A stretch of DNA of 64,000 nt from Pseudotabrizicola sediminis. Lineage in GTDB: Bacteria; Pseudomonadota; Alphaproteobacteria; Rhodobacterales; Rhodobacteraceae. How positions within the stretch are numbered: the stretch's first letter is position 1; every line of letters starts with the position of its first letter. Location: the NCBI RefSeq assembly GCF_004745575.1, contig NZ_RPEM01000001.1, forward strand, positions 1 through 64,000. The letters are read 5' to 3'. A program made the position numbers and the translations under genes. This document shows, in pieces, positions 1-64,000 of this stretch. The notes beneath the pieces were generated by a model. That model worked only from the letters and a program-made list of their open reading frames with translations, did not search any database and was not told the DNA's origin.

Positions 1-93
1 GAATCACGCCGCAATCGCAAGATCAATGGGTCCTGACCCTAACCATTGGCCTCCATGGTGTTAATGTACCTGTATGTGTTGCGGAGCCTAAAA
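1..93 (+). promoter_or_regulatory. ctrA upstream region
   Basis: This is the leader of ctrA. A GANTC site (GAATC), the target of the CcrM adenine methylase in alphaproteobacteria, sits at 1-5. A Shine-Dalgarno-like GCGGAG at 81-86 lies seven bases before the ATG at 94 and fixes the start. A TTAA half-site resembling half of a CtrA box is at 61-64, but no second half is correctly spaced. The promoter itself probably begins left of the window. Confidence 0.4.
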
Positions 94-801
94 ATGCGAA
101 TTTTACTCGTCGAGGATGATCCAACAACCTCGCGTAGCATAGAATTAATGCTAAGCCATGCCAATCTGAATGTTTATTGCACAGATCTGGGTGAAGATGG
201 CATCGATCTGGCAAAACTTTATGATTACGATCTTATTTTGCTGGACTTGAACCTGCCCGATATGTCCGGACATGAAGTGTTAAGGCAATTGCGCTTGGCG
301 CGAATCGAAACGCCGATTCTGATCCTTTCGGGTACGGATGACACGGATTCTAAGCTCAAAGGCTTCGGGTTCGGGGCGGATGATTACCTGACCAAACCCT
401 TTCATCGCGAAGAACTGGTGGCGCGCATCCATGCGATCATCCGTCGGTCGAAAGGGCACAGCCAGTCGGTGATCGTGACCGGGAAGGTCAATGTGAACCT
501 TGATGCCAAAACGGTCGAGGTGGACAGCAAGACGGTGCATCTGACCGGCAAGGAATACCAGATGCTGGAGCTGCTTTCATTGCGCAAGGGCACCACGCTG
601 ACCAAAGAGATGTTTCTGAACCATCTTTATGGCGGCATGGATGAGCCGGAGCTGAAGATCATCGACGTGTTCATCTGCAAGCTGCGCAAAAAGCTGGCAG
701 AAGCGACGGGCGGGCACAATTACATCGAAACCGTATGGGGCCGGGGCTATGTCCTGCGCGACCCGGTGGGAGAACCGCGCAAGATGGCCGCCAGCGCCTG
801 A
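94..801 (+). CDS. ctrA: Cell-cycle response regulator CtrA
   Basis: OmpR/PhoB-family response regulator of 235 residues. The receiver domain (about 1-115) has the acidic pocket EDD at 7-9, phosphoacceptor D51 in LLDLNLPD, and K101 in LTKPF. A winged-helix DNA-binding domain follows (about 125-230, ending in [12 protein letters not shown]). The nearly invariant MRILLVEDD start and the winged-helix sequence identify CtrA. In Caulobacter CtrA governs replication and division; in Rhodobacteraceae it controls motility and GTA release rather than viability. The C-terminus ends in small residues (MAASA), resembling the ClpXP-exposed tail of Caulobacter CtrA (inference). I start at 94 rather than the in-frame ATG at 46 because the ribosome site and family alignment begin here. 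ligA follows 63 bp downstream. Confidence 0.95.
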
Positions 802-5078
<4,277 letters not shown>

Positions 5079-5103
5079 TCCGAAACGCATTTTGTTCACA
5101 TAT

Positions 5104-5118
5104 GTTCTTAAAAAGTTC
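5104..5118 (+). promoter_or_regulatory. LexA (SOS) box
   Basis: GTTC-N7-GTTC (5104-5107 and 5115-5118, spacer TTAAAAA) is an exact match to the SOS operator known for Rhodobacter and other alphaproteobacteria. A third GTTC at 5094-5097 has a six-base spacing, and GAAC-N7-CAAC at 5142-5156 is a near match on the other face. A weak promoter, TTTACA (5119-5124) then AACAAT (5143-5148) with 18-bp spacing, abuts the box, so LexA binding would block it. The gene controlled is the microprotein at 5176. Confidence 0.75.
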
Positions 5119-5175
5119 TTTACAGGATAACGTTGGCATGAGAACAATATGGCAACACGCATACAGGAGGATGCC

Positions 5176-5295
5176 ATGGTTGCCCAAGTCAAGGAAATCG
5201 TCACCCGGTCCCGCGCCACGTTGATCGAAGATCTGTTGGGCGTGTTTGCCCTGTTTGCGTCGCTGTATCTTTGCCTGTCGCTCACGTCTCTCTGA
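5176..5295 (+). CDS. SOS-controlled 39-residue membrane microprotein
   Basis: A 39-codon gene with an excellent ribosome site (AGGAGG at 5165-5170, five bases before ATG). The first 19 residues are charged and hydrophilic (VKEIVTRSRATLIED). Residues 20-39 (LLGVFALFASLYLCLSLTSL) form one hydrophobic segment, predicting a single-pass inner-membrane peptide with a cytoplasmic N-terminus. It lies behind a LexA box and ahead of a strong terminator, so it is probably transcribed alone on DNA damage. I recognise no homologue. Caulobacter SidA, a tiny SOS-induced membrane inhibitor of division, is a functional precedent, but I see no basis to claim homology. Function is inferred only. Confidence 0.65.
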   Translation: MVAQVKEIVTRSRATLIEDLLGVFALFASLYLCLSLTSL

Positions 5296-5373
5296 CACTG
5301 CCTGCGGTCTGATACCCGCGCGCCCGCATCTGTCCCCAAGTGATGCCATTGCGCGCAACAGATACGCCACTTG

Positions 5374-5408
5374 CCGCCGCCGTCTCTCCGACGTGCGGCG
5401 GTTTTTTT
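5374..5408 (+). terminator. Rho-independent terminator after the microprotein
   Basis: CCGCCGC-CGTC paired with GACG-T-GCGGCGG around the five-base loop TCTCC, followed by seven T residues (5402-5408). It closes the SOS microprotein transcript and separates it from the convergent Fe-S scaffold gene. Confidence 0.8.
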
Positions 5409-5436
5409 ATGCCGGAACGGTCACGCGGGGCAGGGG

Positions 5437-5889
5437 TTAGCCTAGCTGCGCAGCCGCCTCGGCCATCGCAGCGGCCTCTGCCGCGGCCTCGATGGCCAGC
5501 AATATCGACGCATGGCGGTTCTTGTAATCGCAGGCCGGGGTCAGCACGACAAACCCGTCAAACGGCGCGGCGGGCACCGGGCCTGTGCCCTGCAGCATGG
5601 CGCGCAGGGCATCGCGGCCCGTGGCCAGCTCCGCAGCACTGCGCCCGATCACCACTTGTCCCAGCAGGCTGGCGGCGGCTTGCCCCAGCGCGCAGGCCTT
5701 GACGTCCTGACCAAAACCGCTGACCCGGCCATGCTGCATCACCAGATCCACCGTCACGGTCGACCCGCACAGGGGCGAGCGTTTGCGCACTGTCGCTTGC
5801 GCCTCTGGCAAGCGGCCATGGTGTGGAATGTCGGCGGCCAGTTCCAGAATCCGCCCGGAGTAGAGTTTGATCAGGTCACTGTCGCTCAT
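5437..5889 (-). CDS. IscU/NifU-like Fe-S cluster scaffold protein
   Basis: 150-residue member of the IscU/SufU/NifU N-terminal family, which assembles Fe-S clusters on three conserved cysteines. Candidate ligands are C41 (in SPLCGST), C66 (in KACALG) and C120 (in LTPACDYKNRH). These resemble the IscU ligand positions, although the whole is more divergent than housekeeping IscU. In Rhodobacteraceae such proteins often sit beside hisI. The C-terminus is Ala/Glu-rich. The start at 5889 gives MSDSDLIKLYS with AAAAGGAAA ahead of it; longer upstream reading has no ribosome site. Divergent from hisI with a 64-bp gap that must hold both promoters. Whether it acts as scaffold or carrier is not shown. 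Confidence 0.8.
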   Translation of the reverse strand: MSDSDLIKLYSGRILELAADIPHHGRLPEAQATVRKRSPLCGSTVTVDLVMQHGRVSGFGQDVKACALGQAAASLLGQVVIGRSAAELATGRDALRAMLQGTGPVPAAPFDGFVVLTPACDYKNRHASILLAIEAAAEAAAMAEAAAQLG

Positions 5890-5953
5890 CGCGCTTTTCC
5901 TTTTGTCGATCCTTAGATAGACCGATCCTCCGCAGCCGCCAAGGAGAACGCGC

Positions 5954-6325
5954 ATGGCTTTTGATCCTGCCAGCCTGAAATATGATGCACGCGGGCTGAT
6001 CCCCTGCATCGCGCAGGACCATGACAGCAATGAAGTGCTGATGATGGCCTGGATGAATGCGGCTGCGGTTGCGCAGACGCTGGCCACGGGCCGGGTGACC
6101 TATTGGTCGCGGTCGCGGGAGGCGTTCTGGGTCAAGGGGGAAAGCTCTGGCCATGTGCAGCATCTGGTGGAACTGCGGGTGGATTGCGACCGCGATTGCC
6201 TGTTGGTGCGGGTGCATCAGCACGGGCCCGCCTGCCACACCAACCGCCGGTCATGCTTTTATACCGTGGTCCGTGACGGGGCCGAGGTGATTGTCATGGA
6301 ACCTATGGCTGGAGGTGATAGTTGA
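5954..6325 (+). CDS. hisI: Phosphoribosyl-AMP cyclohydrolase HisI
   Basis: Third step of histidine biosynthesis: opens the purine ring of phosphoribosyl-AMP. The 123-residue, stand-alone form (no fused HisE) is typical of alphaproteobacteria. Family signatures are VLMMAWMN, GRVTYWSRSR, WVKGESSGH, the metal-binding run DCDRDCLLVRV, and CHTNRRSCFY at the C-terminus, which together supply the conserved Zn/Mg-binding Cys and Asp residues. A ribosome site (AAGGAGA) precedes the ATG. It is a lone his gene here, divergent from the Fe-S scaffold gene; the other his genes are not in the window. Confidence 0.96.
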   Translation: MAFDPASLKYDARGLIPCIAQDHDSNEVLMMAWMNAAAVAQTLATGRVTYWSRSREAFWVKGESSGHVQHLVELRVDCDRDCLLVRVHQHGPACHTNRRSCFYTVVRDGAEVIVMEPMAGGDS

Positions 6326-6421
6326 CCATAAGCAACCCCTTTTCCCGGCGCTGCCCTTGACCTTCGGGCCGGAAAAGCTCCTATTTGCGCCAGTCCGTTA
6401 CAACCGACAAAGGAACATCCC

Positions 6422-7021
6422 ATGGCTTTCACGCTTCCCGATCTGCCCTATGCCCATGATGCGCTTGCCGCTCTTGGCATGTCGAAAGAGACGCTGGAAT
6501 ATCACCACGACATTCACCACAAGGCCTATGTCGACAACGGCAACAAGCTGATTGCCGGCACCGAATGGGAAAACAAGTCGGTCGAAGAGATTGTCGTCGG
6601 CACCTACAACAAGACCGCCGTTGCGCAGAATGGTATTTTCAACAACGCCAGCCAGCACTGGAACCATGCCCTGTTCTGGGAAATCATGGGCCCGGGTCAG
6701 GTCGCCATGCCGGGCGCGTTGGAAACCGCGCTGACCGAGTCCTTCGGGTCGGTTGACAAATTCAAGGAAGAGTTTTCCGCCGCCGGTGCGGGACAGTTCG
6801 GGTCTGGCTGGGCCTGGCTGGTGAAGGATGCGGATGGCGCGCTGAAGGTCACCAAGACCGAAAACGGCGTCAACCCGCTGTGCTTTGGTCAGACCGCGCT
6901 GTTGGGCTGCGATGTGTGGGAACATTCCTACTACATCGACTTCCGCAACAAGCGCCCGGCCTACCTGACCAACTTCCTTGACAAGTTGGTGAACTGGGAA
7001 GCAGTCGCCGCCCGCATGTAA
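6422..7021 (+). CDS. sodB: Superoxide dismutase, iron type
   Basis: Fe/Mn superoxide dismutase, 199 residues, with metal ligands H28 (EYHHDIHH), H82 (WNHALFW), D164 and H168 (DVWEHSYY). Gln78 in the NNASQHWNH segment matches the active-site Gln position of Fe-type rather than Mn-type enzymes, so iron is favoured, though cambialism cannot be excluded. No signal peptide, so it is cytoplasmic. AAAGGAACATCCC is a good ribosome site. The gene is monocistronic: about 96 bp follow hisI and a strong terminator follows the stop. Confidence 0.95.
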   Translation: MAFTLPDLPYAHDALAALGMSKETLEYHHDIHHKAYVDNGNKLIAGTEWENKSVEEIVVGTYNKTAVAQNGIFNNASQHWNHALFWEIMGPGQVAMPGALETALTESFGSVDKFKEEFSAAGAGQFGSGWAWLVKDADGALKVTKTENGVNPLCFGQTALLGCDVWEHSYYIDFRNKRPAYLTNFLDKLVNWEAVAARM

Positions 7022-7044
7022 GGCCAAGACCTTGATCTGACCGG

Positions 7045-7078
7045 AAAACCCGCGCAAGCCCCGCTTGCGCGGGTTTTT
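7045..7078 (+). terminator. Rho-independent terminator of sodB
   Basis: Perfect 15-bp stem (AAAACCCGCGCAAGC with its complement) around a three-base CCC loop, ending in a T-run at 7074-7078. Starts 24 bases after the sodB stop. Confidence 0.9.
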
Positions 7079-7162
7079 GCTGGGGACAGAGTGTCACACT
7101 TCCGTCGCAGTATTCAGTTCCCATCTGACAGGGGAAAATAAAAAAAACGACAGGAGGGTGCG

Positions 7163-7597
7163 ATGCGGACACAAGAGGCCGGGCGGGGGTGCTGGATTGT
7201 GGTGGTCGATGGGGCCGGGGCGATGATTCTGGAAAACGCCGGCAGCGTGGCCGCACCCGATCTGCGGGTGATCGACCGGATCGAGACGCCGGGGCTGGAT
7301 CAGGGCGCGGACCGCATACCTGCCGGTCCCCAGCGTCCCGAGACAAGCGACCGGGCGCTGCTGGCCGAAACGGCCATGGTGGCCATGCTGATGACGCGGC
7401 TGACCTTTGCGGTGCGCCAGTCGCGCACCACGCGGCTGGCAATTGCCGCCCCGCCGCATCTGCTGGAAGCGATCCGCACCCGGCTGGATGACAGGTTGCG
7501 CAGCCGGGTGGTGATCATGCTGCCCCGCACGCTGACGCAGCATCCGCTCGACAAGATCGTCAGTGTGATGGCCGAAGCGATGGATCGGGCGGCCTGA
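7163..7597 (+). CDS. Host-attachment family protein
   Basis: 144 residues matching the 'host attachment protein' family, named from a plant-associated bacterium but widespread and of unknown biochemical activity. Visible family features are the N-terminal WIVVVDGAGAMILEN strand, the central acidic helix with AETAMVAMLMTRL, the core strand LAIAAPPHLLEAIR, and the near-terminal motif LTQHPLDKI. Cytoplasmic by sequence, with no signal peptide. CAGGAGG lies just before the ATG. A role in host contact should not be inferred from the family name. It converges on the LOG gene; only 41 bp separate the stops. Confidence 0.75.
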   Translation: MRTQEAGRGCWIVVVDGAGAMILENAGSVAAPDLRVIDRIETPGLDQGADRIPAGPQRPETSDRALLAETAMVAMLMTRLTFAVRQSRTTRLAIAAPPHLLEAIRTRLDDRLRSRVVIMLPRTLTQHPLDKIVSVMAEAMDRAA

Positions 7598-7638
7598 TCA
7601 TAAGATTTCTCAGCTTTGCCGCGTAATGTTATGTAAAT

Positions 7639-8193
7639 TCACGTAAATTCGGCATCCAGCCGGGCCAGCAGGCCCGGCACATCGGGAACGGCGGTAAAGG
7701 CGTGGCGCAGATGCGCCTCGGCAAAGCCCTGATCGATGACGTGATCGACAAGCTGGATCAAGGGCTGCCAGTAACCGCCCGTATCCAGCAGGAAAATCGG
7801 CTTGGTGTGCAGCCCGATCTGTCGCCAGGTCAACACTTCGAAAAACTCGTCCAGACTGCCCGCGCCGCCGGGCAGCACCACGATGGCATCCGAGTTCATG
7901 AACATGACCTTCTTGCGCTCATGCATGTCTTCGGTGATGACCAGCTGGCCCAGATCGCGCTTGCCCTGTTCCTTGCCCATCAGATGCGTCGGGATCACCC
8001 CCATGGTCCGGGCCCCGGCGGTCAGGGCGGCGCGCGCCACTTCGCCCATCAGCCCGACATCGCCCGCGCCGTAAACCAGCCGCCAGCCGTGATCTGCAAT
8101 GCCCTGACCCAGCGCGCGCGCGGCAGTCGCATAGTCGGGCGACAGCCCGGGGCGTGATCCGCAGAAGACACAGACAGAACGAAGCGATGTCAT
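7639..8193 (-). CDS. LOG family protein (nucleotide 5'-monophosphate phosphoribohydrolase type)
   Basis: 184-residue Rossmann-fold protein of the LOG ('lonely guy') family, often mis-annotated as lysine decarboxylase. Related enzymes cleave the ribose-5-phosphate from cytokinin or purine nucleotides. The diagnostic PGGxGTxxE motif appears as PGGAGSLDEFFEVL, where E is catalytic, and the N-terminal VCVFCGSRPG and central HERKKVMF motifs are present. The start at 8193 (MTSLRSVCVFCGS) has AAAGGG upstream; reading further upstream gives a Pro/Arg-rich stretch with no homology. Substrate in this organism is unknown. Confidence 0.88.
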   Translation of the reverse strand: MTSLRSVCVFCGSRPGLSPDYATAARALGQGIADHGWRLVYGAGDVGLMGEVARAALTAGARTMGVIPTHLMGKEQGKRDLGQLVITEDMHERKKVMFMNSDAIVVLPGGAGSLDEFFEVLTWRQIGLHTKPIFLLDTGGYWQPLIQLVDHVIDQGFAEAHLRHAFTAVPDVPGLLARLDAEFT

Positions 8194-8324
8194 GACGGCC
8201 CTTTCATGGAATTTTCGTTGCAAGCCCAGTGTTATCGGGGTTCCTATGCAAAGGAAAGCAGGGGCCGGCAACAGGCCCCGCTGACCGGGCCCCTTTTGGG
8301 GTCGGAACGCGACGGGGAAATGAC

Positions 8325-9908
8325 ATGGCGGTCTGGACGGGGAAAGGTGGCGCGGCGCGCGTTGCGGGGGGTGTGGCGGGGCTTGGCGTCGTGGCGGTGG
8401 CGGCCGCTCTGCTGTGGCCCGTGCAGGACGTGACCCAAGACCCAGCACCCGCTGTCGCCGCCGTGCCGGAGGCGGGGGGAACCGTGGCCCCTGTGCAGAC
8501 CACGGCGGCTGCGCCTGCGGCCCCTGCGACGGCACCCGAGGCGCGGGCTGTGCCGATGGTGGAGCCGGAGGTGCAGGCGGTGCCAGAGGCCCCCGCCGCG
8601 CCTGAAGCACCGGCAGAAGTGGGCGCCGCCGTTCCGGCTGACCCTGCCGTGGACAGGCCCGATCCGGTCTTGCCGCGCTTTGACGGGTACCGGATCGAAG
8701 CCGATGGCTTTGCCGTCGTGTCGGGCCGGGCGGCGGCGAGGGCGATGGTGTCTGTGCTGGTGGATGGCCAGGCGGTGGCCGAGGTTCAGGCGGGCGCCGA
8801 TGGCAGCTTTGCCGCACTGTTCACCTTGCTGCCCAATGCACAGCCCAGCCTGATGACGCTGGAGGCGGTGACGCCGGGCGGTGCCGCGGCCGGTTCGGAA
8901 CAATCGGTGGCGCTTGGCCCGATTGCCGGGCCGCAGGATCAGGCCATGGCCCCCGCGATGACCCCTGCGCCAGAGGCGACGCAAGGGCTGGCTCTGTCGC
9001 GCGCGGTGGTGCCGCCCGGGCCGGAGCAGGTGGCGACGGGCCTTGCTTCCGGCGATGGACCGACCCTTGCGGCCCCATCGGCAGACGCTGCACCGCCCCC
9101 CGCGCCGCCGCCGGTGGCTTTGCTGGTGACCCAAGGTGGGGCGACTGTGGTGCAGAGCCCGGTGGTGCAAGATGCTGCGCCGGGTGCGGCTCCAACCGCG
9201 GCAGACGGGGTGCCGGTGCTGCTGGAGGCGATTTCCTATGCACCGGCGGGCGAGGTACAACTGTCGGGCCGGGGCCAGCCCGGCCAGACGGTACGGATCT
9301 ATCTGAACACAGCGCTGGTGGCAGAGGCGGCCATATCGGCGACCGGGTTGTGGCAGGTGACGCTGGGCGATACCGCGCCGCAGCTCTACACGCTGCGGGT
9401 CGATCAGGTGGACGGTGCGGGCAAAGTCTCGGCCCGGTTCGAGACGCCGTTCAAGCGCGAAACGCCCGAGGGTCTGGCGGCGCTGTCGGCTGGGGCCACG
9501 GTGCCGGGCGATGCCGGGAGGCTGGTCGAGCCGGTTCCGGGCGCAGAGCCAGCGACGGACGCGCCACCTGCGGCCCCGTCTTTGACCGAACCGGCGGCGA
9601 TGAGTCCGCCCACCGCAGCAGAGACCGCAGAGCCAGGCGGAACCTTTGCAGGCACCCCCGCCCCGCAAGCCCCCGATGGCACTGCCGCCCCCGCGCCTGT
9701 GACGGCAGATGCTGCGGCCAGCGCGGCGGAGCCGCCGCCGCCGGTCAGCGTCACCGTGCAGCCGGGGTTTACCCTGTGGGGCATCGCGCAGCAGAATTTC
9801 GGCGAGGGCATCCTGTATGTGCAGGTCTATGAGGCCAACCGCGACAAGATCGGCGACCCCGATCTGATTTACCCCGGCCAGGTCTTTACAATTCCCGCCA
9901 AACCCTGA
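8325..9908 (+). CDS. LysM-domain envelope protein with Pro/Ala-rich stalk
   Basis: 527 residues: an N-terminal membrane anchor or uncleaved signal (about 10-28), a long Pro/Ala/Glu-rich low-complexity linker, two Ig-like or carboxypeptidase-regulatory-like beta repeats (near residues 120-180 and 300-365, each ending in YxLR or MTLEAVTPG-type strands), another disordered stretch, then a C-terminal LysM domain (about 478-527, [13 protein letters not shown] through YPGQVFTIP). LysM binds peptidoglycan, so this probably spans from the inner membrane into the wall. Start 8325 follows GGGGAAA; the ORF can extend to 8229 without a ribosome site. An ABC exporter follows after 60 bp. Confidence 0.8.
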
Positions 9909-9968
9909 ACCGGGTCTGGCCATTCCCGCCCGTTCCCCCTAGATATCAGGGCCGAAAAGAGGCCCCCG

Positions 9969-11780
9969 ATGATTGAACCGACCCCGAAAGACGCCCCGGC
10001 CAGTGGCCTGCAGACCATTGCGCGTGTGATCCCCTATCTGTGGCCTCCGGGTCAGAACTGGGTCAAGCGGCGGGTGGTGGCGTCGCTTTTGCTGCTGGTG
10101 ATGGCCAAGGTCATCTCGGTCTCCACCCCGGCGATCTACAAGCAGGCGGTGGATGCGCTGGCGGGCGATGCGCCGGATACGGCCACCTTGCTGGGGCTGG
10201 CGGCGGTGGGGCTGACAGTGGCCTACGGCATGGCCCGGCTGCTGACGGTGGCGTTCAACGAGGCGCGCGACGCGGTGTTTGTGCGGGTGGGCCAGCGGGC
10301 GCTGCGCCAATTGGCGCTGGAGACGTTTACCCATATTCACCGCCTTTCCTTGCGCTATCACATCACCCGCAAGACCGGGGGTCTGAGCCGGATCATCGAG
10401 CGGGGGGTGAAGGGCGTCGACTTTCTGCTGCGCTTCATGCTGTTGTCGATCGGGCCGCTGATCCTTGAGCTGAGCATGGTGGCCATCATCTTTGCGGTGG
10501 TGTTCGGCTGGCAATATGCGGCGGTGGTGGTGGTGGTGATCAGCATCTACATCACCTTTACCCTGAAGGTCACCGAATGGCGGGTCGCGATCCGGCGCGA
10601 GATGAACGCGCAGGACACCGATGCGAACCAGAAGGCGATCGACAGCCTGCTGAACTATGAAACGGTGAAGTATTTCAACGCCGAAGGGCTAGAGGCGCAG
10701 CGCTATGACATGGCCATGCAGCGCTATGAGGTGGCGGCGGTCAAGACCGGGCTTTCGCTGGCCTTCCTGAACCTTGGGCAGGCGTTCTTCATCACCTCGG
10801 GTCTGGTGATCGTGATGGTGATGGCGGCGCGCGGGGTGCAGCAGGGGGTGCTGACGGTGGGCGATTTCGTCATGGTCAACGCCTATATGATCCAGATCAC
10901 CATGCCGCTGAACTTCCTTGGCACGGTGTACCGCGAGATCCGGCAGGCGCTGGTCGATATGGGCGAGATGTTCGGCCTGTTGGGCCAGCCTGCCGAGGTG
11001 GTGGACAAGCCCGGTGCGCCGGATCTGGCGGTCACCAAGGGTGAGGTCACTTTTGACGATGTGCGCTTTGATTACGACCCGACCCGGCCGATCCTGAAAG
11101 GCGTCAGCTTTACCGTGGCACCGGGCCAGCGGATTGCGCTGGTCGGGCCATCGGGGTCGGGCAAGTCGACCATCGGGCGGTTGTTGTTCCGGTTCTATGA
11201 TGTGACCAACGGCGCAATCCGCATCGACGGGCAGGATCTGCGCGATGTGACGCAGACCAGCATCCACGGCCAGATCGGCGTGGTGCCGCAGGATACGGTG
11301 CTGTTCAACGACACGGTCTATTACAACATCGCATATGGCCGCGCCGGGGCCACGCGGGATGAAGTGGAGGCGGCGGCACGGGCTGCGCGCATCCACGACT
11401 TCATCGTGTCTTTGCCCGAAGGGTACGAGACCACGGTGGGCGAACGCGGTCTGAAGCTGTCGGGCGGCGAGAAACAGCGCGTGGGCATTGCGCGGACCTT
11501 GCTGAAAAACCCGCCGATCCTGATTCTGGATGAGGCGACCAGTGCCTTGGACACCCAAACCGAGCGCGACATTCAGGACAGTCTGCTGCTGATGGGGCAG
11601 GGCCGTTCGGTGATCACCATCGCGCACCGGCTGTCCACCATTGCCGATGCCGACCGGATCATCGTGCTGGAAGCGGGCGAGATTGTGGAACAGGGCACGC
11701 ATGAGGTGCTGCTGGCCAACGGCGGGCGCTATTCCGCGATGTGGGCGCGGCAATCGGCGGAAGAGGAAGAGGCGGCGTAA
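9969..11780 (+). CDS. ABC exporter, Atm1/HMT1 (ABCB7) type
   Basis: 603-residue fused half-transporter: a six-helix membrane domain (about 30-320) and an ATPase domain (about 355-595). The nucleotide-binding domain has Walker A GPSGSGKST (about 393-401), the signature LSGGEKQR, Walker B ILILDEATSALD, and the H-loop AHRLST. The membrane-domain motif NYETVKYFNAE and the segment ALETFTHIHRLSLRYHITRKTGG are characteristic of Atm1/ABCB7, which exports glutathione-linked sulfur or metal conjugates in mitochondria and alphaproteobacteria. It would work as a homodimer in the inner membrane. Substrate here is inferred. Ends 10 bp before the convergent RND permease stop. Confidence 0.9.
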   Translation: MIEPTPKDAPASGLQTIARVIPYLWPPGQNWVKRRVVASLLLLVMAKVISVSTPAIYKQAVDALAGDAPDTATLLGLAAVGLTVAYGMARLLTVAFNEARDAVFVRVGQRALRQLALETFTHIHRLSLRYHITRKTGGLSRIIERGVKGVDFLLRFMLLSIGPLILELSMVAIIFAVVFGWQYAAVVVVVISIYITFTLKVTEWRVAIRREMNAQDTDANQKAIDSLLNYETVKYFNAEGLEAQRYDMAMQRYEVAAVKTGLSLAFLNLGQAFFITSGLVIVMVMAARGVQQGVLTVGDFVMVNAYMIQITMPLNFLGTVYREIRQALVDMGEMFGLLGQPAEVVDKPGAPDLAVTKGEVTFDDVRFDYDPTRPILKGVSFTVAPGQRIALVGPSGSGKSTIGRLLFRFYDVTNGAIRIDGQDLRDVTQTSIHGQIGVVPQDTVLFNDTVYYNIAYGRAGATRDEVEAAARAARIHDFIVSLPEGYETTVGERGLKLSGGEKQRVGIARTLLKNPPILILDEATSALDTQTERDIQDSLLLMGQGRSVITIAHRLSTIADADRIIVLEAGEIVEQGTHEVLLANGGRYSAMWARQSAEEEEAA

Positions 11781-11789
11781 GCGCCCCCG

Positions 11790-14700
11790 CTATTCCGCCG
11801 CGCTGCGGATCGGGTAGGGGGCAGGTGGCGGCGCGTCCTCCCACAGGATCAGCGGGCCTTGCACCGCGCGGGCGGCGCGGGTCAGCGCCAGATCGCGCGC
11901 CTCAACGCTGCCCTTGCCATGGGCGAGGGCCGACAGCTGCGCCCAGCCCCGATACGCGCCGGCCCAGAACCAGACCCGCAGCGCCAGCAGCGATGGCGTC
12001 AGCACCAGTGTCAGCACGGTGGCGATGCCAAGGCCGAACACCACGGCGGTGGCCAACTGCGTCCACCACAGCGCCGAAGGGCTGTTGAGCGTATAGCCGC
12101 CGCCGAAGAAATCGACCGACAGGCCGAACATCATCGGGGCAAGCCCCGCCATGGTGGTGATGGTGGTCAAGAGCACCGGGCGCAGCCGCTGTTCGGCGGT
12201 GCGGGTGATCGCCTCCAGCTTTGGCATATAGCGGCTGAATTCCTGATAGGTGTCGATCAGGATGATGTTGTTGTTCACCACGATGCCCGCCAGCGCCACG
12301 ATGCCGGTGCCGGTCATGATGATGCTGAAGGTCTGCCCCATCACCATCATGCCGATCAGAACCCCGGTGGTGGACAGGATCACGGCCAAAAGCACCAGCA
12401 CGGAATTGTAGACCGAGTTGAACTGCGCCAGCAGGATGATGAACATCAGCCCCAGCGCACCCGCAAAGGCTTGCATCAGAAACGCCCCGGCCTCGGCCTG
12501 ATCTTCCTGATCGCCTGTCCAGACCCAGGCGACGCCTTCGGGCAGATCGGCGGTCTGCAGCCATGCGGTCAGGGTCTCGATCCGTTCGGTGGCATTGATC
12601 GGCGCGCCATCGGGCCGCGTCAGGCCGGGGGCGACATCGGCGCGGATATCATAGACGCGGGATTCGTTGACCCGGTCAATCCGGCCCAGCTTTGCCACCG
12701 GCTTGCGGGTGATGAAATTGGCCAAGGGCACCAGCCCGTCGGCGGTGCGCACCTTCAGCGAATCGAGGGTGGACAGCACGCGGTCCGCCTCTGGCAGGCG
12801 GACGCGGATCTCGATCTCTTCATCGGACGAGTCCACCCGCATGGTATCGAGCATCACGCCGCGCGTCACCAGTTGCACCATGCCGCCCACGGTGGCGACG
12901 TCGGCGCCAAAACGCCCGGCGCGGGCAACATCGACGGTGATTTCCCAGTCGATGCCGGGCAGGGGGCGGGTGTCCTCGATGCCGATCAGGCCGTCCATCG
13001 TCGCCATCTGCGCGCGAATGGTTTCCACGGCCCTGTCAAGGGCGGCAAAATCATCGCCCGACAGGCGCAGATGCAGCGGCTTACCCGAGGCGGGGCCGGA
13101 CGCCCCCGCCAGCACCTCGATGCGGATGCCGGGAAGAGTGTTCAGCCGCTCGGTCAGGCCCGCGATGATGCGCTCGCCCCCCAAGGCGGGGTCAGCACTG
13201 CGCTTTTCCCAGGGTGCCAGCTCCAGCTGGATCTGGCCCACACTGTCCAAGGGGGATTGTGCGCCGCCAGTATTGGCGTTCAGCCCGCCAGCCCCCGCGA
13301 AGGAAAAGGTCGACTGCACCCCCGGCGTGCCGACGACCAGCGCCTCGGCCTGCTGCAACAGCGCGTCCTTTTCGGTCAGCGACAGGTTGCCACGCGCCTG
13401 CACATAGACGATGGCCTGTTCCGGTTCGGTCGCCACAAAGAACTCCACCCCTTTGCCATGCTGGGCATAAAGGCCGAAGATCAGCGCGACAAAGCCGATC
13501 ACGGCGGCGATGGACACCAGCGGCATGATCGGGTTGCCGGTCAGAAAGCGGATCACCCGGCCAAAGGGGCTGCGGCGATACCCTGCCACCACGGGCGCGC
13601 GGCGCACTGGCTTTGCCGCCTCCAGCGTGATCGAGGCGGCAAAGCCGCCCAGCATCGCAAGTGCTGCCCCGGGCAACAAACCGGCCACGCCGGTGCCGCG
13701 CGGGGCCAGCAGTATTGCAACCCCGGCAAACAGGATCGCAAGCGAGACACCGACCAGCAGAATGCGCAGCCACAACGGACGCGGGCGCAAGAGCGCGGCA
13801 ATCGCTTCCAGCTGCCGCGTCACCCGGCCTGCGACCCCGCCCATCACCGGCACATAAACCAGCGCCACCAGCAAGGACGCTGACAGCACAAAGATGAGCG
13901 TGACTGGCAGCATCCCCATGAATTCCCCCGCCACCCCGGGCCAGAACAGCATGGGCAGGAAGGCACAGAGCGTGGTGGCGGTGGAACTGACGATGGGCCA
14001 GAACATCCGCTTGGCGGCTTCGGTATAGGCGGCCATCGGGCCCGAGCCTTCCTGAATGCGCTTGTCGGCATATTCGACCACCACGATGCCGCCATCGACC
14101 AGCATGCCGACGGCCAGAATCAGGCCGAACATCACGATGTTCGACACCGAAATCCCCAGCACGGCAAAGAAGGCGAAGGTCAAAAGGAAGGTCGTCGGAA
14201 TCGAAAACCCGACCAGCAGCGCCGAGCGGGTGCCAAGGGCAGCCAGCACCACCACCATCACCAGCGCAATCGCGGTCAGCACCGCGCCTTCCAACTGGCG
14301 CACCATGCCTTCGACATTGGTGGACTGATCCAGCGAGGCTGCGACCGAGACGGACCGGCGCAGGTCATCTGGCCAAAGCGCCACCTCTGCCGCCACCACA
14401 TCCTGCACCAGACGCGAGGTATCGATCAGGTTGAAGCCCTTGCGCTTGACCACCTGAATGGCCACGGTCGACTCGCCATTGTATCGCGCGGTGCCGGTGG
14501 GGTCTTCGAAGGTCAGGTTGATCTGCGCAAGATCCCCCAGCGTAATGGTGCGGTCGCCATTGACCTTGACCGGCAGGCCATACACCTGCGCAGGCGTGTT
14601 GAAGCTGGACGGGATCTTGACCGCGAATGCCCCGCTGGCCGTTTCCACCTCACCCGCCGCGATCAGCTGGTTGTTGCGGGTGACGACCGTGATCAGCTCG

Positions 14701-15299
14701 GCGGCGGTGATGTTATATGCTTCCAGCTTCAGCGGATCGATCAGCACCTCCAGCATCTCATCCCGGTGACCGGCGAGTTCGGCCTTGAGCACGGGTTCCA
14801 GCGCGGCGATCTTCGATTGCAGGTCTTTGGCGGCCCGCAGAAGCGTGCGTTCAGGCACGTCGCCGGATAGGGCGATCACCAGAATGGGGAATTCGCTGAA
14901 ATTGATCTCGTTGATCGAATAGGTGTCGGCCCCGGCTGGAAACTTCGCCTCGGCTGTGTTCATCCGGTCGCGCACATCGGCGATGGTCTGCGACTTGTCC
15001 CAGCCGAATTCAAATTCCAGCGCGACACCGCCGTAACCTTCGGCAGCGGTGCCGGAAATGGTTTTCAGCCCGTCAAGGCCTGACAGCTCCTGCTCCATCA
15101 CCTTGACGAGCAGGGTTTCCGAGTCGGCGGCGGAAATGCCGGGGAAGGGGACCGATACGAACAGCGCGGGAATGTCGATATCCGGCTCGCCCTCTTTGGG
15201 CAGGTTGACATAGGCCAGCACCCCGGCGGCGACTGACAGCAGGATAAAGGCCACCACCATGCGGGCGCGGGCGGCGGCCCAGTCGATCAGCCCGGTCAT
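11790..15299 (-). CDS. RND efflux permease (long variant)
   Basis: Inner-membrane proton-driven pump of the hydrophobe/amphiphile RND superfamily. At 1169 residues it exceeds the usual 1030-1050. Two extra hydrophobic segments (about 510-532 and 537-558) lie between the two halves and explain the surplus. The helix-4 relay reads AVGMLVDGGIVVVEY, so one of the two aspartates of AcrB is Gly. The helix-10 lysine position reads VVNNNIILID, with Asn. Such variants occur in other RND subgroups, so the pump is probably functional. The start overlaps the adaptor stop (ATGA), so adaptor and permease are coupled. No outer-membrane TolC gene is adjacent. Confidence 0.93.
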   Translation of the reverse strand: MTGLIDWAAARARMVVAFILLSVAAGVLAYVNLPKEGEPDIDIPALFVSVPFPGISAADSETLLVKVMEQELSGLDGLKTISGTAAEGYGGVALEFEFGWDKSQTIADVRDRMNTAEAKFPAGADTYSINEINFSEFPILVIALSGDVPERTLLRAAKDLQSKIAALEPVLKAELAGHRDEMLEVLIDPLKLEAYNITAAELITVVTRNNQLIAAGEVETASGAFAVKIPSSFNTPAQVYGLPVKVNGDRTITLGDLAQINLTFEDPTGTARYNGESTVAIQVVKRKGFNLIDTSRLVQDVVAAEVALWPDDLRRSVSVAASLDQSTNVEGMVRQLEGAVLTAIALVMVVVLAALGTRSALLVGFSIPTTFLLTFAFFAVLGISVSNIVMFGLILAVGMLVDGGIVVVEYADKRIQEGSGPMAAYTEAAKRMFWPIVSSTATTLCAFLPMLFWPGVAGEFMGMLPVTLIFVLSASLLVALVYVPVMGGVAGRVTRQLEAIAALLRPRPLWLRILLVGVSLAILFAGVAILLAPRGTGVAGLLPGAALAMLGGFAASITLEAAKPVRRAPVVAGYRRSPFGRVIRFLTGNPIMPLVSIAAVIGFVALIFGLYAQHGKGVEFFVATEPEQAIVYVQARGNLSLTEKDALLQQAEALVVGTPGVQSTFSFAGAGGLNANTGGAQSPLDSVGQIQLELAPWEKRSADPALGGERIIAGLTERLNTLPGIRIEVLAGASGPASGKPLHLRLSGDDFAALDRAVETIRAQMATMDGLIGIEDTRPLPGIDWEITVDVARAGRFGADVATVGGMVQLVTRGVMLDTMRVDSSDEEIEIRVRLPEADRVLSTLDSLKVRTADGLVPLANFITRKPVAKLGRIDRVNESRVYDIRADVAPGLTRPDGAPINATERIETLTAWLQTADLPEGVAWVWTGDQEDQAEAGAFLMQAFAGALGLMFIILLAQFNSVYNSVLVLLAVILSTTGVLIGMMVMGQTFSIIMTGTGIVALAGIVVNNNIILIDTYQEFSRYMPKLEAITRTAEQRLRPVLLTTITTMAGLAPMMFGLSVDFFGGGYTLNSPSALWWTQLATAVVFGLGIATVLTLVLTPSLLALRVWFWAGAYRGWAQLSALAHGKGSVEARDLALTRAARAVQGPLILWEDAPPPAPYPIRSAAE

Positions 15300-16432
15300 G
15301 GTGCGGCCTGTTGCAGGGTGACAGTGATGGCTGTGCCGTCGGTCACATAATCTTGCCCCACCGTGATCACCGTGGCCTGATCGGGCAGGCCGGTGACCAG
15401 CATGCCATCCACGGTATCGCGCAGCACGGTGACGGGGGCAAAGCTGGCGCGGTCGTCAACCGCCAGCTGCACCCCCAGCACGCCCGCATTGTCCAGCGTC
15501 AGGCTGGAGGCGGGCAGCAGATGCGCCATGACGCCATCGGCAGCGATCAGCATTTCCGCGGTCTGGCCATCGCGGATGGACAGGTCGGTGTTGGGCACCG
15601 TCACCTCGACCCGGAAGGTGCGGGTGGCCGGATCAGCAACGCGCGACAGAAAGGTGACGCGGCCCTGCACCTCGCGCCCCGAAATCAGCCGCGCGCCCGC
15701 AATGGCCCCGACAGAAATCCGGTCCACCTCGGTTTCGGGGACGAACCCGACCAGCTTGATCGGGTCCAGCTGGATCACGGTGCCGCAAGCCCCGCCGGGT
15801 TGCAGCAGGCTGCCCAGCTCGGCGGTGTCGGTTTCCAGCAGCCCCTCGAACGGGGCGGTGACGGTCAGGCGGGAAATGTCGATGCGGATGGCATCGAGCG
15901 CCGACTGCGCGCCCTGCACCCCGGCGCGGGCCGATTCCAAAGCAGCTTCGGCTCCGATGCGTCGGGTTTCCGTGGCAAAGCCGCCCTCATTCAACCGGTT
16001 GGCAGCTTCGGCGTTCACCTCGGCCTCGCGCAGGCGGGCCTGCGCCTCGGTCACCCGGGCTTCGGCCTCGGCGGCTTGTTGCAGTCTTGTGCCGGGGTCC
16101 AGCGCGCACAGGGTCTGGCCGGTGGTGACAAAGGCGCCGCGCCGCAGCGGGTCTGACCGCACCAGCCCGCCGGTTTCGGCCCGCACCTCGACCTGACGCG
16201 CGGCTTCGGTCCGGCCCCGGGCGACCACGGCGTTCTGCACCATCGTCGCGGCAGAAACCGTGGCGACCACGGACATTGCGGCATCGGTCGGGGTGGGCGC
16301 CGATGTGTCGGCATCTGCGGGGCCGGGTTCGGCGGCGGTGGTGGCCATCAGACGGTCCCGCTCGAAGACGGCCACATAAAGCGTGGCCGCCACGGCCAGA
16401 GCGGTCAAGGGGGGCAGGATACGCATGATCAC
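15296..16432 (-). CDS. RND periplasmic adaptor (membrane fusion protein)
   Basis: 378 residues: an N-terminal anchor or signal (about 4-22), a low-complexity linker, a lipoyl half-motif (VEVRAETGGLVRSDPLRRGAF), a coiled-coil hairpin (about 120-185, rich in Glu, Ala and Arg), a second lipoyl half (TVTAPFEGLLETD), then beta-barrel and membrane-proximal domains. It bridges the inner-membrane permease to an outer-membrane channel. No lipobox is seen. First gene of a two-gene operon with the permease. MIMRIL or MRIL (16426) are equally possible starts. The divergent YfgM-like gene begins 225 bp away, leaving room for promoters of both. Confidence 0.9.
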   Translation of the reverse strand: MIMRILPPLTALAVAATLYVAVFERDRLMATTAAEPGPADADTSAPTPTDAAMSVVATVSAATMVQNAVVARGRTEAARQVEVRAETGGLVRSDPLRRGAFVTTGQTLCALDPGTRLQQAAEAEARVTEAQARLREAEVNAEAANRLNEGGFATETRRIGAEAALESARAGVQGAQSALDAIRIDISRLTVTAPFEGLLETDTAELGSLLQPGGACGTVIQLDPIKLVGFVPETEVDRISVGAIAGARLISGREVQGRVTFLSRVADPATRTFRVEVTVPNTDLSIRDGQTAEMLIAADGVMAHLLPASSLTLDNAGVLGVQLAVDDRASFAPVTVLRDTVDGMLVTGLPDQATVITVGQDYVTDGTAITVTLQQAAP

Positions 16433-16656
16433 CTTTGCAAGCCGCTTTCGCAGGCGTTAATCTAGGCATTGCAGGCCCCTCGGGCAAGCCGCATCCATGC
16501 CGCAGCGGATGCCGCATGCCGGGACGTCTCTGGGGCAGGGCTTGGCAAGCCCTTGTGCTTGCGTGTAAGACAGAGCGCAGAGATGTGGTCTGATGCGCTT
16601 CAGGGCGGGTCAGGTGCTACACAGGTAACGAAGCGCCTTTTGAAAGCCGAAGTGAC

Positions 16657-17316
16657 GTGAGCAATCCAGAAAGTTTCATTCAGGAAGTGACGGAAGAGGT
16701 GCGCCGTGACCGGCTGTATTCCTATTTCCGCAGATATGGCTGGATTCCCGCGCTGATCGTGCTGGCCATTGTCGGTGGCACGGCTTGGACCGAATGGTCA
16801 AAGGCGCAAGCCACGGCCGAGGCGCAGGCCTTTGGCGATTCCGTGCTGGATGCGCTGGATATGGGCGGCGCCGAGGCGCGGCAAGAGGCGCTGTCGTCGG
16901 TTCCGGCGGATGGCGCGCAAAAGGCCGTGCTGGCGCTGTTGCTGGCATCAGACCCGACGCAGGACCGCGTGGCGAGCCTTGCCGCGCTGGAAGCCCTTGC
17001 CGCAGATTCCGCGCAGCCGCAAAGCTACCGCGATCTGGCCGTGTTACGCCGGGTGATCCTGGCCGGGGCCGATCTGCCGCTGGCAGAGCGCCGGGCGTTG
17101 CTGGAACCGGTGGCGGCGGCAGGGCGTGCCTTTCGGCCGCTGGCGCTGGAACAGTTGGCTTACCTTCTGGTCGAAGAAGGCAACACAGACGCCGCGATCA
17201 GCGCGCTGCGGGCGCTGACGCAGGACCAGCAGGCCCCGGCGGGCTTGCGTGGCCGGGCAGGACAGATGATTGTGGCGCTGGGGGGCGAAACCGCCCCTGC
17301 GGCTGACGCCGGATAA
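16657..17316 (+). CDS. YfgM-like TPR membrane protein
   Basis: 219 residues with a short cytoplasmic N-terminus, one membrane helix (about 29-45, WIPALIVLAIVGGTAWTEW) and a periplasmic helical region of TPR-like repeats rich in Ala and Leu. This is the architecture of YfgM, an ancillary subunit near the SecYEG translocon and periplasmic chaperones. The order YfgM-like, BamB, Der is conserved from enterobacteria to alphaproteobacteria, which strongly supports the call. GTG start at 16657, chosen because MSNPESFIQEV aligns with the family N-terminus. The stop TAA overlaps a possible bamB ATG. Confidence 0.85.
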   Translation: MSNPESFIQEVTEEVRRDRLYSYFRRYGWIPALIVLAIVGGTAWTEWSKAQATAEAQAFGDSVLDALDMGGAEARQEALSSVPADGAQKAVLALLLASDPTQDRVASLAALEALAADSAQPQSYRDLAVLRRVILAGADLPLAERRALLEPVAAAGRAFRPLALEQLAYLLVEEGNTDAAISALRALTQDQQAPAGLRGRAGQMIVALGGETAPAADAG

Positions 17317-17354
17317 TGGTGCGCAGCGGGAATGGGGCCGGAGGAGTGAAGCGA

Positions 17355-18707
17355 GTGGTAAAACAGAAATGCTGGCTGGGTCTTTCGGCACTGACCGCCG
17401 CCCTGCTGCTGTCTGCGTGCGAACGCGAACTGGTTCTGTCGGGCGAACGCTTTCCGGTGCGCGCCGATCTGGCGGCGTCAATTCCTGTGGAGGGCCAACC
17501 GGCCCCTGTGGCCCCGTCAGCCCTGCCCGCAAACCAGAGCGTGCCAATTGCCCTGCCCGCCGCTGTGGCCAATGCCGAGTGGAGCCATCGGGGCGGATCT
17601 GCCCGCCATGCCTCGCCCCACGGGCGGTTGTCGGCCACGACCGCACGGGTGTGGAGCGCCAATATCGGCGCGGGCTCCAGCCGGATGAACCGGATTTCGA
17701 CTTCGCCCGTCGTGGCCGATGGCCGGATCGTGACGATGGACAGCAACGCGCGGGTTGTGGCCACCGGCACCAACGGGGCCACCCTGTGGCAGGCCGACCT
17801 GTCCGCGCCGTTTGACCGGGGCGGCAATGTCTCGGGCGGCGGTGTGGCGCTTGGCGGTGGCATGGTCTTTGTGGCGACCGGCTATGGCGAACTGGTGGCC
17901 TTGCAGGCGAGCACCGGGGCTGTGGTCTGGCGCCAGCGTCTGGCAAGCCCTGTTTCGGGCGCGCCGGCCTATGACGGCGGCACGGTTTACGTCGCCACCC
18001 GCGATGGCGCGGGCTGGGCGGTGGATGCCCGCAACGGCAAGGTGCAGTGGACCGTTCCGGGCCTGCCCAACACGCTGGCGGTCTCTGGCTCTGCCGCCCC
18101 GGCGGTGACCGACCGCACCGTGATTTTCCCATTCCCAAGTGGCGAGCTGGTCTCGGCCCTGCGCCTGAACGGCGTGCGGGTCTGGGGCGCGCCGGTGACC
18201 GGGCAGCGCCCCGGGCGCGGCTATCAGGGGCTGACCGATCTGACCGGCGATCCGGTGATCGTGGGCAGCACGATCTATGCCGGCACCGCCGCTGGCCGCA
18301 CGGCCGCGATCAACGCAGGCAGCGGTGAGCGGATCTGGACCGCCGTTGAGGGTGCGATGAACCCGCCGCTGGTGGTGGGCGGATCGGTCTTTGTGGTGAA
18401 TGACGAGGCGCGGCTGGTGCGTCTGGATGCCGCCACTGGCGACGTGATCTGGCTGGCCGACATGCCCTATTTCGAGAATGAAAAGCCCCGCCGTCACAAG
18501 GCGATCACCGCGCATTACGGCCCCGTTCTGGCCGGGGGCCGGGTGGTCGTGGTGTCGGGTGATGGTCTTCTGCGGCAGTTCAGCGCGACCGATGGCACGC
18601 TGGTCGGCACGGCGCAGATTCCCGGCGGGGCGGCGGCGGCCCCGGCGCTTGCGGGTGGTGCGCTGTATGTCGTCAGCACCAACGGGCAACTTCACGCTTT
18701 CCGTTGA
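17355..18707 (+). CDS. bamB: Outer-membrane assembly lipoprotein BamB
   Basis: Beta-propeller lipoprotein of the BAM complex, which folds beta-barrel proteins into the outer membrane. PQQ-like repeats run through residues about 80-445 (recurrent GxVxWxxxL and VYVAT/SxNG segments). The signal peptide ends in a lipobox LLLSAC with C22 as lipidation site when read from the GTG at 17355. That start has GGAGG at 17340-17344 with normal spacing and gives a short basic N-region. The ATG at 17316, overlapping the previous stop, would add 13 residues and lacks a ribosome site, though coupling is possible. Operon with the YfgM-like gene and probably der, 53 bp on. Confidence 0.9.
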   Translation: MVKQKCWLGLSALTAALLLSACERELVLSGERFPVRADLAASIPVEGQPAPVAPSALPANQSVPIALPAAVANAEWSHRGGSARHASPHGRLSATTARVWSANIGAGSSRMNRISTSPVVADGRIVTMDSNARVVATGTNGATLWQADLSAPFDRGGNVSGGGVALGGGMVFVATGYGELVALQASTGAVVWRQRLASPVSGAPAYDGGTVYVATRDGAGWAVDARNGKVQWTVPGLPNTLAVSGSAAPAVTDRTVIFPFPSGELVSALRLNGVRVWGAPVTGQRPGRGYQGLTDLTGDPVIVGSTIYAGTAAGRTAAINAGSGERIWTAVEGAMNPPLVVGGSVFVVNDEARLVRLDAATGDVIWLADMPYFENEKPRRHKAITAHYGPVLAGGRVVVVSGDGLLRQFSATDGTLVGTAQIPGGAAAAPALAGGALYVVSTNGQLHAFR

Positions 18708-18760
18708 GGTCAAAGCCCTGTATGGGGAACGGCTTGAATGAACCCGGACCTGTATAAGAC

Positions 18761-20221
18761 ATGAGCTTTACCCTCGCCATCGTGGGCCGCCCGAATGTGG
18801 GCAAGTCTACCCTTTTCAACCGCCTTGTCGGGCGCAAGCTGGCTTTGGTCGATGACCAGCCGGGGGTGACCCGTGATTTGCGCGAGGGCGACGCCAAGCT
18901 GTTCGACCTGCGCTTTACCGTGATCGACACCGCCGGGCTGGAAGAAGTCACCGACGACTCGCTGCAAGGCCGGATGCGGCGGCTGACCGAACGCGCGGTC
19001 GATATGGCCGATGTCTGTCTGTTCCTGATTGATGGCCGGGTCGGCGTGAACCCGACGGATGAGGTGTTTGCCGAGATCCTGCGCAAGAAAGCCGCGCGAG
19101 TGATCCTTGGCGTGAACAAGGCCGAAGGCCGCGCCGGGGAAGACGGCGCGCTGGAGGCCTGGAGCTTGGGTCTGGGCGAGCCGCTGCGGATTTCGGCCGA
19201 GCATGGTGAGGGGATGGACGATTTGTACCGTCTTCTCAAGCCGTTGGAAGGCGAATTTGCCGAGCGCGAGGCCGAGAACACGCCGCTGGTCGACGTGGAC
19301 ATCTCCGAAGAAGACGCCGAGCTGGAGGCGGATGAACTTGCCCACCGGCCCACGGTGAAAAAGCCGCTGCAGATCGCGGTGATCGGGCGGCCCAATGCCG
19401 GAAAATCCACGCTGATCAACAAGATCATCGGCGAAGACCGGCTTCTGACCGGGCCGGAAGCCGGGATCACCCGCGATGCGATTTCGGTCAAGTCCGACTG
19501 GTTGGGCACGCCGATCCGGATTTTCGATACGGCGGGGATGCGCAAACGCGCCAAGGTCGTTGAAAAGCTTGAGAAACTCTCGGTTGCCGATGGCTTGCGC
19601 GCTGTGCGCTTTGCCGAAGTGGTCGTGGTTCTGCTCGATGTCGATATTCCCTTTGAATCCCAAGACTTGCGGATCGCAGATTATGCGGAGTCTGAAGGTC
19701 GTGCCGTGGTGATCGCGGTCAACAAATGGGATCTGGAGGATGAAAAGCAGGACAAGCTGGCCGAGCTGAAAGAAATGTTCGATCGCCTGCTGCCACAGCT
19801 GCGCGGGGCACCCCTGGTCACCGTATCGGCGAAAACCGGGCGCGGGCTTGACCGGCTGCACGACGCCATCCGCCGCGCGCATGACACCTGGAACAAGCGC
19901 ATCACCACCAACCGGCTGAACACCTGGCTGGGTGCCATGACCGAGGCACACCCGCCACCGGCCCCGGGCGGCCACCGGATCAAGCTGCGTTATATGACGC
20001 AGGTCAAGACCCGCCCGCCGGGGTTTGTCATCAAATGCTCGCGCCCCGAAGAACTGGCCGAAAGCTACAAACGCTATCTGGTCAATGGGTTGCGCGAACA
20101 CTTTGACATGCCCGGCACGCCGATCCGGTTGTTCTTCCGCTCTCAGGCGAATGACAACCCGTTCAAGGAACGCAAATTCCACACCCCCAGCCGTCTGCGC
20201 AAGCACATGGACAAGAAGTAA
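18761..20221 (+). CDS. der: Ribosome-assembly GTPase Der (EngA)
   Basis: Two tandem G domains followed by a KH-like domain, the arrangement unique to Der, which matures the 50S subunit. Domain 1 shows GRPNVGKST (8-16), DTAGLE and NKAE; domain 2 shows GRPNAGKST (about 208-216), DTAGMRKR and NKWD. An acidic linker (about 180-195, [13 protein letters not shown]) separates them. The C-terminal KH region ends in a basic RLRKHMDKK tail. At 486 residues it is of ordinary length. Third gene of the YfgM-like/bamB/der cluster. Confidence 0.97.
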
Positions 20222-20299
20222 GCCCTGCTTCACGGGGTTTTCATCATCCGCGCCCCATGATAGGGACGCGCCGCAGAACACGGGCGCAAGGCAAGGGCC

Positions 20300-20314
20300 T
20301 TGACCCACATCAGG
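20300..20314 (+). repeat. Leader motif shared by ndk and ccmE
   Basis: TTGACCCACATCAGG lies in the ndk leader just before the ribosome site. A near-identical TTGACCCCACATCAGG occurs at 32440-32455 before ccmE. Neither can be a -35 element for its gene because transcription would start inside the coding region. Role unknown. Confidence 0.35.
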
Positions 20315-20324
20315 AGACGCCGAA

Positions 20325-20747
20325 ATGGCCATCGAACGCACGCTTTCCATCATCAAACCCGACGCCACCCGCCGCAATCTGACCGGCAAGATCGTTGCCA
20401 AATTCGAAGAGGCCGGTCTGCGGGTTGTCGCCTCCAAGCGCATCCACCTGTCGGCAGCGCAAGCCGGTGAATTCTACGCCGAGCACAAAGAGCGCGGCTT
20501 TTATGGTGAGCTGTGCGAGTTCATGGCGTCCGAGCCGGTTGTGGTTCAGGTTCTGGAAGGCGAAGGCGCCATTGCCAAGAACCGCGAAGTGATGGGTGCG
20601 ACCGATCCGGCGCAGGCCGATGACGGCACTATCCGCAAGGATTTCGCGCTGTCCAAAGGCGAAAACTCGGTCCACGGTTCCGACAGCGCCGAGTCAGCCG
20701 CGCGCGAGATCGCGTTCTACTTCTCGGGTCTCGAACTGGTCGGCTGA
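20325..20747 (+). CDS. ndk: Nucleoside diphosphate kinase
   Basis: 140-residue Ndk, which transfers the gamma phosphate between nucleoside triphosphates and diphosphates through a phosphohistidine. The active-site signature NSVHGSDS contains the catalytic His (about residue 117), and the N-terminal [11 protein letters not shown] and [16 protein letters not shown] motifs are intact. AGGAGA precedes the ATG. The 3' end overlaps the convergent TfoX-type gene by 31 bp on the opposite strand, so the two transcripts share an antisense segment. Confidence 0.97.
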
Positions 20748-21082
20748 GTCTTTTCGACGACGCCAAAAAACGACAGGGCCGCCTCCAGATCGGAGCGGCC
20801 CTTTTCCTTTGTGCCCAGGGTGCTGGCCTTGATCGCGTCAAAGCGTTTGCGCAGCGCGACTTTCTCTGCGCCCTTGCAATCATTCCACGGGCGACCCTGC
20901 AACCCCATCACCAGCACGTAATAGCCGATGAAATGCGCAGCACTGCCCGACAGCAGCAGTCGGCGACAGGCCGCGTCTGCGCCAAGCGCTCGCAATTCGG
21001 TGGCGGTGTGGATGCCCGCCTTCGCAAAGGCCAGCTCTGATGCCGGGCCAAGGTTGGGGATCGAGGACACCGGATCAGACAT
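20717..21082 (-). CDS. TfoX C-terminal domain protein
   Basis: 121 residues resembling the C-terminal helix-hairpin-helix-like domain of TfoX/Sxy competence regulators ([35 protein letters not shown], split here: the NLGPASE and LRALGA segments are diagnostic). The TfoX N-terminal domain is absent, as is common for stand-alone alphaproteobacterial versions. No competence role should be assumed. The start is MSDPV at 21082; MM at 21085 is equally possible. Its stop codon lies inside the ndk coding region on the opposite strand. The Gln-rich microprotein is just upstream on the same strand. Confidence 0.75.
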
Positions 21083-21121
21083 CATGCACCCTGTCAGAGT
21101 CAGAATGGGCAGAATCAGAAC

Positions 21122-21145
21122 GGGGCCAGCGTGACCGCTGACCCC
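21122..21145 (-). terminator. Hairpin between microprotein and tfoX-type gene
   Basis: GGGGCCAGCG paired with CGCTGACCCC (one G-T wobble) around TGAC. It lies between the stop of the Gln-rich microprotein and the start of the TfoX-type gene on the minus strand. There is no convincing T-run, so it may be a weak terminator or processing site. Confidence 0.35.
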
Positions 21146-21173
21146 GTCTGGTTCAAGGTTGTTCTTTATATGT

Positions 21174-21290
21174 TCAGATCGACGCCCAATCCTTGAAGAC
21201 CGGTGCGCCACCCTGCTGCTGGGGCGCGGGTGTGCCGCCCTGCTGCTGCTGGCCACCCTGTTGGGGCGTAGAATTCTGCTGGGGGGTCAT
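21174..21290 (-). CDS. Gln/Gly/Pro-rich microprotein
   Basis: 38 codons on the minus strand from ATG at 21290 (or 42 from ATG at 21302). The sequence is a low-complexity run of Gln, Gly, Pro and Thr (MTPQQNSTPQQGGQQQQGG, then APQQQGG), closing with an ordered-looking tail APVFKDWASI. A GGAG lies seven bases before the 21290 start. The composition changes sharply at PVFKDWASI, which suggests a short recognition motif on a disordered leader. I do not recognise the family. Whether it is translated is unproven; the clean ribosome site and non-random composition are the support. Confidence 0.45.
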   Translation of the reverse strand: MTPQQNSTPQQGGQQQQGGTPAPQQQGGAPVFKDWASI

Positions 21291-21549
21291 TTTGTGCTCC
21301 ATCTGACCGTTTTGCCTGCCGTTCTTTCAGCTTTGTCACGACGCGTGGCCGCAACAAGTCAAAATCATGACAGTGCGGCGACGCTTTAGTCCGGCTGTGG
21401 ACAAGCTGCAACAGGCGAAGTGATCACACTGTCGTATTGCGGTGCGGCGGGCGATTGCGCGCCGATGGTCCGGAGCACCTGGCTTGCAGGGGGCACAAAT
21501 TGCTGTAGCACTTGATGAACCACGCCTGAACTGACCCGAAGGACCACAG

Positions 21550-22617
21550 ATGACCCTGCCCATTCCCGTTTTCGATGGCCACAACGACCTGCTGCTGCGC
21601 CTGTTCGCCGCCCCTGACCGGCGCGCGGAAATCTGGCTGACGGGCGAGGGGAAGGGCCATCTGGATCTGCCACGGATGCGACAGGGCGGCTTTGCGGGGG
21701 GGATGTTCGCGATTTACGTGCCGTCGCCGGGCACCAGGGCTGCCGCCCGGCTGGATACGATGATGGATGTGCCGCCCTATGACCTGCCGCTGCCCGCACC
21801 GCTGACGCAAGACGTGGCGCTGCGGGTGGCGCAGACCATGGCCGATGACCTGCATTGGATGGCCGACAGCAGCGGCGGCGCGTTCCGGCTGTGCACCACG
21901 GTGGCGCAGATAATGGCGGCGCGGGCGGACGGGGCGATCGCCGGGGTCATGCATATGGAAGGGGCCGAGGCGCTGGATGCAGATGGCGCGGCCTTGCAAG
22001 CGTTCCGCGCCCGCGGCTTGCGGTCGCTGGGTCCGGTGTGGAGCAGGCCGACAATCTTTGGCCATGGCGTGCCGTTCCGCTTTCCCGGCGACCCCGATAC
22101 CGGGCCGGGGCTGACCGAGGCGGGCGCGCGGCTGGTGCGCGACTGCAACCACTTGCGCATCCTGATCGACCTGAGCCATCTGAATGCCCGGGGCGTCGAT
22201 GATGTGGCGCGGCTGTCGGATGCACCGCTGGTCGCCACACATTCGAACGCCTGGGCCATCACGCCATCCACCCGCAATCTGACAGACCGTCAATTGGCGC
22301 TGATCCGCGAGTCGGGCGGCATGGTGGGCATCAACTTTGCCACCGTCTTCCTGCGCGAGGATGGGCGTAGATCGCCTGACATGACGCTTGACCCTTTGCT
22401 GCGCCATCTCGATCACCTGATCACCCATCTGGGCGAAGATCATGTGGGCTTTGGGTCCGATTTCGACGGAACCACGGTCCCTGCGCCGATGGCCGATGTG
22501 ACCGGCCTGCCGGTGCTGACCGATGCCCTGACCGCGCATGGCGTCAATGCAGAGCTGATGCAGAAACTGTGCTGGAACAACTGGATGGCGGTGCTGCAGC
22601 GCACCTGGGGCGGCTGA
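21550..22617 (+). CDS. Membrane dipeptidase-type peptidase M19
   Basis: 355-residue zinc dipeptidase of the renal dipeptidase (M19) family. The first metal-site motif is VFDGHNDLL with H11 and D13; MHMEGAE supplies the bridging Glu; DLSHLN and ATHSNA carry the later His ligands; and GSDFDG closes the barrel. No signal peptide is visible, so unlike the mammalian enzyme it is probably cytoplasmic. Substrates may be dipeptides or D-amino-acid dipeptides. It stands alone, with about 250 bp of non-coding sequence upstream and the convergent transketolase downstream. Confidence 0.9.
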   Translation: MTLPIPVFDGHNDLLLRLFAAPDRRAEIWLTGEGKGHLDLPRMRQGGFAGGMFAIYVPSPGTRAAARLDTMMDVPPYDLPLPAPLTQDVALRVAQTMADDLHWMADSSGGAFRLCTTVAQIMAARADGAIAGVMHMEGAEALDADGAALQAFRARGLRSLGPVWSRPTIFGHGVPFRFPGDPDTGPGLTEAGARLVRDCNHLRILIDLSHLNARGVDDVARLSDAPLVATHSNAWAITPSTRNLTDRQLALIRESGGMVGINFATVFLREDGRRSPDMTLDPLLRHLDHLITHLGEDHVGFGSDFDGTTVPAPMADVTGLPVLTDALTAHGVNAELMQKLCWNNWMAVLQRTWGG

Positions 22618-22700
22618 CGCTGTATTCGCGCATTTTCTGTCGCTAAATATCTTGGGGGAGGCGCGAAGCGACGGGGGGCTGGCCCCCCTGAAACGGCTCA

Positions 22701-22722
22701 GGCCCGCGCAACGGCGCGGGCC
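22701..22722. terminator. Hairpin between dipeptidase and transketolase
   Basis: GGCCCGCGC and GCGCGGGCC pair perfectly around AACG in the intergenic gap between convergent genes. There is no strong T-run on either side, so it is a probable but unproven bidirectional terminator. Confidence 0.4.
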
Positions 22723-22745
22723 TGTTCAACCTCGTCCCCAGATCC

Positions 22746-24797
22746 TTACAGCAGCGCCTTGGCCTTGGCGACCGCCGCTTCGGCGGTGATGCCGAATTCG
22801 GCATACAGACGCTCGGCCGGGGCAGAGGCGCCAAACCCGGTCATGCCGACAAAATCACCCTTGTCGCGCTTGCCGCCTTCGCCGAACAGCCAGGTGTCCC
22901 AGCCAAAGCGCGTGCCTGCCTCGATGGCAATGCGGACCGCGCCCGGAGGCAACACCTTGCGGCGATAGGTGGCATCCTGCTCGGCGAACAGCTCCCAGCA
23001 GGGCATCGAGACCACGCGGGTGCCGATGCCTTCGGCCTCCAGCATCTCGCGCGCTTTCAGTGCGATTTCCACTTCGGACCCGGTGGCCATCAGGATCACC
23101 TGCCGCTTGGTGCTGGCCTCTTCCAGAACGTAGGCGCCCTTGGCAACCATGTTCTGGTTGGTGTGGGACTTGCGCACGGCGGGCAGGTTCTGGCGCGACA
23201 GAGCCAGCACAGTCGGCGTGGTTTTGGTGGTCAGCGCCACTTCCCAGGCTTCCGCCGTTTCCACCAGATCGGCGGGGCGGATCACATAGGTGTTGGGGGT
23301 GGCGCGGCTGATGGCCAGATGCTCGACCGGCTGATGAGTCGGTCCATCCTCGCCCAGACCGATGGAGTCATGCGTCATGACATAAACGACAGGCACCCCC
23401 ATCAGCGCCGACAGGCGCATTGCGGGGCGGGCGTAGTCGGTAAAGCACATGAAGGTGCCGCCATAGGCGCGCACGCCGCCGTGCAGCGCCAGACCGTTCA
23501 TTGCTGCCGCCATGCCATGCTCGCGGATACCGTAATAGACGTAACGACCCTTGCGGTTCTCGTCCGAGAACACGCCCATATCGGCGGTCTTGGTGTTGTT
23601 CGAGCCGGTCAGGTCGGCAGACCCGCCGATGGTTTCCTGCATCACCGGGTTCACCGCGGCCAGCACCTTTTCAGATGCCGCGCGGGTGGCGAGTTTCGGC
23701 AGATCTTCCACCGCCTGCTTTTTTACGGCGCGGATGGTGGCAGCCAGCTTGGCCGGTGCATCCCCGGCAAAGATGCGGGCGAATTCGGCCTGTTTGGTGG
23801 CGGAAAGGGTGGTACGCCGTGCATCCCATGCGCTGCGGGCTTCGGCACCTTTGGCACCAACGGCCTCCCACCAGGATTTGACATCGGATGGCACGTCGAA
23901 TGCGCCGCCGGGCCAGCCGTAGCCGTCCTTGGTGGCCTGCAACTGCGCCTTGTCGGTCAGCGCGCCATGGCCTTTGGAGGTGTCCTGTGCCGCGTGGCCG
24001 ATGGCGATGTGGGTCTTGCAGGCGACCATCGCGGGGCCGGGGCTGGCCTTGGCGGCGGTGATGGCGCGGTCGATGTCTTCGGGGTCATGACCGTCGCAGG
24101 AAAATACATCCCAACCCGAGGCGGCAAAGCGTGCGCCCTGATCGGTGACATCCGACAGCGACACCTTGCCGTCGATGGTGATGCCATTGTCATCCCACAG
24201 CACGATAAGGCGTGACAGCTTCAGCCTGCCGGCCAGACCGATGGCCTCCTGGCTCACACCCTCCATCAGGCAGCCATCGCCGGCGATGACATAGGTGTGA
24301 TGGTCCTGCACATGCGATCCCCAGCGGGCGCGCAGGGACTCTTCTGCCATCGCAAAGCCCACTGCGTTGGAAATGCCCTGACCCAAGGGGCCGGTGGTGG
24401 TTTCCACGCCCTGAACATGGCCGTATTCCGGGTGGCCTGCCGTGATCGCGCCCCATTGCCGGAAGTTCTTGACCTGATCCAGCGTCATATCTTCATAGCC
24501 GGTCAGGTACATCAGGCTATAAAGCAGCATCGAGCCATGGCCCGCCGACAGGATGAAGCGGTCGCGGTCCGGCCAGCGCGGGGCGCTTGCGTCGAATTTC
24601 AGGTGGTTGGCAAACAGAACGGTCGCCACATCGGCCATGCCCATCGGCATGCCCGAATGGCCCGAATTGGCGGCGGCCACGGCATCCAGTGTGAGGGCGC
24701 GGATGGCGGTGGCGCGCATCCAGTGATCGGGGTGGCGGTTGCGCAGGGTCTGGATGTCCAAGGCCGGGCTCCTCATTCTCGGATCTATGCGTGTCAT
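22746..24797 (-). CDS. tkt: Transketolase
   Basis: Thiamine-diphosphate enzyme of the pentose phosphate or Calvin cycle, moving two-carbon units between sugar phosphates. Signatures include [12 protein letters not shown] at the N-terminus, the ThDP motif GDGCLMEG(V/I)SQEA...DDNGITIDG, and the pyrimidine-domain segments [13 protein letters not shown] and [16 protein letters not shown]. Normal length (about 683 residues). The ATG at 24797 has AAGGAA upstream. A TTG further in ([14 protein letters not shown] after GAGGAG) matches the family N-terminus and is a serious alternative. Divergent from the zauP/zapA pair. Nothing shows which pathway it serves; no other Calvin genes are present. Confidence 0.95.
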
Positions 24798-24894
24798 GGG
24801 TTCCTTACCACCCCGGACGGCAAGATCAAGCACGCCGGCCCGGCGGGTGACGATATGGGGCGGTCCTTACGCTTTGTTTACGCTAAGATCGGGG

Positions 24895-24968
24895 TTGACC
24901 TGCAATGGCGCGATTCGCACCATGGTACTGGGCAGAGCAAACACCGGGACAGCCGGGAAAGAGGGGGC
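24895..24968 (+). promoter_or_regulatory. Probable zauP-zapA promoter region with a GANTC site
   Basis: TTGACC at 24895-24900 could be a -35 element. A CcrM-type GANTC site (GATTC, 24912-24916) lies in the spacer or -10 area. GAGGGGG just before the ATG at 24969 is the ribosome site. GANTC in cell-division promoters is a theme in Caulobacter cell-cycle control; here it may be coincidence. Confidence 0.35.
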
Positions 24969-25505
24969 ATGGATAACATTGCCGAATTGGAGCGTCGGAT
25001 AGCAGCGGCGCTGATGCGGATTGGCGACGGGGTGGAAGCCCTGTCAACGCGACCGGCGGAGGCAGAGGCCGCAGGCCCGGTGGCGACGCTGGCCGATGGC
25101 GTGGCCGAGGCCGAGATTGCGCGCCTGAACGAAGCGCTGGATGAAGAGCGGATGCGGGTGTCGCAACTGAACGAACGGCTGCGCGCGGTGCAGCGTGCGC
25201 CGGTTGCAGATAAGACCCCGGAGCTGGAGGCCGAGATTGAACGGCTGTCCCGGCTGCTGGATGTGCAAGGGCTGGAAATGCAGCGGTTGAAGAAAACCGT
25301 GGTGGGCCTGCGCGAACAGCTGCGGCTGATGACCGAGGCGCAGGCCGAAGGCCGGGTAGAGCCGCATCTGATCAACAAGGCGATGCTGAGCGAGCTGGAG
25401 GCGCTGCGCGCCCTGCGCGCGGCCGAAGCAGCCGAGCTGGATGAGCTGATCGCGGCGCTGGACCCGCTTGCGGCGCGACAAGAGGAGGTGGCACAGGATG
25501 CCTGA
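24969..25505 (+). CDS. ZauP-like coiled-coil partner of ZapA
   Basis: 178-residue, strongly helical protein. Residues about 45-120 are heptad-rich (EIARLNEALDEERMRVSQL, then ELEAEIERLSRLLD and MQRLKKTVVGL), predicting a long coiled coil. It lies directly upstream of zapA and overlaps it by eight bases. In Caulobacter a coiled-coil protein encoded just upstream of zapA (ZauP) binds ZapA and sharpens the Z-ring. Position, size and coiled coil fit that role; sequence homology cannot be tested here. Start 24969 is set by the GAGGGGG ribosome site; the frame is open far upstream but only as antisense to tkt. Confidence 0.7.
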   Translation: MDNIAELERRIAAALMRIGDGVEALSTRPAEAEAAGPVATLADGVAEAEIARLNEALDEERMRVSQLNERLRAVQRAPVADKTPELEAEIERLSRLLDVQGLEMQRLKKTVVGLREQLRLMTEAQAEGRVEPHLINKAMLSELEALRALRAAEAAELDELIAALDPLAARQEEVAQDA

Positions 25506-25872
25506 TGTAACAGTCTTGATCGGCGGGCGAGAGTTTCAGGTTGCCTGTCAGGCCGGGGAAGAGCATTTTCTGCAATCCGCCGCAGCCCTTTTGAATGCCG
25601 AGGCCGACCCGCTGGTGCAACAGATGGGACGGATGCCAGAGGCGCGGATGCTGTTGATGTCGGGCCTGATGCTGGCTGACAAGACGGCGGCGCTGGAAGA
25701 TGAAAACCGCCAGCTGAAAGAGCGTCTGGCCGTGCTGCAAGCGCAGCCAGCAGCACCGGTGGAAAAGGTCGAGGTGCCGGTCATTCCGCCACAGGTCTTC
25801 GAGACGCTTGCCGAAATTGCGGCACGGGCAGAAGCTCTGGCAGATCGGATCGAAGAGCGGGCAGAGGGCTGA
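25498..25872 (+). CDS. zapA: Cell-division protein ZapA
   Basis: 124-residue ZapA, which bundles FtsZ protofilaments at midcell. The N-terminal beta-alpha globular domain is typical (VTVLIGGREFQVAC then EEHFLQSAAALLN), followed by a helix with MLLMSGLMLADKTAAL and a coiled coil (ALEDENRQLKERLAVLQ). The C-terminal tail (about 90-124) is longer than in enterobacterial ZapA. Start chosen at 25498, where AGGAGG (25483-25488) stands nine bases upstream. Coupled to the ZauP-like gene and followed by a strong terminator, so the two form a dedicated division operon. Confidence 0.9.
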   Translation: MPDVTVLIGGREFQVACQAGEEHFLQSAAALLNAEADPLVQQMGRMPEARMLLMSGLMLADKTAALEDENRQLKERLAVLQAQPAAPVEKVEVPVIPPQVFETLAEIAARAEALADRIEERAEG

Positions 25873-25895
25873 ATATACCGGGGCAGGCGCGATGC

Positions 25896-25924
25896 AAAAG
25901 GCCCGCAGATTTTGCGGGCCTTTT
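25896..25924 (+). terminator. Terminator between zapA and grxD
   Basis: AAAAGGCCCGCA pairs perfectly with TGCGGGCCTTTT around a five-base loop. The A-run on one side and T-run on the other make it usable from both directions, ending both zapA and the purL-bolA-grxD transcript. Confidence 0.85.
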
Positions 25925-25957
25925 CATTTGGTTTTGAGGCGACCTTAAGGTTGCGCC

Positions 25958-26320
25958 TTAAGATTCGTTGGCTTCACGGATCTTGTTGGCGGCGTCTTTG
26001 TCATAGGTGACGCCCTTCGCCTCGAACAGCGCGTCAAGTTCACCCGACAGCGTCATCTCGGTCACGATATCGCAGCCGCCGACGAATTCGCCTTTGACAT
26101 ACAGCTGCGGAATGGTGGGCCAGTCAGAGAAATCCTTGATGCCCTGCCGGATGTCCTGATCGGCAAGCACGTTCACATCGGCAAAATCAACGCCCATGTA
26201 ATTCAGCACGCCCGCCACGCGGCTGGAGAACCCGCATTGCGGCATCATCTTGGTGCCCTTCATGAACAGCACCACGTCGTTCTTTTCAACGGTGTCCTTG
26301 ATCTGGTCTTGTGCGCTCAT
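25958..26320 (-). CDS. grxD: Monothiol glutaredoxin (Grx4/Grx5 type)
   Basis: 120-residue CGFS glutaredoxin. The active-site motif is CGFS at 29-32 (in MMPQCGFSSRV), followed by WPTIPQLYVKGEFVGGCDIV, which includes the glutathione-binding TVP-like loop (TIP) and GGCD. Such proteins coordinate a [2Fe-2S] cluster as a dimer or with BolA, and carry Fe-S clusters or sense iron. The next gene upstream is a BolA homologue, the physical partner, which makes a Grx-BolA complex likely. AAAGGA precedes the ATG. Last gene of the purL-bolA-grxD set. Confidence 0.95.
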   Translation of the reverse strand: MSAQDQIKDTVEKNDVVLFMKGTKMMPQCGFSSRVAGVLNYMGVDFADVNVLADQDIRQGIKDFSDWPTIPQLYVKGEFVGGCDIVTEMTLSGELDALFEAKGVTYDKDAANKIREANES

Positions 26321-26336
26321 CTGCGTGTTCCTTTGA

Positions 26337-26573
26337 TTATTCCGGGGCGCGGGTGGTCAGCGCCAGGGCGTGCAATTCGCCATGCGATCCGTCCATCTTG
26401 CCTTTCAGGGCGGCATAAACGGCGCGCTGTTGCTGCACGCGGTTCATGCCCCGAAAGGATTCGTCGACCACTTCGGCCGAAAAATGCTGGCCATCATCGC
26501 CCTGAACCGTAATGCGCGCCTGCGGAAAGCTGGCGCGGATCAGGGTTTCGATGTCGCGGGCGTCGATCGGCAT
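26337..26573 (-). CDS. bolA: BolA family protein
   Basis: 78-residue BolA/IbaG-type protein with the helix-turn-helix-like fold. Family signatures are QGDDGQHFSAEVVDESFRGMN (His and the FxG/M segment) and RVQQQRAVYAALKGKM, and a C-terminal ELHALALTT strand. BolA proteins bind CGFS glutaredoxins and help deliver or sense Fe-S clusters; this gene is 16 bp before grxD. AGGAG provides the ribosome site. purL lies 71 bp upstream on the same strand. Confidence 0.92.
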   Translation of the reverse strand: MPIDARDIETLIRASFPQARITVQGDDGQHFSAEVVDESFRGMNRVQQQRAVYAALKGKMDGSHGELHALALTTRAPE

Positions 26574-26644
26574 GGGCGGCTCCTGTTCTACCTTCCCCCA
26601 AATCTAGGGTGTGGTTGCGTTGGCTGCAAGGCGGCTTTGGGCCG

Positions 26645-28807
26645 TTACAGCCCGAGGGCTGCTTCAAACGCCGTGCGATACGTCTGGCCGAGGGTCTTGA
26701 GCGGGGCCGACTGATCGCCAAGCGCAACCTCATCACCCCCAAACCGCCCGACCACCGTGACCGGCACGCCCGCAGAATGGCCCGCGGATTTGAGGCCGTG
26801 CAGGGTTTTCGGGTCGATGGCGACCAGATAGCGGGCCTGATCTTCGCCAAACAGGGCAGCGATCTCGCCGGTTTCCAGTGCCACGCCCAGACCCGCAGCT
26901 TCGGCCATTTCGAACGCGGTCAGCGCCAGACCGCCATCGGACAGGTCCGAGCAGCAGCGCAGAATTTTGGCTTGGGCGCGGATGAAGTCGCCATGCCGCT
27001 TTTCCGCCGCAAGGTCCACCGGGGGGGCATCGCCGCTTTCCATCCCGAAGGCTTCGGCCAGCAGGGCAGACTGGCCCAAATGGCTGCCGCTGGTGCCGAT
27101 CAGCACGGCCAGATCGCCGGCTTGCGGCTTGCCGTGGATCAGGTGATCCAGCGTTGGCAGAATGCCGACCGCCCCGATGGTGGGGGTGGGCAGGATGCCC
27201 GAGCCATCGGTTTCATTGTACAAGGACACGTTGCCCGAAACGATGGGCATATCAAGCGCCGCGACCGCCGCCCCTATGCCTTTGATCGCACCCACCAGCT
27301 GGCCCATGATTTCCGGCTTTTCCGGGTTGCCGAAGTTCAGGTTGTCGGTGGTGGCCAGCGGGGTGGCCCCCATAGCGGTCAGGTTGCGGTAGGCTTCTGC
27401 CACTGCCTGCTTGCCGCCCTCAAACGGGTTGGCCTTCACATAGCGCGGCGTCACGTCCGAGGTAAAGGCAAGCGCCTTTGTGGTGCCATGCACCCGCACC
27501 ACGCCAGCGGGCAGGCCGGGGGTGATCAGGGTGTCAGCGCCGACCTGCGAGTCATACTGTTCCCACACCCATGCCTTGTGGGCATAGCTGGGGCTGGCGA
27601 TCAGCGCGCGCAGGGCATCCAGCGGGGCAATCGCGGGAATATCGCCCAAAGGCGCGGCTGCCGGAGTTTCCACCCAAGGGCGGTCATACTCCGGGGCGGT
27701 GGAGGAGAGTTTCGACAGCGGCAGGTCGGCCTTAACGTCATTGCCATGCAGGATCAGGAAGCGGTCTTCGGGGATTGTTTCGCCCACGATGGCGAAATCG
27801 AGATCCCATTTGACGAAGATGGCGCGGGCCACATCCTCCAGTTCGGGCTTAAGAACCATCAGCATCCGTTCCTGGGATTCCGACAGCATCATCTCATACG
27901 CGGTCATGTTGGTTTCGCGCTGCGGCACATCGGCCAGTTGCAGTTTGATGCCCAAGCCGCCCTTGTCGCCCATTTCCACCGCCGAGCAGGTAAGGCCCGC
28001 AGCCCCCATGTCCTGAATGGAAATCACGGCACCTGACGCCATCAGTTCCAGACAGGCCTCCAACAGACGCTTTTCGGTAAAGGGGTCGCCGACCTGCACC
28101 GTTGGGCGCTTTTCCTCGATGGTGTCGTCGAATTCGGCGCTTGCCATGGTGGCGCCGCCCACGCCGTCCCGCCCGGTTTTCGCGCCGAGGTAAACCACCG
28201 GCATGCCGACGCCGCTCGCGACGGAGTAGAAGATCTTGTCGGCATCGGCCAGACCCGCCGCGAAGGCGTTGACCAGACAATTGCCGTTGTAGGATTTGTG
28301 GAACCGCACTTCACCGCCGACAGTCGGCACGCCGAAGGCATTGCCGTAACCGCCCACACCTTCGACCACGCCTTTGACCAGATAGGCGGTTTTCGGGTGG
28401 CTTGGCAGGCCAAAGGAAAGCGCATTCATCGCCGCAATTGGCCGTGCGCCCATGGTGAACACATCACGCAAAATGCCGCCAACGCCGGTGGCAGCACCCT
28501 GATGCGGTTCGATATAGCTGGGGTGGTTGTGGCTTTCCATCTTGAAGATGACGGCTTGCCCATCGCCGATATCGACCACGCCCGCGTTCTCGCCCGGGCC
28601 GCAGATCACCTGCGGGCCGGTGGTGGGCAGGGTGCGCAACCATTTCTTGGATGATTTGTAGGAACAATGTTCGTTCCACATCGCAGAGAAGATACCGAGT
28701 TCGGTAAAGTTCGGCTCGCGGCCGATAATGTCGAGGATCCGCGCATATTCATCGGGTTTGATCCCGTGCTTGGCGATCAGCTCCGGTGTGATTGCGGGTT
28801 CGGTCAT
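26645..28807 (-). CDS. purL: Phosphoribosylformylglycinamidine synthase subunit PurL
   Basis: ATP-dependent amidation of FGAR in purine synthesis, working with PurQ and PurS. The 720-residue length is that of the small-type PurL, which lacks the fused glutaminase domain. Recognisable segments include [10 protein letters not shown] (residues about 40-50), [13 protein letters not shown] with the ATP site, [11 protein letters not shown], and the second-half motif [14 protein letters not shown]. Start fixed at [11 protein letters not shown] (28807); the frame continues upstream without homology. purS and purQ are not in the window. bolA and grxD follow, a common alphaproteobacterial order. Confidence 0.96.
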
Positions 28808-28884
28808 GTCTGGATTCCCCGATGCGGACTCGTGTCTGCGCTTTAGGCGAAAGGCGGCCAGAGGGGAAGGGGCAAAGGCGCAAT

Positions 28885-28911
28885 GGCCCCGGCACAGGGT
28901 GTGGCGGGGCC
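28885..28911. repeat. GC-rich inverted repeat upstream of purL
   Basis: GGCCCCG and CGGGGCC separated by 13 bases, between the small exported-peptide gene and purL. It may terminate or attenuate transcription between them. No T-run is seen. Confidence 0.35.
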
Positions 28912-28937
28912 GTTGATCGGATGGTTCTGATGCCGGA

Positions 28938-29075
28938 TCAGCCGTTGCTGTCGTTCTCGGCGGGGTTGACGGTGGGGCTGATGTCGGTGGTGTCGCCGGT
29001 CGCCTGAGCCAGTACAGGGAAGGCCACGAAAGCGCTAAGCGCGGTGCTGACAAGAAGGTTTTGCAGTTTGGTCAT
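28938..29075 (-). CDS. Small exported peptide
   Basis: 45 codons on the minus strand. Residues 1-24 form a classic signal peptide: MTKLQNL, hydrophobic core [14 protein letters not shown], and a cleavage site after LAQA or at VLA-QA. The mature peptide would be about 21 residues, acidic and Thr/Asp/Asn-rich ([20 protein letters not shown]). AGGA stands eight bases before the ATG. Too short for most gene finders. No family recognised; a periplasmic structural or signalling peptide is possible. It lies upstream of purL on the same strand. Confidence 0.5.
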
Positions 29076-29322
29076 CGTAAGCATCCTGTGATGTTGAATG
29101 GCAAACAGCCAGGTCCAGACAACCCGCAGCGACGGTTTTGGTGGCGCGAAAGCTGATCAAACGGCCTGCGACGACGCCACCGGCGCGACTCCGCCTGGTG
29201 TCGGACGGCCATCTGCAATGCGCGTTATCCGGCGTGGACAGGATGGCTTGCCGTCAGGGCGATGCCCGATATGCGGGCAGATGGCGGAGTGGGTGCCGAA
29301 AATGGCGGCAAAAGCCTGAAAA

Positions 29323-29352
29323 TCAAAAAAAAGGCCGAGCAAAAGCTCGGCC
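29323..29352 (-). terminator. Terminator downstream of the LysR gene
   Basis: GGCCGAGC and GCTCGGCC pair around AAAA (29333-29352), with an A-run at 29325-29332 that becomes a T-run on the minus strand. Orientation means it ends transcripts coming leftwards from the LysR gene. Confidence 0.85.
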
Positions 29353-29370
29353 TAAGTCCAACAGGGAGGT

Positions 29371-29487
29371 ATGAAACGAACAAGAGCAAACACTCAACTG
29401 CCCGCTTCATGGGTGGATGTAGGCATGCTTGGGATTCGGGGCAAGTGTAAACAGGCTGCTTATGCGGCATGTCCGCTATGCGCTTAA
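29371..29487 (+). CDS. Possible 38-residue small ORF
   Basis: ATG with a strong AGGGAGG five-to-eight bases upstream, then 38 codons, basic and Cys-containing (MKRTRANTQLP at the start, CPLCA at the end). No hydrophobic segment, no recognised family. Coding support is only the ribosome site, so it may be chance or a leader peptide. Confidence 0.2.
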   Translation: MKRTRANTQLPASWVDVGMLGIRGKCKQAAYAACPLCA

Positions 29488-29521
29488 CGCATGGCTGCGC
29501 GGGGTGTGCCCGCGCAACCGA

Positions 29522-30424
29522 TCATTCCACCTGCTGGCGCTTGCGATAGGCGAAAATCTCTTCCGTCACGAATTCGCGGAACGCGGCCACCCGCTTGGAA
29601 TGGCGCAGCTCTTCCGGATAGGCGAGGAAGACCGGCACCTCGGCGCTTTCGGTGTCGGGCAGCACACGCACCAGATGCGGGAAGTCTTCGGTGATGTAAT
29701 CGGGCAGCACCCCGATGCCGAGGTGGTTCAGCACGCCTTGCAGCACCCCGAAGTAATTGTTGACGGTCAGGGTAGAGGGGATGTCATGCGCCATCAGCTC
29801 TTGCACCAGCGACGCCCCTGCCGCGACCTGCGGCACGCCCGCGTGCTGGGCGATCAGCCGGTGCTGAGAAAAATCCGTCATCGCCAAGGGTGTGCCCTGT
29901 TCCGCCAGATATTCCGGTGACGCATAAAGGCGCATCTTGATGTTCATCAGCCGTTTGCGGATAAGATCGGCCTGTGACGGTTCCTTCATGCGGATGGCGA
30001 CATCTGCCTCCCGCATCGGGAGGTCGAGCACCCGTTCTTCCAGCATCAGGTCGATCTTCAGGCTGGGGTATTTCTTGTAAAGGTTGGCCAGACGCGGCGC
30101 GAGCCAAAGCGTACCGAACCCGGTGGTGGTGGTGACGCGCAATTCGCCAAACACCTCATCCTCGGAATCGCGGATGCGGGCGGCGGTTGCCTCCAGCCGT
30201 TTGGCCATGGCCTGGGTGGCATCGAACAACAACTCGCCCTGTTCGGTCAGGATCAAACCGCGCGCATGGCGGTGGAACAGGGTGACAGACAGGCTTTCTT
30301 CCAGCGCGCGGATCTGGCGGCTGACGGCGGATTGCGACAGATGCAGCACGTCACCGGCATGGGTCAGACTGCCCTTGTCGGCAACCGCATGAAAAATGCG
30401 AAGTTTATCCCAATCCATCCTCAA
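29522..30424 (-). CDS. LysR-type regulator of the LsrB/VtlR group
   Basis: 300 residues: winged HTH (about 1-62, with LRIFHAVADKGSLTHAGDVL and LSQSAVSRQIRALEE) and a LysR substrate-binding domain (about 92-295). The N-terminus MDWDKLRIFHAVAD and FHRHARGLILTEQGELL match the group containing LsrB of Sinorhizobium/Agrobacterium and VtlR of Brucella, which control oxidative stress, envelope genes and small RNAs or DUF1127 proteins. That assignment is from memory of the family, not a search. Divergent from the acyltransferase gene across 212 bp. A strong terminator lies 170 bp downstream. Confidence 0.85.
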   Translation of the reverse strand: MRMDWDKLRIFHAVADKGSLTHAGDVLHLSQSAVSRQIRALEESLSVTLFHRHARGLILTEQGELLFDATQAMAKRLEATAARIRDSEDEVFGELRVTTTTGFGTLWLAPRLANLYKKYPSLKIDLMLEERVLDLPMREADVAIRMKEPSQADLIRKRLMNIKMRLYASPEYLAEQGTPLAMTDFSQHRLIAQHAGVPQVAAGASLVQELMAHDIPSTLTVNNYFGVLQGVLNHLGIGVLPDYITEDFPHLVRVLPDTESAEVPVFLAYPEELRHSKRVAAFREFVTEEIFAYRKRQQVE

Positions 30425-30637
30425 ACCCTTTGCGAAAGCCGAATGCTATCACGGCCCGCCTCATGAAGGGAGAATCAATCGCATGTAAATCCTTTACCGG
30501 CCGAAAATGTGCCAGAGCCGTGGCCTTTTCGTCGTGCGGCAGGGGCAGGGATGCGCTGTCATAGCGCTGTTACCTGAAACAGCGACATGCGGGGATCAGG
30601 CGATGGCGGTCTTGCGGCGCGTGTTTGGAGTAAAGCT

Positions 30638-31516
30638 ATGCAGCATGATGTTGCGCGTGAGATTTCCTATGCCTCGTCGGCGTCAAGCCGGGCGGGGGCC
30701 GTGCTGATCCGCGCGATGGAAAATGCGACGGGGCGGCTGTCGCTGATCAAGCGTGCGGCGGGGTATGAGCATGAGGTGGCGCGGGGCCGCAGCTTCTGGG
30801 ATGTGGTGCCCGAACGCTATGGGCTGAGCCTCGACGTGGTGGGCGGTGCCGTGACCAACATCCCGGCAAGCGGGCCTTTGGTGCTGATCGCCAACCACCC
30901 GTTCGGCATTCTGGACGGGCTGATGATGGGCCATCTGCTGGACCGGGTGCGGGGCGATTTCCGCATTCTGGCCAATTCGGTGTTCCGCCGGGCCGAGGCG
31001 CTGAACCGGGTGGTGCTGCCGATTTCCTTTGATGAGACCAAGGAAGCAGTGAAGCTCAATCTGGAAACCCGGGCCGAGGCGTTGCGCTATCTGGGGCAGG
31101 GCGGGGCAATCGGGGTGTTTCCGGGCGGCACGGTGTCCACCGCGGCCCGGCCCTTCACCTCGCGCCCGATGGACCCGGGCTGGCGCAATTTCACCGCCAA
31201 GATGATTGCCCGGTCAGATGCCACGGTGGTGCCGGTGTATTTTGACGGCCACAACTCGCGCCTGTTCCAGATTGCCAGCCATGTGCACTACACGCTGCGG
31301 CTTGGCCTTTTGATCAAGGAGTTCCGGGCGCGGATGGATGAACCGGTGCGGGTGGTGATCGGGCAGCCGATTGTCGCCGGCGATCTGGCCCCGCTGAAGG
31401 CCGATCCGACCCGGATGATGGAATTTTTGCGCCGCGCCACATACGATCTTTCGCCGCATCCGCTGCGGTCATATGCTACAGGTTACGAGTTCGAGGCAAA
31501 ATACAAAGCGCGCTGA
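30638..31516 (+). CDS. Lysophospholipid acyltransferase (hemolysin/OlsA-like)
   Basis: 292-residue PlsC-superfamily acyltransferase. The catalytic motif is NHPFGILDG (86-94), in which His and Asp are five residues apart rather than four; this NHPxGxxDG form marks the 'putative hemolysin'/ornithine-lipid branch of the family. Block II (FPGGTVSTA) and the surrounding VFPGG are intact. Peripheral or monotopic membrane protein expected. Substrate could be lysophosphatidic acid or lyso-ornithine lipid; no olsB partner is adjacent. Start 30638 follows TGGAG; ORF extension upstream lacks support. murI follows after 43 bp. Confidence 0.82.
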
Positions 31517-31559
31517 CAGGTCCCTTGCGCCTGCAACAGGCGCGAAGGGTGGGGCGGGC

Positions 31560-32372
31560 ATGGCGGTTGGGGTGTTTGACAGCGGGATCGGGGGGCTGAC
31601 GGTGCTGGACGCCGTGACCCGGCGGTTGCCGGATCTGCCGCTGGTGTATCTGGGTGACAATGCCCACGCGCCTTACGGGGTGCGCACGCATGATGACATT
31701 TTCAACCTGACCTGTGCGGCGGTCGAACGGCTGTGGGCCGAGGGCTGCGATCTGGTGATTCTTGCCTGCAACACGGCTTCGGCCGCTGCGCTGAAGCGGA
31801 TGCAGGAAACCTGGGTGCCAAAGGACAAGCGGGTGCTGGGGGTGTTCGTGCCGATGATCGAGGCGCTGACCGAACGGCAATGGGGTGACAATTCCCCGCC
31901 GCGCGAAGTGGCGGTGCGCCATGTGGCACTGTTTGCCACCCCCGCCACCGTGGCCAGCCGGGCATTTCAGCGCGAACTGGCGTTTCGCGCCATCGGTGTT
32001 GATGTCGAGGCGCAGCCTTGTGGCGGTGTGGTCGATGCCATCGAGCAGGGCGACGAGATTCTGGCCGAAGCGCTGGTGCGCAGCCATGTCGAGGCATTGA
32101 AGCGCCGGATGCCGCATCCGCAGGCGGCGGTGCTGGGTTGCACGCATTACCCGCTGATGGAGGCGACGTTCCAGGAGGCGCTGGGGCCGGATGTGAAGGT
32201 GTTCAGCCAGGCCAATCTGGTGGCGGAGTCGCTGGCCGATTATCTGGTGCGGCGGCCCGAAATGCTGGGGTCGGGGACAGAGTCGAAATTCCTGACCACG
32301 GGTGACCCGAAAGCGGTGTCGTCCAAGGCCACCCAGTTCCTGCGCCGCCGCATCACGTTCGAGCCGGCCTGA
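31560..32372 (+). CDS. murI: Glutamate racemase
   Basis: Cofactor-independent racemase making D-glutamate for peptidoglycan. Catalytic cysteines are C70 (ILACNTASA) and C194 (VLGCTHYPL), with [14 protein letters not shown] at the N-terminus and [11 protein letters not shown]. The 270-residue length is standard. Start 31560 gives [12 protein letters not shown]; the frame is open upstream but overlaps the acyltransferase gene. Probably cotranscribed with that gene. Confidence 0.95.
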
Positions 32373-32378
32373 TCGGTT

Positions 32379-32392
32379 TTGATCCTGATCAT
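32379..32392. promoter_or_regulatory. FNR/FnrL-like box upstream of ccmE
   Basis: TTGAT-CCTG-ATCAT matches the FNR palindrome TTGATN4ATCAA at nine of ten positions. It lies 89 bp before the ccmE start and just after the murI stop, a workable position for oxygen-responsive control of cytochrome c maturation by FnrL. One mismatch and no proven promoter keep this tentative. Confidence 0.45.
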
Positions 32393-32480
32393 TCACATCT
32401 GCGGGTTGCGGCGTTAGAACAACTCGACAAGGCCCGGATTTGACCCCACATCAGGGGCGGAACGTGACGGAGGGAAGATC

Positions 32481-32939
32481 ATGGCGGGGATGAAGGGGCT
32501 GAAAAAGCAGCGGCGGGTGCAGATCATCGTGCTGGCCCTTGTTGCGCTGACCGTGTCCACCGGCCTGATCGGCTATGCGTTGCAGGACGGGATCAACTTT
32601 TTCCGCAGCCCGACGCAGGTGGTGGAAGACCCGCCGCGCGTGGGTGAAGTGTTCCGTATCGGCGGTCTGGTGGAAGAGGGCAGCATCAAGCGCGGCCAGT
32701 CCGAGACGGTCAGCTTTCGGGTGACCGACACCAACCAGACCATTCCGGTGCGCTATACCGGCATTCTGCCGGATCTGTTTTCCGAAGGTCAGGGCATGGT
32801 CGGCACCGGGTCGATGGAAGATGGCACCTTTATAGCCACCGAAATTCTGGCCAAGCATGATGAAACCTACATGCCTGCCGAAGTGATCGACGCGCTGAAG
32901 GAACAGGGCGTTTATCAGGATGCCAATACCGACAGCTGA
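32481..32939 (+). CDS. ccmE: Cytochrome c maturation heme chaperone CcmE
   Basis: 152-residue periplasmic heme chaperone anchored by one N-terminal helix (about 13-35). An OB-fold domain follows and holds heme covalently through H126 in the motif KHDETYMP, with Y130 as axial ligand. It passes heme from CcmABCD to CcmF/H for attachment to cytochromes c. GGAGGGAAG precedes the ATG. It stands apart from the rest of the ccm genes, as is frequent in Rhodobacterales. An FNR-like box and a motif shared with ndk lie upstream. Confidence 0.96.
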   Translation: MAGMKGLKKQRRVQIIVLALVALTVSTGLIGYALQDGINFFRSPTQVVEDPPRVGEVFRIGGLVEEGSIKRGQSETVSFRVTDTNQTIPVRYTGILPDLFSEGQGMVGTGSMEDGTFIATEILAKHDETYMPAEVIDALKEQGVYQDANTDS

Positions 32940-33033
32940 CGGGGTCTGACCCGGCGCGCGCAGGTTTGTGCTCGCGTTAACCCGGCGCGGTCAGGGTTGC
33001 CATGGGGGGAGTGTCACCACTCCGGGGATTCCC

Positions 33034-33660
33034 ATGACAGACCTTAGACAGCCAGATGTACGGCAACTTGCCGAAGAAATCGTCGCCCGCGAGGGCGGTT
33101 TTGTGAACGACCCTGATGATCCGGGCGGTGCCACCAACCATGGTGTCACCATCGGCACCTTGCGCCGGCTGGGGCTGGATGTGAACCGGGACGGCCGGAT
33201 CGACGTGGCCGATGTGCGGGCCTTGACCCGCAGGCAGGCCGTGGATGTTTATATCGAGCATTATTACACCCGGCCCCGCATTTCTGCGCTGCCCGAAGTG
33301 GTGCAGGCATCGGTGTTCGACATGTATGTGAATGCGGGGCTAAATGCGGTGAAAATCCTGCAGCGGCTGTGCACTGATATGGGATTCCCCTGCGACCCAG
33401 ACGGGCAGATCGGGCCGCAGACCATCAGGGCCGCGCAAAACGCCTATGAGGCGGCGCCGCAGCACTTTGCCGATGCCTACGGCATTGCACGGCGCAACTA
33501 CTATTACGCACTGGCCGACAGCCGCCCGCAAAGCCGCAAGTTCGCCCGCCGGATGAACGGCGGCAAGGGCGGCTGGATCACCCGGGCCGAGGAATTCATC
33601 AGCCCGCGCTATCACCTGTCTGACGCGCAACACAAAGCACGGGTGGCATCATGGGGCTGA
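33034..33660 (+). CDS. GTA-type endolysin (GH108 N-acetylmuramidase)
   Basis: 208-residue muramidase of glycoside hydrolase family 108. The catalytic Glu is in the N-terminal AREGGFVNDPDDPGGATNHGVT segment, the family hallmark, followed by ALTRRQAVDVYIEHYY and the C-terminal GH108-associated peptidoglycan-binding part (GQIGPQTIRAAQ). No signal peptide, so it depends on the downstream holin to reach the wall. In Rhodobacter capsulatus the equivalent pair (rcc00555-rcc00556) lies away from the main GTA cluster and lyses cells to release GTA. Stop overlaps the holin ATG. Start 33034 (MTDLRQPDVRQL) is chosen over a longer ORF for its match to the domain edge. Confidence 0.85.
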   Translation: MTDLRQPDVRQLAEEIVAREGGFVNDPDDPGGATNHGVTIGTLRRLGLDVNRDGRIDVADVRALTRRQAVDVYIEHYYTRPRISALPEVVQASVFDMYVNAGLNAVKILQRLCTDMGFPCDPDGQIGPQTIRAAQNAYEAAPQHFADAYGIARRNYYYALADSRPQSRKFARRMNGGKGGWITRAEEFISPRYHLSDAQHKARVASWG

Positions 33661-34124
33661 TTGGCAAGGTTCTGGGCGGGCCGGGCGCGGTGACAGCACT
33701 TGGCACAGCGGCGAAGGGCATTTCCGAGGTGTTCGTGCCCTCGGCCACAAGGCGGATGGAACTGTCGGCCGAGGCGCAAATGGCCGCTCTGCGCCAGTTG
33801 GGCGAAGAATATGGCCATCCCGCTCTGGGCTGGTTTGACCAGATGATCAACGGGCTGAACCGATTGCCGCGCCCACTGCTGGCTTTTGGCACGCTGGGGC
33901 TGTTCGTCTATGCCATGGTGGACCCGGTGTCGTTCGCGCAGCGTATGGTGGGGCTGAACGCGGTGCCAGAGCCGCTGTGGTGGCTGCTGGGGGCGGTGGT
34001 CGCGTTCTACTTCGGGGCGCGCGAAACCTATTACTTCCGGCATCGTGGCGGTGCATCTGCCCCGCAAAACGGGCCTGTTTCCGGGCAGAATCCCGCATTG
34101 GATGACTGGCGCGGCAACGGCTGA
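33651..34124 (+). CDS. GTA-type holin (3TM)
   Basis: 157-residue holin of the three-TM GTA-release family. A soluble N-terminal region (about 1-60) is followed by hydrophobic helices at about 78-95 ([16 protein letters not shown]) and 112-128 ([14 protein letters not shown]), closing in ETYYFR, with an Asn/Pro-rich soluble tail. It would open the inner membrane for the overlapping endolysin gene. The pair is separated from any capsid or tail genes in this window, as known for the GTA lysis cassette. The ATG overlaps the last codons of the endolysin gene. Confidence 0.82.
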
Positions 34125-34182
34125 ACTTGACCTGACTTGCGCCCTCTGGCATGGCGGATGGCGCAAGACAGGATTTGATCAG

Positions 34183-35925
34183 ATGAACCTTTTCGCCGAT
34201 ATCCGCGCCACCGTTCTGACCGCACTGACCGAAATGCAGGCCGAGGGCACGCTGCCCGGGGGTCTGGACTTTGCGGCGGTCGCAGTGGAACCGCCGCGCG
34301 ATGCGGCGCATGGCGACATGGCGACCAATGCCGCGATGGTGCTGGCCAAGCCCGCAGGACAGCCACCGCGCGCGATCGCCGATGCGCTGGCGGCCAAGCT
34401 GCTGGCCGATCCGCGCATCACGGCGGCCGATGTTGCGGGGCCGGGCTTTCTGAACCTGCGGCTGGCGGCAGACATCTGGCAGGGCGTGATCAAGGCCGCC
34501 CTGACCATGAGCACCGATTTTGGCCGCGCCGATCTGGGCAAGGGCCGGTCGGTGAATGTGGAATTCGTGTCGGCCAACCCGACCGGGCCAATGCATGTGG
34601 GCCACGTGCGCGGTGCCGTGGTGGGCGACGCACTGGCCAACCTGCTGGCCTTTGCCGGTTGGGACGTGACCCGCGAATATTACATCAACGATGGCGGCGC
34701 GCAGGTCGATGTGCTGGCGCGGTCAGCGTTTGAGCGCTACCGCGAGGCGCATGGGCTGGAGCCGGAAATCCGCGAAGGGTTGTACCCCGGCGATTATCTG
34801 GTTCCGGTGGGCGAGGCGCTGAAGGACACCTACGGCGACACGCTGCTGGACAGACCCGAGCAGGACTGGCTGGCCGATGTGCGCGAATTTGCCACGCAAC
34901 GGATGATGCAGATGATCCGCGAGGATCTGGCATCGCTTGGCGTGTCGATGGACCTCTATTCGTCGGAAAAGGCGTTGTACGGCACCGGCAAGATCGAGGC
35001 CGCCATTCAGACCCTCAAGGACATGGACCTGATTTATGAGGGCGTGCTGGAACCGCCAAAGGGCAAAGAGCCCGAAGACTGGGAGCCACGCGAGCAAACC
35101 CTGTTCCGCAGCACCGCGCATGGCGATGATGTGGACCGCCCGGTGCAGAAATCCGACGGCAGCTGGACCTATTTCGCGCCCGACATCGCCTATCACTTCG
35201 ACAAGGTGCAGCGCGGCTACGACCAGCTGATCGACATTTTCGGGGCCGATCACGGCGGCTATGTCAAGCGGATGAAGGCGGCGGTCTCGGCCCTGTCCGG
35301 TGGCCGGGTGCCGCTGGACATCAAGCTGGTCCAGCTGGTGAAGTTGTGGAAGAACGGCGAACCGTTCAAGATGTCCAAACGCGCGGGCACATTCGTGACC
35401 CTGCGCGATGTGGTGGAACTGGCGGGCACTGATGTGACCCGGTTCATCATGCTGACCCGCAAGAATGACGTGGCGCTGGATTTCGATTTCGACAAGGTTC
35501 TGGAACAGTCGAAAGACAACCCGGTGTTCTATGTGCAATACGCCAATGCGCGGGTGAACAGCATCCTGCGCAAGGCGGTCGAGAACGGGGTCGATGTGTC
35601 GGATGCCACGCTGGCGGCGGCGGATCTGTCGAAACTTGACCATGTGGCTGAAATTGCCGTGGCCAAGAAGCTGGCCGAATGGCCGCGTCTGGTGGAAATC
35701 GCCGCGCGCGGGAATGAACCGCACCGGGTGGCGTTCTACCTCTACGAACTGGCATCAGACCTGCACGGGCTGTGGAATCGGGGCAATGATGACGTGTCCT
35801 TGCGCTTCCTGCAGGACGATACGGCAACATCTCAGGCGAAAATCGCGTTGGTGCGGGCCGTGGGCGTTGTTATTTGCTCGGGTCTTGGTATCCTTGGCGT
35901 GACACCGGTTGAGGAAATGCGCTGA
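34183..35925 (+). CDS. argS: Arginyl-tRNA synthetase
   Basis: Class I aminoacyl-tRNA synthetase charging tRNA-Arg. 580 residues. The HIGH motif appears as HVGH (138-141, in [10 protein letters not shown]) and the KMSKS motif as KMSK (396-399, in [10 protein letters not shown]). The N-terminal arginyl-specific additional domain is about 1-110 and the helical anticodon-binding domain ends the protein. AGGA precedes the ATG; upstream reading overlaps the holin gene. First gene of a long operon with SPOR, nagZ, scpA and scpB. Confidence 0.96.
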
Positions 35926-35988
35926 TCAACAGCGCCCCGTCGGTGACGCAGGCAACAAGGCGGGCAAACCGTCTGATCGAGGCAGAGC

Positions 35989-36957
35989 ATGGCGGATATT
36001 GATTTTGATGATTATGGGGGCCCACCCCGTATGACCGGCGGACAGGCGCAGAAGCTGATCCATCTGACGGGTGCGCTGTGTTCTCTGGCCCTGATCGCCG
36101 GAATGGCCCTGTGGGGCTATCGTCTGGCGGTGCGCGATGTGTCCGGCGTGCCGGTGATCCGTGCGATCGAAGGGCCGATGCGCGTGGCCCCGCCCAACCC
36201 CGGCGGCAGTATTGCCGACCATCAGGGCATGGCGGTGAACGTGGTGGCCGCCGTGGGCGGGGCCGCGGGCCTGCCTGCCGAAATCATTCTGGCCCCGCCG
36301 CCGGTGGATCTGACCGCCGAGGATGCGCCGGGCCTGTCTCCGCTTGACCCGGTGGCCGTGGCATCGGCCCCGGTTGTGGCCCCCTTGGGGCTGAAGATGG
36401 GGCCGGTTGCGGTGCCAGATGTGCCAGAGGTGCCGGTTGCTCTGCCGCCTGCCGAGGGGCCGGCAGATGCCGCACCCGTGACCACGCAGGATGCTGTTGC
36501 CATGGCGCTTGCCGAGGCGCTGGGTGAGGCGATGCCACTGGAGCCGCTGGCAGAGGCGGGCGCGGTAGACACACCGCCACCGGGCGCGGTCGGGTCTGTC
36601 CGGCCACGGGCGCGGCCACAGTCGGCATTTGCCGCCGTCACTGCGGTGGAACCGGTGAGTGCCGCACTGGCGCTTGGCCCCGAGATTGATCCTTCGACCC
36701 TGACCGCCGGGACACGGCTGGTGCAGCTGGGGGCTTTTGACAGTGCCGAGATTGCGCGGGCCGAATGGGGCCGTGTGCGCGCCCGCTTTGGCGATCTGAT
36801 GACCGGCAAATCGCTCGTGGTGCAATCGGCACAATCGGGCGGGCGCACGTTCTATCGCCTGCGCGCGCATGGGTTTGAGGGTGAGGATGACGCCCGCCGC
36901 TTCTGTGCCGCGCTGTTGGCCGAAAACGCCGCCTGCATCCCGGTTGCCCATAGATGA
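35989..36957 (+). CDS. SPOR-domain membrane protein
   Basis: 322 residues: cytoplasmic N-terminus, one membrane helix (about 26-45, LIHLTGALCSLALIAGMALW), a long Pro/Ala/Glu-rich periplasmic linker (about 60-230), and a C-terminal SPOR domain (about 242-318, RLVQLGAFDSAEIARAEW through RRFCAALLAENAACIPV). SPOR domains bind denuded glycan strands at the division septum. The following gene, nagZ, processes peptidoglycan fragments, and stop and start overlap by four bases. Confidence 0.85.
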   Translation: MADIDFDDYGGPPRMTGGQAQKLIHLTGALCSLALIAGMALWGYRLAVRDVSGVPVIRAIEGPMRVAPPNPGGSIADHQGMAVNVVAAVGGAAGLPAEIILAPPPVDLTAEDAPGLSPLDPVAVASAPVVAPLGLKMGPVAVPDVPEVPVALPPAEGPADAAPVTTQDAVAMALAEALGEAMPLEPLAEAGAVDTPPPGAVGSVRPRARPQSAFAAVTAVEPVSAALALGPEIDPSTLTAGTRLVQLGAFDSAEIARAEWGRVRARFGDLMTGKSLVVQSAQSGGRTFYRLRAHGFEGEDDARRFCAALLAENAACIPVAHR

Positions 36958-37961
36958 CGACCGGCAGGCTTGCCGCGATCTTTGGCTGTTCGGGGCCGGA
37001 GCTGACGGCGGAAGAGGCGGCATTTTACCGCGATGCCGATCCGTTCGGCTTTATCCTGTTTGCCCGCAATGTCGAAAGCCCGGTGCAGCTGCGCGCGCTG
37101 ACTGGGGCGTTGCGCGATGCCGTGGGCCGGGATGCGCCGGTGCTGATGGATCAGGAAGGCGGGCGGGTGCAGCGGCTGCGCACGCCCCATTGGCGCGACT
37201 GGGCCCCGCCGCTGGAGACTGTGGCGCAGGCGCGCGATCCGCTGCGCGCCATGTGGGTGCGGTCGCGCATCATCGCGTATGAATTGCGCGGCGTGGGGGT
37301 GGATGCCAATTGCGCGCCCTGTGCCGATGTGGCGGGTGACGACACGCATCCGTTTCTGAAGAACCGCTGCTATGGAACTGATCCTGCCGTGGTTTCCGCC
37401 ATATCGGCAGCGGTGGCCGATGCCCATCTGGCCGGGGGGGTGCTGCCGGTGATCAAGCATCTGCCCGGTCATGGGCGGGCCACGGCGGACACCCATCACG
37501 ATCTTCCCACCGTCATCGCCTCGCGCGATGACCTGACGGCCACGGATTTCGCGCCGTTCAAGGCGCTGAACCATCTGCCGATGGCGATGACAGCGCATAT
37601 CATCTTTGCCGCCTATGACGACAAACCTGCCACGCAAAGTGCGGCGATGATCCGGGTGATCCGGGAGGATATCGGCTTTCAGGGTCTGCTGATGACCGAT
37701 GATCTGAACATGCAGGCGCTGCGCGGAAGCGTGGCGGACCGGACGGCGGCGGCGATGGCGGCGGGCTGCGATATCGCGCTGCATTGCAAGGGCGACATGG
37801 CCGAAATGCTGGCGGTTGCCGGGGCTTGCGGCGACCAGACCCCGGCGATCCGCGCGCGGGCGGAGCGTGCGCTTGCCGCCCGCCATGCGCCCGACCCCGT
37901 TGACATCGCAGCCTTGGACGCCGAGTTTCGGGCCTTGATGTCCGGGGATGCGCATGTCTGA
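36954..37961 (+). CDS. nagZ: Beta-N-acetylhexosaminidase NagZ
   Basis: Glycoside hydrolase family 3 enzyme that removes GlcNAc from cytoplasmic anhydromuropeptides during peptidoglycan recycling. Signatures are VLMDQEGGRVQRL, KHLPGHGRATADTHHDLP (the His/Asp dyad loop) and GLLMTDDLNM with the catalytic Asp. 335 residues, no signal peptide, hence cytoplasmic. Overlaps the SPOR gene by four bases and scpA by 14, so cotranslation is likely. Confidence 0.94.
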   Translation: MTTGRLAAIFGCSGPELTAEEAAFYRDADPFGFILFARNVESPVQLRALTGALRDAVGRDAPVLMDQEGGRVQRLRTPHWRDWAPPLETVAQARDPLRAMWVRSRIIAYELRGVGVDANCAPCADVAGDDTHPFLKNRCYGTDPAVVSAISAAVADAHLAGGVLPVIKHLPGHGRATADTHHDLPTVIASRDDLTATDFAPFKALNHLPMAMTAHIIFAAYDDKPATQSAAMIRVIREDIGFQGLLMTDDLNMQALRGSVADRTAAAMAAGCDIALHCKGDMAEMLAVAGACGDQTPAIRARAERALAARHAPDPVDIAALDAEFRALMSGDAHV

Positions 37962-38748
37962 CACCATTGCCGACGACTGGGGCGAAGACCGGCTGGCTCC
38001 GGCGGACCGCATGGCCGCCGAGGCGCTGATCGTTGATGTTGACGGGTTTGAGGGGCCGCTGGACCTGCTCTTGACGCTAAGCCGGACGCAAAAGGTGGAT
38101 CTGCGCAAGATCTCGGTGCTGGAACTGGCCGAGCAATATCTGGGTTTTGTGCAAAAGGCCCAATCCCTGCGGATCGAACTGGCGGCAGATTATCTGGTGA
38201 TGGCGGCCTGGCTCGCGTTTCTGAAATCGCGCCTGTTGCTGCCGCCCGAACCGGGGGAAGACGGGCCAAGCGCCGAAGATCTGGCCGCACACCTTGCCTA
38301 TCAGCTCGAACGTCTGCAGGCGATGCGTGAAGCTGCGGCGCGCCTGATGGCGCGTGACCAGATGGGCCGCGATTTCTTTGCGCGCGGGCTGCCTGAAACC
38401 ATAAGCCACCACCGCGCCGTGACCTACGAGGCAACGCTGCTGGACCTGATGCGCGCCTATGCCCGTATCCGCACCAAGGACGAATTCCGCCCCTTTGTCA
38501 TGGATCGTGACCAAGTGTTCACAATGGAACAGGCGCTGGAGCGGATGCGCGGGCTGATCGGCTATGTCGGCGATTGGGCTGATCTGACCAGCTTTTTGCC
38601 CGAAGGCTGGGAATCCACACCCATGCGCCGCCGGTCCTCCACGGCTGCGCATTTCGCGGCAGTGTTGGAAATGGCCAAGCGCGGTCAGGTAGAGCTGCGG
38701 CAGGGCGAGATGTTTGCCCCGATCCAGATTAGGCGCGGCACGGCATGA
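37948..38748 (+). CDS. scpA: Segregation and condensation protein A
   Basis: Kleisin subunit of the SMC-ScpAB condensin. 266 residues, with the N-terminal segment FEGPLDLLLTLSRTQKVDLRKI that binds the SMC neck, LEQY-type ELAEQYLGFV, the helix YLVMAAWLAFLKSRLLLP, and a C-terminal winged helix that contacts the SMC head. MRMSD at 37948 or MSDTI at 37954 could be the start. Overlaps nagZ by 14 bases and scpB by four. Confidence 0.93.
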   Translation: MRMSDTIADDWGEDRLAPADRMAAEALIVDVDGFEGPLDLLLTLSRTQKVDLRKISVLELAEQYLGFVQKAQSLRIELAADYLVMAAWLAFLKSRLLLPPEPGEDGPSAEDLAAHLAYQLERLQAMREAAARLMARDQMGRDFFARGLPETISHHRAVTYEATLLDLMRAYARIRTKDEFRPFVMDRDQVFTMEQALERMRGLIGYVGDWADLTSFLPEGWESTPMRRRSSTAAHFAAVLEMAKRGQVELRQGEMFAPIQIRRGTA

Positions 38749-39386
38749 CCGAACCGATTGAAAAAAGCCTGTTCGAAGCCCCGCCGATGGGCGAGCAGGA
38801 GCGGATGGTCGAGGCGATTCTGTTTGCCAGCGCCGATCCGGTGACGGTGGCCGAACTTGCCGCCCGCATGCCGCATGGCTGCGACCCGGCTGAGGCACTG
38901 GCGTATCTGCGCAAACGCTACGACGGGCGCGGCGTGCATCTGGTGCGGGTGGGTGACGCGTGGGCAATGCGCACCGCCGCTGATCTGGGGCACCTCATGC
39001 GCAAGGAAACGGTGGAAAACCGCAAACTGTCACGCGCGGCCATCGAAACCCTGGCGATTGTGGCCTATCATCAGCCGGTGACACGGGCCGAGATCGAGGA
39101 GATCCGCGGCGTGGCCGTGTCGCGCGGCACGGTGGACCAGCTGATGGAACTGGACTGGATCCGGCTTGGCCGCAGGCGTATGACACCGGGCCGTCCGGTG
39201 ACCTTTGTGGTGACCGAGCATTTTCTGGACCACTTCGGTCTTGAATCGGCGCGCGATCTGCCGGGGATTAAGGAATTGCGGGCGGCGGGCCTGTTGGACA
39301 ACCGGCCCTTGCCGGGGTCGATGGGCAAGCCCGATGATGATGAGGATGAGGCCACTTCCGGCCAGAGCGAATTGTTCGAGGATTGA
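38745..39386 (+). CDS. scpB: Segregation and condensation protein B
   Basis: Two winged-helix domains that dimerise and bind the ScpA kleisin. 213 residues. Visible family segments are MVEAILFASADPVTVAELA at the N-terminus, VENRKLSRAAIETLAIVAYHQPVTRAEIEEIRG (cut here: the TLAIVAYHQPVTR core is diagnostic) and VSRGTVDQLMELDWI. The C-terminal tail is acidic (DDDEDEATSGQ). It is the fifth gene of the argS operon. Confidence 0.93.
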   Translation: MTEPIEKSLFEAPPMGEQERMVEAILFASADPVTVAELAARMPHGCDPAEALAYLRKRYDGRGVHLVRVGDAWAMRTAADLGHLMRKETVENRKLSRAAIETLAIVAYHQPVTRAEIEEIRGVAVSRGTVDQLMELDWIRLGRRRMTPGRPVTFVVTEHFLDHFGLESARDLPGIKELRAAGLLDNRPLPGSMGKPDDDEDEATSGQSELFED

Positions 39387-39387
39387 A

Positions 39388-39600
39388 ATGAACGTCAACC
39401 AGATCATCAACATGGTGATGCGGATTTTCCTGCGCAAAGGCGTCAACTGGGGCATCAACAAAGGCACCAAAATGGTGTCGAGGTCCGGCAAACCGGCCGC
39501 GACGGCCACCCCTGCGCAGCACAGCCAGACGACGGTGGCGCGCGAAACCGCCAAGCGCGCCCGCAAGGCCGCCGCCGTGACCCGCCGGATCGGCCGTTAG
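39388..39600 (+). CDS. Conserved-position small basic protein
   Basis: 70-residue protein starting two bases after the scpB stop. Residues 1-30 look amphipathic (MNVNQIINMVMRIFLRKGVNWGINK), and the C-terminal half is Thr/Ala/Arg/Lys-rich and probably disordered. In many Rhodobacteraceae tatA follows scpB; this is not TatA because it lacks a TM-hinge-amphipathic pattern. It may associate with the membrane or nucleic acid through its charge. Function unknown. Confidence 0.6.
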   Translation: MNVNQIINMVMRIFLRKGVNWGINKGTKMVSRSGKPAATATPAQHSQTTVARETAKRARKAAAVTRRIGR

Positions 39601-39775
39601 GCTTCATCGGACTGTCACTTTGTTGTGCGATCCCGTCCTTGTCGGGACACGGACCCGCCCACTTGGGCTAGGGGGCTTGCCAGCCGCGTTCCGCCAGATA
39701 TAGTCCGGGGTATCGGGGCAGGGTTCCCTGCACCGCAGCCCTGATAGCAATCGGGATGGTGGGGTCACTCGACGA

Positions 39776-40360
39776 ATGGACGGCGATTTCAGAACTCAGT
39801 TTGTGCGCGACCCGGCGTCGCTGAAGCATTACCCGGCGCTGGTGCTGAATGCGGACTATCGCCCGCTCAGCTATTACCCGCTCAGCCTCTGGCCCTGGCA
39901 GGAGGCGATCAAGGCCGCGTTCCTCGACCGGGTGCAGATCGTGGCCGAATACGACCATGTTGTCCGAAGCCAGCGGGCCGAGTTCCGCATACCCTCGGTC
40001 GTCGTGCTCAAAGATTATGTGAAACCCCAAAAGCGCGTGGCCTTCACGCGCTTTAATCTTTTTCTGCGGGATGAATTCTGCTGCCAGTATTGCGGGGCCA
40101 AGGGTGATCTGACCTTTGATCATGTGATTCCCCGTGCGCGCGGCGGGGTGACCAGTTGGGAAAACGTGGTGGCCGCCTGCAGCCCATGCAACCTGCGCAA
40201 GGGATCGAAAACCCTGCGCCAGTCGGGCCTGCAGCTGAACCGCAGCCCGCGCGCCCCGAATGCCGAGGAAATGCAGGCCCATGGCCGCCGCTTCCCGCCC
40301 AATTACCTGCACGACAGCTGGATGGACTACCTGTACTGGGATGCAGAGCTGGACGCTTGA
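39776..40360 (+). CDS. HNH endonuclease family protein
   Basis: 194 residues. A C-terminal HNH nuclease fold with two zinc CxxC pairs (C103/C106 and C135/C138) brackets the catalytic region DHVIPRARGG (H116) with Asn130 in SWENVV. The N-terminal 95 residues (LVLNADYRPLSYYPLSLWPWQEAIKA) form a conserved module of this housekeeping HNH family, common in alphaproteobacteria outside mobile elements. No methylase partner is adjacent, so it is not obviously a restriction enzyme. Ribosome site weak at 39776; other starts are possible. Biological role unknown. Confidence 0.82.
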   Translation: MDGDFRTQFVRDPASLKHYPALVLNADYRPLSYYPLSLWPWQEAIKAAFLDRVQIVAEYDHVVRSQRAEFRIPSVVVLKDYVKPQKRVAFTRFNLFLRDEFCCQYCGAKGDLTFDHVIPRARGGVTSWENVVAACSPCNLRKGSKTLRQSGLQLNRSPRAPNAEEMQAHGRRFPPNYLHDSWMDYLYWDAELDA

Positions 40361-40435
40361 TCCGTCATAAGCCTGTTACAAAACCTTCACATTGCCTTTT
40401 GGCTTGTCTAGGATGCCACGTCTGGTCCGCAGGAG

Positions 40436-41140
40436 ATGGCGTTGGTTCCCCCGATTGAAATGGCAGCCCTCAATATGTTCGTCGCCCTCAGCTGTGGGGC
40501 GCTGGTCGGATCGGAACGGCAGGTGCGGCAGCGGATGGCCGGCCTGCGCACCAACGCGCTGGTCGCTTTGGGCGCGGCGAGTTTCGTTATTTTTTCATCG
40601 CTCTACCCCGATGAGATCAGCCCGACCCGGGTTGCGGCACAGATTGTGTCGGGTATCGGTTTTCTGGGGGCGGGAATCATCTTTCGGGACGGGTTCAACA
40701 TCCACGGGCTGAACACGGCGGCGACACTTTGGTGTTCCGCGGGGGTAGGCATGATGGCGGGGTCAGGCCAATGGCCCTTTGCGCTGCTGCTGACCGGGAT
40801 GGTGATGTTTGTGAACCTCGGTCTGCGCCCGCTGGTCAAATGGATCAAACGGCGGACCAAGGCCGGGATGCCGTTGGGCAAAACCTACCGCGTGCTGCTG
40901 ACCTGCAGCGCCGATCAGGAAGGTGTTTTGCGCAGTCTGATGCTGCGGACGCTGGCCATCGGCGGGCTGCACCTGTCGGATATTTCCGCCCGCCCCGCCG
41001 AAGACGGCGTTGGCCTTGATCTTTCGGTAACGGTTAGCGGCGAAGGTCTCCCCGATGCGTTGGTGGAACAGGCGGTTCACCGCCTTGCGGCCGAGCCGGG
41101 GCTGATCCGGGTACGCTGGGAAGCGATTGAAGAGATCTGA
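40436..41140 (+). CDS. MgtC/SapB family membrane protein
   Basis: 234 residues with four to five hydrophobic helices in the first 140 residues. The family motif is LSCGALVGSERQVRQRMAGLRTNALVALGA (cut: GxxxGxER...AGLRT), then GFLGAGIIFRD and TAATLWCSAGVGMMAG. A soluble ACT-like C-terminal domain (about 150-234) follows. MgtC proteins help survive low magnesium and modulate the ATP synthase in pathogens; in free-living bacteria their role is unclear. AGGAG abuts the ATG; a TTG at 40442 has better spacing. No Mg2+ transporter is adjacent. Confidence 0.88.
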   Translation: MALVPPIEMAALNMFVALSCGALVGSERQVRQRMAGLRTNALVALGAASFVIFSSLYPDEISPTRVAAQIVSGIGFLGAGIIFRDGFNIHGLNTAATLWCSAGVGMMAGSGQWPFALLLTGMVMFVNLGLRPLVKWIKRRTKAGMPLGKTYRVLLTCSADQEGVLRSLMLRTLAIGGLHLSDISARPAEDGVGLDLSVTVSGEGLPDALVEQAVHRLAAEPGLIRVRWEAIEEI

Positions 41141-41145
41141 TCGTC

Positions 41146-41157
41146 CAAAGCGCTTTG
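41146..41157. promoter_or_regulatory. LacI-type palindrome 1 upstream of zwf
   Basis: CAAAGCGCTTTG is a perfect 12-bp palindrome with the central CG step typical of LacI-family operators. It overlaps a possible -35 box (TTGATC, 41155-41160; -10 TAGACT, 41177-41182). The centre is 66 bp from the second palindrome. Confidence 0.5.
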
Positions 41158-41210
41158 ATCCGGTCGCACCGGGTGCTAGACTTCGCGCGACGGCTTGGGT
41201 ACAACGGTTG

Positions 41211-41224
41211 CGTTAGCGCTAACG
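41211..41224. promoter_or_regulatory. LacI-type palindrome 2 upstream of zwf
   Basis: CGTTAGCGCTAACG is a perfect 14-bp palindrome resembling the GTTAGCGCTAAC core used by many LacI-family sugar regulators. It lies 26 bp before the zwf ATG and downstream of the presumed start point, suiting roadblock repression or looping with palindrome 1. Confidence 0.6.
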
Positions 41225-41250
41225 GCGTCCGCAGCAGCAAGGATTTCCAA

Positions 41251-42702
41251 ATGGTTTCGCGTGTTATCCCGGTCGAGGTCTTTGATCTTGTGATCTTTGG
41301 CGGCACCGGCGATCTTGCCCGGCGCAAGATCCTGCCCGGGTTGTACCGCCGTTTTCTGGCGGGACAGATGACCGCTGACAGCCGCATCATCGGGGCCGCG
41401 CGGGGCGAGCTGACCGATGACGCTTTCCGCACGATGGTGGCCGAAGCCATTGACGAATTCGTGCCCAAGGATCGCCGCGACAGCGTGATGATCGCCGACT
41501 TCCTGTCGCGCCTGCATTACGTGGCCATTGATGCCAAGGGCGAAGGTGGCTGGGATGCGCTGAAAGGCCTGATGCGTGATGGGGTGGTGCGGGCGTTTTA
41601 CTTCTCGGTGGCCCCCGCGCTGTTTGGTGACATTGCCCTGCGGTTGAAAAAACACGGTGTGGCCGATGAAGCGGCGCGGATCGTGGTGGAAAAGCCATTT
41701 GGCCGCGATCTGGCGACGGCCAAGGCGCTGAACGCCACGCTGGCCCAGCATTTTCTTGAAACGCAGATCTACCGGATCGACCATTATCTGGGCAAGGAAA
41801 CCGTGCAGAACCTGATGGCGGTGCGCTTTGCCAATATCCTGTTCGAGCCGTTGTGGAAGTCCGAATACGTTGATCATGTGCAGATCACCGTGGCCGAAAC
41901 CGTCAGCGTGGACGGGCGTGGTGCCTATTACGACAAATCGGGCGCGATGCGCGATATGGTGCAGAACCATATGATGCAGCTGTTGTGCCTGATCGCGATG
42001 GAGCCGCCCTATCACTTCGACCCCGATGCGGTGCGCGATGAAAAGCTGAAAGTCATCCGCGCGCTGGACCCGGTGCCGCAGAACGATATCGTGCGCGGGC
42101 AGTATCTGGCCGGGGGCGGGCAGGGCGGCTATCTGGAACATTGCGAAAACCCTGCCAGCAGCACCGAAAGCTATATCGCGCTGAAGGTGCATGTGTCGAA
42201 CTGGCGCTGGAAGGGCACGCCGTTCTATCTGCGCACCGGCAAGCGGCTGCGGGCACGGGCGTCGGAAATTGCCATCACTTTCCGCGAACCGCCACACTCG
42301 ATTTTCGACGACGCAAAGGGCTGGCGCGAAAACGTGCTGGTGATCCGGTTGCAGCCCGATGAAGGCATGAACCTGATGGTGATGATCAAGGAACCGGGTC
42401 CGGGCGGTATGCGCCTGATGCAGGTGCCGCTGGACATGTCCTTTGCCGGCGTGCTGGGCGAGGAGGCTGAGGATATCCCGGACGCCTATGAACGGCTGAT
42501 CATGGATGTGATCCGGGGCAACCAGACCCTGTTCATGCGCGGCGACGAGGTCGAGGCGGCCTGGGCCTGGACCGACCCGATCATCGAAGGCTGGAATGCC
42601 ACCGGCACCAAGCCACAGGGCTATGACGCGGGATCTTCCGGGCCGGAAGATGCGTTGATGCTGATGCACCGCGACGGGCGGCGCTGGCGGGAGATACGCT
42701 GA
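41251..42702 (+). CDS. zwf: Glucose-6-phosphate 1-dehydrogenase
   Basis: Oxidises glucose-6-phosphate to 6-phosphogluconolactone with NADP+ (entry to the Entner-Doudoroff and pentose phosphate routes). 483 residues. The dinucleotide motif is [11 protein letters not shown] near the N-terminus; the catalytic peptide RIDHYLGKE (175-183) includes H178 and K182; [14 protein letters not shown] is present. AAGGA lies before the ATG at 41251; the frame is open upstream to 41155 through the operator, so the longer start is not used. Its stop overlaps the pgl ATG by one base. First gene of zwf-pgl-pgi. Confidence 0.97.
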
Positions 42703-43373
42703 TGGATTTTGTAACCTACCCTGATGCCGAGATGATGTATCTGGTGCTGGCCAAGCAGATCGCCAGCGAACTGGGTGCGTTTCTGCGCCGCGATGGCCAT
42801 GCCTCGCTGTGCGTGCCGGGTGGCACCACGCCGGGTCCGGTGTTTGACACGCTGTCGGGGGTCGAGCTGGACTGGCCGAATGTGGCGGTGTTCCTGAATG
42901 ATGAACGCTGGGTGCCGGAAAGCAACCCGCGGTCCAACACCCGCCTGCTGCGCGAACGGTTGCTGCGCGGGCCGGCGGCATCGGCCAACCTTGTGCCGCT
43001 CTATGCCCCGGCGGATCAGCCCGAAGACATGCTCGACGCTTTGTCGGCGGGCCTTGCGCCGCATCTGCCGATCTCGGTGCTGCTGTTGGGGATGGGCGCG
43101 GATATGCACACGGCCAGCCTGTTTCCCGGCGCCGATCTCCTGGAACAAGCCCTCGCCGCTGACGCACCGGTGCTGATGGCCCTGCGCGCCGATGCGGCGG
43201 GCGAGCCGCGCATCACCCTGTCGGCCCCGGCGCTCAGGACCGCGTTTCACACCCATATCCTGATCAAGGGCGCGGAAAAGCGTGCAGCCCTTGAGCGGGC
43301 GCAAAGCCTGTCCGTCGCGGAGGCGCCGGTGCGCGCCGTGCTGGATGTCGCAACCGTTCACTGGACCGAATGA
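42702..43373 (+). CDS. pgl: 6-phosphogluconolactonase
   Basis: Hydrolyses the lactone made by Zwf. 223 residues of the NagB-like DevB/SOL family, with [16 protein letters not shown] (phosphate-binding loop), [19 protein letters not shown] and [15 protein letters not shown]. It starts within the zwf stop codon and ends two bases before pgi, so the three genes are a tightly packed operon. Confidence 0.95.
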
Positions 43374-43374
43374 C

Positions 43375-44976
43375 ATGAACCAACACTGGGACGCCCTGAA
43401 AGACCACCACGCGGCTGTTGAGGGTCGTCCGATCCTGGACCTGTTTGAGGATGGCACCCGCGCGGCGGAGTTTACCGCCCGCGCCGATGGCATGATCCTC
43501 GATTTCGCCAAGACCAACATTGATGCGCGCGGCCGCGCGCTGCTGCTGCAGCTGGCCGAGGCGGCCGGGCTGGCCGACAAGCGCGCGGCGATGTTTGCAG
43601 GGGCAAAGATCAATGAAACCGAGGGCAGGGCGGTGCTGCACACGGCCTTGCGCAACATGGATACGCCTTTGATGGTGGATGGCCAGGATGTGACCATCGC
43701 CCTGCGCGAGACCCATGCAAGGATGACGGCCTTCGCGGATGACGTGCGGACGGGCCGGTTCACCGGGCAGGGCGGCAAGATCACCGATGTGGTGAATATC
43801 GGGATCGGCGGGTCGGACCTTGGGCCTGCCATGGCGGTGCTGGCACTGGCACCGTTCCATAACGGGCCGCGCGTGCATTTCATCTCGAACGTCGATGGCG
43901 CGCATGCGGCGGATACGCTGCAAGGCCTGAACCCGGAAACCACGCTGGTGATTGTGGCGTCCAAGACCTTCACCACCATCGAGACGATGACCAATGCCGA
44001 AACTGTGCGGGGTTGGATGGCACAAAAGGTCGCCAACCCGGCGGCGCAGTTCGCCGCAGTTTCAACCGCTGCCGAGAAAACATCGGCCTTCGGCATCGCC
44101 AGTGAACGGGTGTTCGGTTTTGAAGACTGGGTCGGCGGGCGCTATTCGATGTGGGGGCCGATCGGGCTGTCGCTGATGCTGGCAGTGGGGCCGGAAGGCT
44201 TTGCCGCATTCCTGCGGGGCGGGGCGGCGATGGATGCGCATTTTCGCACAGCACCCTTCGCCGAAAACCTGCCCGTGCTGCTGGCGCTGGTCGGCATCTG
44301 GCACAACCAGATCTGCGGCTACACAACCCGCGCCGTGCTGCCCTATGATCAAAGGCTCAGCCGTCTTCCCGCCTATCTGCAACAGCTGGAGATGGAATCG
44401 AACGGCAAGCGCGTGGCGATGGATGGCACCGATCTGCCCTATCATTCCGGCCCCGTGGTCTGGGGCGAACCGGGCACCAACGGCCAGCACGCGTTCTACC
44501 AGCTGATCCATCAGGGCACGCGGGTTGTGCCATGTGAATTTCTGGTGGCCCGCCGCGGCCATGAACCCGATCTTGCGCATCAGCACCTGCTTCTGGTGTC
44601 AAACTGCCTTGCGCAATCCGAAGCGCTGCTGCGTGGCCGCAGCCTCGCGGAAGCCACCGCGATCATGGCGAAAAAGGGCCTGACCGGGGCCGAACTGGAC
44701 CGTCAGGCCCGCCACCGCGTTTTCCCTGGCAACCGCCCCAGCACCACATTGGCCTATGATCAGCTGACGCCCTTTCTACTGGGCCAGATCATCGCGCTTT
44801 ATGAACACCGGGTGTTTGTCGAGGGCGTGATCCTGGGGATCAACTCTTACGATCAGTGGGGGGTGGAGCTGGGCAAGGAACTGGCGCTTGCCTTGCAACC
44901 GATGCTGGAAGGCAAGGCGGATACCGCGGGCAAAGACGGATCGACCCGGCAGCTGGTGGACTGGGCGCGCGGCTAG
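43375..44976 (+). CDS. pgi: Glucose-6-phosphate isomerase
   Basis: Interconverts glucose-6-phosphate and fructose-6-phosphate, letting gluconeogenic fructose-6-P re-enter the Zwf route. 533 residues. Signatures are [59 protein letters not shown], and the late [14 protein letters not shown] that ends the active site. Last of the zwf-pgl-pgi operon; start two bases after the pgl stop. Confidence 0.96.
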
Positions 44977-45008
44977 CCTTCACATCGGGCAAAACTCACT
45001 GCGGGGGT

Positions 45009-45029
45009 CCGGGGGCACAAAGCCCCCGG
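45009..45029. terminator. Hairpin between pgi and ridA
   Basis: CCGGGGGC and GCCCCCGG pair around ACAAA in the gap between two convergent genes. There is no real T-run, so termination strength is uncertain. Confidence 0.4.
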
Positions 45030-45035
45030 GGCCGG

Positions 45036-45389
45036 TTATTTCAGAGCCGCGGTGACGATCACCTCCACCAGATACTCCGGTGTCGCCAGCTTCGCCTCAC
45101 CGGTCGCGCGCGCAGGCGTGTGGCCCTGCGGCACCCAGGCATCCCACACAGCGTTCATCTGCGCAAAATCGGCCATATCCGCCATCCAGATCTGCGCCGA
45201 CAGGATACGGGTCTTGTCGGTGCCGGCCTCGGCCAGAATGCGGTCTACCTCGGCCAGACAGGCGCGGGTCTGCCCCGCCACCGATGTGCCCGGCGCACCG
45301 ACCTGACCGGCCAGCCAGATGATCCCGTTGTAGCACACAGCCTCGCTCATACGCGCGCCGGTGCCGATGCGTGTGATGTCGTCATTCAT
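45036..45389 (-). CDS. RidA family protein
   Basis: 117-residue YjgF/YER057c/UK114 superfamily member. RidA proper deaminates reactive enamine/imine intermediates from PLP enzymes; the relatives vary. The conserved pocket Arg is in RILSAQIWMADM (position about 72 by family alignment), with NGIIWLAGQVG near the start and a C-terminal VEVIVTAAL strand. The classic RidA CVEV-type ending is not exact, so it belongs to a sub-group. Start at 45389 follows GGAG. It is the last chromosomal gene before the integrated element's left attachment site. Confidence 0.85.
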   Translation of the reverse strand: MNDDITRIGTGARMSEAVCYNGIIWLAGQVGAPGTSVAGQTRACLAEVDRILAEAGTDKTRILSAQIWMADMADFAQMNAVWDAWVPQGHTPARATGEAKLATPEYLVEVIVTAALK

Positions 45390-45698
45390 GGGGCAACTCC
45401 GCTTGTGAAAATCCCTCGCCTGCCTAGCGGGCAAGCGCCGCAAAGGGAAGGGGCGTTGCCGGGAGGGGACTGTAGAAGGATGATTGGGGGTGGAGCGGGT
45501 GAAGGGCGACCGGAGACAAAATCGAACCGGGATGCTCTGCCGCATTTTCCTTCATTCTCAATAAGTTAAGCCAGCTTGGCCTTCCGGTGGGTTTTCACCG
45601 TGTGTGCCTGACGTGCTGTCAGTGTGTGCCGCAACTTCTGATGCAGCTCCTTTTGCGTTTTAGAGTAGAGCGCCCGTTATCCGCAAGACGTTTTTGAT
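45390..45698. other. Junction region of chromosome and element
   Basis: Holds the ridA upstream region, the left 16-bp attachment copy (45491-45506), then about 190 bp of element DNA with no ORF, tRNA or clear promoter. The sequence becomes markedly more AT-rich after about 45530. Confidence 0.5.
45491..45506. repeat. attL, 16-bp attachment repeat
   Basis: TGGAGCGGGTGAAGGG, identical to the last 16 bases (reverse strand, including CCA) of the tRNA-Gly gene at the right end. Bases flanking it on the two sides differ from those at 52517-52532, as expected at an integration junction. Confidence 0.85.
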
Positions 45699-46199
45699 TT
45701 ACAGCTCTGTCCCGACGACCAAAAAGCCGAAAGAAATATCCCGCCCCTCCGGCCCGAACCCTGTATTCAACGAAAAGCCATTTGGTTTCTTTTCACTCAC
45801 ATGCGCTTGTCCTTCCGGCAACTCGATCGACACAAAATAGTGCTTCTTTACTGGCTCTGCGAAGTTCACAGCCAATTTTCCAATTCCGTGGTCGGTAACG
45901 CTGCTAATTCCTTTGGCGTGTTCTATGGCGAGTTTTCCGGATGCAAAATTTACGAACCCATGGGCTATGACGCGGGTTTTGCTCAGGTCAAGAATTTGAC
46001 TTTCCAGCAGGGTTCCGCGCCTTATTTGCTCGTTCAGTTGTTCTGTAACTTCATCGCCCCACCTAACATGGTCCTTTTCCGCCGCGCTCGGATGCGTCAC
46101 CCTGTAGAAACTTGCTGCAAATGCAGTAAGGGAAAATGCCTGAGCAATCGTTTCTATCAGCTTTCTTGTCGGGCCTTCTTTTTTTGGCTCTTTGATCAT
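45699..46199 (-). CDS. Element left-end cargo protein, tail-fibre-like C-terminus
   Basis: 166 residues (192 from the further ATG at 46277). GC is about half, well below the flanks. Residues about 15-35 (LIETIAQAFSLTAFAASFYRV) are hydrophobic or amphipathic, and a helical linker follows. The last 80 residues are beta-rich, with HGFVNFASGKLAIEHAKGISSV cut at its core VTDHGIGKLAVNF and FVSIELPEG. That cadence is typical of C-terminal knob domains in phage tail-fibre proteins. It faces away from the integrase at the outer end, where cargo or moron genes commonly lie. No ribosome site is convincing. Function unknown. Confidence 0.5.
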   Translation of the reverse strand: MIKEPKKEGPTRKLIETIAQAFSLTAFAASFYRVTHPSAAEKDHVRWGDEVTEQLNEQIRRGTLLESQILDLSKTRVIAHGFVNFASGKLAIEHAKGISSVTDHGIGKLAVNFAEPVKKHYFVSIELPEGQAHVSEKKPNGFSLNTGFGPEGRDISFGFLVVGTEL

Positions 46200-46505
46200 T
46201 TCACTGGCCCACGTTCTTCGATCCACTCCATGCAATAGACCAGTCGTCTTTGCCAAATGTCCACATAAAATGACCAAAAAATCTGAAGCCCTGACCTCAC
46301 CAGGTGAAGCCGCGCGTTACCCCCGGTGGGGTCGCCTTCTCCACCGTCCGGGGCACCCCATACCGCGCCCCTGCCGCCCCTTGGTCCACCTTCCGGGACC
46401 GGGTGACGCCCCAACTTCCCACGCGATTAACACTCACAACGTTCCTTGACGTTTGACAAATGGTCCTGCTAGATGCCCTCACAGTCCACCAGAGGGGGCA
46501 CAGCC
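46200..46505. other. Divergent intergenic region with recombinase promoter
   Basis: Upstream region of both the left-end cargo gene and the serine recombinase. It has several GC-rich inverted segments (46300-46410) and, near the recombinase, TTGACG (46446-46451) and TAGATG (46470-46475) with an 18-bp spacer, a credible sigma-70 promoter. GAGGGGG before ATG 46506 is the ribosome site. Minus-strand ORFs here are unconvincing. Confidence 0.5.
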
Positions 46506-47171
46506 ATGAAGCAATTCGTCATCTATCGCAGGGTAAGCACAGAGGATCAGGGACGCTCAGGCCTTGGCCTAGAGGCCCAGACACGGGACATAGACCTGTA
46601 TCTGAACAACTATGCCGAGACCCCCTTTGAGATCGCCGGGGCCTTCCTTGACGTGCTCTCTGGCCGGGACAATGACCGCCCGGAGTTGACCAAGGCCCTA
46701 GACCTGTGCCGCAGGACGGGGGCGGAGTTGCTGGTGGCGAAGCTGGACCGCCTGTCCCGCCGCGTGTCCTTCATCGCGGCAATCATGGATGACCCCAAGG
46801 TGCGCCTCCGGGTGGCCTCTATGCCCAACGCGGACAAGTTTCAGTTGCACATCTACGCCGCTCTTGCGGAACAGGAACGGGACTTCATCTCCCTGCGGAC
46901 CAAGGCAGCACTGGCAGAGGCGAAGGCCAGAGGCCAGAAGCTAGGCGGGATGCGGGACAAGACCGGAAAGCGCAATGAGGCTGTCCAGAGGGGCGCACAG
47001 GCGTTTGCCCAGAAGTTGAAGCCCATTGTGGAACCTTTGCGGACCTCTGGGGCCACACTGGCGGATATCGCGGGGGCACTGGACGGGGCAGGGATCAGCA
47101 CCGCACGGGGCGGTAAGTGGACCCCTACGCAGGTTAAGCGGGTGCTGGAGAGGATTGCATTGGGCGCATAG
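46506..47171 (+). CDS. Serine recombinase (resolvase/invertase family)
   Basis: 221-residue serine recombinase. The catalytic domain (about 1-135) has the nucleophile S11 in IYRRVSTEDQ, the segment LEAQTRDID, and the essential arginines R82 and R85 in LDRLSRRVSF. A C-terminal helix-turn-helix (about 175-221, TLADIAGALDGAGISTARGGKWTP cut: the IAGALDGAGI core and QVKRVLERI) should bind DNA. Small type, without the long zinc-ribbon domain of large serine integrases, so resolution, inversion or promoter switching is likelier than primary integration. Has its own promoter, and a terminator follows. Confidence 0.85.
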   Translation: MKQFVIYRRVSTEDQGRSGLGLEAQTRDIDLYLNNYAETPFEIAGAFLDVLSGRDNDRPELTKALDLCRRTGAELLVAKLDRLSRRVSFIAAIMDDPKVRLRVASMPNADKFQLHIYAALAEQERDFISLRTKAALAEAKARGQKLGGMRDKTGKRNEAVQRGAQAFAQKLKPIVEPLRTSGATLADIAGALDGAGISTARGGKWTPTQVKRVLERIALGA

Positions 47172-47225
47172 CTGATGTGTTAGCCATGATGTGGCTGCAT
47201 GTCTTCCTATCTGTATTGTTGACGT

Positions 47226-47255
47226 GGCCTCCGGGGATCACCTTGGAGGCCTTTT
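47226..47255 (+). terminator. Terminator of the serine recombinase
   Basis: GGCCTCC pairs with GGAGGCC around GGGGATCACCTT, then TTTT. A similar hairpin with the same GATCACCT loop core occurs at 48961-48987. Confidence 0.75.
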
Positions 47256-47345
47256 GGTATACCCCGTGAACTTCCTTGGGTAATAACGCCTCTAACTGTC
47301 ACTCTGATGGATAGTTAGTCTGCCGTAAGTCTATATCCGATCTAG

Positions 47346-47364
47346 ACCTAAGTTGAACTTAGGT
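47346..47364. promoter_or_regulatory. 19-bp palindrome
   Basis: ACCTAAGTTGAACTTAGGT is a perfect palindrome about a central G. Size and symmetry fit a dimeric regulator operator or a recombinase dimer site. It lies 175 bp after the serine recombinase gene and 205 bp before the next ORF. Confidence 0.5.
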
Positions 47365-47568
47365 TAATCAAATATTTCATCCCCATACAGGCACCATCGG
47401 ACCCCCTCAACGCACCTCCAGCCAACCCCACAACGCCCATCTAGTCCCCATACGGGAACCACCTTTCGACACCCCCGGAGATAGTCCCCACAAGGGGAGT
47501 ATATCGTGATTTGTCAGATGCTTCCGGCATGTGCTTCATCCTCCGTGTGAACCACGAAAGGACACATC

Positions 47569-47892
47569 ATGACCAAGCAACTGACCTCCATCTCCGCCCA
47601 CCTGTGCCACGCCGGGGAGATCATAGACGCAATCGCAGAGGCCACCGTGAAGGCCACCCCAGACGCCCCTACAGTCCTCGCCCACATCGACGCGGCCCAG
47701 TCCTTCGTGACCGCCGCAGACGCCCTGTATGAGGCCGCAGAGAGGGTCGCCTTGGGTCAGCCTGTGGACACCCCGGAGTTGCTCTTTGCGTTGCGGGTGG
47801 CGGGCGTGAAGGCCGCAGAAGGTATCGACTTGCTGGCAGGGAAGCCGGTGGCGGGGAATGTGACGGTCTTCCCGATCACTGGCACCCACTGA
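47569..47892 (+). CDS. Element protein of unknown function, 107 aa
   Basis: Small acidic helical protein (MTKQLTSISAHLCHAGEIID at the start). Alternating Ala, Asp and Glu-rich helices suggest a three-helix bundle. AAAGGA precedes the ATG. A short Pro/Val C-terminal tail (NVTVFPITGTH) follows. No TM segment, signal or recognised family. First of four colinear unknown genes; it probably shares a transcript with the next, 96 bp away. Confidence 0.6.
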   Translation: MTKQLTSISAHLCHAGEIIDAIAEATVKATPDAPTVLAHIDAAQSFVTAADALYEAAERVALGQPVDTPELLFALRVAGVKAAEGIDLLAGKPVAGNVTVFPITGTH

Positions 47893-47920
47893 CGGGCGAT
47901 GCTGGCGGGGTCGGCCAAAA

Positions 47921-47935
47921 ACCCCTTCGCTTAGG
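47921..47935. repeat. 15-bp direct repeat, copy 1
   Basis: ACCCCTTCGCTTAGG, intergenic, with an identical copy at 50873-50887. It shares CTTAGG with the 19-bp palindrome. Confidence 0.5.
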
Positions 47936-47988
47936 ACATTCCGTCCATCTCCATCCCCATCATTCCAATCCAAAGAGGAACAACGATC

Positions 47989-48921
47989 ATGACACAATTC
48001 TACAATGCACCCGCCGAAGGCATCTCCCCAGAACAACTGTCAGCTTGGCAGAACCAGCTTGAACAGGCCACGGCGAAGACCTCTCCCACGGCTGGCATCC
48101 GCCCCACGGCATCCGTCGCCAAGGTGAACCAAGTGACCATCCAGAACGGGCAAGTCACCTCCCTCACGTCTAGCGCCAAGACTGCCTCCGGCTCCAAGAC
48201 TGTCTATGCCACTCCGACCGAACTGGGCTTCATCCCGTTGCCGGGTGGAGGCAAGACGACCGTGGAAGCTGCAAAGGCTGGGGGTCTCATTCCGCATACT
48301 TGGAAAGAGGGCGACTCCCTCCCTTTTGACCAAGCCCCTGCCGCGAAAGAGGCACAAGACGGGGCACCCAAGGACACCCAAGACAAGGCACCAGACACCA
48401 CCCATGCAGCCCACTTGGCGAAACTCGCCGGGGAAGTTCTGCGGGGAGTGGATCAGGCCCACGGGCCGCAGGTGACAGATGCCCTTGTGGATCAGGTGGC
48501 CGACAACGGCGACCCAGACTCGATCCTTGACCAACTGCCCGCTGGGGTCTCACCCACCCATGTCAAGCAGGTGATGGCGGGATACATCGCACAGGCCAAT
48601 AACATGCTGTCTACTGTGGGGGCCTCTGTCCCCTTGCTGGAACAGATGCTGGATGCCGATGAGCTGCGGATTGCCCGCCGTGCCACGCTGGCAAATGCCC
48701 CGGATGAGATGACCCGCCTTGGTCAGATGGCCGTGGATCGTCTCGCCCAGATGCCCACCACGGACCCGGAGACATTCCGCGAAATGGTGGAAGGGATGGA
48801 CCCCAAGGCCCGCAAGATGATCCGCCATGACCGAAACTCCGGGCAATGGATCGTGTCCCTTCCGGGGCACCCTGACATGGCTTACGGGGCGGCTGTCCGC
48901 CTTGGCCTTGTGAAGGTCTAA
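47989..48921 (+). CDS. Element protein of unknown function, 310 aa
   Basis: The largest unknown in the element. N-terminal 75 residues are polar and Thr/Ser/Gln-rich; a loop segment PLPGGGKTTVEAAK (about residues 85-98) superficially resembles a P-loop but lacks a proper Walker A context. A Lys/Asp/Ala-rich linker (about 110-140) follows, then a mostly helical C-terminal half with repeated VDQ and DPETF segments and a short C-terminal beta stretch. Length and disorder would fit a virion scaffold or internal protein, but nothing is diagnostic. AGGAACAACGAT precedes the ATG, as for the Rha gene. A terminator follows. Confidence 0.6.
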   Translation: MTQFYNAPAEGISPEQLSAWQNQLEQATAKTSPTAGIRPTASVAKVNQVTIQNGQVTSLTSSAKTASGSKTVYATPTELGFIPLPGGGKTTVEAAKAGGLIPHTWKEGDSLPFDQAPAAKEAQDGAPKDTQDKAPDTTHAAHLAKLAGEVLRGVDQAHGPQVTDALVDQVADNGDPDSILDQLPAGVSPTHVKQVMAGYIAQANNMLSTVGASVPLLEQMLDADELRIARRATLANAPDEMTRLGQMAVDRLAQMPTTDPETFREMVEGMDPKARKMIRHDRNSGQWIVSLPGHPDMAYGAAVRLGLVKV

Positions 48922-48960
48922 GCGACCCTTCCCGACTCCGTCTAGCTACCCTTCTACAGC

Positions 48961-48987
48961 CCTCCGAGATCACCTCGGGGGGCCTTT
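48961..48987 (+). terminator. Terminator after the 310-aa element gene
   Basis: CCTCCGAG pairs with CTCGGGGG (one wobble) around ATCAC, followed by GGCCTTTTT. It is related in loop sequence to the terminator at 47226-47255, so the element may reuse one terminator type. Confidence 0.7.
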
Positions 48988-49036
48988 TTCGTTCAACCCG
49001 CCGCGCCCCATGCGGCCACTCAGAGGAAACCCGACA

Positions 49037-49633
49037 ATGAAACTGAAATTCACCTCCGTCCCCCAGTCCGAGATTGACCGCCGTATTGAGAACCTGCGCA
49101 GCTACACGGCCAAAGCCGCAGATGCAGTGATTGCCGACATGGTAGACGCGCACAACCCGATTACCGATGCCATGGGCACCGATGCCGAAGTGACGGCACG
49201 GGCTGTCGTGGATATGGTCTCCGCCGCCATGAAGGCAGAGAAGATCGTGGCCTCAAAGGTTGCCGCCGATGCCGTGGCAGACCTCTACAGCGCCGCCACA
49301 GACAAGCCCCTGCCTCTCGCAAGGATCATCGCACACCGCATCCCAAGGCCGACCCACAATGACCGTCCGGGGCGCGTAGGATCATTCTGCAAGTGGCGGT
49401 GCGAGACAGAGGAAGGCGTTGTGCTGGTGGCTAGCACCGATTACCCGTTGGCTGATAGTGCCGCTGTGCTGTTGATCCTGCACGGGCTGCCGGACAATAC
49501 ACCAGTCACCCTGCGCCATTCTGACAAGGGCCACGATCACTACCGCCCGATGAAGCTGGGGACTGCCGCTGCCCACGGGATCAAGCGTTTGGAAGACCGC
49601 ACCATGCTCCGCCTCTCGCGTGTGGCCGCATGA
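49037..49633 (+). CDS. Element protein of unknown function, 198 aa
   Basis: 198 residues. The first half is helical and Ala-rich (EIDRRIENLRSYTAKAADAV); the second half is mixed alpha/beta with GVVLVASTDYPLADSAAVLLI and paired His (HSDKGHDHY). No TM or signal. AGAGGAAAC precedes the ATG at 49037; an ATG at 49010 is unsupported. The next gene overlaps it by four bases (ATGA), so the two products are probably made together. No recognised family. Confidence 0.6.
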   Translation: MKLKFTSVPQSEIDRRIENLRSYTAKAADAVIADMVDAHNPITDAMGTDAEVTARAVVDMVSAAMKAEKIVASKVAADAVADLYSAATDKPLPLARIIAHRIPRPTHNDRPGRVGSFCKWRCETEEGVVLVASTDYPLADSAAVLLILHGLPDNTPVTLRHSDKGHDHYRPMKLGTAAAHGIKRLEDRTMLRLSRVAA

Positions 49634-49854
49634 GTGACCCCTACAGGCTCTTTGCGATGCAGCCCGTGCATGTCCGGGGCAAGGGGGAGGTGGCCCCCAA
49701 GGGTCATGTCTCCGATGCACAGCGCGACATGATGGAAGCTGCCCAGCGCGGGGCAGGGGCACGACTGCCTCTCCAAAGTTTGGAGGGTCATTCAGACGCG
49801 CCCGGCACACCCCCAGACCCTTGGTCAAAGGAAGCGTGGGGCGTCCTGCGCTAA
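49630..49854 (+). CDS. Element protein of unknown function, 74 aa
   Basis: 74-residue protein translationally coupled to the preceding gene (ATGA overlap). Composition is Gly/Pro/Ala/Ser-rich and probably disordered, with a short helix (SDAQRDMMEAAQRGA) and a Trp-rich end (DPWSKEAWGVLR). A partner peptide of the 198-aa protein is plausible from the coupling. No recognised family. Confidence 0.5.
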   Translation: MSDPYRLFAMQPVHVRGKGEVAPKGHVSDAQRDMMEAAQRGAGARLPLQSLEGHSDAPGTPPDPWSKEAWGVLR

Positions 49855-50214
49855 ACCCTCACACACCCACCGGAGACCCCTTAGCGGGCCTCTGGTGACT
49901 CTCCCACGGCCCCTCCGATGCTGCACCCTGCCGACCCCCGCGCGGGTTTCGTTTCGTCGTCCTTCCTCGACCCGCAAGGGGTGCGATGGGGATCACGGCG
50001 GGGTGCAGCTTCCGAGGGGCTGGGGCGTGTCTGCCTGAATTTCAGGTGGACATGTTTCCTCACCATTCTTCCGCATGGCGTCCCTGTGCGCCCCATGGGA
50101 GTCTCCTTTCGGCCCCTGTGGGTGCCCGTGGGAAGGCTGCCGGTGGCGTCATGCCGAGGAATGATCCTCAGCGGCGCAAGACGCGCCTGATTTCCCACAT
50201 CGAAAGGAACAACG
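49855..50214. other. Leader region of the Rha-type gene
   Basis: 360 bp with no supported ORF. A hairpin with paired CACC/GGTG and GAG/CTC arms lies at 49868-49897, and ACCCCCGCGCGGGTTT at 49936-49951 looks like a weak terminator. A ribosome site AAAGGAAC precedes ATG 50215. A promoter for the Rha gene is expected but not recognised. Confidence 0.45.
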
Positions 50215-50712
50215 ATGAACAACTTGCCTACCACCACCACCAGCAAAGCCCCTGCGCCGCTTCCGGGAACCATCCCAGCAATCTGCCACGGGGTGCCCTT
50301 TATGACCTCTCTGGCGATTGCCGAGATGACCGGGAAGCGCCACGACAACGTGAAACGGGATGTTGAACGGGAACTGACAAGCCTAGGCGAAGACGCCCTC
50401 AAATTTGAGGCGGTCTATCTTGCTGGCAACGGGGAACGCCGTCCCTGCTACGCCCTCCCCGGTGAATATCTGCTTTTCATCGCATCCGCCTATGACGCCA
50501 AGCTCCGGATGCAGATCATCCGGCATTGGTCCGCCTTGAACAACGGGACCGCTGCCCCTGCGCCTGATGCTGCCAATGTCTTTGTCCAGCGCCTGATCTC
50601 CGGGGGCATCGAAGGACGCCGGGAACAGCTACGGAAGGACGAAACAATCGCCCGCGCCTTCCGGGAACCGAACACACGGCGGGCATACCTAGCCTTCGCT
50701 GGCAAGCCGTAG
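50215..50712 (+). CDS. Rha-family phage regulatory protein
   Basis: 165-residue phage-type regulator of the pRha family, known from lambdoid and P2-like phages, where Rha proteins affect lytic growth. The core motif is MTGKRHDNVKRDVERE (helix, residues about 40-55) followed by FEAVYLAGNGERRPCYALP and YLLFIASAYDAKLRMQ, matching the family pattern 'KRHDNVxRDI...Y.L...G'. The C-terminal helix ends in FAGKP. This is the best evidence that the element derives from a phage. AAAGGAACAACG precedes the ATG. Confidence 0.85.
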   Translation: MNNLPTTTTSKAPAPLPGTIPAICHGVPFMTSLAIAEMTGKRHDNVKRDVERELTSLGEDALKFEAVYLAGNGERRPCYALPGEYLLFIASAYDAKLRMQIIRHWSALNNGTAAPAPDAANVFVQRLISGGIEGRREQLRKDETIARAFREPNTRRAYLAFAGKP

Positions 50713-50994
50713 CGCCCCCGCAGAGTCCCGCACAGGGCATCTGACGTAAATCCCACACCCCCACAGGGGAAGCCTTGCAGGGCCTCTCCTGTCTACCCTG
50801 TGGCCTCTCTGGTGATATTGCCTGTAGGGAGGGAGTAGGGAGTGGATGCACACCAGGGGGCATGTATTGATTACCCCTTCGCTTAGGTGGGGGCCCCCCT
50901 TTACATATATAAGACATGTATAAAGGGATGCTCAATGTGATGCCCTTGGGCTGTCCTTGATGTGCCAACACTCCCGACACCCTCCCTCCCAAAT
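50713..50994. other. Gap between rha and integrase 3' ends
   Basis: Two convergent genes end here. CCACAGGG and CCCTGTGG (about 50759-50806) can pair into a long hairpin, and AT-rich TTTACATATATAAGACATG (near 50901) is a weak promoter-like stretch. The second copy of the 15-bp repeat is at 50873-50887. Confidence 0.45.
50873..50887. repeat. 15-bp direct repeat, copy 2
   Basis: ACCCCTTCGCTTAGG, identical to 47921-47935. It lies between the rha and integrase 3' ends. A regulator or recombinase accessory site is possible. Confidence 0.5.
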
Positions 50995-52430
50995 TCACCC
51001 TTGGTCTACACCATCAGGGGCACCATTTGATAACCCAAAGGCCCGCTTCATGGCCCTTGTCGTGACACGCAACTTCGCTGTGTCGCCACCATAGACCCGA
51101 TCACCAATCCCGCCCAGCGCGTGACCAAGGATCAGGTTTTGGTCTAGGGACACCACCTCTGCCAGCATGAGCCGATCTTTCATGTTGTGCCGCAAGGAAT
51201 GGACAACGTGCTTGGGGTTTGTCGTCACCCTCCGCACCTGTTTCATCAACGCAGCAGAGGCCGCATCGCTGCCCCTGTCTCGCCCATAATCAGGGAACAG
51301 CATTGTGCACCCCACGGCCAGTTTAAGGGCCTCTTTGGCTGCATCCAGTGCGTCCCCAACAAGGGGCACCGCCCGCCTAGAGGTTTCAGTTTTCAGACTG
51401 CGGACTTCGTTCCAAGTCACGCGGATATGCGGAAAGGGGCCGGACACGTCCACGTCATCCACCGTAAGCCCCGTGACCTCTGCCAGACGGCACCCTGTGC
51501 CTTCCAAGATGCGCCAAACCAACTGCAATGACGGCTTAGACGCCGAAAGCACCTGTTGCCGCACCGCTGCCAGAACATCGGACGGGAAGGGGTCGCGCTT
51601 CTCTCCCGCCTTCTGACCTCTGCGCCTCGCTGCCTTCGCCACTGGCAGATCGTGAAAGGGGTTCTCTGTGGTCTTGTGCAAGTCAAACTCTTTGAGACCA
51701 AAGTTGACCACGGCAGAGAGGACCGACAACTCCCGGCCCACGGTTGATGCACTCACCTTCTCACCGATGCCCTTGCCTGTGACCCTCACCCGGTCAAGCA
51801 TTTCGTCCCGAACCTTCCGGGCATCCTCTCTGGTGATGGACGGCAATTCGGGGTCTCTGCCGATCACGGCAATCGCCGCATCAACCACCCTGTTGGCGAA
51901 GCCTACCACCCGGCTATCCGTGGAAGGATCATCCACCCGCACATGCTCTTTCAGATACAGCTTCCGGGCATCCCCAAGGGTTGCGAGGGGGCCTTGTATC
52001 TCTCCAGCCCATGGCGAAGCAGGTTGATCGTATGGCGCTCCACCGGGGGCACCCCTTGTGGCTCATAGTCATACCCGTGGGGATACGCCTCTGCGATGCT
52101 GTCCGCTGTCAATTCAAGGTCTCTGTCGCTGGCACCCGCTGCCACCAGATCAGCCCGACGCCGCAGCGCCTCCGCATAGGCTTCCCGCTCCGTTGCCTTG
52201 GCACTGGACGCCTTCTCTGACCGCACCCGGCCTAGCTTGGCCTCTGCAATCTCTTTCTCGACTTCGGCATGATATCGGGGATAGGCCGCAAGGGCCTCTC
52301 GCTCCGACTCACCCAACTTTCGCTTGAACTCCCGCTTGGTGATGATCGCGGAAACGTCCTTGGGCACTCTCCGGCGATACTGCCAACTGCCCGATTTGGT
52401 GCGCTCAACGTATTGCAAAACAAGTCCCAT
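50995..52430 (-). pseudogene. Tyrosine integrase, interrupted by a frameshift
   Basis: Two frames together encode a full integrase of about 480 residues. The first part (52430 to 51951, MGLVLQYVERTKSGSWQYRRRVP) is the N-terminal and arm-binding region; it runs off frame at a five-C run (minus strand GGCCCCCTCG, about 51986-51990) and stops after QPLGMPGSCI. In the other frame LATLGDARKLYLKEH continues directly into the second part (51942 to 50995), which has the catalytic residues R152, H248, R251, H274 and Y284 by its own numbering. One base is missing in the C-run. It may be a true pseudogene, a sequencing error or programmed shifting. Adjacent to attR and tRNA-Gly. Confidence 0.85.
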
Positions 52431-52516
52431 GTGTGCCCCGTGTGTGCTGTAATGTGCACCGGAGAGAACCGCAAGGGCTTGAATTACTGAGAAAAAAGGC
52501 TGCCCAGAAGGGCAAA

Positions 52517-52532
52517 TGGAGCGGGTGAAGGG
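52517..52532. repeat. attR, 16-bp attachment repeat
   Basis: TGGAGCGGGTGAAGGG, the reverse complement of the tRNA-Gly 3' end including the encoded CCA. Identical to 45491-45506. Confidence 0.85.
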
Positions 52533-52590
52533 AATCGAACCCTCGTCATCAGCTTGGGAAGCTGCTTCTCTACCATTGAGATACACCCGC
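52517..52590 (-). tRNA. tRNA-Gly(CCC)
   Basis: 74-nt tRNA on the minus strand with the acceptor stem GCGGGTG, D-arm TCTC/GAGA, anticodon loop TTCCCAA (anticodon CCC at 52556-52558), T-arm with GTTCGAT, and an encoded 3' CCA. The 27-43 pair is G-A, as in other alphaproteobacterial copies. It remains intact at the element junction because the element's repeat restores the 3' end. Confidence 0.95.
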
Positions 52591-52680
52591 GTTGTGAGGT
52601 GAATACCTGCTTGGCGGCGTGAGTGCAAGGCGCCGCTGCGGGGGTGGGTTTCACTTTTTGTGGCGGAACCGTCTGCCGCT

Positions 52681-53400
52681 CTATGCCTCGTCGCCTTCGG
52701 CTTCCGTCGCCACCGATGCATCGCCGCCCAGGGCATTGTAGCGGCGGTCGGCCAGCCATTGCAGGCGTTTGGCCTGGGTCAGCAGCACCCGGCGCAGGCC
52801 GCCCTGTACCTTACGCTCGGCGATCACCTGCGCCAGCCGTGACAGGATCAGCGCGCGCCGCGCAGTGCGGAAATCGGGGTGCGAGCGGATTTTGTGGACA
52901 TGGTCCGACACGATCCGCCAGCGCAGCGACGGCGGGGCGGTGACAGCAACCACCGGCAGCGGCGGGTCCTTTTCGTTCAGCACGGCCTTGAAGGTGCTGT
53001 TGGCAACGGCGGTCTGATAGACCAGATGTTCCAACGCGTTCAGATGCGCCCGCGCGCCCGTGTCGGCCTTCGGGGTCCGCTCGAACTGGGGCAGGGGCCA
53101 GACCTCGATCTCGAACACCTCGAACGGGTCGAGAACCGACATGGCCACCGCATCGGTGCGCTGGTTGGTCAGGTGGCGGCGGATACGGGTGCTGATCTTT
53201 TCCTTGGTCTGGCCGACATAGATCGGCTCGCCGTCATAGTCGAAAAACGCATAGACGCCCCAGGTGAAGGCCCCGACCGGGCGGCTGCGGCCTGCGACAG
53301 GGTCGTGAAACGGGGCCGACAGGAACTTTGCCAGATTGGCCCGAAGATCTTCGGTCTCGAACGGAGGGAAGTTGGTGTCATCGGGGTTTCGGTCGGTCAT
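52681..53400 (-). CDS. GIY-YIG nuclease, probable restriction enzyme
   Basis: 239 residues. A GIY-YIG nuclease domain spans about 45-145: GVY (Y50), IYVGQTKEK (Y61), RIRRH (R72-R74), catalytic ALEHLV (E124), and a late Asn in AVANSTFKAVLN. A helical Arg/Leu-rich C-terminal region (about 155-239) may bind DNA. It starts nine bases after the C5 methyltransferase stop, so it is probably the restriction partner. Known type II GIY-YIG enzymes are Eco29kI and Hpy188I; the sequence is not recognisably close to either. Target unknown. Confidence 0.75.
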   Translation of the reverse strand: MTDRNPDDTNFPPFETEDLRANLAKFLSAPFHDPVAGRSRPVGAFTWGVYAFFDYDGEPIYVGQTKEKISTRIRRHLTNQRTDAVAMSVLDPFEVFEIEVWPLPQFERTPKADTGARAHLNALEHLVYQTAVANSTFKAVLNEKDPPLPVVAVTAPPSLRWRIVSDHVHKIRSHPDFRTARRALILSRLAQVIAERKVQGGLRRVLLTQAKRLQWLADRRYNALGGDASVATEAEGDEA

Positions 53401-53409
53401 TGCGGTTGC

Positions 53410-54555
53410 TTATGCCACCAAGGCCAGTCGGTTGCGCCGCAAAACCGGTTCAAACACCGCATCCGCCAGATGCCGGACCACGGGAACCGCCACGCCGTCG
53501 CCCGCCAGTTTATAGGCGTCATTGTAACGCTCTGGCAGGATGAACGTATCTGGCAGGCCCATCAGGCGCACAGCCTCACGCGGGGACAAGAGGCGCGAGC
53601 GGACGCTGTCGCCTTCGACCACCATGATGGTCTGGCGGCTGGACCCGCCCGACGGGGTGCGCAGGCAGCCTGCCACATCGTCAAACCTGACCTCGGCGCG
53701 CTGGCGCTTCACGCCTGCCGCATCGGGCCGGGTGCGGCGGTAGACGGTGCCGACCTTGCGCGTGCCAAGCTGCTTTGCGGCGTCCACCTTGCCGCGGTTC
53801 AGATCGGTCATCAGCGACAGCAGATAATCGGTTTCTGCCGCCGTATGCCAGATCACGCCCTGTGGCTGCTCTTCGATCACGTCAGACAGCGCCAGATTGC
53901 GCGCGGCGGGCACCGGCAGGTTCCACCAGAGCCAACGCGACCGGGCGGCACTGGACAGCAGCGCCTGACCCTCGATCAGGGCAGGGGGATGCCAGACCGA
54001 AGACGGCGCATCTTGTATGCTCCCCTCGGGCAGGCGCAGATCGCCGCGCACGCCGATGATGAAAAATCGCGGGCGCGACTGGGGCAGGAAATGCACCGCA
54101 TCGACCACCACCGCACCAAAGCGGTAACCAAGGCCGGAAAACGCGGCGGCCAGTGTGGCAAAATCGCGGCCACCATTGCTGGTAATGGCACCATACACAT
54201 TCTCGACCGCCACGATCTTGGGCCCGCGCCCATCGGCATTCAGATCGCGCACCAATTGCCAGAACGGCTTGAACATGCCCGAGCGTTTGCCCGCCAGCCC
54301 CGCCCCCTTGCCCGCCAGCGACAGATCCTGACAGGGAAAAGACGCCCAGACCAGATCGGCGGTGCCCGGAATATCGGCACAGGTAAGGGTTGCAACATCT
54401 TGCAGCACCAGTTCCGCGCCGCCGTGGTGGTTGGCCCGGTAGCTGTGCGCCTTTTTCGGATCAATGTCATTGGCGAACAGGCAAGACCACGCAGGTCCAA
54501 GGCCAAAGCCCGCCATGCCGCCGCCTGCGAAGAAATCGTAGTAAGTGTGCGGCAT
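53410..54555 (-). CDS. DNA (cytosine-5) methyltransferase
   Basis: 381-residue C5 methylase. The catalytic Cys is C75 in the SFPCQDLSLAG motif IV, Glu118 in VAVENVYG is motif VI, and AGGGMAGFGLG (motif I) binds AdoMet. SRPRFFIIGVRGDLRLP (motif VIII region) and the C-terminal LMGLPDTFILPERYNDAYKLAGDGVAVPV (cut: RYNDAYKLAGDGVAVP is motifs IX-X) close the fold. The variable target domain lies at about 185-290. The nuclease gene follows by nine bases, implying a cytosine-methylating type II restriction-modification system just outside the integrated element. Confidence 0.93.
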   Translation of the reverse strand: MPHTYYDFFAGGGMAGFGLGPAWSCLFANDIDPKKAHSYRANHHGGAELVLQDVATLTCADIPGTADLVWASFPCQDLSLAGKGAGLAGKRSGMFKPFWQLVRDLNADGRGPKIVAVENVYGAITSNGGRDFATLAAAFSGLGYRFGAVVVDAVHFLPQSRPRFFIIGVRGDLRLPEGSIQDAPSSVWHPPALIEGQALLSSAARSRWLWWNLPVPAARNLALSDVIEEQPQGVIWHTAAETDYLLSLMTDLNRGKVDAAKQLGTRKVGTVYRRTRPDAAGVKRQRAEVRFDDVAGCLRTPSGGSSRQTIMVVEGDSVRSRLLSPREAVRLMGLPDTFILPERYNDAYKLAGDGVAVPVVRHLADAVFEPVLRRNRLALVA

Positions 54556-54875
54556 GATCCCTCCGTCGCCAGATGTTGATTACCGCAAGGCCATGGGCCT
54601 TGTCCAAGACTATCCGGCAGCACCGTTTATCGTCGCGCAAAATCCGGTGGGGTTCAAGAACAAAGTGGCAACCTGCGGGGGCTTGCGCAGACGCGGACGA
54701 AGGCACTGGATGCGCGCCGGAACGAAATGGACCAAAAACAAAACCCCCGGTGCGCGGGGCACCGGGGGACAGGCAGCATATGGGTCGGCCCCCGCGTCTG
54801 GGGACGTTGATCAGCAAGGAGGCCCATATGCGCCCCAAAGCGCGGGGGAGTGACGCCCCGCGCAATGTAGGGGTC
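54556..54875. other. Gap between methyltransferase and fasciclin genes
   Basis: 320 bp containing the methyltransferase upstream region and a minus-strand terminator (54733-54768). A strong AAGGAGG at 54817-54823 precedes an ATG at 54828, but that reading frame runs antisense through the fasciclin gene and is not supported. No RNA gene recognised. Confidence 0.5.
54733..54768 (-). terminator. Terminator of the fasciclin gene
   Basis: CCCCCGGTGC and GCACCGGGGG pair around a five-base loop. The A-rich stretch to the left (54733-54743) becomes a T-run on the minus strand, ending transcripts from the fasciclin gene. Confidence 0.8.
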
Positions 54876-55421
54876 TTACATCGCGGGCAGCAGAACAGTG
54901 TCGATCACATGGATCACGCCGTTCGACTGCCTGACATCGGCGATGGTCACGGTGGCGACATTGCCCATGCCATCGGTGATGTTGACCGCATCGCCATTCA
55001 TCGTGATGGCAAAGTCACAGCCGCCCACGGTGCTGACGGTGTGGGTGCCGCCGCCATCCGCGATCATCTTGCCGATGTCGGCTGCCATCGCATTTGCGGC
55101 AACCACGTGACAGGTCAGGATCTTGGTCAGCTGATCCTTGTTTTCCGGCATCAGCAGGGTTTCAACCGTGCCGGCGGGCAGCTTGGCAAAGGCGTCATTG
55201 GTCGGCGCGAACACGGTGAACGGGCCTTCCCCTGACAGGGTTTCGACCAGACCGGCGGCCTGCACGGCAGCCACCAGCGTGGTGTGATCGGCCGAGTTCA
55301 CGGCGTTTTCGACAATGGTCTTGTCTGCAAACATCGCGGCACCGCCGACCATCGGGTTTTCCTGGGCGAAGGCGGCAAAGGTGGACAGCGCAAGGACCGA
55401 GGCTGCAAGTGTGAATTTCAT
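54876..55421 (-). CDS. Exported fasciclin-domain protein
   Basis: 181 residues with a signal peptide (about 1-19, [19 protein letters not shown]) and one fasciclin (FAS1) domain: [28 protein letters not shown], the FAS1 box [25 protein letters not shown], and the ending [16 protein letters not shown]1 domains mediate adhesion or matrix contacts. An anti-sigma/sigma pair lies upstream on the same strand, a linkage also seen with SigK/RskA-type systems, so this may be the target of that sigma factor. GGGAG precedes the ATG; a terminator follows. Confidence 0.9.
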
Positions 55422-55586
55422 AAGACATCTCCCGTTTGACAGAGGCAGGATCATCCTGCCTTCACCAATGGATACGAGAGGCTGTCGAAGCAAGTTTCAG
55501 GCGGGTGCAAAATTTTTTGCGGGTACTTTTAAAAGTTGGGTCTGCCTGCAACCGACCCCTGCCTGCGGTGCAGGCAAGGGCTGCGC

Positions 55587-56234
55587 CTAAAGGTCGGCGG
55601 TCAGGATGACAGGACCGGTGGGCGCGCCTGTGGGCGAGCCGCCAGCCGGTTCGACCGACACGGCCAGCACCCAGCCGGCAGGCGGGCGCGGGTATTCCAC
55701 ATCCAGCGGGTCCGCCCCCAGCAGGCCCAGCGACACCGGGGCCGCCCCCGGCGCAATCACCCAAAGTTCATGCGTCTGGCCTTCGGGGGCAGGGGCGCCG
55801 GCCACGCGGGTCACCATCAGCATGTTGCCGTCATGGCGCGCCTCATAGACCAGTGCTGCATCCGGGCTGCCAAGGCTGGCAATCACCGCACCGGGCGCAG
55901 AGGGCGGCATCAGCAGGAACACGCCAAAGCCCACAACCGCCGCGGTTACCGCCCCGGCCAGCCACAAACGCCAGCCACCGCGCAGGGCGGAGTGTTTGGG
56001 GAACAGCCGCGATTCGATGCGTGGCAACAGGTCGGGCGGCACCGGCACGCTGGCGTAGCCCTCGTTCAGCGGGGCCAGATGCGCGACCCAAGCCGAGACT
56101 TTTGCCGCAAAAACGTCATCTGTTTTCAGTCGCTCTTCCACGGCCAGCCGCTCGGGCAGGTTCAGAACGCCCAGCACATATTCTGCGGCCAGAGCGTCGT
56201 CTTCTTCCTGCGGGGTCAGGGGGGCGTCGGTCAT
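55587..56234 (-). CDS. Anti-sigma factor (RskA-like)
   Basis: 215 residues: an N-terminal anti-sigma domain (about 1-75, with DDALAAEYVLGVLNLPERLAVEERL), one membrane helix (about 92-112, LWLAGAVTAAVVGFGVFLLM), and a periplasmic RskA C-terminal beta domain (about 115-210, LWVIAPGAAPVSLGLLG). It should hold the sigma factor until proteolysis or a signal frees it. Starts with ATGA overlapping the sigma stop, so the pair is coupled. The extracytoplasmic part lacks zinc-binding HxxxCxxC, so it is not ChrR-like in mechanism. Confidence 0.88.
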   Translation of the reverse strand: MTDAPLTPQEEDDALAAEYVLGVLNLPERLAVEERLKTDDVFAAKVSAWVAHLAPLNEGYASVPVPPDLLPRIESRLFPKHSALRGGWRLWLAGAVTAAVVGFGVFLLMPPSAPGAVIASLGSPDAALVYEARHDGNMLMVTRVAGAPAPEGQTHELWVIAPGAAPVSLGLLGADPLDVEYPRPPAGWVLAVSVEPAGGSPTGAPTGPVILTADL

Positions 56235-56785
56235 TGCTCCAGACACTCCCGCAGTTTGAGCAAAGACCGCCGCAGCCAGGTCCGCATGGTGTTGAGCGGG
56301 ATGTTGTGGCGCAGCGCCAGCGCATCATAGGACAACCCGTCCAGATAGGCCCCGCGCACAGCATCGGCGCGGGCGGGCTCCAGCGTGTCAAAACACTCCG
56401 ACACGCGCCGCGCCTCGCCCTTGGCGATCAGCCGGACCTCAGCCCGCGGCGCGGTGTCGGCAATCAGGGCTGCCGCATCATCATCGTTCTGTTCGGGTTT
56501 GCGGGCGCGAAGGCGGTCAATGGCATGGTTGCGCGACAATGCCACCAGCCATGTCATGCCTGCCCCGCGTGACGGATCAAACCGCCCCGCCCGCAGCCAC
56601 ACTCTGGTAAACACTTCTTGCAACGCATCCTCCGCTTCTGATCTGGTGCCAAGGATACGGACCAGCACACCCATAAGTTTCGGCCCGGCCTCGTGATAAA
56701 GCGACCGGAAGGCCGCGCGGTCTTGCGCGGCAATACGTTCGAGCAGCAGACAGGTCTCGGTGGGGGTGGGCGCGGGTGCGGTCAT
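56231..56785 (-). CDS. ECF sigma factor
   Basis: 184 residues of the extracytoplasmic-function sigma-70 group, with regions 2 and 4 only. Region 2 is LYHEAGPKLMGVLVRILGTRSEAEDALQEVFTRVWL (cut: the DALQEVFTRVW core is diagnostic); region 4 has AYLDGLSYDALALRHNIPLNTMRTWLRRSLLKLRE (cut: NTMRTWLRRSL HTH). It belongs with the SigK/RskA-type membrane-anchored anti-sigma pair. Start MTAPAPTPTE at 56785 is preferred; longer readings lack support. Fasciclin downstream is a likely regulon member. Confidence 0.92.
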   Translation of the reverse strand: MTAPAPTPTETCLLLERIAAQDRAAFRSLYHEAGPKLMGVLVRILGTRSEAEDALQEVFTRVWLRAGRFDPSRGAGMTWLVALSRNHAIDRLRARKPEQNDDDAAALIADTAPRAEVRLIAKGEARRVSECFDTLEPARADAVRGAYLDGLSYDALALRHNIPLNTMRTWLRRSLLKLRECLEQ

Positions 56786-56836
56786 GGCGCAAAGGCTATC
56801 ATGCGGACGTGGCATTGCCAGCCCCAAAACGCGCCC

Positions 56837-58879
56837 TCAGCCACGCCGCCTGCGCCCCTCTCGCCCGCCGGAAGTGTTGAAAGACACGTCCGGCAGGGTC
56901 ACGATCGCCGCCAGTGAGGGGAAGGTATCCACCGCATGCGGGATGGCATTGGCGTTGACGAAATGTTCCTGAAACCGCGGCTCGATGGCGGTTTCGACCT
57001 TGTGGATCTGATGCACCGTGGCTTCGATCTGGTCGCGTGCCGCCACATTGCACAGGGCGATCCGCGCGCCGGTGCCAGCGGCGTTTCCGGCACTTGTTAC
57101 CTTGTCCAGCGGCGCATCGGGGATCATGCCCAGCACCATGGCGTGCTTGGGGCTGATATGCGCCCCGAACGCCCCGGCCAGTGTCACACGGTCAACGCGG
57201 TCGATGCCCATTTCATCCATCAACAGTCGCGCCCCGGCATAAAGCGCCGATTTCGCCAGCTGGATCGCGCGAATGTCGCCCTGCGTCACCATGATGCGCG
57301 GCCCGCCCTCGGCGCTGCCGTCATGCAGCAGATAGCTGTGGGTGCGCCCCTCGGCCACGCAGCGCGGCGTGCCGGTCTGTTCCGGCCCGCCGATCAGCCC
57401 GCCGGGGTCCACCAGCCCCGCCATCCGCATTTCTGCCACCGCCTCGATGATACCCGACCCGCAAATGCCGGTGATGCCGCTGGTTGCGGTGGCCGCAGCA
57501 AAGCCCGGATCATCCGACCACAGGTCCGACCCGATCACCCGAAAGCGCGGCTCTTTGGTGATGGCATCAATCTCCACCCGTTCAATCGCGCCGGGGGCGG
57601 CGCGCTGGCCGGAGCTGATCTGCGCGCCCTCAAACGCGGGGCCGGTGGGGGACGAACAGGCCAGCACCCGGGTCTTGTTGCCCAAAAGCAGTTCGGCATT
57701 GGTGCCGACATCGACGATCAGCACCATATCGTCCGACTTGCCCGGTTCCTCGGACAAGGCCACCGCCGCCGCATCGGCCCCGACATGGCCCGCGATGCAC
57801 GGCAGCAAATACACCCGCGCCGCCCGGTTGATCGCCGCAAGGTCCAGATCGCGGGCATCAAGCGACAGGCTGCCGGACGTGGCAAGCGCAAAGGGTGCCT
57901 GACCCAGTTCCACCGGGTCTATCCCCAGCAGCAGATGGTGCATCACCGGGTTGCAGACCACGACGGCCTCATAGATGCTGGCCGGATCGATGCCGCCTTC
58001 CGCCGCGATGGACAAGGCCAGCGCATTGAGCGCCTCGCGCACCACGCGGGTCATCTCGACATCGCCACCGGCGTTCATCATCACGTAAGACACCCGGCTC
58101 ATCAGATCTTCGCCAAAGCGGATCTGCGGGTTCATCACCCCGCCCGAGGCCAGCACCCGCCCGTCGCGCAGATCGCACAGATGTGCCGCGATGGTGGTCG
58201 AGCCAAGGTCGATGGCAAGGCCGTGAATCGCGCCATCATGAAAGCCGGGCCAGATGTCGAGGATGCGGGGCAGGGCATCGTGATTGCCCTTGTGCAGGGC
58301 GACGGTCACCTTCCACTGGCCCTTGCGCAACACCGGCTGCAAGCGGCGCAGGATCGCCAGATCGGCGGATACGTCTTCCACCTGCCACTGGTCGCGCAAG
58401 GCAAGCGCCAGACGCTCAAAATCGCCGGTGGGTTCGTGCATGTCGGGTTCAGCCACCTCGACGTACAAAAGCCGCGTGGCGGGGTCCATCGCGATGACCC
58501 GCTCGGTCGCCGACTTGCGGATCACCTGTTTGTGCACCTGGCTTTCGGGCGGCACGTCGATGACCACATCGCCCATCACCTGTGCCTGACAGCCCAGACG
58601 GCGGCCATCCAGCATCCCGCGCTTCGATTTGTAGCGCTCTTCCACCGCGTTCCATTCGGTCAACGCATCTTCATGCACCGTGACGCCGTGTTTGGAAAAC
58701 TCGCCATAGCCCGGCGTGATCTGGCACTTCGAACAAATGCCGCGCCCGCCACAGACCGAGTCGAGGTCAACCCCCAGCTGCCGCGCTGCCGTCAGCACAG
58801 GCGTGCCAAGCGCAAAATGCCCGCGTTTGCCAGACGGGGTAAAGATCACAAGGGGGGTGTCGGAGGGGTCGTCAGACAT
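56837..58879 (-). CDS. Corrinoid activation protein (RamA/RACo-like)
   Basis: 680-residue ATP-dependent reductase that rescues inactive Co(II) corrinoids. An N-terminal ferredoxin domain (2Fe-2S ligands C43, C49, C52 in CGGRGICSKC, and C97) is followed by a linker and an ASKHA ATPase domain (phosphate-1 motif LAIDLGSTTIAAHL, adenosine motif ICGSGIIEAVAEM, and AGAFGAHIS near the end). The adjacent methyl-THF methyltransferase and MetF place it in B12-dependent one-carbon or methionine metabolism. In Phaeobacter a similar protein reactivates a split MetH. Start at 58879 follows AGGAG better than MPMSDD at 58885. Confidence 0.88.
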   Translation of the reverse strand: MSDDPSDTPLVIFTPSGKRGHFALGTPVLTAARQLGVDLDSVCGGRGICSKCQITPGYGEFSKHGVTVHEDALTEWNAVEERYKSKRGMLDGRRLGCQAQVMGDVVIDVPPESQVHKQVIRKSATERVIAMDPATRLLYVEVAEPDMHEPTGDFERLALALRDQWQVEDVSADLAILRRLQPVLRKGQWKVTVALHKGNHDALPRILDIWPGFHDGAIHGLAIDLGSTTIAAHLCDLRDGRVLASGGVMNPQIRFGEDLMSRVSYVMMNAGGDVEMTRVVREALNALALSIAAEGGIDPASIYEAVVVCNPVMHHLLLGIDPVELGQAPFALATSGSLSLDARDLDLAAINRAARVYLLPCIAGHVGADAAAVALSEEPGKSDDMVLIVDVGTNAELLLGNKTRVLACSSPTGPAFEGAQISSGQRAAPGAIERVEIDAITKEPRFRVIGSDLWSDDPGFAAATATSGITGICGSGIIEAVAEMRMAGLVDPGGLIGGPEQTGTPRCVAEGRTHSYLLHDGSAEGGPRIMVTQGDIRAIQLAKSALYAGARLLMDEMGIDRVDRVTLAGAFGAHISPKHAMVLGMIPDAPLDKVTSAGNAAGTGARIALCNVAARDQIEATVHQIHKVETAIEPRFQEHFVNANAIPHAVDTFPSLAAIVTLPDVSFNTSGGREGRRRRG

Positions 58880-59324
58880 GGGCATTCTCCTGCGCGCCCG
58901 GCGGTTCTAGGCCGGAGGGCGGCGTCTTCAAGGCGACGGAGTGCGTCGTCTGAAAGCTGTAGGCGATTTCGGTGAAGCAATCGGCGGCAAAGACATAGAA
59001 CCAGCTCATCGGCCCTGTCGCTTGCAAAATGCCATGCACGGCCCCACCGGGAATGAACAGGGCCACGCCCGGCGACAACTGCCAGCCCGTGCCGTCGATC
59101 ATCACGATGCCATGCCCGGACAGCCCGAAATACACCTCGGCCTGCGGGTGGCTGTGCAGGGTAAAGGTGTCACCGACGGCAATATGGGCGACACCGCAGG
59201 TCAGGCTGTCGGTCGGGGTGATCTGGCCGGAAAACAGGCTTTGCCAGCGCACAGAACCACAGGACGGATCGGCCCATGTTTCCATGGGCTGATCTGCGGC
59301 GTTCAGGGCAAAAGGCGTGCTCAA
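58872..59324 (-). CDS. Cupin-domain protein
   Basis: 150-residue single-domain cupin. Metal-binding motif 1 is TLHSHPQAEVYFGLSGHG (His, His, Glu) and motif 2 is PGGAVHGILQATGPMSW (His). The beta-barrel occupies about 35-120. The start is ambiguous: TTG at 59324 gives MSTPFALNAADQ, six bases after the upstream gene's stop; ATG at 59285 is an alternative. The 3' end overlaps the RamA-like start. DMSP lyase (DddW-type) and dioxygenase-type cupins look alike, so no substrate is claimed. Confidence 0.75.
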   Translation of the reverse strand: MSTPFALNAADQPMETWADPSCGSVRWQSLFSGQITPTDSLTCGVAHIAVGDTFTLHSHPQAEVYFGLSGHGIVMIDGTGWQLSPGVALFIPGGAVHGILQATGPMSWFYVFAADCFTEIAYSFQTTHSVALKTPPSGLEPPGAQENAHV

Positions 59325-59330
59325 GATGGC

Positions 59331-60311
59331 TCAGGCACGGCCGCGACGGCCACCGCGACGGCCACCGGCGGCCTGACTGGCCGCGCTTGAGGCTTCGGCA
59401 AAGGTCATGCCGCCTTCAACCGCCTCCAGCACCTTGGCAAAGCGGATCCATTCGCCGCCATTGGCATCATGGTTCATCAGGAAATTGGCGGCGCGGATCG
59501 CTTCCATTTCCTGCAGGCGTACCGGGTTCATGATCGCGCTGGTCATGCCCGCGCCAATCGCCATCGGCAGGAACGCCGCATTGATGCCGTGCCGGTGCGG
59601 CAACCCGAAAGAGATGTTCGACGCGCCGCAGGTGGTGTTCACCCCCAGCTCTTCGCGCAGACGGCGCACCAGTGCAAACACCTGCTGGCCAGCGCTGCCC
59701 ATGGCCCCCACCGGCATCACCAGCGGATCGACCACGATGTCATGTGCAGGAATGCCGAAATCGGCGGCGCGTTCGACGATCTTTTTCGCCACCGCAAAGC
59801 GCACATCCGGGTCTTCGGAAATGCCGGTGTCATCGTTCGAGATGGCCACGACCGGCACGTTGAATTTCTTTACCAGCGGCAGCACCAGTTCCAGCCGGTG
59901 TTCTTCGCCGGTCACCGAGTTCAGCAAAGGCCGCCCCTCGCAGGCCATCAGGCCGGACTCGAGCGCGCCCGGCACGGAAGAGTCGATGCACAAAGGCACG
60001 TCGACTGTCGCCTGGATGATCTCGATCAGCGCCTTCATCAGCGGCGGTTCGACAAAATTGTTGTCGGCATAGCGCGGGTCTTCCGCCATCTTGTTGGTGA
60101 AGACCGCGCCCGAATTCACATCCAGCACCGTGGCCCCACAGGCGACCTGTTCCAGCGCGTCGCGGATCACGGTCTCGAAATTGCCCGCCTCCAGTTCAGC
60201 GGCCAGCTTCTTGCGCCCCGTGGGGTTGATCCGTTCGCCAATCACGCAAAACGGCTCGTCAAAGCCGATGATGACGGTTTTTGTCTTTGATTCAATAACG
60301 GTGCGGGTCAT
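59331..60311 (-). CDS. Methyltetrahydrofolate:corrinoid methyltransferase (pterin-binding)
   Basis: 326-residue dihydropteroate-synthase-like TIM barrel. The opening VIGERINPTGRKKL is the hallmark of methyl-THF:corrinoid methyltransferases and of the pterin module of MetH. Further signatures are GATVLDVNSGA, PLCIDSSVPGALE, and VAISNDDTGISEDP. The C-terminal extension is basic (RRGGRRGRA). With the RamA-like reactivase and MetF next to it, it most likely supplies methyl groups to a corrinoid protein in a split methionine synthase. The corrinoid and homocysteine-binding partners are not in the window. Confidence 0.85.
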   Translation of the reverse strand: MTRTVIESKTKTVIIGFDEPFCVIGERINPTGRKKLAAELEAGNFETVIRDALEQVACGATVLDVNSGAVFTNKMAEDPRYADNNFVEPPLMKALIEIIQATVDVPLCIDSSVPGALESGLMACEGRPLLNSVTGEEHRLELVLPLVKKFNVPVVAISNDDTGISEDPDVRFAVAKKIVERAADFGIPAHDIVVDPLVMPVGAMGSAGQQVFALVRRLREELGVNTTCGASNISFGLPHRHGINAAFLPMAIGAGMTSAIMNPVRLQEMEAIRAANFLMNHDANGGEWIRFAKVLEAVEGGMTFAEASSAASQAAGGRRGGRRGRA

Positions 60312-60326
60312 TCTTAAACCTTTTTC

Positions 60327-61244
60327 TCAGGCGGCCACAGCGGGTTTTCCCGCCGCACCGCCATGTTCTGTCACCCAGGCGGCATTGGTCTTGATCCCCC
60401 CAAGCGGGAAGAAATGGACCTGTTCAATGCCAAAGCCGGGGTTTGCCGCCTTGTGCGCGGCAAGGGCAGTCAGCACATCGGCGGGTTCATATGGCATCAA
60501 CAGCTTGGTCACATCCATGGCCCGCTTTTGCAAGACCTTGAGCGACGGGCCCACCCCGCAGGCGATGGCGAACTTGATCAGGGTCTGCAGCTTGGCAGGC
60601 CCCGCGACGCCAATGTGAACCGGCAGTTTGATCCCCTCGGTTTGCAGGCGTGTGACCCAGTCAATCACCGGGGCCGCATCAAAGCAGAACTGCGTGGCCA
60701 TCGCCATCCGTGCATCCGTCCGCTCGGCAAAGGCCGATTTCCAGCGCGCGGCCTCCATCACCATCCGGTCCGATCCGTCAGGGTCGATGTCGCGGTTGCC
60801 CTCGGGGTGGCCTGCCACGTGCAAGCGGTCAAAGCCGTCAAACGCGCCCGACTCCAGCAACTGCATCGAGGTGCTAAAGTCGCCCACCGGCTGCGCCACA
60901 CCGCCGGCCAGCAGCAGGCCCTGGCGCACGCCGACATCGCGGTAACGGCTGATCCAACCGGCAAGCGTGGCCCGGTCCTTGATGATGCGCGCCGGGAAAT
61001 GCGGCATGGCGGTAAAGCCTTCCTCTCCCACACGGCGCGCAGTGGCCACCATCTCCTCAATCGGGGTGCCGTCGATATGGGCGATGTAGACGCGGGTGCC
61101 TGCGGGCAGCAGGGTGCGGAAATCTTCGACCTTTTCGGCGGTGCGCGGCATGACCTCGATCGAATAGCCTTGCAGGAAGGCCTCCAGTTGGCCGTGCGAT
61201 GGCGCGGCGGCGGCGGTCTTGGTGCGGAAATTGAACAGGGCCAT
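60327..61244 (-). CDS. metF: Methylenetetrahydrofolate reductase
   Basis: 305-residue MetF-type FAD enzyme making methyl-THF. Family segments include SIEVMPRTAEKVEDF, AMPHFPARI, the ATQFCFDAAPVIDW barrel strand and HFFPLGG. It is short and divergent relative to E. coli MetF and matches the form common in Rhodobacterales. The start at 61244 (MALFNFRTKT) follows AAGGAGAGG; starts at 61265 and 61295 are further from it. Its product is the substrate of the adjacent methyltransferase, so the two are functionally linked. Overlaps none of the neighbours' coding frames. Confidence 0.88.
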   Translation of the reverse strand: MALFNFRTKTAAAAPSHGQLEAFLQGYSIEVMPRTAEKVEDFRTLLPAGTRVYIAHIDGTPIEEMVATARRVGEEGFTAMPHFPARIIKDRATLAGWISRYRDVGVRQGLLLAGGVAQPVGDFSTSMQLLESGAFDGFDRLHVAGHPEGNRDIDPDGSDRMVMEAARWKSAFAERTDARMAMATQFCFDAAPVIDWVTRLQTEGIKLPVHIGVAGPAKLQTLIKFAIACGVGPSLKVLQKRAMDVTKLLMPYEPADVLTALAAHKAANPGFGIEQVHFFPLGGIKTNAAWVTEHGGAAGKPAVAA

Positions 61245-61275
61245 CAACCTCTCCTTCAGGGTCATGCGTGGTGCC

Positions 61276-61578
61276 TCAGGCCTTGGCCCAGCCATCCGCT
61301 GCGATCAGTGTTTTCAGACGGAGGGTGTCGTATTCCGCCTCCAGCCGGGCGGCCTCGTCGCGGGCGACATCTTCCTGCTCACCCTCGACCTCATAGGGGG
61401 GCGCTTTACGCCATTCGGCCAGATAGGCATCGGCATCCTTGGCGCCGATCTTCATCGCACAGCGATCAATCGCCTGTTCGAAGCGTTCCGTCAGCTGCAC
61501 CTTGGCCCCCCGCCGGCCCTTGCCCACAATCACCTGTGCGGGAATGTCACGCCAGAAAACCACTGTCACTTCGGCCAT
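61276..61578 (-). CDS. 'Virulence factor' family small protein
   Basis: 100-residue protein of the family misnamed 'virulence factor', found next to B12-dependent methyltransfer genes in roseobacters. Sequence has EVTVVFWRDIPAQVIVGKG at the start and a charged C-terminal half rich in Arg, Glu and Ala. No TM or signal. A folding or assembly helper for the methyltransferase system is a guess from context. GGGAGGG lies before ATG 61578. It is the first gene of the minus-strand operon that runs to the RamA-like gene. Confidence 0.7.
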   Translation of the reverse strand: MAEVTVVFWRDIPAQVIVGKGRRGAKVQLTERFEQAIDRCAMKIGAKDADAYLAEWRKAPPYEVEGEQEDVARDEAARLEAEYDTLRLKTLIAADGWAKA

Positions 61579-61659
61579 GGCATGATTCCCTCCCGACATC
61601 TGCACCTTTCCGTTCTAATCGGCCCTTTGCGACAAGAGGGTGCGTTTTCGACATGGCGC

Positions 61660-61673
61660 GTCGCATCTGCGAC
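61660..61673. promoter_or_regulatory. Inverted repeat between metF operon and ppx
   Basis: GTCGCA-TC-TGCGAC is a symmetrical 6-2-6 repeat in the 184-bp divergent gap. Position suits an operator for either direction. No cobalamin or SAM riboswitch is recognisable nearby. Confidence 0.35.
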
Positions 61674-61762
61674 CCGAGGGCAGACAACCGGTCGCCGCAT
61701 GAGTGCTTGCGGGGGCTAGGGATCAGCGCTACGTTTGCGGTAACCACATATGGAGGGCGGTT

Positions 61763-62899
61763 ATGACGCCCGAGCGTCCCCGAGGGGGGGGCGCGTCGCA
61801 AATGCCGATTGAGCCAGATGATGGCTCTCGTCTCGTCGAATCGTCACCCCCTCAAAAGCCGGGGCAGGGCACGCTATACGCGGCGCTCGACCTTGGCACC
61901 AATTCTTGCCGGATGCTGATTGCCCAGCCAAAGGGAAGTCAGTTCACGGTGGTGGACAGTTTTTCGAAAACTGTCCAACTGGGCATCGGGCTGGAAGCCT
62001 CGGGCCGGCTGTCGCGTGCGTCAATGGGGCGGACGGTGCAGGCATTGCGGATCTGTCAGAAAAAGATCGAACGGCACGGCGTGAAACGGATGCGGCTGGT
62101 CGCGACCGAAGCCTGCCGCCGCGCCCGCAACGCCCGCGATTTCATCCGCCAGGTCAAACGCGAGGCCGGGCTGTCGCTGGAGATCATCACGCCGGAAGAA
62201 GAGGCGCGGCTGGCGGTCATTTCCTGCGCCCCTTTGGTCAACGAACGGACCGAGCAGCTTTTGGTGGTTGATATCGGCGGCGGGTCGACCGAGCTTGTCT
62301 GGATCGACCTGTCAGGCGTGATCCCTGAAAACCGCCCCCGCGCGATCATGAGCCTGCATTCCGGTTTTGACGCCCAGCCGATAGGCGGGGCGCGGGTGGT
62401 GGACTGGATCTCGGTGCCGCTGGGGGTGGCCACCTTGCGTGACCAGTTCGGCGATGTTGATGATGACGCCGCCCGATTTGCGCTGATGAGCTGGTTCTTT
62501 GAAGAACAGCTGGCCAGTTTTTCCCCCTATAACGCCCAGCATCCGCGCGAAGGGTTCCAGATCATCGGGACCTCTGGCACAGTGACGACTGTGGCCGCCA
62601 GCTATCTTGGGCTGCGCCGCTATGACCGGACCAAGGTGGACGGGTTGCAGATGACCAGCGACCAGATTGATTTCGTGATCCGCGACTATCTGGCGCTTGG
62701 GCCAGAGGGGCGGCGCACCGACCCGCGCATCGGGCGCGACCGCCATGCGCTGATCATGTCCGGCGCGGCTATCCTTCAGGCCTTGATGCGGATATGGCCA
62801 ACCGACCGCCTTTCCGTGGCCGACCGTGGCCTGCGCGAGGGGCTCTTGTATGCCCAGATGACCGCCGATGGCGTGTTGACCGAAGGACCGTTCACATGA
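61763..62899 (+). CDS. Exopolyphosphatase / pppGpp phosphatase family (Ppx/GppA)
   Basis: 378-residue ASKHA-fold phosphatase. The phosphate-1 motif is [15 protein letters not shown], phosphate-2 is [13 protein letters not shown], and the catalytic region has [10 protein letters not shown] and [16 protein letters not shown]. Family members degrade polyphosphate or convert pppGpp to ppGpp; sequence alone does not decide. The N-terminal 40 residues are Pro/Gly/Ser-rich and disordered. Start 61763 follows GGAGGG. It overlaps rlmE by four bases, an order conserved in alphaproteobacteria. Confidence 0.92.
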
Positions 62900-63642
62900 G
62901 TGAAAAAACCACATCTGGCCGTGGCCAGCGCGAATTGCGGGTGCGGGTGAAAACCGCCAAGGGGCGTAAATTGTCGTCCACGCTGTGGCTGGAGCGTCAG
63001 CTGAACGACCCATATGTGATCCGGGCGCGCAAAGAGGGCTACCGGGGCCGTGCGGCCTACAAGATTTCGGAACTGGATGACCGCTACGGCTTTCTGAAGC
63101 CTGGCGCGCGGGTGGTTGACCTTGGCTGCGCGCCGGGGGGGTGGTGTCAGGTGGCGGTGGTGCGGGTGAATGCGCTGTCACAGAACCCGAAAAAACCGGT
63201 GGGCACCGTGCTGGGAGTCGATCTGCAGGAAATCGAGCCGATTCCGGGGGCAGAACTGCACCAGCTGGATTTCCTGTCGGACGGCGCGGATGACATGGTC
63301 AAGGGCTGGCTGGGCGGGCGGGCCGATGTGGTGCTGTCCGACATGGCGGCGGCGGCATCGGGGCATAAGGCGACGGACCATTTGCGAATCGTCGCGCTGA
63401 TCGAGGCGGCGCTGGATTTTGCGTTTGACGTGCTGGAGGACGGCGGCACCTTTGTCGCCAAGGTTCTGGCGGGTGGGGCGGAAAACACCATGCAGGCCAT
63501 GCTGAAGAAGAACTTCACCAAAGTTGCCAATGTGAAACCGGCGGCCAGCCGGTCTGACAGTTCGGAAAAGTTTGTGGTGGCCATGGGCTATCGGGGGCGG
63601 GCGCTTGCAGCGGCAAAAGCTGCGGAAGAGGATGAGGATTGA
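62896..63642 (+). CDS. rlmE: 23S rRNA 2'-O-ribose methyltransferase RlmE (FtsJ/RrmJ)
   Basis: Methylates U2552 of 23S rRNA late in 50S assembly. 248 residues with SAM motif [15 protein letters not shown], catalytic-tetrad context SRAAYK-type [13 protein letters not shown], the motif [15 protein letters not shown], and VAKVLAGG. The N-terminal [16 protein letters not shown] extension is basic and Rhodobacterales-like. Start within the ppx stop (ATGA). Terminator follows. Confidence 0.94.
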
Positions 63643-63672
63643 TCCGGTTCTGACAACAATCCGGCCTATGCG

Positions 63673-63697
63673 AAAGGCACCCCGCGGGGTGCCTTTT
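63673..63697. terminator. Terminator between rlmE and YcbK-like gene
   Basis: AAAGGCACC and GGTGCCTTT pair around CCGCGG, flanked by A and T runs on opposite sides. Usable by both convergent transcripts. Confidence 0.85.
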
Positions 63698-63732
63698 CAC
63701 AAAAATCCTGCGAATTTTGAGGCGTTGCGCCC

Positions 63733-64000
63733 TTAGCCGCCCCAGCTGCGGACCGGGCCGCAATCCATGTGGACAAAATCAGACCGCGAGTATTTTCCGA
63801 CGCCGCCAGAGGCACAAGCCGCGGCCGCTTTGGCCATCTGACCCACCGAGCGTGACTTCAACCGCAGATCGGCGGCCTGACCCTTGAGGTGCAGCGAGTT
63901 CCGGGCGACCCCGCCCGACTGCGACCGCAGCATCGCATTGGTGCGCGGGCTGCGATAACCCGACAGCATCATATAGGGTTCGCTCACGTCCATCAGCCGG
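63733..64000 (-). CDS. YcbK-like (DUF882) peptidoglycan peptidase, partial
   Basis: C-terminal 88 residues of a minus-strand gene whose start lies beyond the window. The zinc-binding motifs HLKGQAADL (HxxGxAxD) and HMDCGP (HxD) identify the M15-type YcbK family, which cleaves or remodels peptidoglycan cross-links. The segment YMMLSGYRSPRTNAML is also family-typical. The N-terminus, probably with a Tat or Sec signal, cannot be seen. Confidence 0.88.
   Translation of the reverse strand, partial: RLMDVSEPYMMLSGYRSPRTNAMLRSQSGGVARNSLHLKGQAADLRLKSRSVGQMAKAAAACASGGVGKYSRSDFVHMDCGPVRSWGG

Follow-up and report, generated by a model that had tools for sequence, protein, structure and literature searches.

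The locus downstream of recG raises the question of whether a gene of the DNA damage (SOS) response, coding for a very small membrane protein, is present there under the control of the repressor LexA. Within the window, the whole stretch of 64,000 nucleotides that was analysed, a small transcription unit was found complete on the + strand between recG and a SufU-like gene (Table 1). The initial annotation had described an exact GTTC-N7-GTTC box touching a promoter, followed by a ribosome site, a 39-codon gene with one C-terminal hydrophobic stretch and a terminator, all within positions 5094-5295. Each of these elements was recovered, the terminator, however, only outside that span, where RNA folding shows a stem even though the program scan returned no terminator. 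Operator 1 directly touches the -35-like TTTACA, and 97 bp separate the recG stop from the ATG of the microprotein. An in-frame ATG is also present at 5149, upstream of the ORF start, and the aligned start of the microproteins is at the position of the ATG at 5176 (ATG in 132/132 loci). Operator 2 and the conserved hairpin of the 3' UTR were not part of the initial annotation.

Table 1. Features of the transcription unit and its neighbours, in window coordinates.
Feature	Position	Strand	Remarks
recG	2979..5078	+	Upstream neighbour; NCBIfam NF008164 RecG, 1103 bits
Third GTTC half-site	5094..5097	+	10 bp upstream of operator 1; GTTC at -10 in 119/131 aligned loci
Operator 1, exact LexA-type box GTTCTTAAAAAGTTC	5104..5118	+	In 131/132 loci; motif also before recA, lexA, uvrA
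Sigma-70-like promoter, TTTACA (5119-5124) and AACAAT (5143-5148), spacer 18	5119..5148	+	9/12 match
Operator 2, reverse LexA-like half-sites GAAC-N7-CAAC	5142..5156	-	Overlaps the -10 and the likely transcription start
Shine-Dalgarno (SD) AGGAGG	5165..5170	+	SD-like 4-mer in 129/132 loci
39-aa ORF, ATG 5176, TGA 5293-5295	5176..5295	+	dN/dS 0.12; homologues in 354/394 family genomes
3' UTR motif CTGCCTGCGGTCTG	5298..5311	+	Just past the stop; CTGCC[TC]G in 97/132 loci
3' UTR hairpin GCATC-[TGTCCCCAAGT]-GATGC, C-rich loop	5326..5346	+	RNA model R1 match 5296-5354, 56.3 bits
Intrinsic terminator, GC-rich stem then T run	~5373-5408	+	Sequence and RNA fold
SufU-like gene	5437-5889	-	Downstream neighbour; match below its model's cut-off

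The profile search (E ≤ 0.1, one genome per genus) found homologues of the microprotein in 354 of the 394 Rhodobacteraceae genomes, and in 313 of 347 when only genomes of good quality were counted. With the single sequence as query (E ≤ 1), matches were obtained from all 16 genomes of the genus, the own genome included, and from 11 of 21 genomes of other genera of the family, while outside the family two of 24 genomes gave matches, both of them spurious. The draw of 385 genomes of the class included six with a match at E ≤ 0.01, of which five belonged to the family (own genome included) and one was spurious. Going by the family and class draws, the gene is restricted to the family, yet nearly universal within it. 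The single-sequence matches L027, L029 and L030 were dropped as spurious since the recG search gave no match there, and the class-draw match L102 because it was inside a long frame. A search with a made-up consensus query found no plasmid copies. Genomes G130 and G424 had three profile matches each and some others two, which may represent paralogues or chance matches.

The neighbourhood was compared in 132 distinct loci, composed of 27 from the single-sequence search, 29 from the family and class draws and 80 further ones, minus four duplicates (L076, L083, L087 and L089) removed before counting; these loci are a subset of the better-scoring protein matches, of which about 160 were listed for the profile search, and the counts may overstate conservation in divergent members. 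The initial annotation had made its proposal depend on box and ORF being conserved together downstream of recG in relatives, and this was found both in these loci and in a string search. An exact GTTC-N7-GTTC was present within 125 bp of the ATG in 131 of the 132 loci (about 0.14 expected by composition), at a distance of 66-115 bp (median 78), and in 129 of the 132 recG was located upstream on the same strand, ending 80-302 bp before. The exception, locus L167, has kept a triple GTTC repeat with N6 spacings. The extended box ATGTTCTYAAAAAGTTCTTTACAG, searched as an exact string in a collection of 84,980 species, was present in at least 119 loci, and among the 119 listed the ORF followed in every one (E ≤ 0.01) and recG was upstream in 118. 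The titles of 80 listed loci were all of Rhodobacterales, except for three MAGs labelled only as Pseudomonadota. The string GTTCN7GTTCTTTAC was found, almost always as a single copy, in 272 of the 394 family genomes; a hand comparison of the lists placed 267 of these among the 354 genomes that matched the protein profile and five among the 40 that did not. G093, which lacks a protein match, shows no recognisable ORF behind its box.

In nine loci of the genus, dN/dS was 0.12 in the frame of the ORF, whereas the two remaining frames gave 2.0 and 3.0. The comparisons thus support the microprotein gene next to recG as real, under purifying selection and situated behind an alphaproteobacterial LexA-type operator. 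As to the proposed SOS microprotein gene, the selection and the co-conserved operator stood, while the membrane location is a prediction from the sequence.

The bare motif GTTC-N7-GTTC was near chance frequency in the window (4 copies vs 1.33 expected), and in the genome it occurred 109 times vs 129 for the reversed control. The significance of the box is therefore due to its position and conservation and not to the rarity of the motif. The same box precedes recA (GAACACTTGGGGAAC), lexA (GAACACGGGCAGAAC) and uvrA (GTTCTTAATCTGTTC) in the own genome, where both recA and lexA (TIGR00498 match) are present. It also precedes a putative ImuB-like frame with only weak polymerase IV matches. In the accounts of PMC9578287 and PMC12700426, GTTCN7GTTC is the SOS box of Caulobacter. 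Elsewhere in the window, a second AT-rich GTTC-N7-GTTC, GTTCTTTATATGTTC, was found at 21161-21175 (+), between ndk (20325-20747, NCBIfam match) and an unassigned 355-aa frame (21550-22617), and it may represent a further SOS promoter. Two identical boxes, GTTCTATGTTTGTTC, are situated about 10 kb apart on contig C1 of the own genome (L062 position 1452, L063 position 1354), within or close to short frames that look alike, which points to a repeated element.

Downstream of recG, the consensus of the family was GTTC-N6-GTTC-N7-GTTC-TTTAC, followed further on by TGAGAACAA and then GGCAACA. Of 131 loci, 117 had the operator 2 motif GAAC-N7-CAAC, which is present in a single copy in the window, against an expectation of about 0.25; the looser GAAC-N7-NAAC was found in 129 and the exact GAAC-N7-GAAC in six. 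The gap from TTTAC to GAGAACA was 16 nt in 103 and 17 nt in eight of the 111 loci with both, which places the motif over the -10/+1 region. We infer that operator 2 may be a second, weaker, reversed LexA site and that the microprotein gene is probably controlled by LexA. The box could also be read by another repressor recognising GTTC direct repeats in 10- and 11-bp phasing together with the reversed pair. The boxes of recA, lexA and uvrA are simpler than such an arrangement, and L167 retains the triple repeat although with N6 spacings, but the exact LexA consensus in all the other loci and the recG neighbourhood, which agrees with DNA repair, leave this reading very improbable.

The microprotein is 36-45 aa long, and exactly 40 aa in 100 of the 132 loci. 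Its N-terminal half is charged, and a hydrophobic helix covers approximately residues 20-38. Among the 100 forty-residue members, seven residues were nearly invariant (T15 in 97, D19 in 99, G22 in 100, L26 in 97, L30 in 96, L34 in 100 and P37 in 96), K6 and R11 were each kept in 82, and no member had K or R past residue 19. Conservation over residues 16-36 was periodic at 100 degrees (p 0.0064 by permutation). This points to a single conserved face of the helix and fits a specific helix contact better than a generic lytic peptide. AlphaFold2 (67 sequences) predicted one helix spanning residues 2-38 with a mean pLDDT of 86.8. The earlier view that the protein is not recognisable held true: no significant match was found in Pfam (SulA included), NCBIfam, PHROGs, PADLOC or PDB sequences, and weak family matches, the best with E 0.014 (TMEM238), appeared in only one or two of 22 members.

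An SOS peptide of the TisB/DinQ type would depolarise the membrane or slow down growth, leading to tolerance, and would not bind the divisome. Size, single helix and LexA-type control all agree with such a peptide, and also the two operators agree with tight repression of a harmful product. However, toxins of this type are patchily distributed, as opposed to the nearly universal microprotein, and the promoter/terminator scan showed no antisense RNA gene. Also the leader, as judged from the promoter, would be short, about 20 nt before the SD, leaving no long inhibitory leader, and the conserved helix face with the nearly invariant D19, G22 and L34 suggests a specific partner. Even though DinQ has been described as an SOS-regulated single-transmembrane toxic peptide (PMC3567139), a toxin of this kind seems quite unlikely here.

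The 3' UTR of the microprotein gene closes with five or more T residues in 127 of the 132 loci. The motif CTGCC[TC]G was present within 60 nt past the stop in 97 of the 132 loci vs 8 in shuffles, and GTCCC in 122 of the 132 3' UTRs vs 40 in shuffles, the latter often as UGUCCC(C) in the loop of the hairpin, whose stem reads GCAUC/GAUGC, with variants. The RNA model R1, built on 28 loci picked for showing the hairpin, matched 46 of 80 loci at E ≤ 0.01, including 29 of the 63 non-seed loci; of 80 examined from the at least 119 ATGTTCTYAAAAAGTTCTTTACAG loci, 38 had a match at the same threshold and 42 did not. The own genome included one strong match, at the microprotein 3' UTR (1.4e-9; next 0.5). 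In alignments A3 (0.254 vs 0.123) and A5 (0.208 vs 0.109) the covariation score was above that of each of the 500 shuffles and of every slid control. Both alignments had, however, been fitted to R1, and the sequence of their inner base pairs hardly varies. The RNA hairpin is thus well supported in many members and undetected in about half.

The transcript might then be bifunctional, so that its 3' UTR, released or in place, would act in trans as an sRNA through the C-rich loop and CUGCCUG. The covarying, single-copy hairpin in the same place in many genera and the excess of GTCCC would agree with this, and a precedent is DinR, an sRNA derived from the 3' end of dinI (PMC10907235). However, the pairing tests were negative. 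The ftsZ start region, chosen a priori by the DinR analogy before the leaders were viewed, gave a mean z of -0.36 and own-genome ranks of 15, 36 and 23 of 92, and over 30 genomes the median p was 0.46. Pairing of the 3' UTR with its own leader was equally rejected, the cognate and non-cognate energies being -22.3 and -22.4 kcal/mol (60 of the 132 loci). With, in addition, the hairpin unseen at E ≤ 0.01 in 42 of the 80 ATGTTCTYAAAAAGTTCTTTACAG loci examined and no Rfam family matching at 4900-5600, a bifunctional transcript is considered unlikely. By eye, CAGGC/GGACAG in the ftsZ SD seemed complementary to the 3' UTR. The ftsZ SD region CAGGCGGA was kept in 30/30 genomes (L189-L218), and this unusual SD may bear on ftsZ translation. 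The broader reading, a pan-Rhodobacterales SOS effector in which a helix-only checkpoint microprotein and a trans-acting 3' RNA are expressed from a single promoter under LexA, with a pair of operators facing opposite ways, is rather unlikely; if true, one shared process, either division or cell-cycle control, would be acted on at two levels, by the protein and by the RNA.

The best explanation of the locus as a whole, with about an even chance of being right, is an SOS gene with a promoter shut by LexA, the product of which is a membrane helix that halts the late divisome until repair. LexA would bind operator 1, upstream of and touching the -35, and probably also the degenerate, reversed operator 2, and the promoter, covered on the -10/+1 and -35 sides, would be tightly shut. 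After DNA damage, RecA-driven cleavage of LexA would open it. The transcript, with its presumed ends, would be about 250 nt long, its leader of about 20 nt being followed by a single ORF, the structured 3' UTR and the intrinsic terminator. The product of 36-45 aa would enter the inner membrane as one helix, with the N-terminus probably inside according to the positive-inside rule, and the conserved face T15-D19-G22-L26-L30-L34-P37 would contact a membrane partner. Our guess, from the analogy with SidA, DidA, SosA and YneA, is that this partner most likely belongs to the late divisome (FtsW/I/N), contact with which would hold division until repair is finished. Among the points against this explanation are the N6 spacer, in place of N7, of the 5'-most half-site pair, the degeneracy of operator 2 and the chance-level frequency of the bare LexA box in the genome.

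The likeliest function is that of a SidA/SosA-like division inhibitor, a suggestion by analogy for which the chances are roughly balanced; of the roles considered it best suits a protein that is little more than a helix with a single conserved face and would be under tight SOS control. No match to the SulA family was found in the own genome at E ≤ 1, so SulA does not appear to fill the role of SOS division inhibitor here; SulA is missing from many bacteria, and its absence therefore says little. No known division inhibitor was found to resemble the microprotein in sequence, and a non-divisome target, for example a kinase or a transporter, suits the sequence equally well. An SOS-linked membrane protein could act outside division, on a sensor kinase such as CckA, in gene transfer agents (GTAs) or in DNA uptake, to which LexA is also connected in Rhodobacter. 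In the account of PMC6473078, LexA, CckA and GTA are linked in R. capsulatus, and in D. shibae dprA, recA and the GTA cluster are each preceded by LexA sites. The restriction of the microprotein to the family agrees with such a role, but no co-localisation with those genes was seen and the locus is fixed beside recG, so that a role outside division appears decidedly unlikely.

The searches of the open PMC literature found neither this ORF nor any SOS gene lying behind recG described; the gene may be listed in subscription papers (e.g. the R. capsulatus LexA study cited in PMC6473078) or in supplementary tables. The recG-linked microprotein is apparently undescribed and, judging from the conserved operator and coding sequence, very likely a real part of the damage response of the family. 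Rhodobacteraceae are abundant in sea and soil, and to our knowledge no SOS checkpoint protein is known for them. Such a small, widespread gene, consistently tied to its operator, qualifies as a strong candidate for a core output of the SOS response that is missing from the protein-family libraries, and it makes directly testable how Rhodobacteraceae stop division after damage. Also the conserved 3' UTR hairpin points to possible control by RNA in the SOS response of alphaproteobacteria.

Several known systems share features with the locus. DinR, the Klebsiella sRNA from the dinI 3' end, is similar in that an mRNA of a LexA-controlled small protein has a functional 3' end, as may be the case here; DinR is described as pairing with ftsZ (PMC10907235), whereas here the ftsZ pairing tests were negative. 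SidA of Caulobacter is described as an inner-membrane SOS division inhibitor of 29 aa acting on FtsW (PMC4211646, PMC9578287). Compared by features and not by sequence, the likeness to SidA includes a tiny membrane protein (predicted here), the GTTCN7GTTC operator and the alphaproteobacterial SOS response, while the present proteins are of 36-45 aa, fixed beside recG and accompanied by a conserved 3' UTR RNA. DinQ and TisB of E. coli are likewise described as SOS-regulated membrane peptides with a single helix, as predicted here. They are toxins under antisense RNA and structured leaders, in contrast to the predicted short leader and nearly universal conservation of the microprotein. SosA of Staphylococcus and YneA of Bacillus are similar as SOS-induced membrane division inhibitors, but these Gram-positive proteins have extracellular domains, whereas the microprotein consists of almost nothing beyond its helix.

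Follow-up and report, generated by a model that had tools for sequence, protein, structure and literature searches.

A small tRNA-Gly-targeted element of Pseudotabrizicola sediminis as a probable member of a helper-dependent integrative element family in Rhodobacteraceae

Within the analysed 64,000-nucleotide stretch of DNA from Pseudotabrizicola sediminis (the window), positions 45491 to 52532 are probably occupied by a member of a family of small (4-12 kb), tRNA-targeted integrative elements of Rhodobacteraceae, which are not self-transmissible and would depend on a helper. This family is apparently undescribed so far. An earlier note on this DNA had offered a phage satellite, a new minimal integrative element or an eroded prophage as explanations. 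The second option fits best, as 11 more complete elements were found, none of them with virion genes or in a demonstrated prophage; an eroded prophage is disfavoured.

The 16-bp sequence TGGAGCGGGTGAAGGG is present twice as a direct repeat. A repeat search and the empty site of a sister genome (G013) identified the left copy (45491-45506, + strand), the att core on the attL side, as the displaced 3' end of tRNA-Gly. The right copy (52517-52532, + strand) forms the 3' end of the intact target gene, a tRNA-Gly(CCC) at 52517-52590 on the minus strand, which was the sole match above threshold in an Rfam scan. The earlier note had taken the two repeats as the exact borders and had proposed a check for an empty site in related genomes. 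G013 contains such a clean, uninterrupted site, which equals the joined flanks of the window as predicted and is identical through the repeat and the tRNA. This comparison shows that integration leaves the tRNA gene intact. The reading that the repeat arose by chance and that no element exists has only the shortness of the repeat in its favour and can be considered practically refuted by the empty site in G013 and by the same junctions in other elements. The chance of a 16-bp match within 10 kb is about 2e-6, and tRNA-end repeats of 14-17 (20) bp are also present in independent relatives.

The predicted attP sequence of the window element reads ...AGAAGGGCAAA-TGGAGCGGGTGAAGGG-CGACCGGAGAC.... 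The far attP arm (45507-45640, + strand) comprises a conserved CGACCGGGGACAAAATC.AACC block, a TTCTCAATAA box and GTGTGTGCCTGACGTGCTGTCAGTGTGTGCC, with arm-type repeats around a palindrome, and shows 70-86% identity in the genomes G002, G354 and G013. An exact att-arm motif was detected in only two of 395 scanned genomes, G000 and G354. The tRNA-side arm, which is also the upstream region of the integrase, covers the 86 bp between the integrase start and the right repeat of the window copy (52431-52516, + strand) and carries GTGTGY repeats. The density of this motif is 31 per kb in the tRNA-side arm, as calculated for 12 elements, and 17 per kb in the far arm, compared with 0.57 per kb in the element interiors.

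The DUF6538 tyrosine integrase of the window copy is split into two ORFs on the minus strand: an N-terminal part, which stops past the frameshift (51951-52430; PF20172, DUF6538, E 4e-7), and a C-terminal part with the catalytic domain (50995-51942; PF00589, E 2.5e-8). In comparison with intact relatives one base is missing at about position 51986/51987, and up to this lesion the N-terminal part shares 94% amino acid identity with the G354 copy. A programmed frameshift is unlikely because the intact relatives read through in a single frame. Because of the split integrase the window copy is probably unable to excise alone. The gene list of the earlier note was correct in naming a tyrosine integrase, a serine recombinase and Rha, but the integrase counted there as one gene consists of the two frameshifted ORFs; likewise, its description as a recent or maintained unit agrees with the clean borders, but not with the loss of the element's own recombinase. 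The window copy integrated cleanly, and the later one-base deletion probably immobilises it, except in the case that a related integrase can serve it in trans.

Five proteins of unknown function (P1, P3, P4, P5 and P6) are encoded in the element, and not four as counted before. P1 (45699-46277, minus strand, up to 192 aa) is located in the cargo slot nearest the far end. Its C-terminus shows a weak match to a phage tail-fibre family (phrog_11355, E 0.0011), searches of phages and plasmids revealed no relative, and the low-confidence model (pLDDT 52) contains a C-terminal beta domain. Between P1 and the serine recombinase, upstream of the latter, lies a conserved non-coding block of about 180 bp with GC-rich inverted repeats (46284-46460, no strand assigned), which is 72-90% identical in G002, G354 and G013 despite different flanking genes and is only weakly detected in several family members. 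Candidate functions are a divergent promoter, a recombinase site, an origin or an oriT; as an RNA, with just two pairs changed on both sides, it lacks firm support. The small serine recombinase of the resolvase/invertase type (46506-47171, + strand, 221 aa; PF00239, E 9.1e-26) is intact and shares 94.5% amino acid identity with the copy of the G354 element (dN/dS 0.23). It is followed by a region with TCCCC-N4-GGGGA-like palindromes upstream of P3 (47360-47520, no strand assigned), which is conserved in the G002 element; an assignment as iterons or operators was rejected, since the frequency of these palindromes in the window is not above chance.

P3 (47569-47892, + strand, 107 aa) has a 59% homologue in the G002 element and is unrelated to L070_11 by BLASTP. 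P4 (47989-48921, + strand, 310 aa) is conserved in the element family: full-length copies at 39-49% identity in the elements L056, L067, L070 and L072 bring the number of full-length carriers to five of the 12 complete elements, and a fragment in G354 adds a sixth carrier. Among 394 genera of the host family a firm relative was found in G354 only; L050 is colinear, but its hhalign probability is only 4.6%, and it was left out of the counts. P4 gave nothing above the Pfam cutoff and no phage, IMG/VR, PDB or fold match. Foldseek searches of BFVD and PDB with its structure model (pLDDT 64, about 80-90 in a C-terminal helical domain) gave no match. P5 (49037-49633, + strand, 198 aa) occurs as a fragment in the G354 element and had no match in a search of genome contigs, and P6 (49630-49854, + strand, 74 aa) has relatives in G354 and L056 and is linked via L070 to L052. 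The Rha/antirepressor-type phage regulator (50215-50712, + strand, 165 aa; PF09669, E 5.3e-12) matches the anti-repressor family phrog_63 (E 8.9e-14), is 55-62% identical to L059 and has relatives in phages and in IMG/VR. With the patterns used, no part of the family other than Rha was found in IMG/VR, and neither the element DNA nor P1 or P4 has a phage match. In agreement with the earlier note, Pfam and PHROGs searches of the window ORFs revealed no terminase, capsid, portal, replication or transfer families.

The search of other genomes, which had also been proposed, was successful: related integrases led to 11 further two-ended elements in Rhodobacteraceae (4.0-12.1 kb), so that 12 complete elements including the window copy are available, located at tRNA-Gly(CCC), Gly(TCC), Asn or Leu. 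The same integrase was found at 23 loci and always starts near a tRNA 3' end; the tRNAs concerned are Gly-CCC, Gly-TCC, Asn-GTT, Leu-CAG and Thr-CGT, and full-length copies are spaced about 87 bp from the tRNA. Common to all 12 elements are a DUF6538 integrase gene or remnant, the short tRNA-integrase spacer, recombinase-type attP arms and the serine recombinase. The integrase is full-length in nine of them, a Rha or Bro-N antirepressor is present in seven, and most contain either such an antirepressor or an RNase H. No replication, capsid, packaging or transfer genes were identified in the 12 elements among the listed ORFs and by family scans; absence has to be read in these terms, because the crude gene caller missed genes. 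The variable slots of the relatives are occupied by an MmeI-type IIG restriction-modification system, an HNH restriction-like nuclease, a split PDC-S28 helicase, and PDC-S45 and trypsin-like proteases, for the most part candidates for antiviral cargo; some other genes (LRR, Excalibur, lipoprotein-like) have no obvious defensive character. Defence-like genes were seen in relatives, and PADLOC detected none among the window ORFs, where P1 is without assigned function.

A comparison of the window genome with G354 gave dS values of 0.17 for the serine recombinase, 0.31 for the N-terminal part of the integrase and 1.02 for pgi. The element genes are therefore far closer across genera than the chromosomal pgi, which argues that the family moves. 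In the integrase tree the grouping follows the tRNA target more closely than the host, and three family integrases are present in one R. capsulatus strain. The dN/dS values of the recombinases (0.11-0.23) indicate purifying selection.

According to the mechanism which we propose, the DUF6538-type integrase, transcribed away from the tRNA, would recombine an attP core of about 14-16 bp, with arm-type GTGTGY repeats on either side, with the 3' end of the tRNA gene. To the backbone belong a small serine recombinase close to the far end, a regulator of the antirepressor type (Rha or Bro-N/ANT) or RNase H and, in many elements, P4. Interchangeable genes, many of them similar to anti-phage systems, are located in the interior and in the stretch from the serine recombinase to the far end. 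A possible role of the serine recombinase is to resolve multimers of an excised form. Since no genes for replication or transfer could be recognised in the elements, movement would require a helper. Mobilisation by phage is a plausible candidate route, and packaging by a phage seems the most plausible form of help; an oriT, generalized transduction or gene transfer agents appear less likely.

A strict phage satellite, in which induction or infection by a helper leads to excision by the integrase and packaging of the DNA in helper virions, with Rha/Bro-N antirepressors interfering with or derepressing helper regulation and P4 possibly redirecting packaging, is a serious possibility, although we do not favour it. 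It is in line with the antirepressor-family genes in seven of the 12 elements, with defence cargo as in known satellites, with a size within the satellite range and with a similar Pseudomonas island, I55, which encodes a type IIG system and has been proven to be a jumbo-phage satellite (PMC12595487). However, evidence for primase/AlpA, terS, capsid remodelling or cos/pac was not found, and integrase, P4 and att arm have no match in IMG/VR and GenBank phages, although the same IMG/VR search finds Rha relatives. Helper, packaging signal, replication gene and virion-derived contig were likewise not found for the element. Somewhat more tentative is the idea of a new satellite or otherwise helper-packaged family of Rhodobacteraceae, in which antirepressors and P4 replace AlpA, primase and capsid-remodelling genes for the exploitation of helpers and the resolvase-type serine recombinase of every member acts on the excised form.

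It is improbable that the element is a non-canonical mobilizable island with the block at 46284-46460 as transfer origin for a resident conjugative element. Relaxase-free IMEs are known (PMC5704250) and the block is kept between elements with differing adjacent genes, but no convincing plasmid match was obtained, the weak detection in several members speaks against this role, and a site upstream of the recombinase would equally fit a promoter or recombination site. Still less likely is a prophage remnant that has lost its virion and replication genes. Integrase and Rha are phage-like, and in R. capsulatus DSM 1710 the family integrases L058 and L065 (the latter truncated) adjoin terminase/portal debris. 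The same genes inside a full prophage, which the earlier note had named as a refutation, were not found: the debris has integrase remnants of its own, and a second integrase and a tRNA-Arg belong to this neighbouring prophage remnant. The same small architecture in 12 elements, with conserved arms, serine recombinase and shared P4/P6, the selection on the recombinases and the absence of P4 from phage collections also argue against decay. The scans of the element found neither the genes expected for a temperate prophage (terminase, portal, capsid, tail, replication) nor the relaxase and/or T4SS genes of ICEs and canonical IMEs.

Tycheposons and VEIMEs use tRNA sites and tyrosine recombinases. 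They are small elements that integrate in marine bacteria and have been suggested to be phage satellites (a class named in PMC11389934); their hosts are different, and the resemblance to the family is one of description. The I55/I44/I23-type tmRNA islands of Pseudomonas and similar tRNA/tmRNA islands share insertion at a tRNA/tmRNA 3' end, direct repeats, a tyrosine integrase and the lack of autonomous transfer genes, a likeness in features; they also carry phage-defence genes, among them type IIG restriction-modification, which in our family were seen in relatives. I55 exceeds the usual size of satellites, and proof of transfer exists for I55 only (PMC12595487). The window element agrees with this class in its tRNA 3'-end insertion with direct repeats and in a tyrosine integrase at the tRNA end, frameshifted in this copy. 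The family differs in its size, its hosts in the Rhodobacteraceae, the DUF6538 integrase, the universal serine recombinase and a backbone of P4 and Rha/Bro-N. The PICMI satellites of Vibrionaceae are also minimal elements with an integrase, a regulator, few unknown genes and no capsid genes; they require alpA and primase together with int, and the prototype is located beside fis (PMC10803314), whereas alpA and primase were not found in the element ORFs and the site is a tRNA. MGIVflInd1, a relaxase-free IME, is likewise an integrase-bearing island without its own relaxase or T4SS (PMC5704250); unlike this island, our element has no identified oriT or known conjugative helper.

The minimal mobile elements analysed here thus form a coherent family: their ends are exact, the att arms are conserved, the backbone is constant, and the slots can be swapped and contain known or candidate antiviral genes. 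The hosts belong to a group of bacteria known to produce gene transfer agents. New defence genes may be sought among the occupants of the slots, P1 included. The family also makes it tractable to test how islands move that have no transfer genes of their own, since intact members are present in strains that can be cultured, for example R. capsulatus DSM 1710.

The 16-bp repeat TGGAGCGGGTGAAGGG occurs twice, at 45491-45506 and 52517-52532, and the right copy forms the 3' end of an intact tRNA-Gly(CCC) gene (52517-52590, minus strand). Removal of 7026 bp (one repeat plus the interior) yields the site as found in the sister genome G013, where the ridA-side flank continues into TGGAGCGGGTGAAGGGAATCGAACCC without an insert. 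The repeat at the tRNA end and this empty site show that the borders are true integration junctions, and 45491-52532 is a real integrative element with exact bounds. The earlier note had read the repeat as the exact borders and had proposed to look for empty sites in relatives; both the intact tRNA and the G013 site bear it out. In a related genome (G003:C7; L028, ~860-2937) the same tRNA-Gly locus is occupied differently: between the tRNA and a ridA-like gene sits an insert of about 2 kb that has a 289-aa ORF but lacks an integrase. Within the genus this tRNA gene is therefore a hotspot of integration. On the other side of the tRNA, just beyond the element, two minus-strand genes (52681-54555) encode a GIY-YIG protein (52681-53400) and, after it, a C5 cytosine methyltransferase (53410-54555), possibly a nuclease/methylase pair.

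Besides the integrase, the element codes for a Rha-type regulator (PF09669), a small serine recombinase (PF00239) and five proteins of unknown function. Family scans matched none of its genes to terminase, portal, capsid, replication or conjugation families, in agreement with the claim that virion, replication and transfer genes are missing. The gene list of the earlier note was correct for integrase, serine recombinase and Rha, but it counted four unknown proteins and overlooked that the integrase is split. The N-terminal part (51951-52430, DUF6538) and the C-terminal part (50995-51942, PF00589) sit in different frames, and one base is absent at ~51986/51987 compared with the copies of Phaeovulum veldkampii (G354) and Pseudotabrizicola alkalilacus (G002). 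Since both parts have a dN/dS of 0.11-0.14 against relatives and their frames are open except at this point, the lesion is either recent or a sequencing error. The borders are clean as described, but the reading as a recent or maintained unit needs qualification, and the copy in the window has probably lost its mobility.

Within the genus, DNA searches revealed that P. alkalilacus carries a second element at this tRNA-Gly, with a different cargo and an integrase 80% identical to that of the window element; a further element is located at tRNA-Gly(TCC) in G013, and a third related one, in P. veldkampii, is degraded. Right behind the P. alkalilacus element another tyrosine integrase adjoins a tRNA-Ser (L029, 15438-17023) and would represent stacked elements or a remnant. 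Using a two-row integrase alignment (A1) as query against one-per-species genomes, 23 loci were matched, all in Rhodobacteraceae or close relatives (Rhodobacter, Rhodovulum, Paracoccus, Tabrizicola, Haematobacter, Puniceibacterium, Defluviimonas, Fuscibacter and others). Their integrase genes adjoin a tRNA 3' end (Gly-CCC, Gly-TCC, Asn-GTT, Leu-CAG or Thr-CGT), with a gap of ~87 bp for full-length copies. By means of the tRNA-end repeat and a conserved far arm both ends could be placed for 12 elements, with sizes of 4.0 (G354), 4.7, 5.6, 7.0 (window), 7.4, 7.5, 7.5, 7.7, 8.0, 9.4, 10.9 and 12.1 kb.

The family shares both attP arms, in which GTGTGY motifs reach 31/kb on the tRNA side and 17/kb on the far side, compared with 0.57/kb in the interiors. 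From established integrase biology, motif-rich arms of this kind would be required by a tyrosine integrase that is heterobivalent and binds arm-type sites. The integrase gene is seemingly full length in 9 of the 12 elements. All twelve contain a small serine recombinase; it comes in several divergent subtypes, which gives the impression that the gene is replaced while its function persists. Seven elements have a phage-type antirepressor (Rha or Bro-N/ANT) downstream of the integrase and three have an RNase H there, in one case together with a Bro-N gene. P4 (~310 aa; 47989-48921, plus strand) is full length in five elements and a fragment in G354; searches of protein families, phages, solved structures and folds gave no match. 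Upstream of the serine recombinase lies a non-coding block of 180 bp; four elements share it at 72-90% identity, and it can be recognised in another three.

Variable genes occupy a slot between the serine recombinase and the far end, and an interior slot. The cargo comprises an MmeI-like type IIG R-M system (G002), an HNH restriction-like nuclease (L060), a split helicase with a match to PDC-S28, a candidate defence family (L052), trypsin-like proteases (L053 and L056, the latter matching PDC-S45), an LRR protein (L050), an Excalibur protein (L067) and other gene types. The far slot of the window holds P1 (45699-46277, minus strand), an unknown protein with a weakly tail-fibre-like C-terminus; from its slot position one may guess at a defence gene. 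Similar lipoprotein-like far-slot genes are found in different genera, Puniceibacterium (L055, 14856-15290) and Phaeovulum (L025 of G354, 2921-3154).

For the chromosomal gene pgi, the window genome and G354 differ by a dS of 1.02, whereas the serine recombinases of the two elements differ by only 0.17. For the integrase, dS is 0.31 in the N-terminal and ~1.07 in the C-terminal part; the elements are therefore also mosaic. In the integrase tree the division mostly follows the tRNA target (Asn/Leu versus Gly) rather than the host, three Pseudotabrizicola-type copies are placed at two points, and the single strain R. capsulatus DSM 1710 carries three family integrases. Taken together, these dS values, the tree and the multiple copies show that the element has moved across genera.

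A connection of the family with phages is best supported by two loci of R. capsulatus DSM 1710. L058 has a Bro-N/ANT gene and an intact family integrase; a split terminase lies ~7 kb away, beside remnants of another integrase. In L065 the family integrase, cut short at about residue 308, leads into portal, protease and terminase genes, and this run stops at a second integrase by tRNA-Arg. We rejected these phage genes as a parent prophage and read them as neighbouring prophage debris. Near its family integrase L058 also has genes for a GMT-like wHTH-domain protein and for a DUF5131 protein (14520-16588), adjoining a DNA methylase and the split terminase.

Since the element encodes no recognisable transfer genes, we infer that a helper is needed for its transfer, and likewise infer the roles of the serine recombinase, the antirepressors and P4. 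Possibly it is a relaxase-free mobilizable island, a kind known from earlier work (PMC5704250). Among described systems the I55 group of Pseudomonas islands comes closest: these islands have a tmRNA site, direct repeats, a tyrosine integrase and a defence cargo with type IIG R-M among it, they lack transfer genes, and one was moved as a satellite by a jumbo phage (PMC12595487). By anatomy the window family fits this class, whereas it falls outside PICMI, whose definition requires alpA and primase (PMC10803314). The part of the literature searched held no description of the family. The window element stands for an apparently new family of an already known kind, tRNA islands that carry defence cargo and probably depend on a helper.
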